A program made the position numbers and the translations under genes. Below the pieces are notes generated by a model. The model saw only the letters and a program-made list of their open reading frames with translations, was not told the origin of the DNA and did no database searches. DNA of 64,000 bases, taken from positions 124,001 to 188,000 of the IMG/VR virus record IMGVR_UViG_3300047323_000304; one strand, 5' to 3'. This DNA is from a virus. Positions 1 through 64,000 of this stretch are shown here, piece after piece (positions within the stretch are counted from its first letter, which is position 1; each line of letters begins with the position of its first letter).

Positions 1-740
1 ATCTTTTTACCACTGATTGAAGCAATACTAGGTCTGTGCATAGAAGAAAATTGTGATGGATGATTCCATTTTTTAACAAAGATTGTTTTCCATTCATTAT
101 TAGGATAATTAGATAATTCGAATGGAATTGTATATAAAGCACATCCTTTACTACCATCCATTCTAGGTGTAGTAACTTCATTAATTAATATTTTATTTAT
201 CTTTATGGGAATAAAACTATTTTTTTGTATATTACTACTATTTTTAAAAGCTTTAAGTTTCTCTATAGGTGGTTCTTGAACTGGTGGAATATCTTCTTTG
301 ATATCTAATATGCAGGCACACAAATCATTAAACATATTATCATAATTTTTAGAATATATATCATCACTTAAATCAAAATAATATTTCCCCAATAAATTTG
401 TAGGTGCTGAATTAATCCATATTCCTTTTCTTAATATAAGTATAAATTTTTTATCATTTTGATTATTGAATAACTCTGCTGATATTATATCTCCCTCATA
501 TCCTACACCACCTATTCTATTATTAGACTTTTCTTTATATTTCGGTGTGCATATAATTAATACAAAGTCATTATCTCTAATTTCTTTTTCCATAAAAAAT
601 GGTAGTTTATCCCCTCCGCTTAAATTCCATGCATCTAGTCTACTCTCTATTCCATAATTTCTTAAATCAGTAGCGAGTTTTTTAACCCATGTTTTATGAT
701 CTTCATCTTCCCAACTATACGATATAAATACTTTTTTCAT
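1..740 (-). CDS. SEFIR/TIR-like domain protein, C-terminus outside window
   Basis: The gene runs off the left edge; 246 codons are visible. A strong AAAGGAGG site lies before the ATG at 740-738. The first ~110 residues read as a SEFIR/TIR_2 fold: VFISYSWED at 4-12, a following helix, RLDAW, a GGDKLPFFMEKEI helix, VLIICTPKY, and GVGYEGDIISAELF, which is typical of bacterial SEFIR proteins. After a proline linker comes a second domain (from about residue 165) with WKTIFVKKW and MHRP motifs. Bacterial TIR/SEFIR proteins often cleave NAD+ and serve in anti-phage defence; activity here is inferred. It is the last gene of the minus-strand array as seen in this window. Confidence 0.8.
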   Translation of the reverse strand, partial: MKKVFISYSWEDEDHKTWVKKLATDLRNYGIESRLDAWNLSGGDKLPFFMEKEIRDNDFVLIICTPKYKEKSNNRIGGVGYEGDIISAELFNNQNDKKFILILRKGIWINSAPTNLLGKYYFDLSDDIYSKNYDNMFNDLCACILDIKEDIPPVQEPPIEKLKAFKNSSNIQKNSFIPIKINKILINEVTTPRMDGSKGCALYTIPFELSNYPNNEWKTIFVKKWNHPSQFSSMHRPSIASISGKK

Positions 741-783
741 AGTATTTTACCTCCTTTAATTTTATTTACTTAAAATTCATCAT

Positions 784-1176
784 TTAAAGTCTTTTAAAAA
801 TCTTCTTATCTTCTTCGCTAACACACTCATCACATAGAATATTCCCATCATTGTCTAAATAAAAATCACATTCATCTACACCTAATGTTTCTTCGCATTT
901 GCCACATGTATATCTTATATAATTTAATGGATTATACCCACTAATACTTGATCCTAGAATTTCTTCCATCTCTTTTATTGTGGTTTCTGATACTTTTACC
1001 TCTGTAATATCTGCTTCCTCTAAAATTCCATAAACCTCACTATGTTTTCCTAATATTTCACCAAAATATACTTCTTGTCCCATAGCTAATTTGACTGCCT
1101 TTTCATCTGCAATAAACATTCCTTCTACATCACCTTGTCTTCTACAATCCCAATAAAATTTATATAATTTCTTCAT
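784..1176 (-). CDS. Small zinc-ribbon protein of unknown function
   Basis: 130 residues. The N-terminal ~80 residues form an unrecognised domain with FYWDCRRQGDVEG and QEVYFGEILGKHSEV stretches. The C-terminus has two CxxC pairs (C91/C94 and C115/C118) that suggest one bound zinc. A GAGAGTG ribosome site precedes the ATG. It sits 43 bp upstream of the SEFIR gene on the same strand and may share its transcript. Function not recognised. Confidence 0.75.
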   Translation of the reverse strand: MKKLYKFYWDCRRQGDVEGMFIADEKAVKLAMGQEVYFGEILGKHSEVYGILEEADITEVKVSETTIKEMEEILGSSISGYNPLNYIRYTCGKCEETLGVDECDFYLDNDGNILCDECVSEEDKKIFKRL

Positions 1177-1233
1177 TACTTAACACTCTCTTTCTTTATT
1201 TTTAATTTATTTAATTACCATCAAACTAACTTT

Positions 1234-1620
1234 TTATCTAGACTTGTCTTCTATCGCTATAATTTCAACATTGTATTCATTACAGAACTCTTCTATTAAA
1301 GTATCCGAATATATGCAAGTATAATCAAACATATACCATTTAGATAATTCTTGATTCCTCCAATAGTCACTCAATAAAATTAAAGTTTGTCTTTCTTTAT
1401 AATTCTCAACTATAACAGTTTTAATAATTTCTTCGTCTTCATCTTTGAATGTTATTTCTGTCCCAACTGGTAAAACAGATTTTACACCTTTTTCAAGTCT
1501 ACAAATAGTTTGTTTTAATTGGTCTATCTCATGTTTAATTTCTATTCCATTTTTAATATTTTCTTTATATTCTTCTTTCTTGCGATCTAATGCCTTTTGA
1601 TATTTTTCCAAATCTGACAT
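1234..1620 (-). CDS. Hypothetical protein with N-terminal coiled coil
   Basis: 128 residues. Residues 1-45 are charged and helical (likely coiled coil); the rest looks like a small beta-rich domain (VLPVGTEITFKDEDEE, then aromatic-rich strands). A GGAG site lies just upstream. Member of the packed minus-strand array; function unknown. Confidence 0.7.
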   Translation of the reverse strand: MSDLEKYQKALDRKKEEYKENIKNGIEIKHEIDQLKQTICRLEKGVKSVLPVGTEITFKDEDEEIIKTVIVENYKERQTLILLSDYWRNQELSKWYMFDYTCIYSDTLIEEFCNEYNVEIIAIEDKSR

Positions 1621-1636
1621 CTTTTATTTCTCTCCT

Positions 1637-1879
1637 TTAACAATTAATTAATACTTTTCCTGTGCATTTACAATTAATACATTGAAATTCTTTACCTACT
1701 GGTATTTCTTTTTCGTAATCAAAGAAATCTTTAGGGTAATAATCCCATATACCAGTACCTTCACATTCAAAACAAGGCACATAAGCATAACCTCTTTCAG
1801 TATCTTGTTCAGTAACTTCAACCTCTATTGGCGTTGTACTCCAAAATCCTACATATGCTATAGCTTTTATATTTATCAC
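1637..1879 (-). CDS. Small protein with DnaJ-type CxxCxGxG zinc motif
   Basis: About 77-80 residues. It carries CFECEGTG and CINCKCTG, the paired zinc motif of DnaJ cysteine-rich domains, with a 26-residue insert. The start is doubtful. GTG at 1879 has the purine-rich GAGG directly against it, whereas the in-frame ATA at 1870-1868 lies 8 bases after GAGG, and the protein from there begins IKAIAYVGFW. Either a GTG start or a rare AUA start is used. Function unknown; possibly RNA or protein binding. Confidence 0.65.
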   Translation of the reverse strand: MINIKAIAYVGFWSTTPIEVEVTEQDTERGYAYVPCFECEGTGIWDYYPKDFFDYEKEIPVGKEFQCINCKCTGKVLINC

Positions 1880-1922
1880 CTCTTTATCTTACTTTGCATG
1901 AAACTTAACTTTCATGCAAACT

Positions 1923-2078
1923 TTAAAACAACTCTATGTATTTTACTTTAACAGTTCCATCATTCAATATATTAAGTCCTACCATTCTAAATGCATCATT
2001 GAAACTATTTTGACTACTAATCCATGCATTATAGCTACCAATATCATCAAATAATTTTTCTTTTTCTTCTCTAGCCAT
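1923..2078 (-). CDS. Small hypothetical protein, 51 aa
   Basis: Begins MAREEKEKLFDDIGSYNAW. Its ATG lies one base after the stop of the upstream gene at 2080, with GGTGAG in the end of that gene as ribosome site, so translation is probably coupled. No known domain. Confidence 0.55.
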   Translation of the reverse strand: MAREEKEKLFDDIGSYNAWISSQNSFNDAFRMVGLNILNDGTVKVKYIELF

Positions 2079-2079
2079 A

Positions 2080-2382
2080 CTACTCACCAACCTTAATATC
2101 AAATATTGTATTTATACTGGATACTTGCTTATATATATTAGAATACAAACTCTCACAATCTTTAAAGTCATTATTTTCAAATTTACTATCATCAGAATCA
2201 CATTCACTTTCAATATCTAAACATAGTATTTTCCCTTTATAATTTCCTAATCCATAAGGTAGCTTTTCTTTAAATCTTCGTATGTCTTCTTTTAATGCCT
2301 CAGTTATAGAGTAACACTTAACTTCTCCTACTATAATTACCTCTTTTAAATTGTCTTTTAATATTTTATTCATCTTAATCAT
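2080..2382 (-). CDS. Hypothetical protein, ~97-100 aa
   Basis: Acidic protein without recognised domain. The codons for M1 and M4 compete as starts; an AAGGAG-type site upstream fits M4 better. Tightly followed by the 51-residue gene. Function unknown. Confidence 0.65.
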   Translation of the reverse strand: MIKMNKILKDNLKEVIIVGEVKCYSITEALKEDIRRFKEKLPYGLGNYKGKILCLDIESECDSDDSKFENNDFKDCESLYSNIYKQVSSINTIFDIKVGE

Positions 2383-2409
2383 TTCTCCTTCATTCTTTTT
2401 AATTTATCT

Positions 2410-2475
2410 TTATTCGGTCATAACTACCATACAAAATAGTATTAATGTAGTTGCTAATGCAAACATTCCACCCAT
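2410..2475 (-). CDS. Tiny membrane peptide, 21 aa
   Basis: Starts MGGMFALATTLILFCMVV: one hydrophobic helix with an acidic end. The ATG overlaps the TAA of the upstream gene (TAATG), the usual layout for re-initiation. The coupling and the membrane character support a real gene, but the length makes it uncertain. Confidence 0.45.
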   Translation of the reverse strand: MGGMFALATTLILFCMVVMTE

Positions 2476-2669
2476 TACTTTAATTCCTTTAACTTATCTA
2501 TTTCAATTTTTATTTTAGTCAATAAATCCTTGTCCATTTCTAAATATTTATTATTGTCTTCTTTATACTTATCTATTGTTTCATCTTCATTATACGCATT
2601 CCTACTTGCAGAAATTAGATTTAATCCTAAAGCTAATTCTTTTAATTCTTCTAGTGTTAAATTTTCCAT
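2475..2669 (-). CDS. Small helical hypothetical protein, 64 aa
   Basis: Charged, wholly helical protein rich in Glu and Lys; no domain seen. Its start lies 2 bp after the stop of the guanylate-kinase-like gene, so both probably share one mRNA. Confidence 0.65.
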   Translation of the reverse strand: MENLTLEELKELALGLNLISASRNAYNEDETIDKYKEDNNKYLEMDKDLLTKIKIEIDKLKELK

Positions 2670-2671
2670 TG

Positions 2672-3211
2672 CTACTCCTCCATAATTTTAAATATTGATT
2701 TTATTAAATGCTTCTGTTCAAAATAATCATATAAATCATTACTATTTTTAAATTCTAAATCACCTTTAAATCCTTTGAACTCTTTTCTATCTAATAATAA
2801 TCTGTTAATGATATCTTTTAGTTTATCTTCACGCTTAAACATATTAATCATTCTAATATACCAATGTGATTTAATAAATAATATTTTAACTTTCTTATTA
2901 ATTCTACTATAGTCAAATGAGTTAACTCCTTGTACGTCTATAACATAGAAATCAGACTCTTCTAAATCTTCTATCGTTGTATAATATCTATATCCATTAT
3001 AGTTAGTCTTTGCAACTGCGTTATCAAATTCTTTATCTGCAATATCATCAGTTACAAATTTATGACCGATTTCTCCTTCATATCTAGCTTTTCTAGTTGT
3101 TCTGCTATTAACTTGTTTCATATTAAATTGTTGACAAATTTTATTTATTATATAAGTCTTACCGCTTCCCGACTTTCCTACTATCAGCCACAATGTTTTT
3201 TTATTATTCAT
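2672..3211 (-). CDS. Guanylate kinase-like P-loop nucleotide kinase
   Basis: 179 residues, near the usual ~190-205 of guanylate kinases. Walker A is GKSGSGKT at 12-19. NSRTTR (35-40) followed by a GEIGHKF segment corresponds to the GMP-binding part of Gmk (normally SHTTR and GE/YxF). A later DVQG matches the Walker B region. The role inferred is phosphorylation of GMP or dGMP for replicon DNA synthesis; large phages often carry such genes. AAAGGAGAT precedes the ATG. The C-terminal ~40 residues are unlike classical Gmk, so substrate is uncertain. Confidence 0.75.
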   Translation of the reverse strand: MNNKKTLWLIVGKSGSGKTYIINKICQQFNMKQVNSRTTRKARYEGEIGHKFVTDDIADKEFDNAVAKTNYNGYRYYTTIEDLEESDFYVIDVQGVNSFDYSRINKKVKILFIKSHWYIRMINMFKREDKLKDIINRLLLDRKEFKGFKGDLEFKNSNDLYDYFEQKHLIKSIFKIMEE

Positions 3212-3226
3212 AATTTATATCTCCTT

Positions 3227-4180
3227 TCAATCTGTTATTTCAACTTTATATAGATATAAAGCATTGTATAATTTTTGTGGAATTTTACTCCTATAATCAT
3301 CTGCAATTTGTTTTATGTATTTTTCTTTTTCTATTTTATATACCTCAAAAGCTTGGAGTGAAGTATTAAATGATCCTAAATACTTTTGACTTTTTCCATT
3401 CTTACCTAGCATGCTAAGTTGTGATGCAAACTTATTACTAGATTTTTTAAAATAAACTCCAATTGGATATTTTCCCCTAACCTTATCTGCTTTAGTAAAC
3501 AATACATTTATTCTACTAGGTACAAACACACAAGTTTCAGGACTATATATTTTATTTCCCTTATGTAATATATCCTTATCAATTTCCATTCTTTCATCCT
3601 TAATTTTATACCAGTTTTTATGAAACCACTCTGCGAAGTTCTGAAAATTCAGCCATTCTTCACATACTTCGCAATCTATATATGTGGGATATTTACACCT
3701 ATGTTCTTCATCGTAACATCTTTTCATCATATATATCCAATATTCATAATCTTTTGTTCTATTTTTATTAACACTTGATACATATTTCCCTGTACCTAAA
3801 TATCCTATTCCATACACAGTTTTGTCATAAGGATTTGATACCGACCCATTTTTAAATTCTTTATATGCACTTTTCGCTTTGTATCCATTTTCAAATTCAA
3901 CCACTATATCTTTTGCACTGTTATATTTAATTATAGTCATTTTATTTCCATATTCATTATAATTTATTTCTCCTGTTCTATCTTGAAGCATTGAATATTG
4001 AAAATTAGGATTTTTAATTCTTCCTTTTATAAAATCTCCATAATTTCTATTATATGATGTATACCCATCTTCAAATTCTATATCAATAGATAATGAACCT
4101 CTATACTCCCTTATCCACATTTTTAATCCTTGATTATTATACTGCGTTTCCCCTGTTCTATTTTTTATTGTTGTACCCAA
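3227..4180 (-). CDS. Homing-endonuclease-like protein with C-terminal AP2 domain
   Basis: 317 residues. Two N-terminal repeats (about 7-60 and 67-118), each containing NRTGE or DRTGE and an FExGY core, look like DNA-binding modules. The middle (about 145-230) has MMKRCYDEEH, CEVCEEWLNFQNF and YSPETCVFVP, the pattern of phage HNH-like proteins. The C-terminus (about 240-290) with GVYFKKSSNKFASQL and KYLGSFNT is an AP2 DNA-binding domain. Likely a selfish DNA endonuclease; the catalytic HNH is not obvious and may be degenerate. Confidence 0.7.
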   Translation of the reverse strand: MGTTIKNRTGETQYNNQGLKMWIREYRGSLSIDIEFEDGYTSYNRNYGDFIKGRIKNPNFQYSMLQDRTGEINYNEYGNKMTIIKYNSAKDIVVEFENGYKAKSAYKEFKNGSVSNPYDKTVYGIGYLGTGKYVSSVNKNRTKDYEYWIYMMKRCYDEEHRCKYPTYIDCEVCEEWLNFQNFAEWFHKNWYKIKDERMEIDKDILHKGNKIYSPETCVFVPSRINVLFTKADKVRGKYPIGVYFKKSSNKFASQLSMLGKNGKSQKYLGSFNTSLQAFEVYKIEKEKYIKQIADDYRSKIPQKLYNALYLYKVEITD

Positions 4181-4183
4181 TAT

Positions 4184-4513
4184 CTATATTTCACCTACAA
4201 TTTCAAATAACTTATCTAAGTCATTCTTTTCTCTAGTGTTGATATAAATGTGTGCTTTACACTTCTTTCGACTACAACCTACTTTAATTATTTCATTACC
4301 TTTTCTATATATGTATAAATTGCCATAAGCTCTAAGTTCAATTTCATCTGAATTATCTATTGATATATTGCATCCGAGAATAAAGTTTCTAGTTAATTTC
4401 TTTTGGATAATTTCATCAGAATCGTTCCAATTTCCTCTTATAAACCTTTTATACTGATTCTTTGCATAGTCACTTACATTTAATAATTCTACTTGTCCAA
4501 ATTTTGTTTCCAT
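4184..4513 (-). CDS. Hypothetical protein, 109 aa
   Basis: Mixed alpha/beta protein, basic near its C-terminus (CSRKKCKAHIYI). No domain recognised. It ends 3 bp before the AP2 endonuclease gene, so they may be cotranscribed. Ribosome site weak (GAATGGTGA). Confidence 0.65.
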   Translation of the reverse strand: METKFGQVELLNVSDYAKNQYKRFIRGNWNDSDEIIQKKLTRNFILGCNISIDNSDEIELRAYGNLYIYRKGNEIIKVGCSRKKCKAHIYINTREKNDLDKLFEIVGEI

Positions 4514-4591
4514 ATTTATTCACCATTCTTTCTCTTTAATTTATTAAACCATTGTTAAAATAATCTATTTATTTACTTCTAGTATCATTAT

Positions 4592-4750
4592 TTATTCTTC
4601 TTCACTTTCTGATGCTTCGATTCTATAAACTAATTTAAAAAAGTTTTGAACTCCTTCGAGTTTTCCATCATCCCAAAATGTATTATATTGAGTTGGCTTT
4701 TCTTCTTTATTTGTTCTAGTATCTAAAACCATTATTTTTATATTAAACAT
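4592..4750 (-). CDS. Small hypothetical protein, 52 aa
   Basis: Starts MFNIKIMVLDTRTNKEEKP and ends in an acidic tail. The ATG is 2 bp past the stop of the 150-residue gene, with GAGG in the last codons of that gene as ribosome site, indicating coupled translation. Function unknown. Confidence 0.55.
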   Translation of the reverse strand: MFNIKIMVLDTRTNKEEKPTQYNTFWDDGKLEGVQNFFKLVYRIEASESEEE

Positions 4751-4752
4751 TT

Positions 4753-5205
4753 TTATTTGACCTCACTTTCCAAATACCATTTTCCTTTAGCAATAATTTC
4801 TTTGAATGCTATTGTATTAAATTCTCTTGATAAAGTATTCATGATGTTATCTAAGTTTTGATATTGTGTTAACCATTCAAATCCTGAATCTTCTTCCTCA
4901 ATTAATTCATTAATTCTATAATAATCTACCTTGCATCTTCTATCAGAATTAACTACTTCCATAAAACTTACTGGTTTTAGCAATTTTTCTACTTTAATAA
5001 AGGTTGCTTGTGACATTTTTTCAGTTATAGTTACTTCCTCATTGAATTCTTCATCTCCACTATCCCATTCTAGATATTTTCCACGGTCATCCTCATGTTT
5101 TTGAACAGTTATGTAACTAATATCTGTATTACCATCTTTGTATTTAACTTCAAATTGTGTATTAATATCTTCTTCTAAAAGTTCATTAAAATTATACTCT
5201 CTCAT
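4753..5205 (-). CDS. Hypothetical protein, 150 aa
   Basis: Acidic protein with a beta-rich first half (DISYITVQKHEDD) and helical second half; no recognised domain. Its start overlaps the end of the 45-residue gene upstream, which supplies the AAGGAG ribosome site. Confidence 0.7.
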   Translation of the reverse strand: MREYNFNELLEEDINTQFEVKYKDGNTDISYITVQKHEDDRGKYLEWDSGDEEFNEEVTITEKMSQATFIKVEKLLKPVSFMEVVNSDRRCKVDYYRINELIEEEDSGFEWLTQYQNLDNIMNTLSREFNTIAFKEIIAKGKWYLESEVK

Positions 5206-5329
5206 AACCTTTCAACTCCTTAAAAATATATTTCATCTTATCATTTAATTTATTATATGCTTTTCTAGTTCCTAATTTTTGTATATGTATTTCTCTTTCT
5301 TCTTTGGTCATTTCATAACTAAATTTCAT
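5192..5329 (-). CDS. Small basic protein, 45 aa
   Basis: Starts MKFSYEMTKEEREIHIQKLG; highly charged and helical. GGAGGAATAAAA precedes the ATG. The 3' end overlaps the start of the next gene by 14 bp, an arrangement seen across the array. Function unknown; nucleic-acid binding is possible from its charge. Confidence 0.55.
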   Translation of the reverse strand: MKFSYEMTKEEREIHIQKLGTRKAYNKLNDKMKYIFKELKGYERV

Positions 5330-5411
5330 TTTTATTCCTCCATTTCTATTTCATAGTATCATAAACATATTTGCTTGTCTATCTTTATTTTTAATTTATC
5401 TAACCTCTTTT

Positions 5412-5549
5412 TTATTTTATATTTTCTACCAATTCTTTAATTATATCTTTTACCGTCCAGTCTTTGTAGCATTCTAAAGTCTTTTTTAATTCTAATGCTT
5501 GACTATAAACACATCCATATATAAAATACAATTTTTCATTATCAGTCAT
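5412..5549 (-). CDS. Small hypothetical protein, 45 aa
   Basis: Starts MTDNEKLYFIYGCVYSQALE; amphipathic helices, pI near neutral. AGAAGG lies upstream of the ATG. No domain recognised. Confidence 0.5.
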   Translation of the reverse strand: MTDNEKLYFIYGCVYSQALELKKTLECYKDWTVKDIIKELVENIK

Positions 5550-5611
5550 AATTTTATACCTTCTTTCTAATTGATAATCAATTGCAGTAAAACACGTCTT
5601 TTACACTAATT

Positions 5612-5758
5612 TTATTTCTTCTTACGTATTAATTCTTTTAATTCATCGTAGTCACAATTATAAATAATACTAGTCAATCTTAAAGCCATATCATTTGTTA
5701 ATAATTTTAAACCAATTAGACAAATTACAATAATAATTAATGTTAATACTATGTACAT
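5612..5758 (-). CDS. Small membrane protein, 48 aa
   Basis: One N-terminal transmembrane helix (about residues 3-19, rich in Ile, Leu and Val) followed by a charged cytoplasmic tail ending RKKK. GGAAGGGTGATAAAT is the ribosome site and contains the stop of the upstream gene, so the two are coupled. Function unknown. Confidence 0.55.
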   Translation of the reverse strand: MYIVLTLIIIVICLIGLKLLTNDMALRLTSIIYNCDYDELKELIRKKK

Positions 5759-5763
5759 ATTTA

Positions 5764-5925
5764 TCACCCTTCCATTCTATAACTATTCATATTACCTTCA
5801 ACACAAGTTTCTGGAACTTCACAACCATTTTCCTTATAATAAGGACACCCATAACAAATACTATCCTCGTCTAGAAAATATCTAGGTTCATCAGCTTCGT
5901 ATAATTCTCCATCTATAACTACCAT
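5764..5925 (-). CDS. Small Cys-rich protein, 53 aa
   Basis: Contains CYGCPYYKENGC and a further Cys (PETC), a compact four-cysteine metal-binding pattern. Starts 2 bp from the stop of the preceding gene and overlaps the leader of the next. Small cysteine-cluster proteins like this recur in the array. Function unknown. Confidence 0.6.
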   Translation of the reverse strand: MVVIDGELYEADEPRYFLDEDSICYGCPYYKENGCEVPETCVEGNMNSYRMEG

Positions 5926-5926
5926 A

Positions 5927-6406
5927 TTAATTTACCCCACTTTCAATATAATTCTTAATATTAAATTTATAATGATCTTTAAAATATAATACATCTCTAA
6001 GATCTATATTATCACCACAATTAAAGAACTCTCTTCTATACCATTTAATCTCATAATTATCATCTATAATTAATAAGTCTCCATATTTCCAGCCACTATC
6101 CCATGCAATTACATTATATATTTTACCTTTAATTAAATATCTATCATCAATACATTTTAATTTTAAATGATTAACTTTCTCTAATAACTTATCAACTATA
6201 TTTTTATTATCATTTAACCATTTTTCATCATCTCTATGTAAAAATACTCTTAACTCTTTACAAATACCATAGTAATCTTTACCTACAATAATAATTCCAT
6301 GTAATGTTGAATCAACTGCCATTGTGTTATCAAACCTTGTTTTCAACTCATCTATTAAATCTACTAGATTAAAACTATCATAACTTATCCATTGTCCTCT
6401 GCTCAT
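5927..6406 (-). CDS. Hypothetical protein, 159 aa
   Basis: Mixed alpha/beta protein with many aromatic residues, no recognised domain. AAAGGAGAAATAAAAG before the ATG is a strong ribosome site. A copy of the recurrent AAATAAATTAAAAAA element lies in its upstream gap at 6438-6459. Confidence 0.7.
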   Translation of the reverse strand: MSRGQWISYDSFNLVDLIDELKTRFDNTMAVDSTLHGIIIVGKDYYGICKELRVFLHRDDEKWLNDNKNIVDKLLEKVNHLKLKCIDDRYLIKGKIYNVIAWDSGWKYGDLLIIDDNYEIKWYRREFFNCGDNIDLRDVLYFKDHYKFNIKNYIESGVN

Positions 6407-6491
6407 CTTTTATTTCTCCTTTATAATTAAATTTATATTATTTTTTAATTTATTTACTCTCGTTAAAATCGACTTTTTATGACAAATTATT

Positions 6492-6704
6492 TTATATCCA
6501 TTTATCTATTTCTTTCCAATATTTATAATTAACCCATTGAAAATTTTCTATTCCTATCTCACAAAGTAATTCATATTGAATAAAGTATCGTTCTAACCAA
6601 ATAATAGTTGTTGAATTAATCTTGACTGGAAATATTGCAAACTTATTAATTATTTTCTTATCTCCAATTTTAGGTTTTATTTTTTCTTTAATATTAAACA
6701 CCAT
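6492..6704 (-). CDS. Hypothetical protein, 70 aa
   Basis: The frame opens at 6725, but AGGAGG lies between that ATG and the ATG at 6704-6702 with ideal spacing, so the later start (MVFNIKEKIKPKIGDKK) is chosen. Ends in a Trp-rich stretch. Function unknown. Confidence 0.6.
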   Translation of the reverse strand: MVFNIKEKIKPKIGDKKIINKFAIFPVKINSTTIIWLERYFIQYELLCEIGIENFQWVNYKYWKEIDKWI

Positions 6705-6766
6705 AAACTTACCTCCTACCTTCATTTATAATATCACTCTTATTTATAATTTATCTAAACATCACC

Positions 6767-7555
6767 TTACCCAACAATATTTATTGGTATCCAATATTCT
6801 CCTTTCTCTATTAGCCACAAATAACTTATATATCCATCAACTATAATATATTTCTTTCCTCGTTGTTCTACTTCTATCGCTTTTTCTATGCCATTATTTG
6901 CTTTATATTTATTATATTTGTTTAATCTTTTACTCTCTTTGGGTCTACTATTAACCATTACATGTGGGATTATTAACTTATTATATTGAATATACTTCTC
7001 CATATCTATTGGTTGCTTAGTTAATATTTTCCTAGCATCAACATCTTTAGGCTTCTTCCTTTTCTTAGACTTATTATTCATTCCATTTAATTCATTAGTT
7101 AACATTCTAGCTGTTTTTCTTGCTAATTTATCTACAACATTATTATGTATGCTATATTCTGAGGGATTTTTAGAGTTATGAGCTTTTATCCATTTAAGTG
7201 ATATTTTCAATCCTACCGTTTTTATTAAACCAAGAACCTCATCGTATATTTCCCTAACTTTAGCTTTAATCTTTCCTTCAGTTATAAAATCATTTATAAT
7301 ATTTACTACACTTTGACAATCAGATAAAATAATAACTTGTACATCTTCTAAATCATTTTTTAAGTTGTTTAAATGTAATAATAATTGTTTTATAGCTTCA
7401 ATCTCCATTAAATTGCTTGTTGTTTCTATTTGCGTACCACAATTAATATAACTATCCTCATTTATAATTATTTTATAAGCCCATGCACCAACTCCAACTT
7501 TTTTATATTTTTCTTCTTGCAGACAACTTCCATCAGTAAAACATTTGATTTCCAT
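6767..7555 (-). CDS. RNase H fused to a ParB-like C-terminal domain
   Basis: 262 residues. Residues 1-150 are an RNase HI fold with the catalytic set visible: D8 (FTDGS), E51 (NLMEIEAI), D79 (LSDCQS), H126 and D142 (VVDKLA). It would cut the RNA strand of RNA-DNA hybrids, for example plasmid primers. After a basic linker (KSKKRKKPKD) the last ~100 residues end in YIIVDGYISYLWLIEKGE, like the small ParB/Srx-type fold. The fusion is unusual. It is driven by the promoter at 7616-7644. Confidence 0.85.
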   Translation of the reverse strand: MEIKCFTDGSCLQEEKYKKVGVGAWAYKIIINEDSYINCGTQIETTSNLMEIEAIKQLLLHLNNLKNDLEDVQVIILSDCQSVVNIINDFITEGKIKAKVREIYDEVLGLIKTVGLKISLKWIKAHNSKNPSEYSIHNNVVDKLARKTARMLTNELNGMNNKSKKRKKPKDVDARKILTKQPIDMEKYIQYNKLIIPHVMVNSRPKESKRLNKYNKYKANNGIEKAIEVEQRGKKYIIVDGYISYLWLIEKGEYWIPINIVG

Positions 7556-7615
7556 TTATTATCCTCCTACTTATTTTATTACAACTATAATTTATTTACC
7601 TTAGCTGTTAAATTA

Positions 7616-7676
7616 AGTATATATCTTCCACAAATCAAAGTCAATACTTTTTAAGTATTCTTTTTAATTTATTTTA
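7616..7676 (-). promoter_or_regulatory. Sigma-A promoter with upstream AT-rich element (RNase H gene)
   Basis: Minus-strand -35 TTGACT (7644-7639), 17 bp spacer, -10 TATACT (7621-7616). Upstream lies AAATAAATTAAAAAGAATA (about 7675-7657), the element repeated before many promoters here. Confidence 0.75.
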
Positions 7677-7750
7677 TATAATTCTTATATGACAATATTT
7701 TACAATAAAATGCAAATTTTAAATGGTTTTTGATACCTTATAATCAAGAA

Positions 7751-7772
7751 AAGGATGACTTTAATCATCCTT
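7751..7772 (-). terminator. Hairpin overlapping the AP2 gene stop
   Basis: 8 bp inverted repeat AAGGATGA/TCATCCTT with the stop codon of the 7761-8471 gene in the loop; the minus-strand tail is TTTTCTT. Moderate terminator. Confidence 0.55.
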
Positions 7773-8471
7773 TAACTTTCTATTTTTCTTGAATTCATTA
7801 TTATACCATTTAAGAAAATTCCCATGTAATTTTAGTTCTGCTTCTTCTCTTGCTTTGGTAGCTTCTTCTTTTGTAAAATGTCTACCTAAATTATAAGTTT
7901 TCTTTTGAAATTGAATGGTAGCCCTATATTTACCTTTTTCAAAAATAACACCTCTAATACCTGTTTTACTATTTTTAAAAGCTTTATTATTATTTATAGT
8001 ATCCATTCTTGTATTAGCAATATATTTATTATTTATAAATTTAGAGATGTTTTTAGGGGCATTTCCTTTTGCAATTTCACTATTTCTACAACCACAACTC
8101 AAGGTATTTCCTGTGGTTAAATTAGTTAAACTTACATATACATCATCTTTACCACAATCACATTTGCATAGCCACATTATATGACCATTATCTCGTTTAC
8201 TAGTAGATTTTATGGCAGTAAGTTTACCAAATTTTTGTCCAGAAATATTTCTTGCTTTTAACTTTCCTATATTGGCTAATTTCTCATCACGCAAACAACC
8301 GCAACTTAAAGTTTGCCCTGCATTAAGTGTGTTACCTGCAACAAAAGTTTCATTTCCACATATACATTTACATTTCCATATAACTGAACCTTGTGATGAT
8401 CTTTTTACTGTTGGTTCAGTAGCAGTTAATTTAGCAAATGTTTTTCCAGTTAAATCTTTAATTCTACCCAA
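7761..8471 (-). CDS. Zinc-finger repeats plus AP2 DNA-binding domain
   Basis: 236 residues. Two repeats of ~65 residues, each with GxxFxKLTA, WxCxCxCG and LSCGC, look like Cys-rich DNA-binding modules. The C-terminus (about 165-225: GIRGVIFEKGKYRA, NLGRHFTKEEA) is an AP2 domain. Such phage proteins accompany or derive from homing endonucleases, but no HNH is visible, so it may act as a DNA-binding protein only. An extended -10 (TGGTATAAT, 8528-8520) lies upstream. Confidence 0.75.
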   Translation of the reverse strand: MGRIKDLTGKTFAKLTATEPTVKRSSQGSVIWKCKCICGNETFVAGNTLNAGQTLSCGCLRDEKLANIGKLKARNISGQKFGKLTAIKSTSKRDNGHIMWLCKCDCGKDDVYVSLTNLTTGNTLSCGCRNSEIAKGNAPKNISKFINNKYIANTRMDTINNNKAFKNSKTGIRGVIFEKGKYRATIQFQKKTYNLGRHFTKEEATKAREEAELKLHGNFLKWYNNEFKKNRKLKDD

Positions 8472-8519
8472 AGTAATACTCCTTATGATAAATAAACTTT
8501 ATTCTTATTGTTAATTGCT

Positions 8520-8528
8520 ATTATACCA
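8520..8528 (-). promoter_or_regulatory. Extended -10 promoter of the AP2 zinc-finger gene
   Basis: TGGTATAAT on the minus strand about 50 bp upstream of the ATG. A TTGTCA lies 22 bp upstream, too far for a normal -35, so the TG extension probably matters. Confidence 0.5.
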
Positions 8529-8577
8529 TATTATTTAATTTTATAAATGACAAAAATTTATTTTGATTAATAAAACC

Positions 8578-8624
8578 TGTGGATAACTTTGATTACATTT
8601 AAAAATTATGTTGACTTATCCACA
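8578..8624. other. Pair of inverted perfect DnaA boxes
   Basis: TGTGGATAA at 8578-8586 and TTATCCACA at 8616-8624, both exact matches to the DnaA-box consensus in opposite orientation, 29 bp apart in AT-rich DNA. Inferred use: host DnaA binding for replication or for control of the neighbouring structured RNA. Confidence 0.65.
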
Positions 8625-8663
8625 ATTTTTCATTAAAATAAATACATAGGAAAAATTCAAAAA

Positions 8664-8880
8664 TAAAAAGTCCTTTCAACACTTATTCAGAATCCCCATT
8701 CTGGACAAGCTAGGAACTTAAATGGTACGTCAATACCAAGAAAGTAACGAAAGAACTTATTTAATATCTTAATTATATATTATAATTTTATCATTGTAAA
8801 TATATAATTTAAGAAACATAAGTAAGATTTTTACAAGCTTTATTGGTATTAAATACTGATAAAGCTTTTTATTTTTTTGT
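8664..8880 (+). ncRNA. Structured RNA segment ending in a strong terminator
   Basis: No ORF. Visible pairings: CAGAAT/ATTCTG closing a CCCC loop (about 8689-8704), enclosed by GTCC/GGAC; GGTA/TACC hairpin (8724-8737). A perfect 9 bp stem AAGCTTTAT/ATAAAGCTT (8835-8843/8859-8867), with a further nested GTATT/AATAC pairing, is followed by a T-rich tail (8868-8879), a good plus-strand terminator. The segment near 8671-8683 is complementary to 9180-9193, so it may also be the 5' arm of the larger RNA downstream. Confidence 0.5.
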
Positions 8881-8894
8881 AAATTTGGGTAAAT

Positions 8895-8924
8895 AAAAAA
8901 AGAAAGTTACTATCAATAACTTTC
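8895..8924 (-). terminator. Rho-independent terminator, minus strand
   Basis: Perfect 8 bp stem GAAAGTTA/TAACTTTC followed on the minus strand by seven T. It would stop minus-strand transcription coming through the 9 kb gene-free region. Confidence 0.7.
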
Positions 8925-9159
8925 CAACATTTAACCTACCTATAAAAAACTTTATATAGAATTATTATTCTTATATACTTCCGTTTAATATAAGTAAAAT
9001 TTATCTCGCAAATTTATTTTACCACAGATTTTTTAAAAATGGAAGTGTTTAGGCTTAATAAAGTCAACCTTTTTTAGAGTAATATTGAGGATTCCCATAT
9101 TTACAGGGATGAGCAGTACAAATATACTTTAATTAATAGATAAATATACAATTATTCTA

Positions 9160-9600
9160 AAATACTAAAGGTGGCTTCAAAGTGTTGAAAAGGCTAATCA
9201 CATTAAAATAACCTGCCGTAAAAGGTGCTACGTCCTCACGCATTGAAAAAAGTATGCAAAGAGCGAGGTATAATTCTATACTTTTTGACTATATACAAGA
9301 AGTATAAATCCCCTGTGTTCATAGTAAGGTGAAACTCCGTACAGGGTTATCAAAAATGTGAGGCGATAAGAATGACCAACTCTTATCATTTTGGAAGTCC
9401 TAACGTAGAAATACGTGGCAATATCATAGTAATACTTTTATAGTAGTTGTGTTAGGGTAGGAATGACATAATTAAAACTATGATTCTTATATAGATGTGA
9501 AGATACAATTCCCGAAAACAAAGCATAATATTCACATAATATCTCTTATTGCTTCTCAGCATTAAGGGGTTTTATGTTCAAACGTGTCCACCCTCCTCAA
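9160..9600 (+). ncRNA. Large structured RNA candidate
   Basis: About 440 nt with no ORF and clearly higher GC than its surroundings. Plus-strand pairings found by eye: GGTGG 9170-9174 with CCACC 9588-9592 (closing helix); CCTCAC 9234-9239 with GTGAGG 9358-9363; AAAAAGTAT 9247-9255 with ATACTTTTT 9278-9286; TATAC/GTATA 9292-9306; CCCTGT/ACAGGG 9311-9346; GATAAGA/TCTTATC 9365-9387; CCTAAC/GTTAGG 9399-9456 enclosing ACGTA-GAAA-TACGT (9403-9416), a GNRA tetraloop hairpin; CATA/TATG with GAAT/ATTC 9461-9486; AAGCA/TGCTT 9521-9554. Purine-rich loops and the GNRA loop favour the plus strand. Size, stand-alone position and phage/plasmid context recall ROOL/GOLLD-type RNAs, but I could not assign a class. 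Confidence 0.6.
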
Positions 9601-9663
9601 AGCATATCCTTTGGCATATATCAAAGTCAAGTAGTAAATTCAATTAAGTATGCAAGTTTGATT

Positions 9664-9711
9664 ATAACTAGAGTGATAACTCAAAGTAAGCAATACACTC
9701 TAGTTATAATA
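9664..9711. terminator. Long hairpin at RNA/gene boundary
   Basis: Perfect 12 bp repeat ATAACTAGAGTG/CACTCTAGTTAT just after the stop of the 9717-10019 gene. U-tracts are weak on both sides; it could end the plus-strand RNA, the minus-strand gene, or both. Confidence 0.5.
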
Positions 9712-9716
9712 TTTAA

Positions 9717-10019
9717 TTAGGATATCTTAGCAGAAACTTCAACATTTAAATTATATTTATTGATTAAATATTTAGCACATTCTAAATCAGTTTCAAATAC
9801 TTCAAAATCATTACCATCTGAACTACATTCTTTAGTTTTTGGATTTCTATAATCATATCCTGCTATACCATCATTATCAATATAATAAAAAGTTTCATAT
9901 TCTGCATTTTCTTTTTCACAAATGTTTTCTTCTAAATCTTGATACACAATCCTTGTCACATCATAAATTTTGTTTTTAGTTACACCTTGTACCATTTCAT
10001 TTAATATTAATATTTTCAT
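9717..10019 (-). CDS. Hypothetical protein, 100 aa
   Basis: Start taken at the ATG 10019-10017 (MKILILNEMVQGVTKNKIYD), because GGAGGAGAG sits upstream of it and inside the longer frame. N-terminus resembles small phage proteins of the KxKxYxV type; the middle has YYIDNDG. No function assigned. Driven by the promoter at 10071-10099. Confidence 0.7.
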   Translation of the reverse strand: MKILILNEMVQGVTKNKIYDVTRIVYQDLEENICEKENAEYETFYYIDNDGIAGYDYRNPKTKECSSDGNDFEVFETDLECAKYLINKYNLNVEVSAKIS

Positions 10020-10070
10020 AATAAATCTCTCCTCCATATTTTATTTTATGTATTCCTTGTTGATATAACT

Positions 10071-10119
10071 ATCATATCATTTATAATTTTAGTTGTCAAT
10101 ATTATTTTTAATTTATTTA
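10071..10119 (-). promoter_or_regulatory. Sigma-A promoter with adjacent AT-rich element
   Basis: -35 TTGACA (10099-10094), 17 bp, -10 TATGAT (10076-10071). AAATAAATTAAAAATAATA abuts the -35 directly. Confidence 0.8.
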
Positions 10120-10183
10120 TCTATTACTAAAATGTGAATTTTATTAACTGTTAAAAAGGAACAAAATCAATTGTTCCTCATAA

Positions 10184-10762
10184 TTATCTTGTATTGTATA
10201 AATTCTTGACCAAAAATTGTAACTCTTCAGTAGAGTCTATACTACTAATACTTATTATTCCACTAATTAAATCATTCCACTTATCTATATATACCTTTAT
10301 AAAGTCGTTAGGAGTATTGATGCCATTAGGATATATATTTTCTAGTATTGAGTATCCCCTATCCTCAGAACCCCCATCTGTACCTTTTAGTAATATTAAT
10401 AGGTATTTAGATAACTCTGATTCAAGTCTTAACGTTACTCCCCATTCTAAAAATGACAAAGGAATTGCAAAACATACCTCATTTAAATTTGCATAATGGA
10501 AACCATTTACTTTAATAGATGTTATTATTATATTGCTTATTACTGTCATTATCCCTTTTTCATTAGTTTTACACTGATACTGTAACCAGTCAGTAAAATA
10601 TTTTATATTTTCTACCTCAAAACATTTATCTTCATTATTATAGCACTTTTCAAATAATTCAATATTCAATGTATTTAATAATTCATCTCTGAAATTATCT
10701 TGTATATCCCACGGATGATCTCCACCCATTGGTTTATTTAACCAATATCCCATATTTATCAT
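10184..10762 (-). CDS. Hypothetical protein, ~192 aa
   Basis: Starts around MGYWLNKPMGGDHPWDIQDN; the GxW...GD(x)PxD pattern recalls small phage or immunity-type proteins of unknown function. Largely helical with hydrophobic stretches (LSKYLLILLKG) but no clear membrane helix. M1 or M4 may be used; AAAGG lies just upstream. Function unknown. Confidence 0.65.
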   Translation of the reverse strand: MINMGYWLNKPMGGDHPWDIQDNFRDELLNTLNIELFEKCYNNEDKCFEVENIKYFTDWLQYQCKTNEKGIMTVISNIIITSIKVNGFHYANLNEVCFAIPLSFLEWGVTLRLESELSKYLLILLKGTDGGSEDRGYSILENIYPNGINTPNDFIKVYIDKWNDLISGIISISSIDSTEELQFLVKNLYNTR

Positions 10763-10849
10763 AACCTTTCAATAATATTATACTAATATTATATCCGTGA
10801 TTTAAAAATCATATACGTATTTTTTAAGTATTTGTTTATAATTTATTTA

Positions 10850-10889
10850 ATCGTAAATACTAAAACATTTCTGTAATAATATTTACGAT
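10850..10889. repeat. 10 bp inverted repeat in intergenic gap
   Basis: ATCGTAAATA (10850-10859) and TATTTACGAT (10880-10889) form a perfect stem after the 10897-11229 gene. No T-tract follows; possible weak terminator or protein site. Confidence 0.5.
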
Positions 10890-10896
10890 TACCAAT

Positions 10897-11229
10897 TTAT
10901 TGTTGTATAAAATTAACTTCACAATTTTTAAATTTAGTCATAACCATTTCATTCCAAAACCCTTTCTTAAATGTTTGTATTAGTACAAAATGCCTCTCTA
11001 ATGAATCTTCTCTAGACATTACGTCTGAAACAATACTTTCAAAGTTTTCTTTAAAGCTTTCTTCTGTAAGAACGTCATATAATTCTTTTACACTATCATA
11101 TATAAAAGTTAAACAATCTGTTTCTTCGGTTTCTTGTACTAAACAAAAATAATTAATTGCTTTCAAATTCTTATCGTAAAATACTTTATATATCATATCT
11201 TCTATTTTTATTGTTTTAATAAACTCCAT
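10897..11229 (-). CDS. Hypothetical protein, 110 aa
   Basis: Start set at 11229 (MEFIKTIKIEDMIYKVFYD) since AAAGGAGAT precedes it and lies within the longer frame. Alpha/beta protein, no domain recognised. It follows the ParB-like gene closely and probably shares its mRNA. Confidence 0.65.
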   Translation of the reverse strand: MEFIKTIKIEDMIYKVFYDKNLKAINYFCLVQETEETDCLTFIYDSVKELYDVLTEESFKENFESIVSDVMSREDSLERHFVLIQTFKKGFWNEMVMTKFKNCEVNFIQQ

Positions 11230-11248
11230 ACTAATTATCTCCTTTCTT

Positions 11249-12055
11249 TTATGCAAATCTTCTTCTTCCTTGATTTCCTACTTTATAATAATTCCCATCA
11301 TTATAACTTATTATAACGTTTCTAACTTTACTAGTGTAAAAATCTACTAATTGTCCACAACATTGTTCTAAATCACCTTTTTCCATCAATGCTATTTCTT
11401 TTGGAGCATTCTTAGCTCTTTCTCTTATATACTCACTATCATAAAAATCAGAAACATATAATTTTAAAAATGCTCTAACAAATGCTTGACTTCTAAAGTT
11501 TTCATTTTCCTTAAATAAGTATAAATCATGTAAAAAATTTATTATTTCCAATTCATTTTCTATATTCAATTTTCCTTGTTTAAATAATTTTAATCTTCCT
11601 GATTGTCCTAATTGCTCTTTTGATAATTCATCCATTACTACAATCAAATCACTAATATTTAATTTATATTTTTTTATCATATTATTTAATGTTACATACA
11701 TTGGTAATTGTCTACTAACACCAGATGATAAATAATCCTCTAGTTTCCAAGTATTAGCCTCACTATTCATTAAAAGCATTTCGTTAAATCCTGCTCCTTC
11801 TTGTATGTAATATCTAATAGGTTTACCAGAAGCTTTCCATGCTGAAAATCTATGTTGTCCGTCTATTATTTCACCTTTTTCATTTATCATAATCATTGGT
11901 AACATTTCATTCCCTGATAATATGTAATTAATTATTTCTTGAACATGACATAAATCTATTGGTCTATTTCCCTCTATTAATTTGAAATTTTCATAATCTG
12001 TTGAATAACAATTTACACCTAATACTCCATCACATCTAATAACTTTATTTTCCAT
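11249..12055 (-). CDS. ParB-like nuclease-fold protein (DGQHR motif)
   Basis: 268 residues. The N-terminal ParB/sulfiredoxin fold is clear: NRPIDLCHVQEII (30-42), LPMIMINEKGEIIDGQHRF (52-70) with the signature DGQHR at 65-69. The C-terminal ~180 residues are helical, as in phage ParB-like proteins. Relatives bind DNA or act as nucleotide-dependent switches or nucleases; no partner ParA is in the window, so a role in segregation is not supported. The ATG is 1 bp from the stop of the upstream zinc-ribbon gene. Confidence 0.8.
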   Translation of the reverse strand: MENKVIRCDGVLGVNCYSTDYENFKLIEGNRPIDLCHVQEIINYILSGNEMLPMIMINEKGEIIDGQHRFSAWKASGKPIRYYIQEGAGFNEMLLMNSEANTWKLEDYLSSGVSRQLPMYVTLNNMIKKYKLNISDLIVVMDELSKEQLGQSGRLKLFKQGKLNIENELEIINFLHDLYLFKENENFRSQAFVRAFLKLYVSDFYDSEYIRERAKNAPKEIALMEKGDLEQCCGQLVDFYTSKVRNVIISYNDGNYYKVGNQGRRRFA

Positions 12056-12056
12056 T

Positions 12057-12557
12057 TTACTCTTCTCCTTTTATTATAAATTTTCTATCTAAATTTTTGT
12101 TTAAACATTTTTTACATTTATTTGATAATCCGTCTTTTGTACTAACATTAATTATAAACATTGATACGTCTAATTTTTCTCCACAACATTCACATACTTT
12201 TAGTTTGTTGATATTATTGTCTTTAATTTGTTTTTTCTTTTTATCTCGTTCTATTTTTATTTTCTTTTGTGCGATTCTGCATTCATCTTGATACCCACTA
12301 GGCTTGTTTTTATTTAAATTAAATGCATCTAACGGATGAAATTTATTACAATGCCAACACCATTTCCTACCATCATCTGTTATAAGTTGTCTGTTTGATG
12401 TTTGTCTTTGTTTTTTAAAACCACATTCTGATCTCACTTTTTTTACTTCTGCCTCTTTTAATCCTAATTCTTCTGACATTTCTTTATCACTTTTAAATCT
12501 AAAATTATTTTCTATGTAATCAACTTGTTCTACTGTTAACTCTTCATATTTGCTCAT
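12057..12557 (-). CDS. HTH and double zinc-ribbon protein
   Basis: 166 residues. An N-terminal HTH-like segment (SDKEMSEELGLKEAEVKKV) is followed by CWHCNKFHP...CR and by CECCGEKLD...CKKC, two zinc ribbons joined by a very basic helix. Architecture suggests a DNA-binding protein related to phage endonuclease VII/HNH accessory proteins; no nuclease motif is visible. Overlaps the upstream 61-residue gene by 4 bp (ATGA). Confidence 0.7.
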   Translation of the reverse strand: MSKYEELTVEQVDYIENNFRFKSDKEMSEELGLKEAEVKKVRSECGFKKQRQTSNRQLITDDGRKWCWHCNKFHPLDAFNLNKNKPSGYQDECRIAQKKIKIERDKKKKQIKDNNINKLKVCECCGEKLDVSMFIINVSTKDGLSNKCKKCLNKNLDRKFIIKGEE

Positions 12558-12739
12558 TTTCGTCTCCTCCTATCATGTTTCTTTACTTTACATACATATA
12601 TCGAATCCAATCTCAGTTTTCTGCTTTCATATTCCAAGTCTTTTGTTTTTCTAAATTCTAAATAACTTTCACAAATACTGTGACATCCTAATTCTCTATT
12701 GGTACAATTCTTACAACTCACTTTGTTTTCTCCTTTCAT
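12554..12739 (-). CDS. Small Cys-cluster protein, 61 aa
   Basis: Four cysteines in CKNCTNRELGCHSIC and a basic tail ending HDRRRRK, suggesting a metal-binding nucleic-acid protein. First gene after the promoter at 12787-12815 and overlapping the next gene by ATGA. Confidence 0.65.
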   Translation of the reverse strand: MKGENKVSCKNCTNRELGCHSICESYLEFRKTKDLEYESRKLRLDSIYVCKVKKHDRRRRK

Positions 12740-12786
12740 TTTCTTTTATATATTATCTTTAATTTATTAACTTGTCTACATTTACT

Positions 12787-12837
12787 ATTATATTCTTATC
12801 TTTCCATTATGTCAAACATTATTTTTAATTTATTTAA
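12787..12837 (-). promoter_or_regulatory. Sigma-A promoter with AT-rich element
   Basis: -35 TTGACA (12815-12810), 17 bp, -10 TATAAT (12792-12787): a consensus promoter. AAATAAATTAAAAATAATG lies just upstream, overlapping the end of the preceding gene. Drives the 12739-to-10897 gene group. Confidence 0.8.
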
Positions 12838-13288
12838 CATATTTAAATTCTTTCAATCTATCTAACAACCATTCTTGACCTTCTTTAGTTATACTTATTC
12901 TTATAGTTTGTATTCCTGCATCTTTGTCTTTGATTGGCATAAAATTGCTTTCAGTAAAATAACCTTTATCTAAAAATTGTTGTTTAATTCTCTTTTTATT
13001 TAATGTTTCATCTAAATAAGTTACTCCATGATCAAATAATATTTTATGAATTTTATTTCCACCTATATTTTCATAATCCTCAACAACATCTTTTAAGCTT
13101 CTTATATAAGCTGAAATACTTATATGTTTCTTTGAACTATAATTATATTTAAAATCTTCTAATATATCATCCACTTCAAAATTATCCATATACTCTTTTA
13201 GATGCTTCATATATGCATCTGTTCCACTAATATAATCCCTTAACTTACCTTGATATTCTAAATCTTCTATATCTTTTAATTTCATCAT
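12830..13288 (-). CDS. Hypothetical protein with KilAC-like C-terminus
   Basis: 152 residues. The second half (KKRIKQQFLDKGYF... ITKEGQEWLLDRLKE) resembles the winged end of the KilAC/antirepressor domain; the first half is helical and unrecognised. May be a DNA-binding regulator. GGAGAAAG ribosome site. Confidence 0.6.
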   Translation of the reverse strand: MMKLKDIEDLEYQGKLRDYISGTDAYMKHLKEYMDNFEVDDILEDFKYNYSSKKHISISAYIRSLKDVVEDYENIGGNKIHKILFDHGVTYLDETLNKKRIKQQFLDKGYFTESNFMPIKDKDAGIQTIRISITKEGQEWLLDRLKEFKYVK

Positions 13289-13381
13289 TCTTTCTCCTAT
13301 CTTTAATTATATTTTATCTATATTAATATTAATTATTTTCAATTTTAGGGAAGCTATATAACTTCCCAGTATTGATATCTT

Positions 13382-13822
13382 TTATATGTTTATTTTTAAC
13401 TTTTCTAAATTTGCTTTCACAATTTTAAATCTATCATATTTTAAATTATTCTTTTTATGATATTGTTCATTTCTATTATCTATAAGCCACCTAGAATAAG
13501 TATTTAAACCATGTGTAAAGTATCCTTCATGCTCATAAATTACTTTATCTTCTTTATAATATCCTAATGGTGTGAGTAACCCTTCATAAAAATGAATAAG
13601 TTTTTGTCTTTTAATCTCTTTATATTCAGCAGAGAACCACTTTAGATATTTATTGTATTCTTTTTTATCTAATTCACTATACTCGTTATCACAATCTAGT
13701 AAACTTGCATCATATAACTTATTGCACTTAGCACAATAATAAAGTCCTATAATATCATCATCAACATTTAAAATACTGTTATCCTCATATTGAAGATTAT
13801 TTCCACACATACAGTTACTCAT
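13382..13822 (-). CDS. Zinc-ribbon hypothetical protein, 146 aa
   Basis: N-terminal CMCGNN and CAKCNK pairs form a zinc ribbon (about residues 4-38); the rest is charged with many Tyr and Lys. GAGGTGATTTAAA ribosome site. Function unknown. Confidence 0.7.
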   Translation of the reverse strand: MSNCMCGNNLQYEDNSILNVDDDIIGLYYCAKCNKLYDASLLDCDNEYSELDKKEYNKYLKWFSAEYKEIKRQKLIHFYEGLLTPLGYYKEDKVIYEHEGYFTHGLNTYSRWLIDNRNEQYHKKNNLKYDRFKIVKANLEKLKINI

Positions 13823-13869
13823 TTTAAATCACCTCATTTCTTTACATTATTTTTAATTTGTTATATGTA

Positions 13870-14424
13870 TTATAAATTTCTACGAGTTCCTTGTCGTATC
13901 TTCTTTAGTGGTGGTAGTCCCAGATGTCTCCAATCAGCACCAGTAGCTATACGAGATATTGCTGAAGGTTCTGTATTATATAATTTACCTATATCTTTAT
14001 ATTTCATAGTTCCACTTTTACACAAATTATATATTTCAATAACTATTTCATTAGTTAGTTTATTATGATAGTTGTTTTCTCCACCTCTTTTCTTCAATAT
14101 TAAAGCTTCGTGGTCTTGATTTTCCTTTTTAGTACACCATTCCAAATTTTCAACATAGTTATGTGTCTTGATCCCATCAATATGATTTACTTCAGGTAGA
14201 TTATTTGGGTTAGGTATAAATACATGAGCAACCGCCCTGTGAGCATTTCTAGCAATAAAACCGTCATCAAACTCCAAATGTGCTGACACATATCCATGTT
14301 TAGTAAGTTTTCCTTTAAATAATTTTCCAAGCTTAGTGATTATCCTACCTTTATTAGATATCTCATATCCACTATCTTTAATCCATACTTCACCTTCTAA
14401 ATCTTCTATTATTTCTTTTCGCAT
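13870..14424 (-). CDS. NUMOD4/HNH homing endonuclease
   Basis: 184 residues. NUMOD4 segment (EGEVWIKDSGYEISNKGRI, about 9-27) is followed by an HNH core: AHRAVAHVFI and NHIDGIKTHN, with ENLEWCTKKEN as the third part. The C-terminus (MKYKDIGKLYNTEPSAISRI) is an HTH for target choice. It would make site-specific breaks to spread itself; it is free-standing, with no intron sign around it. Confidence 0.85.
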   Translation of the reverse strand: MRKEIIEDLEGEVWIKDSGYEISNKGRIITKLGKLFKGKLTKHGYVSAHLEFDDGFIARNAHRAVAHVFIPNPNNLPEVNHIDGIKTHNYVENLEWCTKKENQDHEALILKKRGGENNYHNKLTNEIVIEIYNLCKSGTMKYKDIGKLYNTEPSAISRIATGADWRHLGLPPLKKIRQGTRRNL

Positions 14425-14497
14425 TATAATTTATCCTTTCCTATATTTTTCAATTTTAAAAATTGTCGTAAAATAGCCATTTTATACCAATTATTAA

Positions 14498-14520
14498 GAG
14501 CTACAAGCTAGTCGTAGCCC
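14498..14520 (-). terminator. Hairpin after the 14546-14950 gene
   Basis: GAGCTAC pairs with GTAGCCC (one mismatch) around a 9-base loop; the minus-strand tail TTAATAATT is a weak U-tract. Confidence 0.45.
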
Positions 14521-14545
14521 TATTTTAAATTAAACTAATTTACTT

Positions 14546-14950
14546 TTAAGCCATAATAAATTCATCTTGTTGAGCCTTTATTAAATCTTCGTGCCACTTA
14601 AGGGCTTCTTCGTATGTATCAAACAACTTTCCATCGTACTTTTCGATATTATCTTCAGTAATTTCCATATCTTTTTCTTTTAATTTTTTGATTATTAAAT
14701 CTCTTTCCCATTGTTTTTTAATTTCTATTGCTTTTAAATCATTTCTAAATTCTACGCAATCATGACCAATATCAAATCTTGCTTGGAACTCATCATCTGT
14801 TATATATGGTCTAAAATCACCACCAAAGGTTAATCCTTTAGAATCTAGCCATTCTTTAAAATCTACTAATAACTTATCTCTATCTATTTTATCTTTGTGA
14901 TTACATATAAATTCACCTTTTATTTTTAATACATCATCTAAATGTGCCAT
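14546..14950 (-). CDS. Hypothetical protein, 134 aa
   Basis: Acidic, helical protein (KIKGEFICNHKDKIDRDKLL, FKEWLDSKG); no domain recognised. Its ATG is 2 bp after the stop of the zinc-ribbon gene upstream, so coupled expression is likely. Confidence 0.7.
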   Translation of the reverse strand: MAHLDDVLKIKGEFICNHKDKIDRDKLLVDFKEWLDSKGLTFGGDFRPYITDDEFQARFDIGHDCVEFRNDLKAIEIKKQWERDLIIKKLKEKDMEITEDNIEKYDGKLFDTYEEALKWHEDLIKAQQDEFIMA

Positions 14951-14952
14951 AT

Positions 14953-15282
14953 TTACTCAATTCCTTTCTTCTTTTTAATATCATTAATTAACCATTCTAA
15001 TTTACCATCTGTAATATATCCTTTATCTTTAGATTCCTTATTATACTTATCTATTGTTGTTTTAGCATAACATATATCATCTTCAGTAAGCTCTATTACT
15101 TCCATAATCCCAGCTAATACATTGTCACAGCTTGGACATATAATGTGTTTAATATGTCTACCATAACCATCTCTAGGATTAACCCATGTTGTCAGTTCTC
15201 TTTCTTGTTTAGGATTCTCAAATTTAAAATTCTCTTCATACTTCCCACATTTGGGGCAATAAAATATATTTTTCATTATCAT
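14953..15282 (-). CDS. Zinc-ribbon hypothetical protein, 109 aa
   Basis: FYCPKCGKYEE and IICPSCDNVL supply a CxxC...CxxC zinc ribbon with a ~40-residue insert. GAGGTGATGT precedes the ATG. Function unknown; followed tightly by the 134-residue gene. Confidence 0.7.
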   Translation of the reverse strand: MIMKNIFYCPKCGKYEENFKFENPKQERELTTWVNPRDGYGRHIKHIICPSCDNVLAGIMEVIELTEDDICYAKTTIDKYNKESKDKGYITDGKLEWLINDIKKKKGIE

Positions 15283-15349
15283 ACATCACCTCTTTTTACT
15301 ATTTATTAAAGTTCTTATAAAAGTCCTCTTTTACCTTATTATCTATAAT

Positions 15350-15553
15350 TTATTTGTTTGTGTCTTTTAATGGAGTAAAACGAATGTCACCATCGGAATT
15401 TCTTAATATCATTTCTTCTATAAATTCACCATTTTCTTTACTTATAACCACTTTTACACTTTTAGCAGTGATATTTGCTTTACTGATATCACTCAAATTA
15501 TTTATTTCTAATCTATTTCTATTTTCGTCATAAAAATTTACATCTACTTTCAT
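15350..15553 (-). CDS. Hypothetical protein, 67 aa
   Basis: Start at 15553 chosen because GGAGATTGATAAA precedes that ATG, inside the longer frame opening at 15568. Beta-rich small protein (MKVDVNFYDENRN). Function unknown. Confidence 0.6.
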   Translation of the reverse strand: MKVDVNFYDENRNRLEINNLSDISKANITAKSVKVVISKENGEFIEEMILRNSDGDIRFTPLKDTNK

Positions 15554-15586
15554 TTTATCAATCTCCATTCTTTTATTATTTTTATT

Positions 15587-15751
15587 TTATTTATTACTAA
15601 CTGTTTGCCAAACTTGTCCATTAAATTTAGCTACTATTGGTTTAGATTGTTTTGTATTGCCTAATGTGTAATAAATTTCTACTGTATTTTCATCTATGTA
15701 TACTGGTTCTTCAAAGTGAACCTTTATTGATAATTTACTTGTATCCATCAT
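15587..15751 (-). CDS. Small beta-rich protein, 54 aa
   Basis: Begins MMDTSKLSIKVHFEEPVYID and ends AKFNGQVWQTVSNK; likely one small beta domain. GGAGGTGAGA is a near-perfect ribosome site and the promoter at 15771-15799 lies directly upstream, strong support for a real gene. Confidence 0.7.
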   Translation of the reverse strand: MMDTSKLSIKVHFEEPVYIDENTVEIYYTLGNTKQSKPIVAKFNGQVWQTVSNK

Positions 15752-15770
15752 TCTCACCTCCTTCTATTAT

Positions 15771-15799
15771 AGAATACTTTTTATTTTATCTAATGTCAA
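15771..15799 (-). promoter_or_regulatory. Sigma-A promoter
   Basis: -35 TTGACA (15799-15794), 17 bp spacer containing AAATAAAAAG, -10 TATTCT (15776-15771). Drives the 54-residue gene and those after it. Confidence 0.7.
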
Positions 15800-15832
15800 T
15801 ACTTTCTTTGGATTATTTTAGTAAATATTTAT

Positions 15833-16240
15833 TTACTTAGTTTGATTATTTATATTTAATAAAAAGATTCTCTCAATTTCTTCTATGTCTTTTTTAAGTT
15901 GTTCATCATCATAAATATCTCCACTATTACATATGTTTATTAAAGGAGCTATGTCTCCTTCTTTATCATTAGTATTTTCATAAAACAAATCTGAATTTAA
16001 TCCATACTCATTTTTAAGCATATCGTCAAATTCTTCAGTTAATTCACATACTTTTCTTGCAGTATTGTTAATTTGTATTAATTTTCTCTTTAATTTTGTG
16101 GGCAATTTCTTTGTTATTATGATATCCACCTTCTTTTTAGTTCCATTATTTGTATCATTAATCTTAATCTTTTTCACACCGAATGACTCTAAAATCCTTA
16201 TAGCAATCTGAACACTCATAAAAGTCATTAGATTCACCAC
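15833..16240 (-). CDS. Hypothetical protein, up to 135 aa
   Basis: The frame overlaps the upstream zinc-ribbon gene by 77 bp, so the true start may be later, but no good ATG/ribosome pair follows; the first ~25 residues are doubtful. The body is basic then acidic (KKVDIIITKKLPTKLKRKL ... EEIERIF). Function unknown. Confidence 0.55.
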   Translation of the reverse strand: MVNLMTFMSVQIAIRILESFGVKKIKINDTNNGTKKKVDIIITKKLPTKLKRKLIQINNTARKVCELTEEFDDMLKNEYGLNSDLFYENTNDKEGDIAPLINICNSGDIYDDEQLKKDIEEIERIFLLNINNQTK

Positions 16241-16331
16241 TGGGTTTCAAATTATATAGTACTTTTCCACAGTAAGGGCAACTATTTTCAGTTTCATCAT
16301 AATACATATAAAAATATCTAATATCCTCCAT
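16164..16331 (-). CDS. Zinc-ribbon protein, 55 aa
   Basis: SCPYCGKVL and CSDCYKDF make a CxxC...CxxC ribbon. The ATG at 16331 is preferred over that at 16349 since GGAGGG sits between them. Related in layout to the next gene upstream. Confidence 0.65.
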   Translation of the reverse strand: MEDIRYFYMYYDETENSCPYCGKVLYNLKPSGESNDFYECSDCYKDFRVIRCEKD

Positions 16332-16348
16332 TAATTTCCCTCCAATCA

Positions 16349-16528
16349 TTAATTATCACTCATATGAATCATTCCAGAAATAGTCGCTATAGCTGAATCT
16401 GCATCATATTCTACTTTAAAATCATCCTCACAACCCCAACAAGTAACATGTTTTTTAAAATGTTTATCATTAATATTTATCTCATGTTTTTTACCACAAT
16501 ATGGACAACATACAAAAATTACACCCAT
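16349..16528 (-). CDS. Zinc-ribbon protein, 59 aa
   Basis: CCPYCGKKH and CWGCEDDF form a zinc ribbon. AGGGGG lies before the ATG and an extended -10 (TGGTATAAT, 16568-16560) lies about 30 bp further upstream, supporting expression. Possibly a paralogue of the 55-residue neighbour. Confidence 0.65.
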   Translation of the reverse strand: MGVIFVCCPYCGKKHEININDKHFKKHVTCWGCEDDFKVEYDADSAIATISGMIHMSDN

Positions 16529-16559
16529 ACTATTTCCCCCTAAAATTATATTTATTAAT

Positions 16560-16568
16560 ATTATACCA
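16560..16568 (-). promoter_or_regulatory. Extended -10 promoter
   Basis: TGGTATAAT on the minus strand, identical to the one at 8528-8520; no consensus -35. Confidence 0.5.
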
Positions 16569-16678
16569 TAATTTAGGAACTATATACATTTATTTATTGA
16601 TTTTTTGGATTTAAAAACCCAATAAAATTTCCCATTTAAGACATTATGCTATATTTTATTATTAGAGAACTAAGTATA

Positions 16679-17275
16679 TTAATTCTCTTTTGTTTTCTTT
16701 ACATTATAAACAAATTCTAAATAATGCTTTCTACAATAGCCTTTAGCATAATATTTTCTATTACAATTTTCAGTTATGCAACTATTGGCTTTCATATATA
16801 AAGGATCGCTGTATATATGAAACTTTCTATAATGACTTTCACAATATCCATTAGAATATGATTTGTCATTACATTCATCTACTTGACAAACTTTCGGATA
16901 TTGTATCCTTTTTTCTACTTGCGTTACTTCTCCATATCTTTGTATTTGTGCATAATGTCTTTTACAATATCCCTTTGCTATAACCAAATCATTGCAACCA
17001 TCCACCTTACAAATAGAAATATCTTTTAAGCCTAATTTAAGATCCTTTTCTATTTTCAGTTTTCTTTGTGAAGTCCAATGAGACTTACATAAATTTTTAG
17101 CATAAGTAATTTTATCACAGCCATCTACTGAACATATTGTTTTTTCTCTTCCTAATTCTCTTTCTGGAGTCAATCTACCATGACGTATTATTTGGGTATG
17201 GTGTTTACTTCAATATCCATCATTTGTATGCCTTTCTTTATTACAACCTTCAACTTTACATGTATCATTTGTCAT
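16679..17275 (-). pseudogene. Five-finger Cys/His protein interrupted by TGA at a Cys codon
   Basis: Read through one stop, the frame from ATG 17275 gives 198 codons with five tandem fingers of pattern C-x4-C-x9-C-x2-H (for example CSVDGC...LCKSHW, CKVDGC...YCKRHY, CITENC...YCRKHY). The first finger reads CKVEGC...DGY-stop-SKHH: TGA (17212-17210) replaces the expected Cys codon (codon 22). AGGTGA precedes the ATG, so the gene was translated as a whole. The part after the stop could restart at TTG 17173. The same fingers are found in the HNH protein at 52877. Either a fresh pseudogene, a sequencing error or recoding. Confidence 0.7.
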
Positions 17276-17334
17276 TTATATCTCACCTCGCAATTATATT
17301 ATTTGCTTAGTGTTTCAATTTTATACATACTATT

Positions 17335-17517
17335 TTATCCTAACTTTTTACCAATATAATAACCTATTACCAAAATTATAATACCCAATACAACCAACTT
17401 AATCATCCTAATTATATAGTATGTCCAAAAATATATCTTAAACATAAATGATGATACTATTCCACATACTATTAATATTAAGAATAATAATAGTGACCCC
17501 TTAATTATGTACTTCAA
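17335..17517 (-). CDS. Small membrane protein, 60 aa
   Basis: Two hydrophobic helices (about residues 8-24 and 38-56) joined by a short aromatic/basic turn. AGGAGGAG lies before the ATG. Function unknown; size fits holin-like or toxin-like membrane peptides, but nothing specific supports that. Confidence 0.65.
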   Translation of the reverse strand: MKYIIKGSLLLFLILIVCGIVSSFMFKIYFWTYYIIRMIKLVVLGIIILVIGYYIGKKLG

Positions 17518-17644
17518 TTGATTTCTCCTCCTTTTTATCTTTTCTTATAAGCTAATTTAAAGTCACTGGCATAATGTCCTTAAATTAACCCACAATGGGC
17601 ATTAGCATTTGTTTATTATTAATTTTATCACATCTTTCTATGTA

Positions 17645-17794
17645 TTAGTTATTGTTTTGCAATTCGTCCAATCTTTTTAACATATAATCAATCTCTTCTT
17701 GGGTTATAACTGTAGAAGAATAATTTTCTTCATTTGTTTGATCGTTATTTGAAAATATATCTTTAAATTTGTTTTTTATATTGGCTAAAAACAT
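17645..17794 (-). CDS. Small hypothetical protein, 49 aa
   Basis: Starts MFLANIKNKFKDIFSNND, basic N-terminus then acidic helix. GGGAGGTGATATAAA is a strong ribosome site. Function unknown. Confidence 0.6.
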   Translation of the reverse strand: MFLANIKNKFKDIFSNNDQTNEENYSSTVITQEEIDYMLKRLDELQNNN

Positions 17795-17855
17795 TTTTAT
17801 ATCACCTCCCTTCAATAACTCTTTAAATCCTCAATTTAAATTAAACTTATTCTCT

Positions 17856-17975
17856 TTATTTTATTATTTTTAATGCTTCTTGAATTTCTATATCAATATA
17901 ATCCGATTGCGTATGTATTCCTGTTAGCTTATTTAATATAATTAGACTTACTGCAAATATTATTACTTTTATCAT
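17856..17975 (-). CDS. Small membrane peptide, 39 aa
   Basis: MIKVIIFAVSLIILNKLTG: hydrophobic N-terminal helix then a polar tail. AGAGGTGAATTTA precedes the ATG. One of several tiny membrane proteins between 17 and 18.2 kb. Confidence 0.5.
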   Translation of the reverse strand: MIKVIIFAVSLIILNKLTGIHTQSDYIDIEIQEALKIIK

Positions 17976-18041
17976 TAAATTCACCTCTTTATTTTAGTTT
18001 ATTTATAATTAATTTTATATTGTTTCTAAGTTTATTTTTAA

Positions 18042-18073
18042 AGAGTAGACAAAATTATATGTCTACTCTTTCT
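18042..18073 (-). terminator. 12 bp hairpin after the 30-residue gene
   Basis: Perfect AAAGAGTAGACA/TGTCTACTCTTT stem with an 8-base loop, 17 bp after the stop of the 18090-18182 gene. No separate U-tract beyond the stem's TTT. Confidence 0.5.
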
Positions 18074-18089
18074 TTGTCTTATGTATTTA

Positions 18090-18182
18090 TTACCCTCTAG
18101 TTGATGTTCCAGCCATTGCTACAACACTTGATAAAATCATAGTTGCAGTAATGATGAACATAATTAATGTTGCTTTTTTCAT
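18090..18182 (-). CDS. Secreted-type peptide, 30 aa
   Basis: MKKATLIMFIITATMILSSV then VAMAGTSTRG: a signal-peptide-like sequence with a VAMA cleavage motif leaving a very short tail. GAGGTGAAACGA is the ribosome site. Could be a signalling peptide or a membrane peptide; function unknown. Confidence 0.5.
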   Translation of the reverse strand: MKKATLIMFIITATMILSSVVAMAGTSTRG

Positions 18183-18270
18183 TCGTTTCACCTCTTTCAT
18201 ATATGTATTATTAATATAGAGTTTTTTAATTATATCTATATTAACTTATACATATATGAAAGTGATTTTA

Positions 18271-18912
18271 CTATATAGCTTGTATTATATTACTTTGTTT
18301 TAATAACAATACCTTATTATATAATAATTCATTGACCGTTTTTATTTCTTTTATCAACTCATTAAATTTTTTTTCATATTCAGTATTGTTATTATGTAAA
18401 ATGTCCTCAAGTATCTCAAGGACTATGCTAAAATTTTCTTTTGCTAAATTTAGATCAAACTTTGCTACTAACTTATTTAAATATCCATTATCATTTTTAT
18501 CTTCAATATTTTCATAAATATGATAGCAAAATTCATAACCTTCTATTATTTCTTTTCTCGTCAATTCTTTCTTATGACTTTCAATATAATTAATTAATAC
18601 CCTAGCATATAAACAAGCATTATCCCCTTCTTTATAGCCTATTTCATTATCCATATCATTCTTTAATATTGATGTATAAAATTTTACTTGGCTCATTTCG
18701 TATACTTCTAATCCGTTTTTTCGTCCTATTTCTATCTCTGCTACAATCAAATTATGAAGTATCAATCTTCTTTCTTCTATATAAGTTAACATATCATATT
18801 CACTAAAATACATTTTTTTCAATTTATCTCTTGCCACTTCCACACCTTTATTATCCCAGTCATCAAAAATTTCTCCCAATACTCTTTTTTTTATAGTTTT
18901 CTTTTTTACCAT
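18271..18912 (-). CDS. Helical hypothetical protein, 213 aa
   Basis: All-helical, charged protein without recognised domain. Start taken at ATG 18912 (MVKKKTIKKRVLGEIFDD); a GTG at 18927 is the alternative. It lies only about 27 bp after the MazF-like gene, so the two probably form an operon; a role as its antitoxin or partner is possible but unproven. Confidence 0.65.
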   Translation of the reverse strand: MVKKKTIKKRVLGEIFDDWDNKGVEVARDKLKKMYFSEYDMLTYIEERRLILHNLIVAEIEIGRKNGLEVYEMSQVKFYTSILKNDMDNEIGYKEGDNACLYARVLINYIESHKKELTRKEIIEGYEFCYHIYENIEDKNDNGYLNKLVAKFDLNLAKENFSIVLEILEDILHNNNTEYEKKFNELIKEIKTVNELLYNKVLLLKQSNIIQAI

Positions 18913-18939
18913 CCTAAATTCACCCACTTCATAATTTAT

Positions 18940-19713
18940 TTACATAGCTATTTTTTCCTCTTTCTTTTCATACATTTTATAGTAATCTCTATAATTTAAT
19001 TTATTATCTTCACAAAACTTTTGTAGTGACCATAAAAACGCTTCTCTTTGTTCAAGTAGATTCTTTATTAAACTTTTATTTTTTGCTTTACTTAAAGCCT
19101 TTTCGTATGTGTATATATCATCTAGTATTTCCTCTATATTATCTTGCATATATTTTGGTAATCTCTCTAATGGAGTCTTTGGTTTTAATCTACCATTTTG
19201 TATTCTAATTGCTTGCTCAACTTGCTCCATTATATCCTCAGTCACAGTACCTATTTTATATTTAAATTGTGTTTTTTTATCTATTGGACATAACGTTTCT
19301 GCTAAAATAACTGATTTTTTCTTTAATCCACATTCTTCAAAATTATCTATTTCCACATGTATAGGTAACTTTGATTTACCTAATTGAGACGTAATTGCAC
19401 ATCCACTAATATTTGGACTATATCGGTTGTTTAATTCGTTCGAGGTAACTAAAAAAGGTCTAATTCCACCCTGAATAGAATGTCTTCCTGCTCCCAAATC
19501 AACTTGCCATATTTCATATTGTTTTATTTCTAAAGGTCTATTTACACTTTCCTTATAATTTATTTCCATAGTAACTTGAACTTTATCATTTTCAAGTTTA
19601 TTACTATGTACATTAATTGTCATCTTATCGTTATTTAATTTATTATCCACTTTAACCTCTTGTTCTTTTAACATTTGTAAAGCGTTCATACTTTTTTCAT
19701 TTAAATCTAACAC
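18940..19713 (-). CDS. MazF/PemK-type endoribonuclease with long extensions
   Basis: 257 residues against ~110 for plain MazF. Residues ~80-190 match the PemK/MazF fold: YEIWQVDLG, GIRPFLVTSNELNN, GCAITSQLG, LPIHVEI, ILAETLCPIDKK. The family cuts mRNA at short motifs. A ~78-residue N-terminal part and a ~65-residue helical C-terminus are added. No classical small antitoxin precedes it; the N-terminal part or the downstream 213-residue protein might restrain it. Two promoters lie upstream (19774-19802 and 19862-19890). Confidence 0.8.
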   Translation of the reverse strand: MLDLNEKSMNALQMLKEQEVKVDNKLNNDKMTINVHSNKLENDKVQVTMEINYKESVNRPLEIKQYEIWQVDLGAGRHSIQGGIRPFLVTSNELNNRYSPNISGCAITSQLGKSKLPIHVEIDNFEECGLKKKSVILAETLCPIDKKTQFKYKIGTVTEDIMEQVEQAIRIQNGRLKPKTPLERLPKYMQDNIEEILDDIYTYEKALSKAKNKSLIKNLLEQREAFLWSLQKFCEDNKLNYRDYYKMYEKKEEKIAM

Positions 19714-19773
19714 AGGTTTACCTCCTATAATTTAACTAGTTATTATTTTTATTTTGTTTCATCTGATAATCTA

Positions 19774-19850
19774 ATATTACCATGTCATTCCATTGTTGTC
19801 AATAACTTTTTAAATTATTTCTTTCATTATTTTTAATTTATTTGTTTCTT
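19774..19850 (-). promoter_or_regulatory. Promoter of the MazF-like gene with AT-rich element
   Basis: -35 TTGACA (19802-19797), 17 bp, -10 TAATAT (19779-19774); AAATAAATTAAAAATAAT is found at about 19842-19825. Confidence 0.75.
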
Positions 19851-19861
19851 CCAATGAGTTA

Positions 19862-19930
19862 ATAATACTATATATGGATTTATAAGTCAATACTTTTTGT
19901 TAAATATTTTTAATTCTTTTTATTTTATTA
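19862..19930 (-). promoter_or_regulatory. Second, distal promoter upstream of the MazF-like gene
   Basis: -35 TTGACT (19890-19885), 17 bp, -10 TATTAT (19867-19862), with AAATAAAAAGAATTAAAAA upstream (about 19929-19911). Confidence 0.7.
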
Positions 19931-19939
19931 TACACAGAC

Positions 19940-19971
19940 AAAAAAGAAAGGGTTAGATATATTCTAAACCC
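19940..19971 (-). terminator. Terminator of the integrase-fold operon
   Basis: GGGTT/AACCC stem with inner AGA/TCT pairing; minus-strand tail TTTCTTTTTTG. It overlaps the stop codon of the 19971-21218 gene. Confidence 0.75.
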
Positions 19972-21218
19972 TAGTTATTATATAATGTTTCATCTAATTC
20001 TACTATTGTATTATCTTGGGTAGGTGGACTTGCTTCTTTCAATATGACTCCATCTGAATCGACTTTCATACCATCGACTTCTTGTATTTCTTTATTTTCA
20101 AACTTTTCTTCCCCATTAATAAATTCTTGATATCCAATTGCTTCAATAATGTCTTCAACTACCTGTTTTGAAGCTGGATCTTTTAAAGGTTCTAATAATC
20201 TTCTAGCATTATTTCGATATACAATTTTATCTTTAGTTAATGATTGATAAAATTCTACTAAAGCAATCGTAATTTGTGGAGTATGAACTCCTTTAAAATT
20301 TAATTGCACCCATTGAATATCATCAATAGATAATTTTCTTTCTTTTCTCATATCAAGTAAATAATCCATATATCTAGATTTTAATAAATCTCCAATTGCA
20401 ATTCTTGGTACTTCCGCACCTTCACAAGCAAGGTATATTCTTGTATCAATTGTATGTCTACTAATAAGTAAACTACTATCATTTTGATTTTTCTTAGGTT
20501 TCTTTAATACATATCCAAAATCTTCTTCGTCAGTATCTAAACTAAGTTTATATTTATCTATCTGTTTAATAAACCTATCATCCACATCTAATATTCTTGG
20601 AGCTTTACCACTTTCTACAATACTTACTTGTTTCTTTTCATAATTTATATCATCCCATTGTAAACTTCTCATTTCAATTAATTCTTTACCTATTATTCCG
20701 TATCTAGCTAATAATAAAGGTATTGTATGACTTAGCTGTGACGTTTGTTCTATTTTAACTAATAGATTATAAAACTCTCCTAGTCCCCAAACTTTATTAA
20801 TTAATACGTTAACCATACTTTTAGTTGTGCTTTTTCTATCCATAGCTTTCACAGAATTATGTTTTATTTGTTTATTACTGACTCCCCAGTTTTTATATTG
20901 ACTAATGAAATTTATTATTTGATCTTTCATTGCAGGAGAATATTTAAATTTAGTTGCAATAACTTCATCAACTTCTATATTACTAAAAAACATTGCTTCT
21001 TTTCCTAATTGTATTTCATGCTCATTAATATGATTATTATAACATGACCACATGCTTTTTACTGTTACTTCATTATCATACAATTCATTTAAGAATTTAA
21101 GTTTATTGCCTTTTGTTTTATCATAATCTTTTAAAAAGTTTTCATAATCATGTTTTGATTCAGTAGTGAGAATTTTTGAATTATCAAGTTCATCAACAAT
21201 AAAATATTTATTCTTCAT
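19971..21218 (-). CDS. Degenerate tyrosine-recombinase-fold protein
   Basis: 415 residues. A segment near residue 190 (YGIIGKELIEMRSLQWDDIN) aligns with the box I of tyrosine recombinases (GLRISEL...W.DID), but the catalytic Arg position is not Arg, and no HxxR or C-terminal Tyr motif follows. It is therefore probably a DNA-binding protein with an inactive integrase fold. The SPbeta phage repressor MrpR (YopR) is the known case of such reuse; likeness to it is my inference. It overlaps the DGMHR gene by 11 bp, so both act from one mRNA. Confidence 0.65.
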   Translation of the reverse strand: MKNKYFIVDELDNSKILTTESKHDYENFLKDYDKTKGNKLKFLNELYDNEVTVKSMWSCYNNHINEHEIQLGKEAMFFSNIEVDEVIATKFKYSPAMKDQIINFISQYKNWGVSNKQIKHNSVKAMDRKSTTKSMVNVLINKVWGLGEFYNLLVKIEQTSQLSHTIPLLLARYGIIGKELIEMRSLQWDDINYEKKQVSIVESGKAPRILDVDDRFIKQIDKYKLSLDTDEEDFGYVLKKPKKNQNDSSLLISRHTIDTRIYLACEGAEVPRIAIGDLLKSRYMDYLLDMRKERKLSIDDIQWVQLNFKGVHTPQITIALVEFYQSLTKDKIVYRNNARRLLEPLKDPASKQVVEDIIEAIGYQEFINGEEKFENKEIQEVDGMKVDSDGVILKEASPPTQDNTIVELDETLYNN

Positions 21219-22629
21219 TAGAAACCACTTCCTTTGCTATTTTTTCAAAGAAATTATACACATTCTTTACACTAACACCTTTATTAATTAATTTCAATGG
21301 AATTAGTTCTTCTTCAGTTAATGATATTATTTTATTAGAAATTTTCATTAATACATCATCATAATTTTTTAGTTCATGTAGTATATTCGCAACTGCTAAA
21401 TAGCCTATGAAAATGTTAATATCGGCTAAATGTGTTTTATTTATTAAATTATGCATTGTTCCATACTTCATTATAAATGATTCAAACAAATCATCAATTA
21501 CCATTGCCATTTTCCCAGCAGTCATTCGTCTGTTTAATCTGTTGTTAACTTGAATATTAGTACACATTTTTTCTATTGTTTCACTCAAAATAGCTGAATA
21601 AGTTAAATGCCCTTGGTTAGCAAAATAAGATTCATAACTTTTTGATACCTTCTCTTTCAATGTTTCTGATTGTTCAATTAATGCTTCAATAAACATATTG
21701 TAATCACTATTTTCCAATTGACTTAACCAATCTGCTGAAGTGTCTGTTCTTTTAAATATTTGATTTACAATATTCTTACTACCTTGTAAATCTCTTATAG
21801 TTAATTTCAAAGGAAATCCTTTTTTATCAAGTGTTTTGCCCATTTTATAAGCTTCTTCATAAGCTAAAACTCCAGCTAAGGTTCTATGCATACCATCTAA
21901 TGGATTTACTACAGTATAATTATTAGAAGTTCTATCATAGTTTGGCGTAACTTCTACATCACAAATAGTCTCAGTACCATATTTTAGTGTTTCTCTTACT
22001 TGTAAAACATTTTTAGAATTCTCTTGATTTAAAACATTATATATTAACATATCTTCTTCATATGTTCCAGCAATAATAGATTTTGCTATTTCCATTTTAG
22101 CTTTATCATTTATTGAATAAGTTTCAAAGGTTATTTTTTTATCTCCAGTTCCAATAGTTTGATAAACTGGCTCTCTTTGTGCTTCAAAATTATAGATTAA
22201 TAATGTGTTACTATACCAATTATATATGTCAGATATTGGAGCGTAGCCCAAGTAATTATAATCATCAATTTTTATTGCATCTTTTATGAATATAGAATTG
22301 ACTTCTTTTATTTCTTTAACTGCACTATCATATCTAACTAATACGTCATCAGAGAACCATTTGTTAATATCTAATATCTCCATATCAGGAAGTCCATCAT
22401 GTGCTCCATCAACAAAAGCAATTTTTTCATATTCAGATAAGGTTTGCCATTGCTTTTCGCCACCAAATAACGAAGACATTAATCTTATGTTAAGATTCTT
22501 TTCTCTAAATTTCTTAGTAATTGCATCTGAGAGTTTTTTATTTTTATATTGTTCTTTTAATATTTCATTTATAACCTCGAATTGTTTTTCTTCAGGTACT
22601 AAGTCTTTTATATTTTTAATTTCATTCAT
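21208..22629 (-). CDS. DGQHR/DndB-like domain protein
   Basis: 473 residues. VEVTPNY...VVNPLDGMHRTLAGVLAYEEA (centre, about 220-260) contains a DGxHR signature as in DndB/ParB-like proteins. The N-terminus and the C-terminal ~200 helical residues are unrecognised. Paired with the integrase-fold gene behind one promoter (22672-22700). In SPbeta-type phages genes of similar size lie next to integrase-like regulators (yopP-yopQ-yopR); homology was not tested. A regulatory or DNA-sensing role is inferred. Confidence 0.65.
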   Translation of the reverse strand: MNEIKNIKDLVPEEKQFEVINEILKEQYKNKKLSDAITKKFREKNLNIRLMSSLFGGEKQWQTLSEYEKIAFVDGAHDGLPDMEILDINKWFSDDVLVRYDSAVKEIKEVNSIFIKDAIKIDDYNYLGYAPISDIYNWYSNTLLIYNFEAQREPVYQTIGTGDKKITFETYSINDKAKMEIAKSIIAGTYEEDMLIYNVLNQENSKNVLQVRETLKYGTETICDVEVTPNYDRTSNNYTVVNPLDGMHRTLAGVLAYEEAYKMGKTLDKKGFPLKLTIRDLQGSKNIVNQIFKRTDTSADWLSQLENSDYNMFIEALIEQSETLKEKVSKSYESYFANQGHLTYSAILSETIEKMCTNIQVNNRLNRRMTAGKMAMVIDDLFESFIMKYGTMHNLINKTHLADINIFIGYLAVANILHELKNYDDVLMKISNKIISLTEEELIPLKLINKGVSVKNVYNFFEKIAKEVVSNEE

Positions 22630-22671
22630 AATTCTTCACCTCATAATTATATTATTAACTTAATTTATTAA

Positions 22672-22700
22672 ATTATAACACAAAATAAAATTAAACGCAA
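22672..22700 (-). promoter_or_regulatory. Promoter of the DGMHR/integrase-fold operon
   Basis: -35 TTGCGT (22700-22695), 17 bp, -10 TATAAT (22677-22672). Confidence 0.65.
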
Positions 22701-22701
22701 T

Positions 22702-22730
22702 AAAAAAGTAGGAAAATTTACCTCCTACTT
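22702..22730 (-). terminator. Terminator of the 22755-23015 gene
   Basis: AAGTAGG/CCTACTT stem with a T6 minus-strand tail. Confidence 0.75.
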
Positions 22731-22754
22731 AAAATATTTTTATTTATATATATT

Positions 22755-23015
22755 TTATTCACGATACAACACATTATAATCACCATTTGTATATAGGACT
22801 TTAACTGTAATCATATTTTCTATGTAATAAATTTCTTTAATTTCAGACTCATTTAATTCGTTTAGTATTTCATCATAAGGAACATCTCTTCTTATAAATC
22901 CTTTTGAATCAACAACTTTTAAACCTTCAATACTTTGTTTTAGAAAATTGTTTTCAAAATCACTCCTTGTTATTTCTTGTCCTATTTCTTTAAACTCATG
23001 TTTTTGCATCTCCAT
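22755..23015 (-). CDS. Hypothetical protein, 86 aa
   Basis: Charged alpha/beta protein without recognised domain; GGAGAGAATATT ribosome site. It has its own promoter (23080-23108) and terminator, so it is a single-gene unit beside the HTH regulators and may belong to the control module. Confidence 0.65.
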   Translation of the reverse strand: MEMQKHEFKEIGQEITRSDFENNFLKQSIEGLKVVDSKGFIRRDVPYDEILNELNESEIKEIYYIENMITVKVLYTNGDYNVLYRE

Positions 23016-23079
23016 AATATTCTCTCCTCATTTTTTAATATTTGTAATAAATTAAAAATAATCAACTCATTACATTTTC

Positions 23080-23108
23080 AGTATATAATAAAATAAAAAT
23101 AATATCAA
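23080..23108 (-). promoter_or_regulatory. Promoter of the 86-residue gene
   Basis: -35 TTGATA (23108-23103), 17 bp, -10 TATACT (23085-23080). Confidence 0.65.
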
Positions 23109-23172
23109 TCTATTTTTATATTTATTTTCCATAATTTTAATATGAATAATCATTCTTACCTATCCCGTCTTA

Positions 23173-23254
23173 ATCCGAATATCGGATATTTTAAACTAAA
23201 ATCGGATTCACTTTTTAAATATTGTGTCAAGATTATCCAATATAGTTTAAAATA
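23173..23254 (+). promoter_or_regulatory. Operator palindromes and promoter of the first HTH gene
   Basis: Perfect palindrome ATCCGA-ATA-TCGGAT (23173-23187) with a further TCGGAT half-site at 23202-23207. TATTTTAAACTA (23187-23198) and TAGTTTAAAATA (23243-23254) are an exact 12 bp inverted pair. A weak -35 TTGTGT (23223-23228) with TTTAAA 17 bp on lies between, so a bound dimer could block or bend the promoter. Confidence 0.6.
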
Positions 23255-23266
23255 GAGACAAAGGAG

Positions 23267-23485
23267 TTGAAAATTGCACAAATGGTTAAAATGAAACTAC
23301 ACATGTTGCTTGCTGAACATGGCATCACACAAAAACAACTATCTACTGCTACAGGTATACGACAAGGAACTATAAGTTCATACGCATCAAATAATTTTAA
23401 GCATCTAGTAAGAAATCATATTAATATACTTTGTACATATTTTAACTGTGATGTTTCAGACTTAATACAATTTAAGAAAGATTAA
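23267..23485 (+). CDS. Cro/XRE-type HTH regulator, ~70 aa
   Basis: Single HTH: LLAEHGITQKQLSTATGIRQ and GTISSYASNN, followed by LCTYFNCDVSDLIQF, the classic XRE/Cro ending. It probably binds the palindromes just upstream. The start is uncertain: TTG 23267 touches the AAGGAG, ATG 23282 lies 15 bp away, while ATT 23273 has the ideal distance. Confidence 0.8.
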   Translation: MKIAQMVKMKLHMLLAEHGITQKQLSTATGIRQGTISSYASNNFKHLVRNHINILCTYFNCDVSDLIQFKKD

Positions 23486-23793
23486 AGATTGGATATTTAA
23501 TAGTAATGTCTAGTCTTTTTTATTTTCCATATTTTAGTACGAATGTTTGTTCTGCCTATAGTTATATTCTACTACCAAATGTTTGTTTGGTCAATAGCTT
23601 TTTATCGGTTTTAATGATATTTTTATATTAGCTATTGGTGTTTTAATTTTCATGTTTATATTGTTCAACTCTGATATTCATTATTATACATCTATTATCA
23701 CCTTATAAGAAACACAATGGGTAAAGATTTTCTTTATATTTTTTAAGTTTTCCATATTTTATGTGTTGATTTGACATCCACACGCTTGATATA

Positions 23794-24174
23794 ATGTACA
23801 TACGTGCATTTTTTGTCGAAAGAAGGGTGATAATTATAAACAAAAGAATATTAAAAGAACCAGAGCGTGGACAATATGAAATACTTTTTAAACATTTTAG
23901 AAATTTTAGACATATGACACAAGAAGAACTGGCTTTTTTAGTTAAAATTGCTCCTAGTTATCTTTCAATGTTTGAACAGAATAATACTACTAGAACTCGT
24001 TCTCCTAAATTGAATTTAATTAGAGATGTTGCTTTTGCCCTGAATGTTTGTCCAAATGATATAATATATTTTCCTTGCAAAACCTGTGAAATGAAGGATA
24101 GTTGTGTAAGAAAAAAACAGGTCATTGATGATGACCATAACTTTGAAAATATTATTAATTACTACCTTGAATAA
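23794..24174 (+). CDS. XRE-family HTH regulator with C-terminal Cys cluster
   Basis: HTH core FRNFRHMTQEELAFLVKIAP and YLSMFEQNN, then FALNVCPNDII, typical XRE. A CKTCEMKDSC cluster may bind metal. The frame opens at 23794, but AAGG at 23824-23827 fits a start at GTG 23827 or ATT 23833; the first ~11-13 residues are then not translated. Ends at a strong two-way terminator. Confidence 0.75.
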   Translation: MYIRAFFVERRVIIINKRILKEPERGQYEILFKHFRNFRHMTQEELAFLVKIAPSYLSMFEQNNTTRTRSPKLNLIRDVAFALNVCPNDIIYFPCKTCEMKDSCVRKKQVIDDDHNFENIINYYLE

Positions 24175-24247
24175 GTATTAAAAAAAGAAATGAATGATTC
24201 TTAAAATTACAAAAATAAAGGATTATTCATTTCTTTTTTTAATACTT
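24174..24247. terminator. Strong bidirectional terminator
   Basis: A perfect 22 bp inverted repeat with A7 on the left arm (24180-24186) and T7 on the right arm (24234-24240), separated by 29 bases. It divides the plus-strand HTH unit from the minus-strand genes. Confidence 0.85.
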
Positions 24248-24272
24248 TAAAATATTCATTTGATTAGAATTA

Positions 24273-24437
24273 TTATTTCTCGTACAAATCACTAATATAA
24301 GCATTAACTAATCCTGTTCTATCTTCGTTCACCCTTATAATCGCTACATCTCCAAATCCCACTATATGTTCTACCTTGCCTTGAATCTCATTCCCTTTAA
24401 AATCCACACCTTGAACTAGGCTATCTTCTCGTATCAT
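24273..24437 (-). CDS. Small beta-rich protein, 54 aa
   Basis: MIREDSLVQGVDFKGNEIQG with alternating polar/hydrophobic pattern, probably a small beta barrel. GAGGTGTTTTTA is the ribosome site. Last gene before the two-way terminator. Function unknown. Confidence 0.6.
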   Translation of the reverse strand: MIREDSLVQGVDFKGNEIQGKVEHIVGFGDVAIIRVNEDRTGLVNAYISDLYEK

Positions 24438-24471
24438 TAAAAACACCTCACATTAATATTATTTTAATATT

Positions 24472-24705
24472 TTAGCATATTTTAAATGATATTTCTCTAG
24501 TTTCTTTATTAGAACCACAGAATATAATATCAAACATGCTATCACATATGGTAGATAACAGTATTTTCTCATTCTTTTTATATGTCTTCTTGAATTTAAA
24601 TAAGTCTTCTAAATGTTCTTGCAATTCATATCTATTAACTCCAACTATGTTTCCTTTGTCAACCTTAACATTAATTCCATTTTTCATTTTAATTATATCT
24701 ATCAT
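24472..24705 (-). CDS. Hypothetical protein, 77 aa
   Basis: Start set at ATG 24705 (MIDIIKMKNGINVKVDKGN) because GAAGGATATGTAAT precedes it inside the longer frame. Small alpha/beta protein, function unknown. Confidence 0.6.
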   Translation of the reverse strand: MIDIIKMKNGINVKVDKGNIVGVNRYELQEHLEDLFKFKKTYKKNEKILLSTICDSMFDIIFCGSNKETREISFKIC

Positions 24706-24807
24706 TATTACATATCCTTCTTTCACATAATTGTTTTTATTTTATTATTCTTATGTATTCTATTAGAATAAAAGAAGTTCATCTAAAAGTAACATTTTAA
24801 GCAAACA

Positions 24808-24960
24808 CTACTCTCTATACTCTTTTAACAATCCTAATTTATAATTTAACTCATATAATTTTTCTTGTTTTAGGACTATTTCTTCTTCTAGTTCTATGAT
24901 ATCTTCTTGAATATCATATATTTCTTCTTCAGTTTCATTAATCATATCTTCTTTACTCAT
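24808..24960 (-). CDS. Short coiled-coil protein, 50 aa
   Basis: Almost entirely heptad-patterned and acidic (EEIYDIQEDIIELEEEIVLK). GGAGGTATTAAA is a strong ribosome site. Likely a dimerising helix; function unknown. Confidence 0.6.
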   Translation of the reverse strand: MSKEDMINETEEEIYDIQEDIIELEEEIVLKQEKLYELNYKLGLLKEYRE

Positions 24961-24993
24961 TTTAATACCTCCTAACTTTATAAATCTAAGATT

Positions 24994-25245
24994 TTAAGAA
25001 CCTTCTGTTTGAAATTCTTTTTTCCATTTTTTAAAACACTTTTGGCAAATTGTATCAGGTCTTTCATAAGCTACACATGATTCTTCAACTGAATTAATAA
25101 TATATCCATTATACTTATTATTACAAAGACTTATTGAATCCACAAAACAATGTAGCTTATTTGTTCTTATGTTTTTAGGTAATGCCCATTTTGGAGTTAT
25201 TCGTTCCATTATAAATTTTTCATCCCATTCAGGAAAACCACTCAT
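24994..25245 (-). CDS. Cys-containing hypothetical protein, 83 aa
   Basis: MSGFPEWDEKF start; Cys/His residues at HCFVDS, LCNN, SCVAYE and ICQKCF could bind zinc. GGAAGAGAG ribosome site. Function unknown. Confidence 0.65.
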   Translation of the reverse strand: MSGFPEWDEKFIMERITPKWALPKNIRTNKLHCFVDSISLCNNKYNGYIINSVEESCVAYERPDTICQKCFKKWKKEFQTEGS

Positions 25246-25310
25246 TATTCTCTCTTCCTTTCAATTAATAATTATTTTCAATAATACAGTAAAATCAGAT
25301 TTTTAAACTA

Positions 25311-25658
25311 TTATTTAGCACTATGCATATTTAACAATTTAAGTAATTCATCATAGGTTAATGTATTAGCATATTTTATACATTCAACTGATTTTTTCAC
25401 CGCTTCATCAGTTAATTTTATTAGAATCTTATTAATTCTTTCTTGGTCTATTATCATACCAGAACCTTCTTCATCATATATAAATATATTCCCTTTATCC
25501 TCATCATACATAATAGTATTCTTTTTATATACACCACAATCTAATATATTTAATATTTCTTGTAAATTAAATTTAAAATCTTTTGAGCTTAATTTTTTCA
25601 TCATTATTTTAGTATTTTCTGATATATCTTTATCAGTTCTATTTAATATTTTTAACAT
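25311..25658 (-). CDS. Hypothetical protein, 115 aa
   Basis: Helical N-terminal half, then YDEDKGNIFIYDEEGSG and a helical end. GGAGGAATATTA ribosome site. Function unknown. Confidence 0.65.
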   Translation of the reverse strand: MLKILNRTDKDISENTKIMMKKLSSKDFKFNLQEILNILDCGVYKKNTIMYDEDKGNIFIYDEEGSGMIIDQERINKILIKLTDEAVKKSVECIKYANTLTYDELLKLLNMHSAK

Positions 25659-25691
25659 TAATATTCCTCCTATCCTGTTAAAGTTCCTATT

Positions 25692-26048
25692 TTACTTAAA
25701 TATTTCCTCATTCTTTTTCTTTTCATTTTTCATAAAGTTTTTTAATATTCTTTCTCCGCTTCCTTCTGTCAAATCTTCACCATAATCAAATAAAAAATCT
25801 ACAAATTCTTCAACACTAGTTTTTCCAACTACATATATTTCTGAAAAAGTTTTCTCCAATTGTTGTTCCTTTAACCACTCTTTTAATTTCTCAACTAAAT
25901 TATTTTCATCAATCCAGTCTTTGAAATTAATTTTATTAATTAAATTACTATCTATTTTTAATAGTTTTTTAAAGTCTTTCATTTCAAATTTTTTATCATT
26001 AGTATTCTCATATATAAACATTTTTCTTATTAATTCTATATCAAACAT
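25692..26048 (-). CDS. Hypothetical protein, 118 aa
   Basis: Helical, charged (KDFKKLLKIDSN, LVEKLKEWLKEQQLE). Ribosome site AAGGAGTAATTATA. Precedes the 115-residue gene by 33 bp. Function unknown. Confidence 0.65.
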   Translation of the reverse strand: MFDIELIRKMFIYENTNDKKFEMKDFKKLLKIDSNLINKINFKDWIDENNLVEKLKEWLKEQQLEKTFSEIYVVGKTSVEEFVDFLFDYGEDLTEGSGERILKNFMKNEKKKNEEIFK

Positions 26049-26053
26049 TATAA

Positions 26054-26233
26054 TTACTCCTTAATTATATTTTTAATTTTATTAATTTCTCTAGAGTTAT
26101 TGTTATTTATGTTAATTGCAGTATTTATTAATGCATTGTTTTCCTTATTTATATCTGATAACTGTTTACATGATTCAGATATATCTTTAAATATATTACT
26201 CATTCTGTCTAAAACTTCTAAAACCTTATCCAT
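26054..26233 (-). CDS. Small helical protein, 59 aa
   Basis: Start at ATG 26233 (MDKVLEVLDRMSNIFKDIS) chosen for the AGGGGAGTG before it; the frame opens earlier at 26296. Asn-rich helices, possible coiled coil. Function unknown. Confidence 0.6.
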   Translation of the reverse strand: MDKVLEVLDRMSNIFKDISESCKQLSDINKENNALINTAININNNNSREINKIKNIIKE

Positions 26234-26308
26234 ATTAATCACTCCCCTATTTGTTATTATATCATAATTTTTATTTCCTAATCTATCTAAGAACATAAAA
26301 GATTTATT

Positions 26309-27256
26309 TTACAATCTGTTCAATGGATTATTGATAGCCATATCTCTTAATTCTTCCTCATCAACTCTTAAATAACGTTCTGTAGTTTTTATTGAACTAT
26401 GACCTAATGCACGTTGTATTTGTCTTATATTCGCACCTGCATTATGATTCAATGTAGCAAATGTTCCTCTTAGTTTGTGTGGTGTATATTTTTCGTCTGT
26501 TAATTCTGCTATATTTAAATACTTTTTAACCATTGTTCTAATAGAATCTGTACTTATTTTTGTTTTATAAGTACGTGATAAAAATAAGTATTGTTTTACA
26601 TTCTCAGGATAATCTTCATCAAACCTATAGTTTAAATTATCTTCTATAACTTTTTTGCAAGTATCATCAAGATATACAAATCTTTCTTTTGCTCCTTTTC
26701 CCCATATTTTAATTTTATTATCTTTTATATCTTTTATTTTTATATTTGCAAGTTCTGATATTCTTAAACCACAATGTAGAAATATATTTAAAATACATTT
26801 ATCTCTATAATAGTTAATAGAACCTTTATCTAATGATTCAAGCAATTTTATAGATTGATTTAAGTTTAATGTTATTGGTTCAGTTTTAGGTTGCTTAGGA
26901 CTTTCTAACTCATAAGCTGGATTAAAAGTAATTAATCTTTCTTTGTTTTGTAGATAGTCAAAATAGGCTTTTAAAGTTGCAACTTTCCTACATCTTGTAC
27001 TTGCTTTATTATCACATTCTTTTATTAAATAATTCATAAAATTATGTAGGTGTTTCAACTTAATAGTTTTTATATATTTATCATTAATAGCGTGTCTATC
27101 TTTTCCTCTATTATCTTTAAGGAATTTTACGAACATCTTTAGATCATTCTCATATCCTAATGCAGTTTTTTCTGAAAGACCTTTAATATTTCTGCAATAG
27201 TTTAAAAAATTTATAACACTTTCAGGTAATTCTATATTAATTTTCTCTCTTACCAT
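26309..27256 (-). CDS. Tyrosine recombinase (XerC/D-like)
   Basis: 315 residues, the size of Xer proteins. N-terminal SAM-like domain (10-105), then the catalytic domain with R165 (GLRISEL), K190 (GKGAKER), H260 and R263 (HKLRGTF), H286 (LGHSS) and Y295 (TTERYLRV): a full active set. It may resolve replicon dimers or act as an integrase; no att or dif site was recognised next to it. Own promoter at 27312-27340. Confidence 0.85.
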   Translation of the reverse strand: MVREKINIELPESVINFLNYCRNIKGLSEKTALGYENDLKMFVKFLKDNRGKDRHAINDKYIKTIKLKHLHNFMNYLIKECDNKASTRCRKVATLKAYFDYLQNKERLITFNPAYELESPKQPKTEPITLNLNQSIKLLESLDKGSINYYRDKCILNIFLHCGLRISELANIKIKDIKDNKIKIWGKGAKERFVYLDDTCKKVIEDNLNYRFDEDYPENVKQYLFLSRTYKTKISTDSIRTMVKKYLNIAELTDEKYTPHKLRGTFATLNHNAGANIRQIQRALGHSSIKTTERYLRVDEEELRDMAINNPLNRL

Positions 27257-27311
27257 TCTTAATCACTCCTTAATTCGTTTAATCATTGTTTTTAATTTAT
27301 CTTATATATCC

Positions 27312-27340
27312 ATTATAATACTACTTTATGAAGATTACAA
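27312..27340 (-). promoter_or_regulatory. Promoter of the tyrosine recombinase gene
   Basis: -35 TTGTAA (27340-27335), 17 bp, -10 TATAAT (27317-27312). The AT-rich ATAAATTAAAAACAATG sequence here lies in the leader, not upstream. Confidence 0.65.
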
Positions 27341-27378
27341 GTAAAATATTCCTGTAATCTCTAAAAATATTATTTAAT

Positions 27379-27597
27379 TTATTTAGCTTCAATTTTATCT
27401 AATTTTAGTCTTTCTGTTCGTTGCTTGAATAATAATTCTTCTTCAACTGTATTATTTACCACATAAGCTATTTCTTCAATTGTCATTCCTTCATTATAGT
27501 ATTTCAATAATACGTCTTTAATATTTTTATTAATATCATCACTTAGTTCTTTTGCTTGTTCTGTCCATCCACCTAATTTTTTATTAAATACTCCCAT
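27379..27597 (-). CDS. Hypothetical protein, 72 aa
   Basis: MGVFNKKLGGWTEQAKELSD start; helix YNEGMTIEEIAYVVNNT resembles an HTH recognition pair, so DNA binding is possible. Starts 1 bp before the next gene's stop, coupled with it. Confidence 0.6.
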   Translation of the reverse strand: MGVFNKKLGGWTEQAKELSDDINKNIKDVLLKYYNEGMTIEEIAYVVNNTVEEELLFKQRTERLKLDKIEAK

Positions 27598-27831
27598 TTA
27601 ACATTGCTCCTTTATATAATTGTCTATTGAATCATAAAATTTCTTTCTAGTAAGATTCAGTAATTCTAAGTAAGTTAATCCTAATGCTTCTTCCTTAGTT
27701 GGCATTAGATTGTTTATATGATAGTGAAATGTATGTACCTTTCCAGTCTTCATAATAACATCAAAATGTTTATAATCATACTTTGTTGGTGGTTCATTGT
27801 TAAATCTAATGTCTACAATTGTATTTTTCAT
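27598..27831 (-). CDS. Hypothetical protein, 77 aa
   Basis: ATG 27831 preferred over GTG 27840 because of AAGGAG 8 bp away. Contains HTFHYHINN, a His cluster, and a helical end. Function unknown. Confidence 0.6.
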   Translation of the reverse strand: MKNTIVDIRFNNEPPTKYDYKHFDVIMKTGKVHTFHYHINNLMPTKEEALGLTYLELLNLTRKKFYDSIDNYIKEQC

Positions 27832-27877
27832 CAATAACACTCCTTATAATTTATTTACTCTTTTTAAAATGATAGGT

Positions 27878-28360
27878 TTACTCATTTATTTTAATTGTTT
27901 TATTTTCTCCAAAAAACATTAGTTGCATTTCTTCAGTATTACTAAATTGTTTTTCTAAATAATCGTATTTAAATTGTCTATATTCCATTTCTATAGAATA
28001 ATCATTATTATAATAATCAAACTTTATCCTTCTATTCCATTCAACAGGTAATAGTCGTCCAGTTATATTGCTAATTTTAAAAATGTTTTCCATGCTTAAT
28101 TTATGTTTAATACATTTTGTCCTAATAAACATTTCAATATATTCTAATTCTTGGATACAAGTATCATTTGGTTTCTGTCTTTTATTGTTTATATTAAATA
28201 TTGTTATTTTAGATAATTCTACATTAATTTCCCTATATTTATTTATATACCAATGCAATAATTTCAAATCTTCTTCACTAACTATTTCATTCTCTTTATA
28301 ATTTATACACTCTGTATAGTTATTATACTCTGAAACGTAGTCTTCTGTTTTTTCGTTCAT
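27878..28360 (-). CDS. Hypothetical protein, 160 aa
   Basis: Helical acidic protein with LLHWYINKYREINVELSK; no domain recognised. AAAGGAGTAGTATT ribosome site. Confidence 0.65.
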   Translation of the reverse strand: MNEKTEDYVSEYNNYTECINYKENEIVSEEDLKLLHWYINKYREINVELSKITIFNINNKRQKPNDTCIQELEYIEMFIRTKCIKHKLSMENIFKISNITGRLLPVEWNRRIKFDYYNNDYSIEMEYRQFKYDYLEKQFSNTEEMQLMFFGENKTIKINE

Positions 28361-28416
28361 AATACTACTCCTTTATACTTAATTTCTATTTTATTAATTA
28401 ACATAAATCAATGTTT

Positions 28417-28752
28417 TTAACAACTTTTTATTTCTTCTAAAATATCTTCTAATAATTCTTTTTCAATACCATATCTTACAATATCGTAATCAATAAATGA
28501 ATTATTCCATTTTTCTTCAGCTATATTTAATCTTCTCTTTATTATTTCAACGTAATTATTATTTATAGTATTTTTAATTTCTCTTTGAATTATTTCTACT
28601 GTTGTCATCATACCTATTAATTTAGTTCTCAATTCTGTAGCTCTACAAGAGCCAATTTTGCCATTAAGTTCATCTTTTAATATCTCATCTTTTTTATTTA
28701 AATATTCATTGCAAATTATTGTTCTTATATCTTCTAATGTTTGTTTATCCAT
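28417..28752 (-). CDS. Hypothetical helical protein, 111 aa
   Basis: Helical throughout (LEDIRTIICNEYLNKKDEIL, heptad-like). GGGTGAGGTAATAAAA ribosome site. Function unknown. Confidence 0.65.
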   Translation of the reverse strand: MDKQTLEDIRTIICNEYLNKKDEILKDELNGKIGSCRATELRTKLIGMMTTVEIIQREIKNTINNNYVEIIKRRLNIAEEKWNNSFIDYDIVRYGIEKELLEDILEEIKSC

Positions 28753-28798
28753 TTTTATTACCTCACCCTTCTTAATAAATTTATGAATTTATCAACTT

Positions 28799-29071
28799 TT
28801 ATAAATTTTCTTCTATAAAGTTTTTTATCTCTCTTAATTCATACATGTTGCAACCACTATCCCAGCATATTAAATTATCTATGTTACTCTTAGCATTACT
28901 CTTATTGTTTTTGTATATTTTAATATTAGTATCCCACCCTAATTTATAAGCCATCAATGATATTATATTACTTTTTAATAAACTTATTTCTCTTTCTACA
29001 TGAATGGTCAATTCATTATCTTCACCTAAATTGTTAATTGTACTTTTTATATTAATCCATTTTTCATTCAT
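28799..29071 (-). CDS. Hypothetical protein, 90 aa
   Basis: ATG 29071 (MNEKWINIKSTINNLGED) chosen: the ATG at 29083 directly touches AAGGAG. Mixed alpha/beta; ends LREIKNFIEENL. Function unknown. Confidence 0.6.
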   Translation of the reverse strand: MNEKWINIKSTINNLGEDNELTIHVEREISLLKSNIISLMAYKLGWDTNIKIYKNNKSNAKSNIDNLICWDSGCNMYELREIKNFIEENL

Positions 29072-29130
29072 ATATTGTATCATCTCCTTTTTTCAATTAT
29101 AACATAGTTCCAATAAGATCAATATTTTAA

Positions 29131-29370
29131 TTACACTTCTTCTAACCAGCCTAAACCAATTTCTATCATATTTCCAACTTTCCATGTATTCATATGATAA
29201 TTAAATCTTTTACTAAAATCACAACTCGTTTCTATTAATTTTATTGTCACAACATTATCTTTATTTATATCTAATACTTCACCATCTAAAATTTTTTCAT
29301 GATATAGTGGTTCATACATTTTATTCTTATACTCTTCTGTAGTTTTGACATGACTTCCTATTTGTATCAT
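29131..29370 (-). CDS. Hypothetical protein, 79 aa
   Basis: Beta-rich small protein (MIQIGSHVKTTEEYKNKMY, GEVLDINKDNVVTIKL), like an SH3- or KOW-type barrel. GGAGGGTATGAA ribosome site. Function unknown. Confidence 0.65.
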   Translation of the reverse strand: MIQIGSHVKTTEEYKNKMYEPLYHEKILDGEVLDINKDNVVTIKLIETSCDFSKRFNYHMNTWKVGNMIEIGLGWLEEV

Positions 29371-29391
29371 TTCATACCCTCCTTTTACTAT

Positions 29392-29541
29392 CTAATTTAT
29401 TTCTACTTGTTCAACATCATTTATATCCAATCTCAATCTTCTTCCGTATGTAAAAAGTTCAACCACATTTCCTTTTATAAATCCAATAAATATACCTTTT
29501 AATTTATCATCATTCTTGACTTTAAATACTCCCATAATCAT
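29392..29541 (-). CDS. Small beta-rich protein, 49 aa
   Basis: MIMGVFKVKNDDKLKGIFIG and FTYGRRLRLDIND; a one-domain beta protein similar in feel to its 79-residue neighbour. AGGAGGAAACG before the ATG. Function unknown. Confidence 0.55.
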   Translation of the reverse strand: MIMGVFKVKNDDKLKGIFIGFIKGNVVELFTYGRRLRLDINDVEQVEIN

Positions 29542-29550
29542 CGTTTCCTC

Positions 29551-29709
29551 CTAATAATATAATCTTAAATCTAAATTTCTATTTTTAACTTCATTCCATA
29601 AATTATTAAATAAGTGTTCTTTACTATTGTCCGACAGTATTATAAATAACATTCTAATAGATTTATATTCTCTCATTAAATCATTATTACTTAGTTTTTG
29701 GATATTCAT
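29551..29709 (-). CDS. Small helical protein, 52 aa
   Basis: MNIQKLSNNDLMREYKSIRM and a helical remainder ending LRLYY. GAGGAGTGATAGTT ribosome site; first gene behind the promoter at 29832-29860. Function unknown. Confidence 0.6.
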   Translation of the reverse strand: MNIQKLSNNDLMREYKSIRMLFIILSDNSKEHLFNNLWNEVKNRNLDLRLYY

Positions 29710-29831
29710 AACTATCACTCCTCTTATTTAATTTATTTGTTTTATTGATTATTATATGTATTTGCTATAAGTTGGAATAGCAATCTTTAGTTGTGCCGAT
29801 TGGCTTAGAAAATGTATCTTCTATAGTTATT

Positions 29832-29886
29832 ATTTTACTACTGTTATTACTTAAAGTCAATAATTATTTAATAAAATAAAAAGAAT
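29832..29886 (-). promoter_or_regulatory. Promoter heading the 29.7-to-27.4 kb gene group
   Basis: -35 TTGACT (29860-29855), 17 bp, -10 TAAAAT (29837-29832). AATAAAATAAAAAGAATAT (plus-strand reading, about 29869-29887) lies between this and the opposing plus promoter. Confidence 0.7.
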
Positions 29887-29944
29887 ATCTTAGTAATTAT
29901 ATTTTCATAATCCATAAAAATATGTATCATATTATTTACATAAG

Positions 29945-29953
29945 TGTTATAAT
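29945..29953 (+). promoter_or_regulatory. Extended -10 promoter of small plus-strand transcript
   Basis: TG-T-TATAAT (29945-29953), 40 bp upstream of the peptide start; no consensus -35. Confidence 0.65.
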
Positions 29954-29963
29954 ATACATACAC

Positions 29964-30084
29964 TCTTGCCAAGCAAAAAGGAGAGTGAAAAGATGAAGAT
30001 TAAGAAATTAAAATTCATGTTAAATATCATAGCTTTTCTTAAGTTATCACTAGAAATAGAAAGATAATTTAAGTCTTGGTAAGA
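29964..30084 (+). promoter_or_regulatory. Long-range 5'-3' pairing in the small transcript
   Basis: TCTTGCCAAG (29964-29973) in the leader can pair over 10 bases (one G-U) with CTTGGTAAGA (30075-30084) after the stop codon. The leader arm lies next to the ribosome site, so folding could hide it, as in type I toxin mRNAs. Confidence 0.55.
29993..30067 (+). CDS. 24-residue cationic hydrophobic peptide, type I toxin-like
   Basis: MKIKKLKFMLNIIAF then LKLSLEIER: basic start, hydrophobic helix, charged end, the make-up of small membrane toxins. AAGGAG lies 9 bases before the ATG, an extended -10 promoter 40 bp upstream and a strong terminator 17 bp after the stop, so it is a stand-alone ~160 nt mRNA on the strand opposite to all neighbours. 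5' and 3' arms are complementary. No antisense RNA promoter was identified. Could also be a regulatory RNA with an accidental ORF. Confidence 0.55.
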   Translation: MKIKKLKFMLNIIAFLKLSLEIER

Positions 30085-30121
30085 AAAAGGGAAGTAATGA
30101 CGGTATATACTTCCCTTTTTT
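30084..30121 (+). terminator. Strong terminator of the small transcript
   Basis: 13 bp perfect stem AAAAAGGGAAGTA/TACTTCCCTTTTT with an 11-base loop; U-tract T6. Confidence 0.85.
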
Positions 30122-30161
30122 AATCGTATTAAATTACCGAATTTATCAACTTGTACAAAAC

Positions 30162-30192
30162 AAAAGAGTATAAATTACAAATATACTCTTTT
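30162..30192 (-). terminator. Terminator of the 30.2-32 kb gene group
   Basis: AAAAGAGTAT/ATACTCTTTT stem; the minus-strand tail TTTTGTTTTG completes it. Confidence 0.75.
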
Positions 30193-30204
30193 AAGCTTTT
30201 TTAT

Positions 30205-30510
30205 TTAATTTTCTTCTTCGATATTAGAATATATAAATGTTCCTTTATTCCATATGCTAACATAATAAAAATCTTTATAATCAATAAACTCATCTACTCT
30301 TTCTTTTGCCTCAGCTATATCTGTATAAACTTCTATCAATAGTCGTTCTGCATTAATGGCCTCATCATTACATATCAATTCTAAGTCTTCAATATCTTTT
30401 CTAGGACTTCCTACTCCACTTGGTTGTATAAATACTGAAATTTCTTTTATTGTCTCACTTATTGTTGATAATATATTGTCATTGGAAAATATTACACTAT
30501 GTTCTAACAT
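30205..30510 (-). CDS. Hypothetical protein, 101 aa
   Basis: Acidic alpha/beta protein (MLEHSVIFSNDNILSTISET). It overlaps the upstream gene by 7 bp and ends just before a terminator, so it closes an operon. Function unknown. Confidence 0.65.
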   Translation of the reverse strand: MLEHSVIFSNDNILSTISETIKEISVFIQPSGVGSPRKDIEDLELICNDEAINAERLLIEVYTDIAEAKERVDEFIDYKDFYYVSIWNKGTFIYSNIEEEN

Positions 30511-30674
30511 TTTTTCTCCTCCTCACTATTTAAAAGTTGTAATCCACCTAAAGCGGAAAGCAAATTATTTTTAACTGTTTCTAATATTTTAATATTCGAT
30601 TCATTTTTATAATCATCTTTTATATTATCTACTAATTTAATTGTACTCATTATATTTTCCTCAATTAATTTCAT
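30504..30674 (-). CDS. Small helical protein, 56 aa
   Basis: ATG 30674 (MKLIEENIMSTIKLVDNIK) is preceded by AGGAGGAATATTAAT; the frame opens at 30695. Helical, function unknown, overlapping the next gene. Confidence 0.6.
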   Translation of the reverse strand: MKLIEENIMSTIKLVDNIKDDYKNESNIKILETVKNNLLSALGGLQLLNSEEEKKC

Positions 30675-30725
30675 ATTAATATTCCTCCTATTCATTTAAA
30701 TTAACTCTTTTAAGCAGATATTAAT

Positions 30726-31031
30726 CTACCATATAACTTTTATAGAATCTGGAGTTCCATAATCAAGTAATTCTCTTGAATCTCCTAATTCACCCTTTAC
30801 AAATTCTACAGTATAACCCATTTCTTCAGTTTCTAATTCTATTTTTATATTTTGAAAAATTTTATCTTTATAAAGAGCCATATTATTCTCAAATTCAACT
30901 TTTACAAAATTTTTATCCTTAGCTTTTCTTATTTGGGTGTCAATTTTATCAATCATTATTTTTACATACTCTTGTATTTTTTCATCTTTTGCTACATTAT
31001 TTAATTCCCTTGCTTCACTTGCTTTTATCAT
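30726..31031 (-). CDS. Hypothetical protein, 101 aa
   Basis: Start at ATG 31031 (MIKASEARELNNVAKDEKIQ) for its AGGAGATGT site. The opening ASEAR...L helix followed by a beta half resembles small phage proteins of unknown role. Confidence 0.65.
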   Translation of the reverse strand: MIKASEARELNNVAKDEKIQEYVKIMIDKIDTQIRKAKDKNFVKVEFENNMALYKDKIFQNIKIELETEEMGYTVEFVKGELGDSRELLDYGTPDSIKVIW

Positions 31032-31071
31032 ATTACACATCTCCTAACTTTTTCTAAAATAACTTTTTATA

Positions 31072-31254
31072 TTAATCATATCTGTCATTTTCTCCAAGCA
31101 CCCATAATAAAGTGGCTATAGTTGAAGAACAATCTAGAATTTGGCTTTTCATAACATCTCTTGGTATCTCACTATTTTTATAAGCATTTCTATAATTTTC
31201 TATGGTCTTTTTGGTTGCTTCTATTTCGTGTCTTATTTCTTTCTCTGTTTTCAA
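31072..31254 (-). CDS. Small helical protein, 60 aa
   Basis: MKTEKEIRHEIEATKKTIEN: a long charged helix, then a hydrophobic helix (SSTIATLLWVLGE). Probably a small helical bundle; function unknown. GAAGGTGAAT ribosome site. Confidence 0.6.
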   Translation of the reverse strand: MKTEKEIRHEIEATKKTIENYRNAYKNSEIPRDVMKSQILDCSSTIATLLWVLGENDRYD

Positions 31255-31324
31255 TAATTCACCTTCTTTTTTTAATTGATAATCACTTTCAATAAGCTTT
31301 TAAAACTCTTGATTTACTTGGTTA

Positions 31325-31870
31325 TTAATGGAAATCTACTGCACCATGTTGTGACGCATATTCAAAAGCTTCTTTCCAATCTTGATATTTTACAAACCAA
31401 TATCCATCATCCTTTAAATTTTTTGAGAATTCTTCTGCTTTTTCTTCATTGTCTACAAAATCTTTATATAATTTTTTAGCTACAATATATCCTATTACAC
31501 CTTCATTGTCAGCAAAATTAATCAATTCTTCAAATAAGTTTTTATTATTTACACCTACTAGACCTACATTTCCATTGCTATCACATTCAAATTTAATTGG
31601 TAATATTGTTTTTGCAAATGCTTCTAACGTATTTCTCCATGCTCCATATCCCGAATAACTTCCTGCTCTGAATCCAATACTATCTTCCCAAGTATAAACT
31701 GTATTTGGATTGATTCCTTCCCCTCTACCTTTAAAATGCTTTTCTGACCATTCCATACTTACTCCAGCTTTCCATTCTGTTTCCCAGTTTATCAATTCTC
31801 CTTCTTCATCAATTTGTGGATTTTCAACCACCTTTAAATTTTTATATGCTGTTATATCTAATCCCATTGT
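31325..31870 (-). CDS. Conserved phage-type protein, 181 aa
   Basis: Begins MGLDITAYKNLKVVENP, a start shared with phage proteins of unknown function; later FRAGSYSGYGAWRNTLEAFA. ATG 31870 is used since GGAGAGAAGTACA precedes it within the longer frame. No catalytic motif evident; recognition is from memory of the family. Confidence 0.65.
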   Translation of the reverse strand, partial: TMGLDITAYKNLKVVENPQIDEEGELINWETEWKAGVSMEWSEKHFKGRGEGINPNTVYTWEDSIGFRAGSYSGYGAWRNTLEAFAKTILPIKFECDSNGNVGLVGVNNKNLFEELINFADNEGVIGYIVAKKLYKDFVDNEEKAEEFSKNLKDDGYWFVKYQDWKEAFEYASQHGAVDFH

Positions 31871-31948
31871 ACTTCTCTCCTTCATTAATTTTTTTATTTA
31901 TAATGTTTACTTTATTTTCTAGGTAAAAGAACTATTTTGTTTAAACTT

Positions 31949-32302
31949 TTATTCTTCTAAGTCGTCTATAAAAAATTTATTATCTAATCCAAAATCTTTG
32001 AATTTATTTTGTGTGCCATTAAGAACAATTTTATTCCTTTGATTTAATACAATAGATATCATATCAAATTGAATTCTATATTGGTTTTTCAAACCATATA
32101 ATAAACCTAACTTATTTTTACTATCTTCAGTTAACTCATTCCATTTTGTGTGGTCTGGATTAATTATATTAATCTCACTATCAATCATTTTCATTTTTTC
32201 TATTAATTCTCTACCTAACTTTTTTATAACCGTTATACTTCTAATGTCATCTTTTAACGTTTCTTCCATAACATCATAAATATCCATAGCTTTCATATCC
32301 AT
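31949..32302 (-). CDS. Hypothetical helical protein, 117 aa
   Basis: Helical, charged; GGATGGTG ribosome site. First gene behind the promoter at 32358-32386. Function unknown. Confidence 0.65.
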   Translation of the reverse strand: MDMKAMDIYDVMEETLKDDIRSITVIKKLGRELIEKMKMIDSEINIINPDHTKWNELTEDSKNKLGLLYGLKNQYRIQFDMISIVLNQRNKIVLNGTQNKFKDFGLDNKFFIDDLEE

Positions 32303-32357
32303 TTTAACACCATCCTCTATTTATATATGTATTTTTCTTAACTCTTATCTTAATTAC

Positions 32358-32418
32358 ATTATATATCATTTACCAAACATTGTCTATATGTTTTTAATAT
32401 TCTTTTTAATTTATTTTT
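32358..32418 (-). promoter_or_regulatory. Promoter with AT-rich element heading the 32.3-to-30.2 kb group
   Basis: -35 TAGACA (32386-32381), 17 bp, -10 TATAAT (32363-32358); AAATAAATTAAAAAGAATA upstream at about 32415-32397. Confidence 0.75.
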
Positions 32419-32566
32419 AAACCAAACAATCTAAATTATTTAATATCCATTCCAATGAAGTACCACGCTTTAATAATTCCTGTACTTTTCCCACAAAACT
32501 TAAATTAATATTGATATTTTCCTTTGTGCATTGCTTAACTATTTTACTATAAATATTATAACTCAT
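32417..32566 (-). CDS. Small protein, 49 aa
   Basis: MSYNIYSKIVKQCTKENINI then an amphipathic helix LSFVGKVQELLKRG. AGGAGGAATAC ribosome site. Function unknown. Confidence 0.6.
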   Translation of the reverse strand: MSYNIYSKIVKQCTKENININLSFVGKVQELLKRGTSLEWILNNLDCLV

Positions 32567-32578
32567 TATGTATTCCTC

Positions 32579-32947
32579 CTATTCTAAAATCTCAATCTCT
32601 TCTAACGTTAACCATTTATAACCATCCAAATACTTATCTTCTTCATCAATAAAATTACAGTATATTTGTGTTACTTCATCATTATTAGAATTTTTATACC
32701 TTACTATTGGATTGTTTATATAAATAGGATTTTGTCCAAAATGATCCCACTTAAAATCATCTATTATTTCTTTTTGAAACTGTTCTTCAGATAATAATTC
32801 ATTATCTTCATTCTCTAATGTTATTTCATTCATATATTGTCTTTCTAATTTATTTCTTTTATCTAATATAGTCTTATGGTTAATTGAAATTATTTCTGTT
32901 GTATTGCTATTGCCGTTTTCACCAATTGTTAATTTATATCCTATCAT
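32579..32947 (-). CDS. Hypothetical protein, 122 aa
   Basis: ATG 32947 (MIGYKLTIGENGNSNTTEII) chosen; the ATG at 32953 touches the GGAGGA. Acidic, alpha/beta, function unknown; followed 12 bp later by the 49-residue gene. Confidence 0.65.
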   Translation of the reverse strand: MIGYKLTIGENGNSNTTEIISINHKTILDKRNKLERQYMNEITLENEDNELLSEEQFQKEIIDDFKWDHFGQNPIYINNPIVRYKNSNNDEVTQIYCNFIDEEDKYLDGYKWLTLEEIEILE

Positions 32948-33000
32948 TGTCATTCCTCCACTTTTAATAAAATTTGATTTTTATCTTAATTATAATTTAT

Positions 33001-33489
33001 TTAATATTCATCTGTAAAATCATTATTTCTCAGATAGTTCATAAAACTATATAGTGAATATATTTGTAATTTAATTAGCATGTCATAAGCACCCTCATAT
33101 GAATTTCCATCGTTATCAATTAATATATAATTGTGCGTTAGTGAATCTGACATTCCCTTGAACCATGTTTGCTTAAAAGAATGAAAAATTTTATTATATT
33201 GAGGAACTTTATAACTACATTCATATACAAAACTTTCATCAATTATATTACTATATTTTTCTTTATTATTATTTATATATTTCTCTAATTCTTCTACGTT
33301 ATCCCTGTTGATTTTACATTTATGCTTTATATCAATTCCTAAAGAAGTATTAAGTAAAAAGTGATTACTTTTAGTTTCTAATATCAATTTAACAAAAGAT
33401 GAAACATTATCAAATCCACTATTGTTTAATTTTTCTATACTTTCTTTTGATATGTATTTCAATAAAAAATTTCTTTGTTTATCTGTCAT
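33001..33489 (-). CDS. Hypothetical protein, 162 aa
   Basis: Start at ATG 33489 (MTDKQRNFLLKYISKESIEK): GAAGGTAATAAT precedes it. TDKQRxFLxK...S.EEIxxLxx is a pattern common in small phage or plasmid proteins. Function unknown. Confidence 0.65.
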   Translation of the reverse strand: MTDKQRNFLLKYISKESIEKLNNSGFDNVSSFVKLILETKSNHFLLNTSLGIDIKHKCKINRDNVEELEKYINNNKEKYSNIIDESFVYECSYKVPQYNKIFHSFKQTWFKGMSDSLTHNYILIDNDGNSYEGAYDMLIKLQIYSLYSFMNYLRNNDFTDEY

Positions 33490-33579
33490 ATTATTACCTT
33501 CTTTCAATTTATTAACAATTAATATAATACTTTTATAAACATTCATTTACTGAAATAAGATCATATTATCCAATTAATA

Positions 33580-33918
33580 TCACCTTCTTATTAATCTATT
33601 ATTACTTAATTCAATAAACATATTTTCAATATCACTTTCAATAATGTTGTCTGATATAAATACTGTCATAATATTATCTTCTTTAGATTTAATTATAGCA
33701 ATTAATTTTATTACCAAGTTATCTAAAGCATATTCAGAAAAATCTTCTATTAATTGTATTGGTCTTTCTTGATATCCTACATCTTGAAAATAAATCCCAT
33801 CTCTTTGTAACGCAATTCTCGCACCTGTTTCAATTTGTCTAATAATTAGGCAAGTCCAGTTAAAAACTTTGTCTTCTTCAATTATCCACTTCATTCCTAT
33901 AGATTTAAAAATTCTCAT
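33580..33918 (-). CDS. Hypothetical protein, 112 aa
   Basis: MRIFKSIGMKWIIEEDKVFN; beta-rich first half, acidic helical end. ATG 33918 preferred over GTG 33927. Function unknown. Confidence 0.6.
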   Translation of the reverse strand: MRIFKSIGMKWIIEEDKVFNWTCLIIRQIETGARIALQRDGIYFQDVGYQERPIQLIEDFSEYALDNLVIKLIAIIKSKEDNIMTVFISDNIIESDIENMFIELSNNRLIRR

Positions 33919-34056
33919 ATTTAACACCCATCTTTCATAACAATTTATATATATTATACATATAGAATAATCAAAAAGAAATAAAATATTTTAATTAATA
34001 AAAAATATCACTGTAAAATGCAAGATTGATTGTCTTTTTAATTTCTCTATTATGTA

Positions 34057-34881
34057 TTAACAAGCTATATTACTTAATTCTTCTATTACTTGTTCTAATG
34101 GTTTATTAAATACTTTTCCATCTTTAACTAGTTTCTTATATATGTATGTAATTCCTTTAGGTCTTATTAGCGTTTTATAGTCTGTTCTATGAGTATACTT
34201 ATTAACTACTGGAATAACTTTAAAATAATCAATATACGCTTGATATGGTACATTATTATCCATTAGTATTTTACTATCTCTTAACCATGTGAACAATCTA
34301 GTTCTTCCTAATTCTTTAGACTCTAGTATTTTTGCATATGTACCTACATCATAACAACCATTTGCATTAATAAACTTGTCCATTAAACTTACAATAGGTT
34401 TCATCTCAGCATTTTCATCTTTTAGTAATAAATTTTCTTCTTTTAATCTTGTGACTTTATTTTGTAAAATAGTCATGGCTTGAAGAACAAATTCGTCATC
34501 TGACATCTCACCACTTACAACTTTTTCTTCTCCGTTTATGTATGCTCCATCTTTTCTAATTGCAGGTATAACTACTCCTGTAATCCATTTTTTAAAATCT
34601 TTCGCTATCTTATATCTTTCTGGATTTCTTTTAGTTATAGACAATACTGAATTATATAATCCACTTTCATTAATTACTAGACATTCTTGTTCTCCTCCAA
34701 GGGTAAGCAAAGTTTGCGTATCCTTCTCATCATCATCTAAATTCCTTGTCATATCAGTAGCTTTATCATATTGCAATACTTTTGCCACGTCTGAACCCAT
34801 AAACCAAATTACATTATTAATTTCAATTGCTCTTACTCCACCAAACCTTTCATTTAAAAATTCTTGTACCTTATTACTCAT
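34057..34881 (-). CDS. BRO-N/KilAC antirepressor
   Basis: 274 residues. BRO-N domain (about 1-115): IWFMGSDVAKVLQYDKATD, LDDDEKDTQ, LVINESGLYNSVL and FKKWITGVVIPAIRKDG are all signature blocks. A coiled linker is followed by a KilAC domain (about 165-265) with LGRTRLFTWLRDSKIL and IRPKGITYIYKKL. Such proteins counter a phage repressor. The target could be one of the HTH proteins near 23-24 kb. Confidence 0.9.
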   Translation of the reverse strand: MSNKVQEFLNERFGGVRAIEINNVIWFMGSDVAKVLQYDKATDMTRNLDDDEKDTQTLLTLGGEQECLVINESGLYNSVLSITKRNPERYKIAKDFKKWITGVVIPAIRKDGAYINGEEKVVSGEMSDDEFVLQAMTILQNKVTRLKEENLLLKDENAEMKPIVSLMDKFINANGCYDVGTYAKILESKELGRTRLFTWLRDSKILMDNNVPYQAYIDYFKVIPVVNKYTHRTDYKTLIRPKGITYIYKKLVKDGKVFNKPLEQVIEELSNIAC

Positions 34882-35026
34882 TAAACATCTCTCCCTTTTA
34901 TTTTTTTATTTTGGCATTTAATATGCTTACATAAAGATACCTATTAGATATCTTTAAATTTGCATACTGTTTATATTCTCTTTAATTTATTACTATAGAT
35001 AAAGTGAGTATTTGATTGGAACTTAA

Positions 35027-35320
35027 CTACCAACTAATATTAACAAATTCGCCTTGTTGTGCATCTGAATATGAAAATTTATATCCTAAACTCTCTAGTT
35101 CTGTTTTAACTTTATCTCTTAAATATTTTACATTAATCCAATAACAACCTTGTTTTGTTTCTGATAACTTATCATTGTATTTTATTGTAATACTGTTACA
35201 TCTGCATTGTGCTTGCCTTTTTAATCCTTCAAATAAAGTTTCTTTAAACTCTTCCCAAAACTCATTAGCTCCTTTAATTTCTGATTCCTCAGTGATCTTT
35301 CTCATTTCTTCTGCTTTCAT
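35027..35320 (-). CDS. Hypothetical protein, 97 aa
   Basis: ATG 35320 (MKAEEMRKITEESEIKGANE) with GAAGGATGTATTAAA before it. Helical N-terminus then SEFIR-unrelated beta hairpin (YWINVKYLRDKVKTELESLG). Resembles small phage proteins beginning KAxEARxI; function unknown. Confidence 0.65.
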   Translation of the reverse strand: MKAEEMRKITEESEIKGANEFWEEFKETLFEGLKRQAQCRCNSITIKYNDKLSETKQGCYWINVKYLRDKVKTELESLGYKFSYSDAQQGEFVNISW

Positions 35321-35457
35321 TTTAATACATCCTTCTTTCATTAATTATTTTTATTTTCCAGTTCTTGTAAAATTCATGTTTTATAACCTTTTTAATTTAT
35401 TTAAAATATAAGTTTTATAAACTCTTTAATATAGTAATTAATACTTTATTATAATAA

Positions 35458-35484
35458 AAACAGGTGTTTTTAAGTCACCTGTTT
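35458..35484 (-). terminator. Terminator of the MBL-fold gene
   Basis: AAACAGGTG/CACCTGTTT stem followed on the minus strand by TTTTTATT. Confidence 0.8.
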
Positions 35485-35495
35485 TATAAGGGTGT

Positions 35496-36188
35496 TTACC
35501 TAACTTCAACAACATAAAATCCTTCAGCATTAGCTTTATCTATCAATTCAATGTTATCTATGTGCATACAATAAACTCTTTCTCTAAACTCTCTAGGAAC
35601 TAACTCACAAAGTTTTCTTAATGATGTATGAACATTTCCATCATAATCAGCTAAACAACAATCAGTATATACAATTCCATTTGCATCAAGAACTGTTTTC
35701 ATATTTCTATTTCCTGTTGTATCTCCTGTATATAATGTTGGTATATTATTTTTTGTTAAAACGTATGAGTACGATGGTATTTCTTTAACATGAAGTGTTT
35801 TTAAAGATGTAATGCCAATTTCATACTTATCTTTAAATATTCTTAAATCTAAAATATTGTATAGTTCACCTAATTTACATCCAGTACAATCTAAAAATGT
35901 TCTTAATTGATATTCTTCAGGATAGTATACATTGGCTTTAATCCCCTTACAATAGAAACAATACATTATAAGACTACTCAGACTTCCACAATGGTCACTA
36001 TGAAAATGAGTTATTAATACATTAACTTCCTTAACATCATCAAGTAATTTCTTTTCTAATATCCTTTGAAATACTGACTCGCCACAATCAATAAGTAATA
36101 ACATATCATCTTGTTTTAAGTAAGCACTTGTATTCCCTTCTTTAACATTAAATGCACTTCCACGACCTAAAAATTTTAATTTATTCAT
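35496..36188 (-). CDS. Metallo-beta-lactamase-fold hydrolase (RNase Z-like)
   Basis: 230 residues. Metal motif THFHSDHCGSL gives H61, H63, D65, H66; D34 and the later YTGDTTG supply further ligands, and a His near residue 215 ends the set. The fold is that of RNase Z/phosphodiesterase-type enzymes (GRGSAFNVKEGNTSAYL start). Substrate may be RNA, DNA or a cyclic nucleotide; a role against nucleotide-signal defence is possible but unproven. Single-gene unit with its own terminator. Confidence 0.8.
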   Translation of the reverse strand: MNKLKFLGRGSAFNVKEGNTSAYLKQDDMLLLIDCGESVFQRILEKKLLDDVKEVNVLITHFHSDHCGSLSSLIMYCFYCKGIKANVYYPEEYQLRTFLDCTGCKLGELYNILDLRIFKDKYEIGITSLKTLHVKEIPSYSYVLTKNNIPTLYTGDTTGNRNMKTVLDANGIVYTDCCLADYDGNVHTSLRKLCELVPREFRERVYCMHIDNIELIDKANAEGFYVVEVR

Positions 36189-36235
36189 TATATTTTATCT
36201 CCTCTATAATTTATTTTTTATTCTATTAATATGTA

Positions 36236-37132
36236 TTATAATTTTAAAACTGCTTCAACATCATATCCGAACTCAGCACACCAATTTCTAACCATTAATT
36301 CCATCTGTCTTAATTCTTCATTGTCTAAAGTATCAATTAAATACTCATACTTTTTCTTTACTCTATTTTTAACGTTAATATGTAATTTGTAATTTGCAAT
36401 CGTCCACACATATTTCCAACAAGCCTTGAAATTTTGATGATATCTTTTATCAGCCATAAATCTAACTATTCTATTTATAACTAATCTAGTATCTTGAATA
36501 GTTACCGCATTAGTAGTAATAGTCTTATTAATATTCTCTAATTCTTTTATTCTTCTAGTCCTCATTCCAATGAGTTCAGTTTTTAATTGACTTTCTTTTG
36601 GATAATCTCCATCATACATAGCCTGTGCCATTTCTTGCATAATCATTTGTTCGTTTCTTATTTCATTCACTACATTATTTATAATTTGTGGTTGTTGCTT
36701 TTCTACATCTTGTATAATATCTAAAAGCCTTGTCCTAATTTCTTTTGCAACTTCTGAATCTCTCAATAACATACCCATTCTTAAGATAGATCGCTTAGAG
36801 AATAATATATTATTTCTATTTGCAAACCTTTGTCCTTCAGCCATGAAATAACCTTTAAAGTTAGTAAGTAAAATTGAATTACTTACTAAAAATTCTTTTG
36901 TTTCTTTACCTGATAAATTCATCATACCATCTTTTTCAAATTCATCTCTATTATTATGTAATTGCATTTTAATAGTTCCTAATTCTACTTTGAAATAATT
37001 TGCAACTTGTTCTGTAGTAGCATGATTAGTGCTTGGTAATAGCAATAATGTTCCAACCCTATCTAGTATGTCTATTCTGTCAATCATTTCTTCTCGTCTC
37101 TCCTTGTTTTCTAATAGTTCTAATTCAATCAT
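36236..37132 (-). CDS. Phage antirepressor-like DNA-binding protein
   Basis: 298 residues. LLLLPSTNHATTEQVANYFK is an HTH; NRDEFEKDGMMNLSGKETKE and FSKRSILRMGMLLRDSEVAK follow as in ORF6C/antirepressor-type phage regulators; the C-terminal half is helical. Likely a transcription regulator. Second regulator of this sort beside the BRO gene. Confidence 0.7.
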   Translation of the reverse strand: MIELELLENKERREEMIDRIDILDRVGTLLLLPSTNHATTEQVANYFKVELGTIKMQLHNNRDEFEKDGMMNLSGKETKEFLVSNSILLTNFKGYFMAEGQRFANRNNILFSKRSILRMGMLLRDSEVAKEIRTRLLDIIQDVEKQQPQIINNVVNEIRNEQMIMQEMAQAMYDGDYPKESQLKTELIGMRTRRIKELENINKTITTNAVTIQDTRLVINRIVRFMADKRYHQNFKACWKYVWTIANYKLHINVKNRVKKKYEYLIDTLDNEELRQMELMVRNWCAEFGYDVEAVLKL

Positions 37133-37490
37133 TTTATATTCTCAATCCCTCTTTCATATAATTATTTTTTTATTTTAGTGGTCTGTTATAATGGTGTCAC
37201 TTAACCAAGTTTAATACTTTATAATTTATCTTCCTTGTAAAATAGGTTTTTTACAAAGAAAAGAATATATATTCCTCCATGCTCTCAATCACTAATCAAA
37301 ATTAAATTCTTCAGCACAACCTTGACATAATACATTTTTTCATTTTCCTCCATTATAATCTTACAAGTTTATACTTTTCTGCTTTGGAGTTTCTTTTTAA
37401 TTTGCTATTTTATATCACTCTATTTATTTACAAATAAAATCTAAAACTTTATTTGTAAATAAATAGAGAAACAATAGTCTATAAATATTA
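37133..37490. other. Intergenic stretch without a supported gene
   Basis: Only a Cys-containing remnant frame on the minus strand near 37280-37350 (reads NVLCQGCAEEFNFD, no start) and the long palindrome at 37418-37468. The remnant looks like the end of a lost zinc-ribbon gene. Confidence 0.4.
37418..37468. repeat. Perfect 21 bp inverted repeat, 9 base loop
   Basis: Arms 37418-37438 and 37448-37468 match over all 21 bp (outer part CTCTATTTATTTAC). No U-tract on either side, so it may be a protein-binding or cruciform site rather than a terminator. Confidence 0.7.
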
Positions 37491-38144
37491 TTATTTATAT
37501 CTAAACTCCTTACTTTTATCATTATTTTCATAATCCATCAATCCAAATATTATTTTATCATAATTATCTTTACTATATTTATTGCTTATTTCATCTTTTG
37601 TCATATTTTTTAAATCTTCATAATTATCTTCTATGATTGGGTCTAACATAAATTTATCTTTAATAATATTGTTTATATTATAATAACGTTTTTCAATACT
37701 CTCAAGCAATCTTCTTAGTTTATACTGCCATAAAACATTATGATAATCTCTTCTGTTATCTTTTAATTTATAGATATCACTAGGTATAGTAGTTCCTGAA
37801 GGATTATAAAAAATATCTAATTTAAACCATGAAGATAATCCAGTTTCTCCATATGACATACCTAAATAATCTTTAGCTAAATCATATTTACTATGAGAAA
37901 TACGACCTAGTTCATCATATTTATCCCATAAACAGTATATATCTTCAATAACAGATTTATTCCATAAATCGTACAAACTCATATCTTCATTCTCAAATTC
38001 TTCTCTAGTAAAGGTGGCTGTTGCATATACAAATGGAATTTTATTGGCTGATGTTGTAGTTGGAACAAATCTCATTGTATAAATTCCATCTCCATATATT
38101 TCACTACTTAAATAACCTTCTTTATTTATTGTTACTTTATTCAT
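37491..38144 (-). CDS. Hypothetical protein, 217 aa
   Basis: Mixed alpha/beta protein with many Tyr and Asp; LAKDYLGMSYGETGLSSWF in the centre. GGTGGGGTTTATATT before the ATG. Own promoter not clear. Function unknown. Confidence 0.65.
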   Translation of the reverse strand: MNKVTINKEGYLSSEIYGDGIYTMRFVPTTTSANKIPFVYATATFTREEFENEDMSLYDLWNKSVIEDIYCLWDKYDELGRISHSKYDLAKDYLGMSYGETGLSSWFKLDIFYNPSGTTIPSDIYKLKDNRRDYHNVLWQYKLRRLLESIEKRYYNINNIIKDKFMLDPIIEDNYEDLKNMTKDEISNKYSKDNYDKIIFGLMDYENNDKSKEFRYK

Positions 38145-38193
38145 AATATAAACCCCACCTTTAATTTATTAATTATTACTATATATTAACAAT

Positions 38194-38256
38194 ATTATAC
38201 ACCTTATAATACTTGAAAGTCAATAATTTCTTAATTATATATTTTTAATTTATTTT
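38194..38256 (-). promoter_or_regulatory. Promoter with AT-rich element before the 217-residue gene
   Basis: -35 TTGACT (38223-38218), 18 bp, -10 TATAAT (38199-38194); AAATAAATTAAAAATATAT at about 38255-38237. Confidence 0.75.
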
Positions 38257-38444
38257 TCCATCATTTCTAAAAATGAATCTGATTGAATAGATAAGAATGC
38301 TTCATCACCAATACTAAAAATAGTTGCTAATTGATTCCAATTTTTATCATAGTACTCATAACCATTCTTAATGTGTTTTCTTGTAACATTACCTTCTATA
38401 ATCATTTTATCTAATATTTTTTCTGCTTTGATATAAGATTCCAT
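38250..38444 (-). CDS. Small hypothetical protein, 64 aa
   Basis: MESYIKAEKILDKMIIEGNV then YEYYDKNWNQLATI; compact alpha/beta. GGAAGGAGTAAAAACA ribosome site; promoter at 38521-38549. Function unknown. Confidence 0.65.
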   Translation of the reverse strand: MESYIKAEKILDKMIIEGNVTRKHIKNGYEYYDKNWNQLATIFSIGDEAFLSIQSDSFLEMMEK

Positions 38445-38520
38445 TGTTTTTACTCCTTCCGCAATTGATAATTATTTTATTCTCTGTCGGTATGTATTTC
38501 TTATCCTTTATCTTGATATA

Positions 38521-38549
38521 AGTATACCATGAAAGACAATACATTGCAA
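38521..38549 (-). promoter_or_regulatory. Promoter of the 64-residue gene
   Basis: -35 TTGCAA (38549-38544), 17 bp, -10 TATACT (38526-38521); AATAAAATAAAAAGAATAT lies at 38549-38567. Confidence 0.65.
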
Positions 38550-38611
38550 TAAAATAAAAAGAATATTCACTAAATAATTCGACAAAACATGATAAAATAA
38601 ATTTATAATAA

Positions 38612-38641
38612 AATAGGCTAGTTAATTATTTCTAGCCTATT
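38612..38641 (-). terminator. Terminator of the broken NUMOD gene
   Basis: AATAGGCTAG/CTAGCCTATT stem, minus-strand tail TTTTATTATA; overlaps the stop codon. Confidence 0.75.
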
Positions 38642-39454
38642 CTTCATACTCATCTAAAAACTTCCATTCCAATCGTTCTCCATTTTTAGAATTCGTAGTA
38701 TATCCAATGCCTTTTTTACAACAACGTAACACGTTATCAGGCGTTGTGCCATAATAATTTCCAGCTTTTGTTATACTATCAAATTCTTTACCAGTTGTTA
38801 TACAAATAACTTTTCTTTGTATAGAATATCCTATATTGGGTTTAAATAAATCACTTTCGTTTTCAGAGTCTACTATATATAAATTTGCTATAGAATTGTT
38901 AAGTATATCATTATCCTTATATCCTATTATTGTATCTATAGTCATTTGTGTATATGGATTAAAAGCTCTGTATAATACATGAGATAATAAGAATGTCTTA
39001 TTTTTCCCATTTCCATCACTTAACGTAACTCTAATAAGACCATCTTTTGCAGACCTTTTATTTATAAACTTAAATGGAGTTTTTGTTATTGGTTTATTAG
39101 TATTTATATTTATATATCTTTACAAAGATACTACATCACCTTTATTAGAAACCTTATATCTGCCCTCATAACCTATAATATCTTTCCATACTCTATCTTT
39201 TAGTAAATATTTTTCGTTTGCTTTTTCTATGGAATCTAAAGATTGCTCAATATCATCACCAAAAAATACTATTTTCTCTTTACATTTATTACAATTAAAT
39301 AATGTTAGTTTCTTTTTTAAAATACGAATTCTTCTAAATCTTCATTTTTATACTTTGAATTACAATGAATACATTTATCAGGATAAGTATTATTTGATTT
39401 TATATTTACTGCTTCTAGTAGTCTAATCACTTCTTGTCTTTCTTTTTTCTGCAT
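38637..39454 (-). pseudogene. Decayed NUMOD4/NUMOD1 homing endonuclease
   Basis: From ATG 39454 (GGAGAAATAAT before it) the frame gives an N-terminal part with CIHC and stops after VF. A shift of frame near 39330-39345 restores it with CNKC, completing a zinc ribbon. It then reads RVWKDIIGYEGRYKVSNKGD (NUMOD4) and meets TAA at 39122-39120 where Lys is expected. Beyond it come an HNH-like part (LLSHVLYRAFNP) and NUMOD1 (KVICITTGKEFDSITKAG). Two lesions mark it as dead; the last 102 residues remain open. Confidence 0.75.
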
Positions 39455-39625
39455 ATTATTTCTCCTTAATTATATTGTAATATTTTTATTAACATATAAA
39501 CATTATACTTGTTATTAGTAGTATGTTCAAAATACTTTTAATTATATCCAACAAAAGATGATAAAAGAAGCCTTTTATGTTAACTCATTATATAGTATTG
39601 ATTAACTTATACTTATAAATAAAAA

Positions 39626-39645
39626 GAACTGATCTTCACCAGTTC
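39626..39645 (-). terminator. Terminator of the 120-residue gene
   Basis: GAACTG/CAGTTC stem with a minus-strand TTTTTATTT tail. Confidence 0.65.
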
Positions 39646-39662
39646 AACTTTAAGTATACAAT

Positions 39663-40025
39663 TTATGAGAAATTTTCTATCAATCCTTTATCCAAACAAC
39701 TTGCAAAGCATTTTGTTGTGTAACTTGCTTCCTGAATTTCATTAGTACTATTTTCTTCCTCATATCTATAATCTACAACATTTATATCTATAGCCATTTG
39801 AAAATCAAAATCTCCTGCAACAAAACTTTGAATATAATATCTTTTATCATTAATATCTGCATATGTTATTAAATCATCTATGAAATTATATTTACTACCA
39901 TACTTTCTCATTATATTTTTTACTTTTGTTTTATAACTCTTGTATTTTATTTCACCTTTTTCTAATTGTGAATACACTTGCTTTACTTCTATTAAGGCAT
40001 ACCTTTTAGCAGTTTTATAGTCCAT
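39663..40025 (-). CDS. Hypothetical protein, 120 aa
   Basis: MDYKTAKRYALIEVKQVYSQ; helical basic first half, then DFDFQMAIDINVVDY and an acidic tail. Weak ribosome site (GTGTGAGG). Single gene with terminator. Function unknown. Confidence 0.65.
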   Translation of the reverse strand: MDYKTAKRYALIEVKQVYSQLEKGEIKYKSYKTKVKNIMRKYGSKYNFIDDLITYADINDKRYYIQSFVAGDFDFQMAIDINVVDYRYEEENSTNEIQEASYTTKCFASCLDKGLIENFS

Positions 40026-40184
40026 AATTTAAACCTCACACATATTTATTTATACTTTATTATATGATATATTTAATAAAATATTACCCCTTTTGATAAA
40101 ATAAAAACAATATGAGAAAGTAAAATTATAGTTTTAATAACTGTTATTATAAGACCAAGAACTATTGATTTAGTTCTTGCTTAA

Positions 40185-40976
40185 CTACATTACTTTTGAT
40201 TCTTCTTTAACTTTTATTTTATATTCTATTGATTCTTTAAAATCATTACTAGATATATACTTTAATATATCCTCAGTACCCTTATTTGTGTTAGGTAGTT
40301 TTATACCAGTTATATGATAGAACACTTTTCTTGAAGCTGAATTATGAGTTCCTAACCATTCTATTAATTTATTTTTGCATTTATCATTATCGATATTATC
40401 TATTAGAGTCAAAATCATTTTACATGACCTTTCTGGATAATCTCCAAACATATCAATATAAATAAGTTTTGCAGTTTCTAAATTTTCAGAATTACTATAT
40501 AATTTCCATTCTGATTCTATCCAAATTTTAAAATCATTTTCTTCTTTTTCTTTTCTTAATTTCTCTTGATATTCATTTTCTGCTTTTTCAGCTTCAAGTG
40601 CTTTAATATTTTTTATTTTATTATCTTCTAATGCTTCTAATTCTCTTACTTTTTCAATTGTAGTTATATCATTATTAATTAACCATGTAGCAAAATCATA
40701 TTCAATTTTTATAATTTCATAATAAGAATCGTCTTCTGATTTTAATTTATATAATGTTTTTGGTTTTGTATATCCATCTATTTTACTACTATAATAACTA
40801 TAGTTTTCTTCTAATTCTAGTTTTAATCCTTCTACTATTCTATTGATTATGAATTCATATCTATGTAATATAACTCCGTCATATCTGTATTGTTTATCTA
40901 AAGTATTAATAAGCTTAGCTTTTCTCATTTCGCTTAGTTCATTTCCATAACCTAAGATATTTTTAACTTTTATCAT
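40185..40976 (-). CDS. Hypothetical protein with coiled coil, ~263 aa
   Basis: ATG 40976 (MIKVKNILGYGNELSEMRKA) preferred because GAGGTGG lies before it. A charged coiled coil spans about 130-165 (KALEAEKAENEYQEKLRKEK). The rest is unrecognised. Promoter at 41052-41080, hairpin AAGAACT/AGTTCTT after its stop (about 40156-40178). Confidence 0.65.
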   Translation of the reverse strand: MIKVKNILGYGNELSEMRKAKLINTLDKQYRYDGVILHRYEFIINRIVEGLKLELEENYSYYSSKIDGYTKPKTLYKLKSEDDSYYEIIKIEYDFATWLINNDITTIEKVRELEALEDNKIKNIKALEAEKAENEYQEKLRKEKEENDFKIWIESEWKLYSNSENLETAKLIYIDMFGDYPERSCKMILTLIDNIDNDKCKNKLIEWLGTHNSASRKVFYHITGIKLPNTNKGTEDILKYISSNDFKESIEYKIKVKEESKVM

Positions 40977-41051
40977 TTTAAAAACCACCTCTATATTAAT
41001 TATATTTTATTTAATGCTCTGTTTTTATGTTTTTCATTAACCTATGATTTA

Positions 41052-41105
41052 ATTATATACTATCATAATTTGTTTGTCTATAGTTTTAGCAATAAAATAA
41101 AAATA
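41052..41105 (-). promoter_or_regulatory. Promoter of the coiled-coil gene
   Basis: -35 TAGACA (41080-41075), 17 bp, -10 TATAAT (41057-41052); AATAAAATAAAAATAATAT (plus reading) at about 41091-41109. Confidence 0.7.
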
Positions 41106-41149
41106 ATATTACAAGCAATTAAAAGATTAATTTTATTTAAAGTCAAAAA

Positions 41150-41172
41150 AAGGAACTGAAATAGTTCCTTTA
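41150..41172 (-). terminator. Terminator of the helicase gene
   Basis: AAAGGAACT/AGTTCCTTT stem followed on the minus strand by TTTT and further T. Confidence 0.8.
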
Positions 41173-41186
41173 ATTTTGTTTCTATA

Positions 41187-49120: not shown

Positions 49121-50524
49121 TGCTACTCTTTCAATTCTTTTAATTCTATCTTTAATAACTTTTATTCTTGCGTTACTATTTTTCAATACATAAGACGATA
49201 ATTTTTCTTTACCTTCTTTTCTAGCTTTAATATTATAATCCTTATAACCTTTGTGTTCTTCTTCAGCAAGTCTTAATTTCTCTTTTAATTTTTCTAATGC
49301 TTTAGGATCACTTGATTTAATAATTTTGTCACCATTTATTATCTTATCTATTTTAGATGATATATCCTTTATATCGTTGTATTCTTCCCATAACTTACCT
49401 TCTTTAGATACAAATTTATTATGCTTATTCATATTGTAGTTTCCTGCCCCTGATATCATTTGTGAAACGTGACTCGCACCATTTGCATTATGTTTATTAG
49501 TCCATGTTGCATATGCTCTTTTATACCAGTTTAAAAGGTTATCCAATTTTATTTGTGAATCTGCTGACACTTTTGTTTTTGCTTCTTCTATTTCTTTTGA
49601 GACTTCTTCAATGACTTGATTATACTCTGCTGTTGCTGAACCTTCTTTGTAATCATTAAATGACATATTTTGTTTTGATATTCTTGCTAAGTCTTCATTG
49701 ATAACTATTTGTGGTTGTTCTATTTTTTGAACTTCTTTGACTTGTTCAGTTTGTTCAATAGTTTCATTTACTATATTATTAAATTCTTTTTGAAGTAGTT
49801 TTGTTGGTTCTTCTGAGAATATAAACCCTTTTTTAAATCTGCTATAATATCCACCTATTGACTTGATTTTTAATTCAATGTTTTTAAATTCTGCATATTC
49901 AATTTTATTAATTAATTTTGCAACAAATATTGTAGCTCCAGTTTTTGTATGAACGTCTTTAACAACTGTAAAATCTGTTGTATTATTATTTTGAGTTATT
50001 TCTGTTGTGTTTTCAATTTGTTGTTGTGGTTCTTCTATATCTTTAATCTCTTTTGATTCTTCAATGGCTGTTTTAATTTCTACTTCTTCATATACTGTTA
50101 ACCCTTGATTATTTTCTAATGATTTAATACTTTCTTTTATGTAGTTCATAATTTCTTCAGATACGTTAGATTGTTTAGCTTCATATATTAAATTTTCACC
50201 TAGTCCACATTGAATATTATAATTTTCTTTTCTTAATTGTTTGTACCAAAACATTTTATTATTAGCTACTTCTATAATTTCACTTTCTAATACTTCATAA
50301 CATTCTCCAGCACTTGAATAAACTAATTCTTGTGAGTATTCATCATAATATGATTTTCCAGAATTTCTTTTAATATAACCTTCAGCACCTCTTTTAGTTT
50401 TGAATATTCCATTTATATAAGTTGTTGCTACTACATAGCATTTGCCATGAAATAATGAATTTCTAACTTCCTTTACTTGGTAAGCTGATTCATTGATTTT
50501 ATTTAATAATTCTTGTTTGTTCAT
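49115..50524 (-). CDS. Large multi-domain protein, possibly polyvalent-protein-like
   Basis: 469 residues. N-terminal ~110 residues unrecognised. After an acidic Gln/Glu linker a segment (TKTGATIFVAKLINKIEYAE ... GGYYSRFKKGFIF, ~195-250) resembles a small domain found in phage and mobile-element polyvalent proteins. The C-terminal part (WTNKHNANGASHVSQMISG, YNMNKHNKFVSKEGKLWEEY) resembles the nucleic-acid-associated modules of those proteins. Function unknown; promoter at 50602-50630. Confidence 0.6.
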   Translation of the reverse strand: MNKQELLNKINESAYQVKEVRNSLFHGKCYVVATTYINGIFKTKRGAEGYIKRNSGKSYYDEYSQELVYSSAGECYEVLESEIIEVANNKMFWYKQLRKENYNIQCGLGENLIYEAKQSNVSEEIMNYIKESIKSLENNQGLTVYEEVEIKTAIEESKEIKDIEEPQQQIENTTEITQNNNTTDFTVVKDVHTKTGATIFVAKLINKIEYAEFKNIELKIKSIGGYYSRFKKGFIFSEEPTKLLQKEFNNIVNETIEQTEQVKEVQKIEQPQIVINEDLARISKQNMSFNDYKEGSATAEYNQVIEEVSKEIEEAKTKVSADSQIKLDNLLNWYKRAYATWTNKHNANGASHVSQMISGAGNYNMNKHNKFVSKEGKLWEEYNDIKDISSKIDKIINGDKIIKSSDPKALEKLKEKLRLAEEEHKGYKDYNIKARKEGKEKLSSYVLKNSNARIKVIKDRIKRIERVAV

Positions 50525-50601
50525 ATTAACAACCTCACTTTATTATATTTATTTTATTCCTTTATGTAAGTTACAAGCTGTAACTACTTCCTATACTTAG
50601 T

Positions 50602-50648
50602 ATTATACGCTTATATTTGTTATCTGTCAATAAAATAAAAAGAATATT
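50602..50648 (-). promoter_or_regulatory. Promoter of the 469-residue gene
   Basis: -35 TTGACA (50630-50625), 17 bp, -10 TATAAT (50607-50602): consensus. AATAAAATAAAAAGAATAT (plus reading) starts at about 50629. Confidence 0.8.
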
Positions 50649-50696
50649 ATTAATATATTTTATAATTAGTTTATGTATGGATTGCACGAAGCAACC

Positions 50697-50774
50697 CTAT
50701 TTGAAATATATTGCTATTAATAAAATTACTATAATTACATCAAATATTAAATTAGCTATTTGCAACTTATTCAT
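50697..50774 (-). CDS. Tiny membrane peptide, 25 aa
   Basis: MNKLQIANLIFDVIIVILLI then AIYFK: a single hydrophobic helix. AGAGGTGAATTGAT is a good ribosome site. Possibly a toxin-like or accessory membrane peptide. Confidence 0.5.
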   Translation of the reverse strand: MNKLQIANLIFDVIIVILLIAIYFK

Positions 50775-50873
50775 ATCAATTCACCTCTTTACATACATTT
50801 ATATTAGTGTTATTATTCTTGTAAGAGAAGTCTTAGAATACAGAAGGCATTTAGCCTTCCATATTTGATTTAG

Positions 50874-50993
50874 TTACTTTTTAAAATAGTTTAGAAATAA
50901 AAATGTGGTTGCAACAATTTTTAAAACTAAATCTATTATCTTGTAACGTTTGTCAAAGTCTGTATTGTTAGACTTCTTTTCATGTTTTGACAT
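50874..50993 (-). CDS. Small membrane protein, 39 aa
   Basis: Polar, charged N-terminal half (MSKHEKKSNNTDFDKRYK) and one C-terminal hydrophobic helix. GGGAGGTTGAGGGA ribosome site and a consensus -10 promoter (51019-51047) upstream. A small GAAGGC/GCCTTC hairpin (about 50843-50859) follows. Confidence 0.6.
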   Translation of the reverse strand: MSKHEKKSNNTDFDKRYKIIDLVLKIVATTFLFLNYFKK

Positions 50994-51018
50994 TCCCTCA
51001 ACCTCCCTTACAAATATA

Positions 51019-51062
51019 ATTATATCATATAATAGTATATATGTAAATAAAATAAAAAGAAT
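51019..51062 (-). promoter_or_regulatory. Promoter of the 39-residue gene
   Basis: -35 TTTACA (51047-51042), 17 bp, -10 TATAAT (51024-51019); AAATAAAATAAAAAGAATA (plus reading) at about 51044-51062. Confidence 0.7.
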
Positions 51063-51343
51063 ACTTAGATAACTTTTATAATCATATTAGATTGGTTTTG
51101 GTTTATATCAAACAGTTATATAATAGTTTGTGTTAACTCTAATGGTTCATTTAAGCGTTGTTATAGTTTTAAAGTATTAGTTTATTGAATTGGTTTAAAG
51201 TCGCTGGAATAAGTGTTATTTATTACAGTAGATTATATTAATTAGTTTCTACTTATATTTACTATATATAATGTAGATATCTTTTATTAATTCCATTTAT
51301 AAAAATAATTTAAAAAATATTAGATAAATTATAAAGAATACTC
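51063..51343. other. Divergent intergenic stretch
   Basis: No gene or clear structure seen; base usage on the plus strand shifts toward G and T, matching the turn of gene direction. Confidence 0.4.
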
Positions 51344-51372
51344 TTGACTTGTATCTGTATTAATGTTAAAAT
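51344..51372 (+). promoter_or_regulatory. Promoter of the plus-strand pair
   Basis: TTGACT (51344-51349), 17 bp, TAAAAT (51367-51372); AAATTATAAAGAATACTC just upstream resembles the recurrent AT-rich element. Confidence 0.7.
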
Positions 51373-51433
51373 AAATTATAGAGTTAATTAAGACGTGAAC
51401 AACGTTAATAAATTAAAAAGGATGTATGTAAAA

Positions 51434-51616
51434 ATGAGCAAAGTGTTATTTAAAGATGGAAATGAAAAATTAGTAGACGAAAAAACATTACAATTTTTAT
51501 TAGATATTAAAAATGCTAAGAAGGATCAAATATTTACATATATAAACGAAAAACATTTAGATAAAATAAAATATATATGGTCTAATAAATCAGAAGAATG
51601 GTTATGTATGGCTTAA
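51434..51616 (+). CDS. Small hypothetical protein, 60 aa
   Basis: Start at ATG 51434 (MSKVLFKDGNEKLVDEKTLQ) after AAAAGGATG; the frame opens earlier at a GTG. Charged alpha/beta; function unknown. First gene of a two-gene unit. Confidence 0.65.
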   Translation: MSKVLFKDGNEKLVDEKTLQFLLDIKNAKKDQIFTYINEKHLDKIKYIWSNKSEEWLCMA

Positions 51617-51661
51617 CATAAATTAAATAAGATTAAATAAATTATAAAGGATGGATTTAAA

Positions 51662-52438
51662 ATGAAAAATATTAAAACTTTATCAAATGTAGAATTAGTG
51701 AAAGTATACCAAGAAGCAAAGGTGAATTTCAGAAATGCAGTTGAAGGAACTCCTGAAGAATTAGAAGCTGATAGAATATATACTGAATTATTTAATGAGC
51801 TTAATGATAGAAATATTGATTTAAGAGATTATCAAGAAACAAAACAAACTATAGAGAACAAAGTAACTAATTCAAATAACACAATTAAACAAGTTAAGAC
51901 ATTTGTAAAATCATTAGTTATAGCAACTACAATATTATTAACAACATCTATTCTTGCTTTTGCAGATACTACACAACCAATTCAAGATAAAAAGATTGTA
52001 GATTATTATACAATGCAAAATAATGATGTTAAAACAATCTATGAAGATAATAGTTTCTATATTAATTCAGATGTAAATATTTATTCTATAGATAAATTAA
52101 ATAATACTATTGCATTTAATAAAGAAGGTCAATTATATAGCTTTTATGTAGATAAAGATATTATTGATAGTTATTACTTAAATGAAGCTATTAATGTTAC
52201 TATGGATAATAACAATGAAGTAGTTGATTGTATAGTGGATACTCAACCAGTTGTATATAAGAATGTAAGTGTTGTCTATTCAGATGATAAAGTATGTTGT
52301 GTTAGAATCAATGATAATGTATATGACTTTGTTAATGAAGATAGTGAAGACGGTTGGAAAGTTGGAGATAAATGTAATGTGATTATTCAAGATGATATGG
52401 TATTAGAAGTTAGACCTGTACCATTATGTGATAGATAG
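51662..52438 (+). CDS. Single-pass membrane protein, 258 aa
   Basis: Helical cytoplasmic N-terminus (1-80), one transmembrane helix (about 84-101) ending in an AFA-type motif, and a beta-rich outside domain with two repeats of a YxxSV.YSDDKV-like strand pattern (to the end). The orientation is inferred from the positive charge before the helix. Ribosome site AAAGGATGG. Function unknown; may be a surface or sensing protein. Confidence 0.7.
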   Translation: MKNIKTLSNVELVKVYQEAKVNFRNAVEGTPEELEADRIYTELFNELNDRNIDLRDYQETKQTIENKVTNSNNTIKQVKTFVKSLVIATTILLTTSILAFADTTQPIQDKKIVDYYTMQNNDVKTIYEDNSFYINSDVNIYSIDKLNNTIAFNKEGQLYSFYVDKDIIDSYYLNEAINVTMDNNNEVVDCIVDTQPVVYKNVSVVYSDDKVCCVRINDNVYDFVNEDSEDGWKVGDKCNVIIQDDMVLEVRPVPLCDR

Positions 52439-52764
52439 TTATTTAGTGATAAATTAAAGATAATAATCTCATATAGTTATATATAGATTCAGGAGTTGTA
52501 AGTGTTTGCTTATGGCTCTTTTATTATATCCTAATATATCTTATAGTAGTTATTAGAGTTATCATATATATTATAGATATTAGATTGATTGTAAATGTAC
52601 TGTTATAATAGACTTATACAGTATTCTCGTTTATGTTGTGCTTTGTATTGACTTATAGTTAGTTTATATTAATGTTAGCAAAGTGTTTATACCTGTTAAT
52701 TTATAAGCGTTGTATGAGGTTGTTATTTGGTTATAATTGATGTAATAGTATTTGATTATTAGTC

Positions 52765-52815
52765 AAATAAAATAAAAAGAATATGATTGATATATTGTTC
52801 ATACTATGATAAAAT
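52765..52815 (+). promoter_or_regulatory. Promoter with AT-rich element (HNH gene)
   Basis: AAATAAAATAAAAAGAATA (52765-52783) directly before -35 TTGATA (52787-52792), 17 bp, -10 TAAAAT (52810-52815). Confidence 0.8.
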
Positions 52816-52876
52816 AAGGTTGAGGTTAAATATATAAAATAATCTCAATAATAAAATATAAAGGAGAAATGTTTAT

Positions 52877-53854
52877 ATGAAAGAAAAACAAATTTGTAAA
52901 AACTGTGGAAAGGAGAAAATTATTCATGCTCGTAGATTGTGTAAATCATGTTATGATAATCTATATTATAATGGATTAATTGATGGTGTAGTTGCCCATA
53001 AATGTAAAGTAGATGGATGTGAAAAATCTGCTCGTGCTGATGGTTATTGTCAAAGACATTACACACAAGTGTGGAAATATGGAAAGATATCAGAAGGTAA
53101 TACTAATAGAAGTAAAATGGAGCGTAATGAAATTATAAAAGATATTGAAAATAATATTGCTTACATAATTTTATATAATTCAAAACAAGAAGAAAAAGAA
53201 AGAACTATTATAGATTTAGAAGACATTGATAAAATAAAAAGTTATAAATGGAATTGTAATAAAAGTAGTAAATTTCATGTAAGTACTATTACAAAAGACG
53301 GAAATTTAATGTTGCATAGATTAATAATGAATTGTACTGATGATAGTTTAGTTGTGGATCATATTAATCATAACCCATTAGATAATAGAAAATGTAATTT
53401 AAGAATATGTACAAATGAAGAAAATAGAAAGAACAATAGTTTATATAATACAAATACAACTGGCATCATTGGAATATACTATATTAAAAAGAGAAATATA
53501 TGGCAATCCAGTATAACTGTCAATACTAAGTTATTATTGTTAGGTGAATTTAATAATAAAGAAGATGCAATAAGAGAAAGATTGAAAGGAGAAGTATATT
53601 ATATGAAAGAGTTCGCACCTCAACAACATCTATATGAAGAGTATGGAATTGATAAGAATGCAGAATATGAAGTTAAACAGTATAAGCCAAGAAAGAAAGG
53701 TAATGAATATGGTATTAAAGGTGTATTTAAAGGAAGTGGAAACAATAAAGATAAATGGAAAGTAGAATTTAAAGTTGATGGTAAGAATATATTCTTAGGT
53801 CATTATGATATATTAGAAGAAGCTATTGCAATTAGACAAGCTTATAAAGGATAA
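52877..53854 (+). CDS. Zinc-finger HNH endonuclease with AP2 domains
   Basis: 325 residues. Two N-terminal Cys fingers (CKNCGKE...LCKSC and CKVDGC...YCQRHY) like those of the broken gene at 16679. HNH core: LMLHRLIMN, VVDHINHNPLDNRKCNLRIC, NEENRKNN (about 145-190). Two AP2 units follow (GIIGIYYIKKRNIWQSSI and GIKGVFKGSGNNKDKWKVEF). A homing-type endonuclease with full active site. Own promoter and terminator; AAAGGAGAAAT ribosome site. Confidence 0.88.
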   Translation: MKEKQICKNCGKEKIIHARRLCKSCYDNLYYNGLIDGVVAHKCKVDGCEKSARADGYCQRHYTQVWKYGKISEGNTNRSKMERNEIIKDIENNIAYIILYNSKQEEKERTIIDLEDIDKIKSYKWNCNKSSKFHVSTITKDGNLMLHRLIMNCTDDSLVVDHINHNPLDNRKCNLRICTNEENRKNNSLYNTNTTGIIGIYYIKKRNIWQSSITVNTKLLLLGEFNNKEDAIRERLKGEVYYMKEFAPQQHLYEEYGIDKNAEYEVKQYKPRKKGNEYGIKGVFKGSGNNKDKWKVEFKVDGKNIFLGHYDILEEAIAIRQAYKG

Positions 53855-53887
53855 TTATATATAATAAAATATAAACTGTACATATTA

Positions 53888-53914
53888 AGAGTAGTAATTT
53901 AATGTTGCTACTCT
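53888..53914 (+). terminator. Terminator of the HNH gene
   Basis: AGAGTAG/CTACTCT stem followed by ATTCTTATAT. Confidence 0.6.
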
Positions 53915-54142
53915 ATTCTTATATAGATAGTTATGTATGTGTTAATAGTATGGAGATGTATAGTCGTTGTGTATTAGTATGTTTATAAGAGTTGTTATTG
54001 TATCATATAGATATATTTATATATGATAATATATACTTGTTATAAAGTTAGTTATCATTGGTAATTTAGTTGTCATATATAAATAGCTGTCAATGTATCA
54101 GTGTACTAGTTCATATAGAACACATTATATAGTAGACAAATC

Positions 54143-54151
54143 TTATCCACG
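54143..54151 (+). other. DnaA-box-like site
   Basis: TTATCCACG, one mismatch from the consensus. Confidence 0.5.
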
Positions 54152-54482
54152 ATTATTAAAGCCACTTATAATATAAGCATTCGTATTTTTAAAAATTATC
54201 CAATTCCATCCAATCAAGTAATGAGCTGATAAAAGTAAAATTTTAACTGTATATGTAGTTGTTGATACCTTATAATGTACTATTTCAGTATTGTTATTAC
54301 TGGTATTAATTGGATAACTTTATCTATTAAATATACATTTAGTGAAGTTGAGTTGAAACCGTTGGTATCACTAGGTTGTAGCGTTTGGAAGTGTGTTTTT
54401 AAAGGTATTTTGTATTGTTGATATATGTTATCATTACTAAATGGCTCGTATACTGGTATGGGGGCTATAAATACATATTAAT

Positions 54483-54497
54483 TGATAATCATTATCA
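54483..54497. promoter_or_regulatory. Perfect 7-1-7 palindrome matching the Fur box
   Basis: TGATAATCATTATCA equals the Bacillus-type Fur core TGATAATNATTATCA. No gene start lies just downstream, so its purpose as a Fur site is unclear. Confidence 0.45.
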
Positions 54498-55012
54498 ACA
54501 GATAGCCACTATCTCTTCTAGTCGTCTATACGGTAACATTTGTTACGATTGGTATAAAAACACGAACATTAACCATGAGTGGCGTTCGTCCTATGCTTCG
54601 TGAAACCTCCCTATCCACCCCATTCCTATCTAAAATTTACCATCAAAAATCGCTCAAAATAACCCTATTTATAACTACTAAAACCCTCAAACCTACTGAT
54701 AGCAATACCTAAGACGATTAACCCTATACATCACTCAATACCTACTAATCGTCAATCAATACTCAACATCGCTAAAACCTAGTAATAGACTAACTTACAA
54801 CCTATTTTAAGCTACTCCAAATTACCTCATCACGAGTCATAGTTATCGTCACTCATCTATCATTAAAAATTCAACATTAATTTAAACTACCCTCACATCA
54901 ATTCTCCCACTCTAAAATTCAACGCAACTACTATTACCTAATTTTCTTCACACCCTATTTAAAATCCATCTCTAAGCTTGTCTAAATTACAAATATCAAT
55001 AAATCTCCAAAC

Positions 55013-55057
55013 AAAAAGAAACTATCTCAAACCAATAAAAGTTCAAAACAGTTTCTT
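55013..55057 (-). terminator. Terminator for minus-strand transcription from 55.7 kb
   Basis: AAGAAACT/AGTTTCTT stem (55016-55023/55050-55057); minus tail TTTTTGTTTGG. Confidence 0.6.
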
Positions 55058-55110
55058 AAATAAGGATATAGTGGTTGATAGATATTGAAAATAAAAAGTA
55101 AATATAATAC

Positions 55111-55119
55111 TTATCCACA
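55111..55119 (+). other. DnaA box
   Basis: TTATCCACA, exact consensus. Confidence 0.6.
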
Positions 55120-55281
55120 CAATTAAATTATATACAACAAATCCAATTCTTTCTACATGTAAATAATACCAACTAGAATAAACTATATAGACATAGGGAG
55201 GGGGTATATTTTAAATATAGAATATAAGTACCTATATATAGTACCCTAGCTTATATAAAATGTTGTAAACAATATCTTTTT

Positions 55282-55692
55282 CTAAATTACAATCAAACTA
55301 ACAATATATAGTCCTATAAAAACTAAACCACAAATTCCAATTAGTTTATCAAATAACATTCCAGTAGTAAACCATCTAAGACCATATCTTCCACTCAAAG
55401 GATAAAATAATGGAACTCCACTCTTAGTCATACTATCAAGGAATAAATGGCTTGCATATGATATAAACCATATTAAAGCAATATTCTTATTAAATACACT
55501 AATTCCTAAACTACTAAACATTAGAAAGAATAATCCATGTGTAAAAGTTCTATGGAATTGCTTTCCTAATACTAAATCTAAATCTGGAGCTATTGATCCT
55601 AGAATACCAAAAATTCCAACAACACCAGTAACGCTTCCCATAATAGGTAAACTCACTAATGTCCCAATAGCCAAATGTGTTTTCTTTGTCAT
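55282..55692 (-). CDS. YdjM/DUF457-type membrane metal-dependent hydrolase
   Basis: 136 residues from ATG 55692 (MTKKTHLAIGTLVSLPIMGS), chosen for the AAGGACG site before it. Metal ligands of the family are visible: H6, PDLDL (about 48-52), HRTFTHG, SHLFLDS. Four hydrophobic helices place it in the membrane. Related proteins hydrolyse unknown membrane substrates and are often SOS-controlled; no LexA box was seen. Directly left of the Tn554-like element. Confidence 0.8.
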   Translation of the reverse strand: MTKKTHLAIGTLVSLPIMGSVTGVVGIFGILGSIAPDLDLVLGKQFHRTFTHGLFFLMFSSLGISVFNKNIALIWFISYASHLFLDSMTKSGVPLFYPLSGRYGLRWFTTGMLFDKLIGICGLVFIGLYIVSLIVI

Positions 55693-55734
55693 AAAATTCA
55701 CGTCCTTCCAAACTCGCCACAGAAGTCCAGCCAC

Positions 55735-56112
55735 TCCAAACCACTTCTTATCGGAAAAATTTTTTCCTTAATTTATGCGGTTTTAACCTATCCTATGTGT
55801 GCGTCCTTTCTGTGTTTATTAAAGTATATACCTTACTGTTGTACCAATAACTTACTTAATAATATACTTATTTATTCTATTATTAGTCTTACCACTTGAA
55901 TATGTATGTATTCATTTTAAACAAAAAAAATAAGAGCCTACATAAAATTAAATGTAGTATAATGATAATAGGTTATTTAGTATATTATGTATATTAGATA
56001 ACCTATTATTTTAATATACTATAATTACTAAATGGATGTTAAATAATTAGTATAGTATGTATATAGTGTAATATAGTAGATATAAGAATAGACAAGAGAG
56101 GAGGATAAGTTA
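55735..56112. other. Left flank of the Tn554-like transposon
   Basis: No gene. It should hold the left transposon end and the tnpA promoter; AT repeats (TTAGTATAGTATGTATATA-like) near 56,050-56,090 are visible, but the exact end cannot be set. Confidence 0.4.
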
Positions 56113-57243
56113 TTGAAAGTGCAAGAAGTGAAGTTGGGAAACAACGTAAAAAGATATATGTTGTTAGATCATAGAGGATTACCAGTTATTCCAGTTGTGA
56201 AATATTTAAAGTATCTTGATAATGGAGAAAAGAGTTATAATACGCAAAAGACTTATTGTTATTCTTTAAAACTATATTTTGAGTATCTAAAAGAGATTGA
56301 TGTAGATTATAGAAAAGTTAATATAAATATCTTATCTAATTTTATTGGGTGGCTTAGAAATCCATATGAGAATATTAAGACTATAGGAATAAAACCAATA
56401 AAGGCTAAGAGAACTGAAAAAACAGTAAATTTATCAGTAACAGTTGTAACTAATTTCTATGACTATTTATTTAGAACGGAAGAAATAGAAAATGATATGA
56501 TTGAAAAATTAATGAAACAAGTATTTACGGGTGGTCACACTTCGTATAAAGACTTCTTACATCATGTTAATAAAGATAAACCTTCTAATAGGAATATACT
56601 AAAGATTAAAGAACCACGAAAAAAAATAAAAGTTCTAACTAAGGAAGAAACCGAAAAAATTTATAGAGCGACAACTAATATACGAGATGAATTTCTTATT
56701 AAATTGCTATTTGAAACTGGATTGAGGATTGGTGAAGTTTTGTCTTTATTCATTGAAGATTTTAAATACGATCATAATAAAGGTCATAAGATAAAATTAA
56801 CAGACCGTGGCGAATTACCCAATGGTGCTAAGTTGAAAACTGGTGAACGTGAAATATATGCATCACAAGAGTTAATGGATTTATTTGATGATTATGAATA
56901 TGAAATCTTAGATGAATTAGAAATAGATACAAATTTTGTATTTGTTAAATTAAGGGGTAAGAATAAAGGACAACCACTTGAATATCAAGATGTAAGCGCG
57001 TTATTTAAAAGACTCAAACAAAAGACTGGAATTGATGTTCACGCTCACTTGCTAAGGCATACACATGCTACTATATATTATCGTCAAACAAAGGATATAA
57101 AGCAGGTACAAGAACGATTAGGACATTCACAAATACAAACTACTATGAATATGTATTTACATCCTTCAGATGAAGATATAAGAGAAAGCTGGGAAATAGC
57201 ACAACCAGCATTTACATTAAATAAAGGAGACAAGAAAATATGA
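56113..57243 (+). CDS. tnpA: Tn554-type transposase A, tyrosine recombinase
   Basis: 376 residues. N-terminal SAM-like domain (27-150); catalytic set R205 (GLRIGEV), H312 and R315 (HAHLLRHTH), H338 (LGHSQ), Y348 (NMYLH). TTG start, with GAGGAGGA at the right distance. Overlaps tnpB by ATGA. Works with TnpB and TnpC in site-specific transposition of the element. Confidence 0.9.
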   Translation: MKVQEVKLGNNVKRYMLLDHRGLPVIPVVKYLKYLDNGEKSYNTQKTYCYSLKLYFEYLKEIDVDYRKVNINILSNFIGWLRNPYENIKTIGIKPIKAKRTEKTVNLSVTVVTNFYDYLFRTEEIENDMIEKLMKQVFTGGHTSYKDFLHHVNKDKPSNRNILKIKEPRKKIKVLTKEETEKIYRATTNIRDEFLIKLLFETGLRIGEVLSLFIEDFKYDHNKGHKIKLTDRGELPNGAKLKTGEREIYASQELMDLFDDYEYEILDELEIDTNFVFVKLRGKNKGQPLEYQDVSALFKRLKQKTGIDVHAHLLRHTHATIYYRQTKDIKQVQERLGHSQIQTTMNMYLHPSDEDIRESWEIAQPAFTLNKGDKKI

Positions 57244-59345
57244 AAAGTATTTTAAATACTTTAGGATACGAAAGTATAGATGATTATGACAATAAAATAA
57301 TCACTACTTTATCAAGTTATATAGAGAAAACACCTAACAATGATGGATTAGTAGATTATAAAGATATTAAAACTACATATTTTTTAGAAAATGACAAATG
57401 GCACATAGGATTTTTTAACGGTATAGAACAATTTAAAAAACAAATTGAAAACTACAAATATTCAAATAAAAATATATCTTTCTCCTTTAACAATGTGAAT
57501 ATAAAAAATGAAACTAAATTTATAGTTTATAATAAATTATTTTCGGATGAATGGAGTTTTTACTCAGTTATAAATGGACAAATGCAATTCATAAGAAGGT
57601 TAATGGAATTTATAAATGAAAAGCATCATGATTTAAATTCATTACTTGACTTGGATTTAAATAAAACAAATATTCAATGGATAGACTGGCTTAATAGTCG
57701 CAATATTAAAACCATAACAACTACAAAACTTATAGAGAAAGAGTATCAGAATAAAACTGCTATTTCCAACTTTTTAGAAATTACATATAAAACCTTATTT
57801 AATCTAACAGATGAGCGAGAAGAATGGGAAAAAGATATTTGGAATGTAAGAAATTTAGAGCGATATGGAATAACTTATAATAAATCAATAACGATATATA
57901 TTATTGATTTTACTAAAATCAATAATATCAAAATTAGGAGTGAAGTTAAGAAATATATTAAACAAAGATTAATTTCTAACAATAAATTTTCTTGGTCTTC
58001 AGCAAGGAATTACATGTTTCATTTGCCAAACTTTATAAATTTTATCTGTGAATTAGAGCCTACTTGGGATGATTTAAAAGGATTAGAAAGGTATCATATA
58101 GAAAAATATTTAGAATGGTTGAACATTTATGTAAAAAAATTAATTCAAAAAAATGCTAATCCTCAACAATATATAAGAATGGCATTATCTTATATACAAA
58201 AGTTTTTATCTGATATTCAAATTAGAGAATATGATATTTCTCCTATAAAAAATATTAGAATATTAATATTTCCATCAGATAAACCTATTATTAAGAAAAA
58301 GCCATACGACCAAATAGACTATGTTCCAGATATAGTTTTAGAACAGTTATTTAAAAATATAAATAATCTTCATAAAGAAGTTGTTCCCGTTGTTTGGACT
58401 ATGTACAAAACAGGGCTTAGAATATCTGATGTATTAGGGCTGAAACAAGATTGTTTAGTCAAATTGAATAATAAGTTTTGGATAGAAACTGATATAGAAA
58501 AAACTTATGTTCAAGGTCATAGAATACCTATTGATGATGAACTTGCTAATATGTTAGCAGTTTTAATTGATAATGCTAAGAGAAATAGCAATCAAGATAA
58601 TAACACTGAAAATTATATCTTCGTAAGATACAAAGGTAGTAGAAAAGGAAAACCTTATGGTAGTTATTGGAGCCAAACAAAACTTAATATATTAGCAAAA
58701 GATTACGATATTACAGATGAACTTGGAAATAGATATCATTTTAAAAATCACGCTTTCAGACATACCTATGCTATCAAAATGCTTAATGGTGGTGCCGATA
58801 TATTTACGGTTCAAGAATTGTTAGCACATGCTTCCCCTGAAATGACTATGAGATATGCAAGATTACTTGATGATACTAAAAGAAAAGTGTTTGATAATGC
58901 AATAAAACAAGGTGTATTTAGTTTTGATGAAGGTGACAAGTTAAAGGAAGAAAATAATGGAGAAATACCTTCTGATGTTCTTGACATGCTTTGGACTAAT
59001 CATAAGTTAAATGCTATTGATACTCCTTATGGAACTTGTTTACAAAGAACTAATGGTAAGTGTCAATTTGCAAAGCAACCACCTTGTCTAACCTGTAATA
59101 GCGGTAATCCTTGTAGAGATTTATGTGTTGGAGCATTTGAAGGTGATATTAAAAAATATGAAATACTAATAAATTCAACAAAATCTCTTATAGGAAGTGC
59201 TAAAGTTTATAATAGAACAGAAATGTCTAAAGAAAATGAAGAATTGCTTAATTTATATGAAGATATTCACTCTAAAATAATGGAAGGAAATATAATTTAT
59301 AGTAGATTAGATAGGTTAAAGAAAACGGGTGATAAAAATGACTAA
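57240..59345 (+). CDS. tnpB: Tn554-type transposase B, tyrosine recombinase
   Basis: 701 residues. Long N-terminal DNA-binding part, then R394 (TGLRISDV), H504 and R507 (HAFRHTY), H530 (LLAHAS), Y539 (MRYARL). After the catalytic domain a Cys-rich tail (CLQRTNGKCQFAKQPPC, CLTCNSGNPC) as in Tn554 TnpB. Not related to the IS605 TnpB at 43.5 kb despite the shared name. Overlaps the start of tnpC. Confidence 0.9.
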   Translation: MKSILNTLGYESIDDYDNKIITTLSSYIEKTPNNDGLVDYKDIKTTYFLENDKWHIGFFNGIEQFKKQIENYKYSNKNISFSFNNVNIKNETKFIVYNKLFSDEWSFYSVINGQMQFIRRLMEFINEKHHDLNSLLDLDLNKTNIQWIDWLNSRNIKTITTTKLIEKEYQNKTAISNFLEITYKTLFNLTDEREEWEKDIWNVRNLERYGITYNKSITIYIIDFTKINNIKIRSEVKKYIKQRLISNNKFSWSSARNYMFHLPNFINFICELEPTWDDLKGLERYHIEKYLEWLNIYVKKLIQKNANPQQYIRMALSYIQKFLSDIQIREYDISPIKNIRILIFPSDKPIIKKKPYDQIDYVPDIVLEQLFKNINNLHKEVVPVVWTMYKTGLRISDVLGLKQDCLVKLNNKFWIETDIEKTYVQGHRIPIDDELANMLAVLIDNAKRNSNQDNNTENYIFVRYKGSRKGKPYGSYWSQTKLNILAKDYDITDELGNRYHFKNHAFRHTYAIKMLNGGADIFTVQELLAHASPEMTMRYARLLDDTKRKVFDNAIKQGVFSFDEGDKLKEENNGEIPSDVLDMLWTNHKLNAIDTPYGTCLQRTNGKCQFAKQPPCLTCNSGNPCRDLCVGAFEGDIKKYEILINSTKSLIGSAKVYNRTEMSKENEELLNLYEDIHSKIMEGNIIYSRLDRLKKTGDKND

Positions 59346-59718
59346 TTTTAATCGTAAAGAGCAATTAAAACAACTTCATGAAGAACGTAAAGTTAAGACA
59401 CAACAAAAGGTAGATGAAGCAATTAAACGTCTTATTAAATATCAAAAGCCTATTAATTTTAATAGTGTTGCTAATGAGAGTGGTGTTACAAAGGCTACTC
59501 TTTATAATAATCCAAATATCAAAGAAAGAATTGAAGGACTTAGATTACAACAATCTAAAGTTCCTACTCCATCTCAAGTAAAAAGAGAAATGGATGAGAA
59601 TAATAAAGATGCTATTATTGCAAGTTTAAAGAGAAGAATTAAAAAATTAGAAGAAGAAAATAAAGAACTTAAAGAACAAGTTAAAATAAGTTATGCGGAT
59701 ATATATAAACAAATATAA
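59338..59718 (+). CDS. tnpC: Tn554-type TnpC accessory protein
   Basis: 126 residues from ATG 59338, preceded by GGGTGATAAAA. Basic helical protein with an HTH (INFNSVANESGVTKATLYNN) and a C-terminal coiled coil (LKRRIKKLEEENKELKEQ). Length and layout match TnpC, which sets orientation and efficiency of transposition. Confidence 0.85.
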   Translation: MTNFNRKEQLKQLHEERKVKTQQKVDEAIKRLIKYQKPINFNSVANESGVTKATLYNNPNIKERIEGLRLQQSKVPTPSQVKREMDENNKDAIIASLKRRIKKLEEENKELKEQVKISYADIYKQI

Positions 59719-59973
59719 TTTTATAGAAAATAATGGTATAATTTATACATGAATTGTTTCGTACTCGTAATCTTTAATGCAACTTTTGGCTGATAATATT
59801 CCTTGATTTTATGACGAATAGTGAAAAAAATGCGTCTTAGCTATTGGAATGGAAAACACGAATCATGATCTTCGGAAATTTAATAATGCGGTGTAAAAAA
59901 ACAAAAGCATATACTATATTTTACAAGAAAAGTCACTAGTGAAGAAAAGTGGTACGTATATATGTAAAGATGC
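59719..59973 (+). other. Spacer between tnpC and passenger
   Basis: No gene. GACG/CGTC and other short pairings around 59,811-59,845, and the palindrome TCACTAGTGA at 59,933-59,942. Could include a leader or regulatory RNA of phzF; no known class recognised. Confidence 0.35.
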
Positions 59974-59979
59974 TATAAT
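59971..59979 (+). promoter_or_regulatory. Extended -10 promoter of the phzF gene
   Basis: TGCTATAAT; no good -35. Confidence 0.5.
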
Positions 59980-60039
59980 CATTATTAGTTAATTCAAAGT
60001 GCTAGAATGTTTCTAGTGAATAACGAGGGGGCAATTAAA

Positions 60040-60819
60040 ATGAGAATACCAATTTATCAGATTGATGCATTTACAAATGAACAATTTAAAGGTAATCCTG
60101 CCGCAGTATGTCCATTAGAAGAATGGATAAAAGATGATTTAATGCAGAAGATTGCTGCAGAGAATAATTTATCTGAAACTGCCTTTTTTGTAAAAAATGG
60201 TGATGAATATGAGTTGAGATGGTTTACTCCAAAAGGGGAAATAGACTTGTGTGGACACGCTACATTAGCAACCGCTTATGTAATATTTACTTATCTAGAT
60301 AAATCTATAATGAATATAAAATTTAATACCAAAAGTGGAATTTTAGAAGTATCTAAGGAAGGAGGCTTATTAGCAATGATTTTTCCTTCTAGAGAAGGAG
60401 AAAAGTGTAATATTCCAGAGTCACTTATTAAAGGTTTAGGAAAGCGACCAAAAGAGGTATACAAATCAAGAGACTATATGGCGGTGTTCGAAACTGAACA
60501 AGATATAATTAATCTTGAATTAAATATGGATGATCTAAAAAAACTAGATGGATTTGGCGTAATAGTAACAGCAAAAGGAAATGAAGTAGATTTTGTATCA
60601 AGAGCATTTGGACCAAAAGCAGGAATAGATGAGGATCCAGTTACTGGTTCAGCTCATTGTACATTAGTACCATATTGGAAAAATGTATTAGGTAAAAATG
60701 AATTTGTTGCATTACAATTATCAGAAAGAGGTGGAAAACTTTTTTGTACTGATTTAGGTGAAATGGTAAAAATCTCCGGAGAAGTGGCATCTTATTTAGA
60801 AGGATATATAAATGTTTAG
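60040..60819 (+). CDS. PhzF-family isomerase/epimerase
   Basis: 259 residues from ATG 60040; GAGGGGGCAATTAAA fits this start rather than the one at 60007. Family blocks: YQIDAFTNEQFKGNPAAVC (N-terminus), the catalytic Glu in NNLSETAFFV, GHATLATAYV, and the second-domain signature DEDPVTGSAHCTLVPYW. The fold is that of diaminopimelate epimerase/PhzF; substrate unknown. No other phenazine genes are near, so it is a stand-alone metabolic passenger of the transposon. Confidence 0.9.
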   Translation: MRIPIYQIDAFTNEQFKGNPAAVCPLEEWIKDDLMQKIAAENNLSETAFFVKNGDEYELRWFTPKGEIDLCGHATLATAYVIFTYLDKSIMNIKFNTKSGILEVSKEGGLLAMIFPSREGEKCNIPESLIKGLGKRPKEVYKSRDYMAVFETEQDIINLELNMDDLKKLDGFGVIVTAKGNEVDFVSRAFGPKAGIDEDPVTGSAHCTLVPYWKNVLGKNEFVALQLSERGGKLFCTDLGEMVKISGEVASYLEGYINV

Positions 60820-60959
60820 ACATATGTAGTCTTTTTAATAATTTAGTTTACAATCTGAAGATTTAAGCGTCACAACTATAAAACCGAATAATAACCACAA
60901 ATGCCGTATTATTCACTAGTGAGTTTTACAGCATTTTTACGTCGCATTTCAAACTATGT

Positions 60960-60991
60960 GTCTATCTATTGTAAATTTACGATAGATAGAC
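60960..60991 (+). terminator. Hairpin after phzF
   Basis: GTCTATCTAT/ATAGATAGAC stem, 12-base loop, tail CTTTCTTCTTAT. Confidence 0.65.
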
Positions 60992-61012
60992 TTTCTTCTT
61001 ATATTACGAAAC

Positions 61013-61040
61013 AAAACCAGCAAATTATTTGCTGGTTTTT
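61013..61040 (+). terminator. Strong terminator at the transposon's right side
   Basis: AAAACCAGCAAAT/ATTTGCTGGTTTT stem followed by TTATAT; higher GC than most terminators here. Confidence 0.8.
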
Positions 61041-61150
61041 ATATTGCTTACAAATTATACATATATAGTTTGTATAAATAAAGTAATATTAATATTTTTT
61101 TCAATTAGGTCTTGATAATTTTATGTAGACTCCCAAATAAGTATATGATT

Positions 61151-62656
61151 TTAAATATATTGAAATGTATATCCTTTATATTGCTTTCTTTTACCTAGAC
61201 AAACAGTTGATATCATACTTTGAATTAACTTCGTTCCAAATCTTTTTATAGACTGTCTTTCTAATTCTGTGGCAGAAGGGAATATACCAAGACTAATTCC
61301 ATCTTTAAATATTTCTACTTGTTTAGAACATCTCTCTTGATTTCTAATTCCATTATTCTTATTATTCTTTTGTTTTTCTTCGTCGGAATCATAATGACAC
61401 CAACCAAGTTTGTTTCCTGATTTGAGCCATTCAATAATTGTACTTCTATCTATTCCCTTTTCTTCTACTATTGTCGTAGTTGTTAATTCTGGATTATTAT
61501 TTTTCATCTCACATATTTCTTTAGCCAAATTTGATAAAGCGAATTCATTACACCTATTCCAATCAATTTTATTTAAATCAAATAATTTATTTAGTGTTTT
61601 ATTAGTTACTATATTTTGTTTAATGAATTCAAATCTTTTGTGTGTTCTATAATCACAATCAATTCTAATAACCTTAATACCATGTAATCTTGCTTGTTCA
61701 TCTTTGTAATTATCTATAGCCTTTGATTCTTCTTTAGTTTGTCCACTCATTTTGTTATCATTATTGTGAAATTGTCCGTCCATTTCTATAATATACTTTT
61801 TATTGTTATATATAAAATAATTATCATAAGACATTTTTTCTATCCAATCTGGGGAATATTCATGTTCTATATAATAAAAATTATATATATTATCTAATTG
61901 ATTCAATAACTCATAAGAAAACTTATTAGGATATTTTATACCATCAGAACATGTACAACCTATTGAATGTCTTCTATAAATATCTCCTATAATCATCGGT
62001 TTATTTTTAATTATTGAACAACTTGGACAAATAGGGTATATTTTTCTATGACTATTATAGGTATACATTTTAGCTTCGTCATATCCATTTTGGAAATATG
62101 GAATCATCCAAGGAGAAGTAGATACGATTGAATTTATGTTTTCTACAACAACTTTATTGTCACAACAGGAGCATCCCCCATGATTGTTTAAATGAGATTC
62201 ATCAATCCATAATTCATCTTGATATAAATCACCCTTATAATGCTCACCACAATCAAAACCACATTTTTTGCACTTGTACTTATAATATTTTCTAGTTATA
62301 ACACTTTTGTCTTTTATTTTCTTTCTATCAGTTATTGTGATATCTCTTTTATCATCTTGAAATCTAGTGCCTATCTCTATTTTAAAAGCTGAAGTTTTTG
62401 TACCAATTATGTTACCAACTTTACTCTTCAAAAAGCAACTAGTTTTAATTTTATACTCTTCATATTCATATAATACTACTAATATTTGTCCTTTTGTAAT
62501 ATAATTTATTATCTCAATCCACCCTTCAATATTATCATAGACAAATTTAATTTTAGAACTTATACACTCTTTCCAATTAATTTTACCTTTGCATCTTCCT
62601 TCTGTATATTTAGGTAACTCCTCTAGAAATACTTTCCTAACTTTCTTCTCTTCCAT
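61151..62656 (-). CDS. Vsr/PD-(D/E)xK-like homing-type endonuclease
   Basis: 501 residues. N-terminal half holds zinc ribbons (YKCKKCGFDCG, GGCSCCDNKV, ICPSCS, GCTCSDG). A nuclease domain follows (about 270-340): KKYIIEMDGQFHNND, then K and D residues and HGIKVIRIDCDY, matching the Vsr-like/EDxHD homing endonuclease pattern. Next an HTH (TTTIVEEKGIDRSTIIEWLK) and a NUMOD1-like end (SLGIFPSATELERQSIKRFG). Consensus promoter at 62777-62805. AAAGGATTGATTATTA ribosome site. Confidence 0.75.
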   Translation of the reverse strand: MEEKKVRKVFLEELPKYTEGRCKGKINWKECISSKIKFVYDNIEGWIEIINYITKGQILVVLYEYEEYKIKTSCFLKSKVGNIIGTKTSAFKIEIGTRFQDDKRDITITDRKKIKDKSVITRKYYKYKCKKCGFDCGEHYKGDLYQDELWIDESHLNNHGGCSCCDNKVVVENINSIVSTSPWMIPYFQNGYDEAKMYTYNSHRKIYPICPSCSIIKNKPMIIGDIYRRHSIGCTCSDGIKYPNKFSYELLNQLDNIYNFYYIEHEYSPDWIEKMSYDNYFIYNNKKYIIEMDGQFHNNDNKMSGQTKEESKAIDNYKDEQARLHGIKVIRIDCDYRTHKRFEFIKQNIVTNKTLNKLFDLNKIDWNRCNEFALSNLAKEICEMKNNNPELTTTTIVEEKGIDRSTIIEWLKSGNKLGWCHYDSDEEKQKNNKNNGIRNQERCSKQVEIFKDGISLGIFPSATELERQSIKRFGTKLIQSMISTVCLGKRKQYKGYTFQYI

Positions 62657-62776
62657 TAATAATCAATCCTTTCAATATGTATTATAATTTATTTATCAAT
62701 CCTAAAAATAGTAGGGAAGTAGCGATTGATTTTCTACTTGTCATTTGGTTAATTACTCCAAACTATCCATATTGAT

Positions 62777-62830
62777 AGTATATCACTTACCAAGTTACTT
62801 GTCAAGTGTATTCTTTTTATTTTATTTAAT
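62777..62830 (-). promoter_or_regulatory. Promoter with AT-rich element (Vsr-like gene)
   Basis: -35 TTGACA (62805-62800), 17 bp, -10 TATACT (62782-62777); AAATAAAATAAAAAGAATA at about 62828-62810. Confidence 0.8.
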
Positions 62831-62998
62831 TATAAAAACACGCTATTTTTATACCATTTTTAAGCGAAAAATCATTAAAAATTATGTAAAATTGAGTGTT
62901 TTTCAGTAAAATTTATCAATATATTTGATTTAATTGGTATCATTTTAATACATATCGAATAGTATAGACTATAAGATACTTCAAAAGGAGTAAAGAAA
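62831..62998. other. Divergent gap before the FtsK-like unit
   Basis: No gene. A plus-strand promoter for the next two genes is expected; TATAGACTATAAGAT-like -10 candidates near 62,962-62,976 are visible without a clear -35. Confidence 0.4.
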
Positions 62999-63172
62999 AT
63001 GCCACAAATATTAAGTGTATTAGAAATATTTTTAGTATCAAATCTAATTGCATATACTGTTCATTGTATAAAAGGACATAGTAGTAAAGAAAAAATTGAA
63101 ATAATGTCAGTAAGAAGTGAATTACGAAAATTTAAAAAATTAGACGAATCCGACAAAAAATCTATATTTTAA
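62999..63172 (+). CDS. Small membrane-anchored protein, 57 aa
   Basis: Hydrophobic N-terminal helix (ILSVLEIFLVSNLIAYTV) then a charged tail ending DKKSIF. AAAGGAG before the ATG. It precedes the FtsK-like gene by 71 bp and may be part of the same operon. Confidence 0.65.
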   Translation: MPQILSVLEIFLVSNLIAYTVHCIKGHSSKEKIEIMSVRSELRKFKKLDESDKKSIF

Positions 63173-63243
63173 AAAATAGTAGTAACACATTAATAGTTTA
63201 GCACATAGTATATATTATAAGAATTTAAGAAAGGAGAAATAAA

Positions 63244-64000
63244 ATGCTTCTATATGAGGAAATTAAACTAGTTTGTAAAATGATTAGCAATAATAAACCT
63301 TGCCTACCTAAACAAAAAGCAGTAATAAATAAATTTAAACGTGATTGGAAAAGAATTATGGCTTTCTCTGGACTTTATAATGCTATGAAATTTACTTATA
63401 GTCCTAATAGGATAAAAATAACTAATTATGGGCTAGAGACATCTATATATATAGTTCCTCCTTTAACTTTTAGTAAAATCAATGAATTAAGAGATATGTT
63501 ACAAGAGAATTTAGGATGTATGATTTTGTTTAATCACTCTAAAGTATCCCCTTTTATAAATGCAAAATTTATATTTAATCCACATGATGAAGATACTTAT
63601 AAAGTAGTTAAACAAAAGTATCCTTGGGAAATCTATATTGGTAACAATTATGCAGGAGAACCTATACTTGTAGATATAAATAAATATGTTCATATAGGAG
63701 AATATGGAGGGACACGTTCGGGAAAATCAGTACAACAATCAGTTATACTAACAAACTTAATAGCGAATATATCACCTAAAGATGTAAATCTATATTTATG
63801 TCAGGCTAGTAAGTCAGATTTAATACTGTTTAAGGCATGTGAACATACTAAGGCATTTGCGCAGACTTTAGAAGAAATATGGACTATATTGGATTATTTA
63901 GTTAACACAGAAATGCCAAGAAGATCAAATTTAATAGAACCTTACAGAGAATGTGCTAAAGCAAGTAATTATAAAGATTATAATAAACTTAAGAAAACTG
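63244..64000 (+). CDS. FtsK/SpoIIIE (TcpA-like) DNA translocase, 3' end outside window
   Basis: 252 codons visible. After ~150 residues of N-terminal domain comes YVHIGEYGGTRSGKSVQQS with Walker A GTRSGKS (K161), then VNLYLCQASKSDLILF in place of the usual strand/helix of FtsK ATPases. In clostridial plasmids such TcpA-type proteins pump DNA in conjugation; in other replicons they act in copy control or segregation. AAAGGAGAAATAAA ribosome site. Which role applies cannot be told without the missing half. Confidence 0.8.
   Translation, partial: MLLYEEIKLVCKMISNNKPCLPKQKAVINKFKRDWKRIMAFSGLYNAMKFTYSPNRIKITNYGLETSIYIVPPLTFSKINELRDMLQENLGCMILFNHSKVSPFINAKFIFNPHDEDTYKVVKQKYPWEIYIGNNYAGEPILVDINKYVHIGEYGGTRSGKSVQQSVILTNLIANISPKDVNLYLCQASKSDLILFKACEHTKAFAQTLEEIWTILDYLVNTEMPRRSNLIEPYRECAKASNYKDYNKLKKT

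What the first reader, a model, noticed from the sequence alone, without database searches (positions are those of the whole stretch)
8660..9711. Large structured RNA in a gene-free kilobase
Seen: about 440 nt (9160-9600) hold at least nine separate helices that can coexist, one capped by a GAAA tetraloop, closed by GGTGG/CCACC. CCTTTCAACACTT at 8671-8683 is complementary to AAGTGTTGAAAAGG at 9180-9193 apart from one bulge, so the RNA may begin near 8660 and reach ~1 kb. GC content is raised only here. Known: ROOL and GOLLD RNAs are large, stand-alone and live in phages and plasmids. Inference: this is such an RNA or a new class.
Basis: partly seen in the sequence, partly recalled or inferred. 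Interest (0 to 1): 0.8.

Follow-up and report, generated by a model that had tools for sequence, protein, structure and literature searches.

The report
Two structured RNAs beside phage origin
A gene-free kilobase of a large bacterial virus probably makes two folded RNAs, of about 230 and 580 bases, that match no known RNA family and lie beside what looks like a DnaA-type replication origin; with no relatives found, the fold rests on one sequence and the function is inferred.

Summary
The structured region is real on the + strand, but the 1-kb single-RNA reading is not supported. Window 9165-9600 folds better than its shuffles (z -3.0 to -3.7; 0/100 and 0/120 as stable; other strand -1.4), has a lower energy than any of 120 random windows of the phage, and a G+C in the top 0.3% of the contig. 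The proposed long-range pairing 8671-8683/9180-9193 is no better than chance (106/200 shuffles), and a strong terminator-like hairpin at 8835-8876 lies between. The stretch reads best as two units: RNA1, about 8650-8880 (z -6.7), and RNA2, about 9135-9715. Rfam (ROOL, GOLLD, ARRPOF, HEARO, introns included) gives no credible match; the contig has no tRNA or reverse transcriptase gene. No homologue was found in phage or plasmid records, in related phages, or by exact motif scans, so covariation is untested. New here: RNA1 starts beside the contig's only close pair of perfect DnaA boxes (8578-8586, 8616-8624), and a distant relative has the same boxes near a different 1.25-kb Rfam-negative structured stretch. 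Best reading: origin-linked RNAs of a phage-plasmid, class unknown. RNA well supported; role inferred.

The parts
8578..8586 (-). Perfect DnaA box (TGTGGATAA), left member of an inverted pair
   Evidence: the only two perfect boxes within 60 bp of each other in the contig, none in 60 Markov genomes
8616..8624 (+). Perfect DnaA box (TTATCCACA), right member; lies in the -35/-10 spacer of the RNA1 promoter-like site
8611..8639 (+). Promoter-like site of RNA1 (TTGACT, 17, TAAAAT)
   Evidence: 10 of 12 consensus bases, but promoter-like sites as a class are no more frequent here than in shuffles
8650..8880 (+). RNA1, predicted structured transcript of about 230 nt; ends approximate
   Evidence: z -6.67, 0/200; without the terminator hairpin z -4.46 on + and -3.01 on -
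8756..8826 (.). Very AT-rich palindromic stretch inside RNA1, unwinding-element-like
   Evidence: 60-nt window of 93% A+T, top 0.04% of the contig
8835..8876 (+). Terminator-like hairpin with T-rich tail, end of RNA1
   Evidence: 15 pairs; 3 such sites found in the scanned 4.3 kb, 0.9 expected
9100..9128 (+). Promoter-like site of RNA2 (TTTACA, 17, TATACT)
   Evidence: weak evidence, as above
9135..9715 (+). RNA2, predicted large structured RNA; ends approximate, folded core 9170-9592
9170..9174 (+). 5' strand of the closing helix GGUGG (pairs with CCACC 9588-9592)
   Evidence: mean pairing probability 0.81
9193..9364 (+). Domain A of RNA2: helix GCU..UCACAUU/AAUGUGA-GGC enclosing four hairpins
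   Evidence: MFE, MEA and centroid identical for this domain
9365..9387 (+). Hairpin GAUAAGA/UCUUAUC
   Evidence: probability 0.99
9389..9517 (+). Domain B of RNA2 with the GAAA hairpin (9403-9416); outer pairing less certain
   Evidence: GAAA stem probability 0.96, other helices 0.5-0.8
9523..9587 (+). Domain C of RNA2: long interrupted hairpin
   Evidence: main stems 0.93-0.98, base 0.53
9588..9592 (+). 3' strand of the closing helix, CCACC
9661..9710 (+). Perfect 15-bp inverted repeat, possible end of RNA2
   Evidence: not reported by the terminator scan, so termination here is inference
6767..7555 (-). Neighbouring RNase H gene
   Evidence: Pfam PF00075, E 3.9e-15
11249..12055 (-). Neighbouring ParB-like gene
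   Evidence: phrog_12305, E 2.4e-29; no Pfam or PDB support

Best explanation
The kilobase is an origin or maintenance control region of a phage that probably also lives as a plasmid. It encodes two + strand noncoding RNAs: RNA1 (about 8650-8880) and RNA2 (about 9135-9715), the latter a large multi-domain RNA closed by GGUGG/CCACC. DnaA bound at the paired boxes would help open the AT-rich stretch and, because one box lies inside the RNA1 promoter-like site, couple RNA1 transcription to initiation; RNA2 would act as a folded RNA in setting plasmid-state replication or copy number, directly or through a protein. Shown: the sequence elements and the fold-stability signal. Inferred: transcription, origin activity, that the two RNAs are separate, and any functional link between RNA and replication.
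For: Fold stability, strand bias, raised G+C and no coding. Only close pair of perfect DnaA boxes in the contig, immediately upstream of RNA1; extreme AT-rich stretch; RNase H and ParB-like genes near by. Distant relative G003 has its only close DnaA-box pair, its most AT-rich window, its cumulative skew minimum and a switch of gene direction together at about 118 kb, with a 1.25-kb Rfam-negative structured stretch about 1.5 kb on.
Against: The cumulative GC-skew minimum of this contig is at 175 kb, not at 132.6 kb where the site lies. No initiator gene was recognised beside it. The DnaA-box pair could be an operator. No homologue, no covariation, no transcript data. RNA2 and the G003 stretch show no significant sequence similarity.
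Confidence: 0.38

Rival explanations
1. RNA2 is a stand-alone ornate phage RNA unrelated to replication that works like ROOL or GOLLD: abundant during infection and perhaps self-assembling through loop contacts. Its place beside DnaA boxes is coincidence.
For: Size, multi-branched fold, phage host and lack of a coding partner fit that kind (PMC12286853).
Against: No ROOL or GOLLD match; no tRNA in the contig. Self-assembly cannot be read from the sequence.
Confidence: 0.3
2. There is no functional large RNA: the stretch is a DNA-level origin or operator region with palindromes, and the fold signal of RNA2 is a composition patch or the remains of a decayed gene.
For: AT-rich palindromes fold on both strands (RNA1 z -3.01 on the - strand). 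3 of 120 random windows reach z -2.97. Promoter-like sites are at chance frequency. No homologue with conserved structure.
Against: RNA2 is the lowest-energy window of 121, is better on + than on -, keeps the same fold across methods and has a skew opposite to the flanking genes.
Confidence: 0.2
3. It is one RNA of about 1 kb from 8660 to 9711.
For: A 16-nt complementarity with 88% matches joins the two ends.
Against: That complementarity is at chance level (106/200 shuffles), and a strong terminator-like hairpin lies between.
Confidence: 0.05
4. It is an intron or a guide RNA of a mobile element (group I or II, HEARO, TnpB or IscB type).
For: The contig holds a TnpB-like gene (43491-44711) and HNH-family genes, one at 7761-8471; a HEARO RNA occurs in the related C. 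difficile phage.
Against: No Rfam intron or HEARO match up to E 10, no reverse transcriptase in the contig, no split gene at the flanks, TnpB-like gene 34 kb away.
Confidence: 0.06

Closest known systems
ROOL RNA (RF03087)
   Same: Large multi-branched RNA of about 580 nt in a phage, apparently noncoding and stand-alone
   Different: No covariance-model match at E<=10, no tRNA genes near; ROOL is often near tRNA islands (PMC12286853)
GOLLD RNA (RF02032)
   Same: Large phage RNA; GOLLD also has a conserved GAAA loop (PMC12286853)
   Different: No match at the site; single 9.2-bit match elsewhere against a cut-off of 150; shorter than most GOLLD RNAs
ARRPOF RNA (RF02933)
   Same: Structured RNA named for a region required for plasmid replication (PMC12641628), the position proposed here
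   Different: No match at the site; ARRPOF model is 256 positions, RNA2 about 580 nt
ColE1-type RNA II / RNA I control (from general knowledge)
   Same: A longer and a shorter structured RNA near an origin, with an RNase H gene near by
   Different: RNA1 is on the same strand and does not overlap RNA2, so it is not its antisense; the complementarity between them is at chance; DnaA boxes lie upstream of both

Membership tests
ROOL (RF03087) | Match to the covariance model | tested here: not met
   No match at E<=10 in the contig, none in cmscan; caveat: no control genome rang
ROOL (RF03087) | Often near tRNA islands (a usual, not a strict, feature) | tested here: not met
   ARAGORN finds no tRNA in the contig
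ROOL / GOLLD | Homo-oligomeric RNA assembly | not testable with these tools
   Needs mass photometry or cryo-EM
GOLLD (RF02032) | Match to the covariance model of the conserved 3' part | tested here: not met
   Only 9.2 bits at another place, cut-off 150
ARRPOF (RF02933) | Match to the covariance model | tested here: not met
   Two weak matches elsewhere in the contig, best 12.6 bits, cut-off 127.2
HEARO, group I and group II introns, RNase P, tmRNA (Rfam) | Match to the covariance models | tested here: not met
   cmscan of 8550-9760, both strands, E<=10: none of these
Group II intron or retron | Reverse transcriptase in the same element | tested here: not met
   PF00078 absent from the contig, controls rang; ORF-less introns exist, so this alone does not exclude one
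New structured RNA class | Covarying base pairs in homologues | tested here: inconclusive
   No homologue found; L084 shares one hairpin module only
DnaA-dependent origin | Cluster of DnaA boxes | tested here: met
   Inverted pair of perfect boxes 38 bp apart, only close pair in the contig
DnaA-dependent origin | AT-rich unwinding stretch beside the boxes | tested here: met
   93% A+T over 60 nt, top 0.04% of windows
DnaA-dependent origin | Cumulative GC-skew minimum at the site | tested here: not met
   Minimum at 175 kb of the contig, site at 132.6 kb; a second, plasmid-state origin would not need it, but this counts against
DnaA-dependent plasmid origin | Initiator gene beside the origin | tested here: inconclusive
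   No initiator recognised among neighbouring proteins, several of which match no family
ColE1-type RNA II / RNA I | Short RNA antisense to the long one | tested here: not met
   RNA1 and RNA2 are on the same strand and do not overlap; trans complementarity at chance

The most novel reading that the evidence does not exclude
Large phage-plasmids of this group carry a new kind of origin-linked giant RNA, unrelated in sequence between phages (about 580 nt here, about 1.25 kb in G003) but placed beside the DnaA-box origin, where the folded RNA takes part in initiation or copy control.
Probability: 0.12. Interest if true: 0.85.

Novelty: new variant of a known kind. Interest (0 to 1): 0.5.

Why it matters
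Large structured phage RNAs such as ROOL and GOLLD have no known function. A further candidate that lies beside a recognisable origin would give a concrete, testable role (replication or copy control) for at least one such RNA, and the group of phages found here offers several unannotated candidates to compare.

Tried and rejected
Exact motif scans of IMG/VR: GTGAAACTCCGTACAG hit only an unrelated contig, read as levivirus coding sequence from the letters. CCTGCCGTAAAAGGTG gave 12 hits with no similarity beyond the motif. GTCCTAANNNNGAAANNNNTGGCAA gave two hits: one looks like coding sequence with a ribosome-binding site, the other is L084, a noncoding folded stretch sharing the hairpin module with an A-U to U-A swap in the stem; its flanks are no more alike than shuffles (p 0.27-0.98), so it is kept as a lead only. 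A follow-up pattern gave no further likely relative. A 21-mer in GTDB: none. The FtsK-like protein in GTDB: none. blastn, nhmmer and a single-sequence covariance model of domain A in related contigs: nothing. The string GGTGAAANTCCGT shared by RNA2 and the G003 stretch is compatible with chance. Duplex-energy shuffling was uninformative because the program bridged large loops. Two scripts timed out; one search had printed its first line, which is used. The neighbouring orphan gene found no relative. A second gap with a strong fold score (G000 18986-19424) was read and looks like small genes and a long hairpin, not a relative.

Full report
What was checked. The window is bases 124001-188000 of a 193,897-base IMG/VR virus contig. 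Its genes mark it as a large tailed phage: terminase, portal, tail proteins, DNA polymerase, topoisomerase, DnaB-like helicase, with integrases, a ParB-like protein and an anti-repressor. Its closest named relative by one 683-aa protein is a Clostridioides phage, pCD1602_4 (64% identity).

The observation. The stretch 8515-9716 has no ORF above 48 codons. The 436 nt at 9165-9600 fold at -104.4 kcal/mol on the + strand, with z -3.7 (0/100) and, with another shuffle set, -3.0 (0/120); the other strand gives -1.4. Against 120 random windows of the same phage its energy is the lowest, although 3 of the 120 reach z -2.97 or lower. Its G+C (0.349) is reached by 0.3% of windows. GC skew is clearly negative through most of the flanking - strand genes and turns slightly positive here, which fits a + strand transcript. 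The predicted fold is stable across methods: a closing helix GGUGG/CCACC, a junction domain with four hairpins (9193-9364), a hairpin at 9365-9387, a less certain domain with the GAAA hairpin (9389-9517), and a long hairpin (9523-9587).

What does not hold. Between the two arms lies a 15-pair hairpin with a T-rich tail (8835-8876), and a promoter-like site stands at 9100-9128. The upstream stretch is a unit of its own: RNA1, 8650-8880, z -6.67; without the terminator hairpin z is -4.46 on + and -3.01 on -, so part of the signal is an AT-rich palindrome that shows on either strand. Promoter-like sites here are as frequent as in shuffled sequence, so the transcript starts are only suggestions.

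Known families. Rfam at gathering scores finds nothing in the window or in bases 1-130000 of the contig, and at E up to 10 only chance-level matches in the region. Whole-contig searches with GOLLD, ROOL and ARRPOF give no match at RNA2; in the ROOL search no control rang, so that negative is weaker. There is no tRNA and no reverse transcriptase gene.

Homologues. None was found: blastn in 50,697 phage and 72,556 plasmid records; blastn, nhmmer or a single-sequence covariance model in related contigs; exact motif scans. One IMG/VR locus, L084, shares a 26-nt hairpin module with ours and sits in a noncoding, folded stretch (z -2.79); outside the module there is no significant similarity. It is a lead, not a homologue. 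Covariation is therefore untested, and the fold rests on the thermodynamics of one sequence.

Surroundings. Upstream of RNA1 is an inverted pair of perfect DnaA boxes, 8578-8586 and 8616-8624. The contig has six perfect boxes (about 2.2 to 2.7 expected); this is the only close pair, and 60 Markov genomes gave none. The right box lies in the spacer of the RNA1 promoter-like site. RNA1 spans a stretch that reaches 93% A+T over 60 nt, in the top 0.04% of the contig. An RNase H gene lies about 1 kb upstream of the boxes and a ParB-like gene about 1.5 kb beyond RNA2. Against this, the cumulative GC-skew minimum of the contig is at 175 kb, no initiator gene was recognised, and the pair could be an operator.

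A parallel. In the related 152-kb contig G003 (DNA polymerase 53% identical), the only close inverted DnaA-box pair (118606, 118632) coincides to within about 1 kb with the cumulative GC-skew minimum and the most AT-rich 60-nt window, and lies in the segment where gene direction switches. At 120.15-121.39 kb stands a 1.25-kb stretch of G+C 0.50 in a genome of 0.37, with no Rfam match up to E 5 except one chance-level human lncRNA hit, z -3.18 over 991 nt (0/20), ending in a terminator-like hairpin. It has no significant sequence similarity to RNA2. In relative G001 a DnaA box stands among short repeats before a 396-codon ORF; that ORF was not put through a family search.

Conclusion. That RNA2 is a real structured RNA: about 0.75 (my estimate). 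That it and RNA1 belong to an origin or maintenance region and act there: about 0.38. The mechanism (DnaA-coupled RNA1, RNA2 in initiation or copy control) is inference from position.

Noticed in passing
L045:150-1390 (contig G003, 120150-121390): Gene-free 1.25-kb stretch, G+C 0.50 against 0.37 for the contig, z -3.18 over 991 nt on +, Rfam-negative, about 1.5 kb from a DnaA-box pair; no blastn match in phage or plasmid records. A candidate giant RNA in its own right.
   Followed up: partly
L052:6831-7459 (contig G001, 26831-27459): A skipping-rope RNA (RF02924), then a gene-free stretch of about 430 nt with raised G+C and a stable predicted fold (z -2.1), directly upstream of a tRNA gene. 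The stretch itself matches no Rfam family.
   Followed up: partly
L084:7545-7810, - strand: Noncoding folded stretch upstream of a 157-codon ORF that shares GUCCUAACGU-N-GAAA-N-ACGUGGCAAU with window 9397-9422.
   Followed up: partly
L051, contig G001 about 10.9-12.5 kb: Short repeats of the type CAGAGTAAATTGGGA around a DnaA box, before a 396-codon ORF: looks like an iteron plasmid origin.
   Followed up: no
L036:14835-16432 and L035:21792-21910 (Clostridioides phage pCD1602_4): A HEARO RNA followed by a 450-codon HNH-type ORF and then a short ORF resembling an IS200-type transposase, and elsewhere a Fusobacteriales-1 RNA (gene readings from the letters, not searched).
   Followed up: no
L022 and L024: The DNA polymerase match is about 1.2 kb longer in these two contigs than in the others, as if an intein or intron were inserted.
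   Followed up: no
window 24175-24375: 200-nt intergenic window with the most extreme fold score of the contig's long gaps (z -7.3, + strand).
   Followed up: no
L013:18986-19424 (G000): Gene-poor stretch with z about -5 to -6 and a 27-nt inverted repeat at 19259-19327; possibly a small gene module with a long terminator.
   Followed up: partly
window 7761-8471, - strand: 236-aa protein with three stretches alike to an HNH endonuclease family (phrog_374) but no Pfam HNH match.
   Followed up: no
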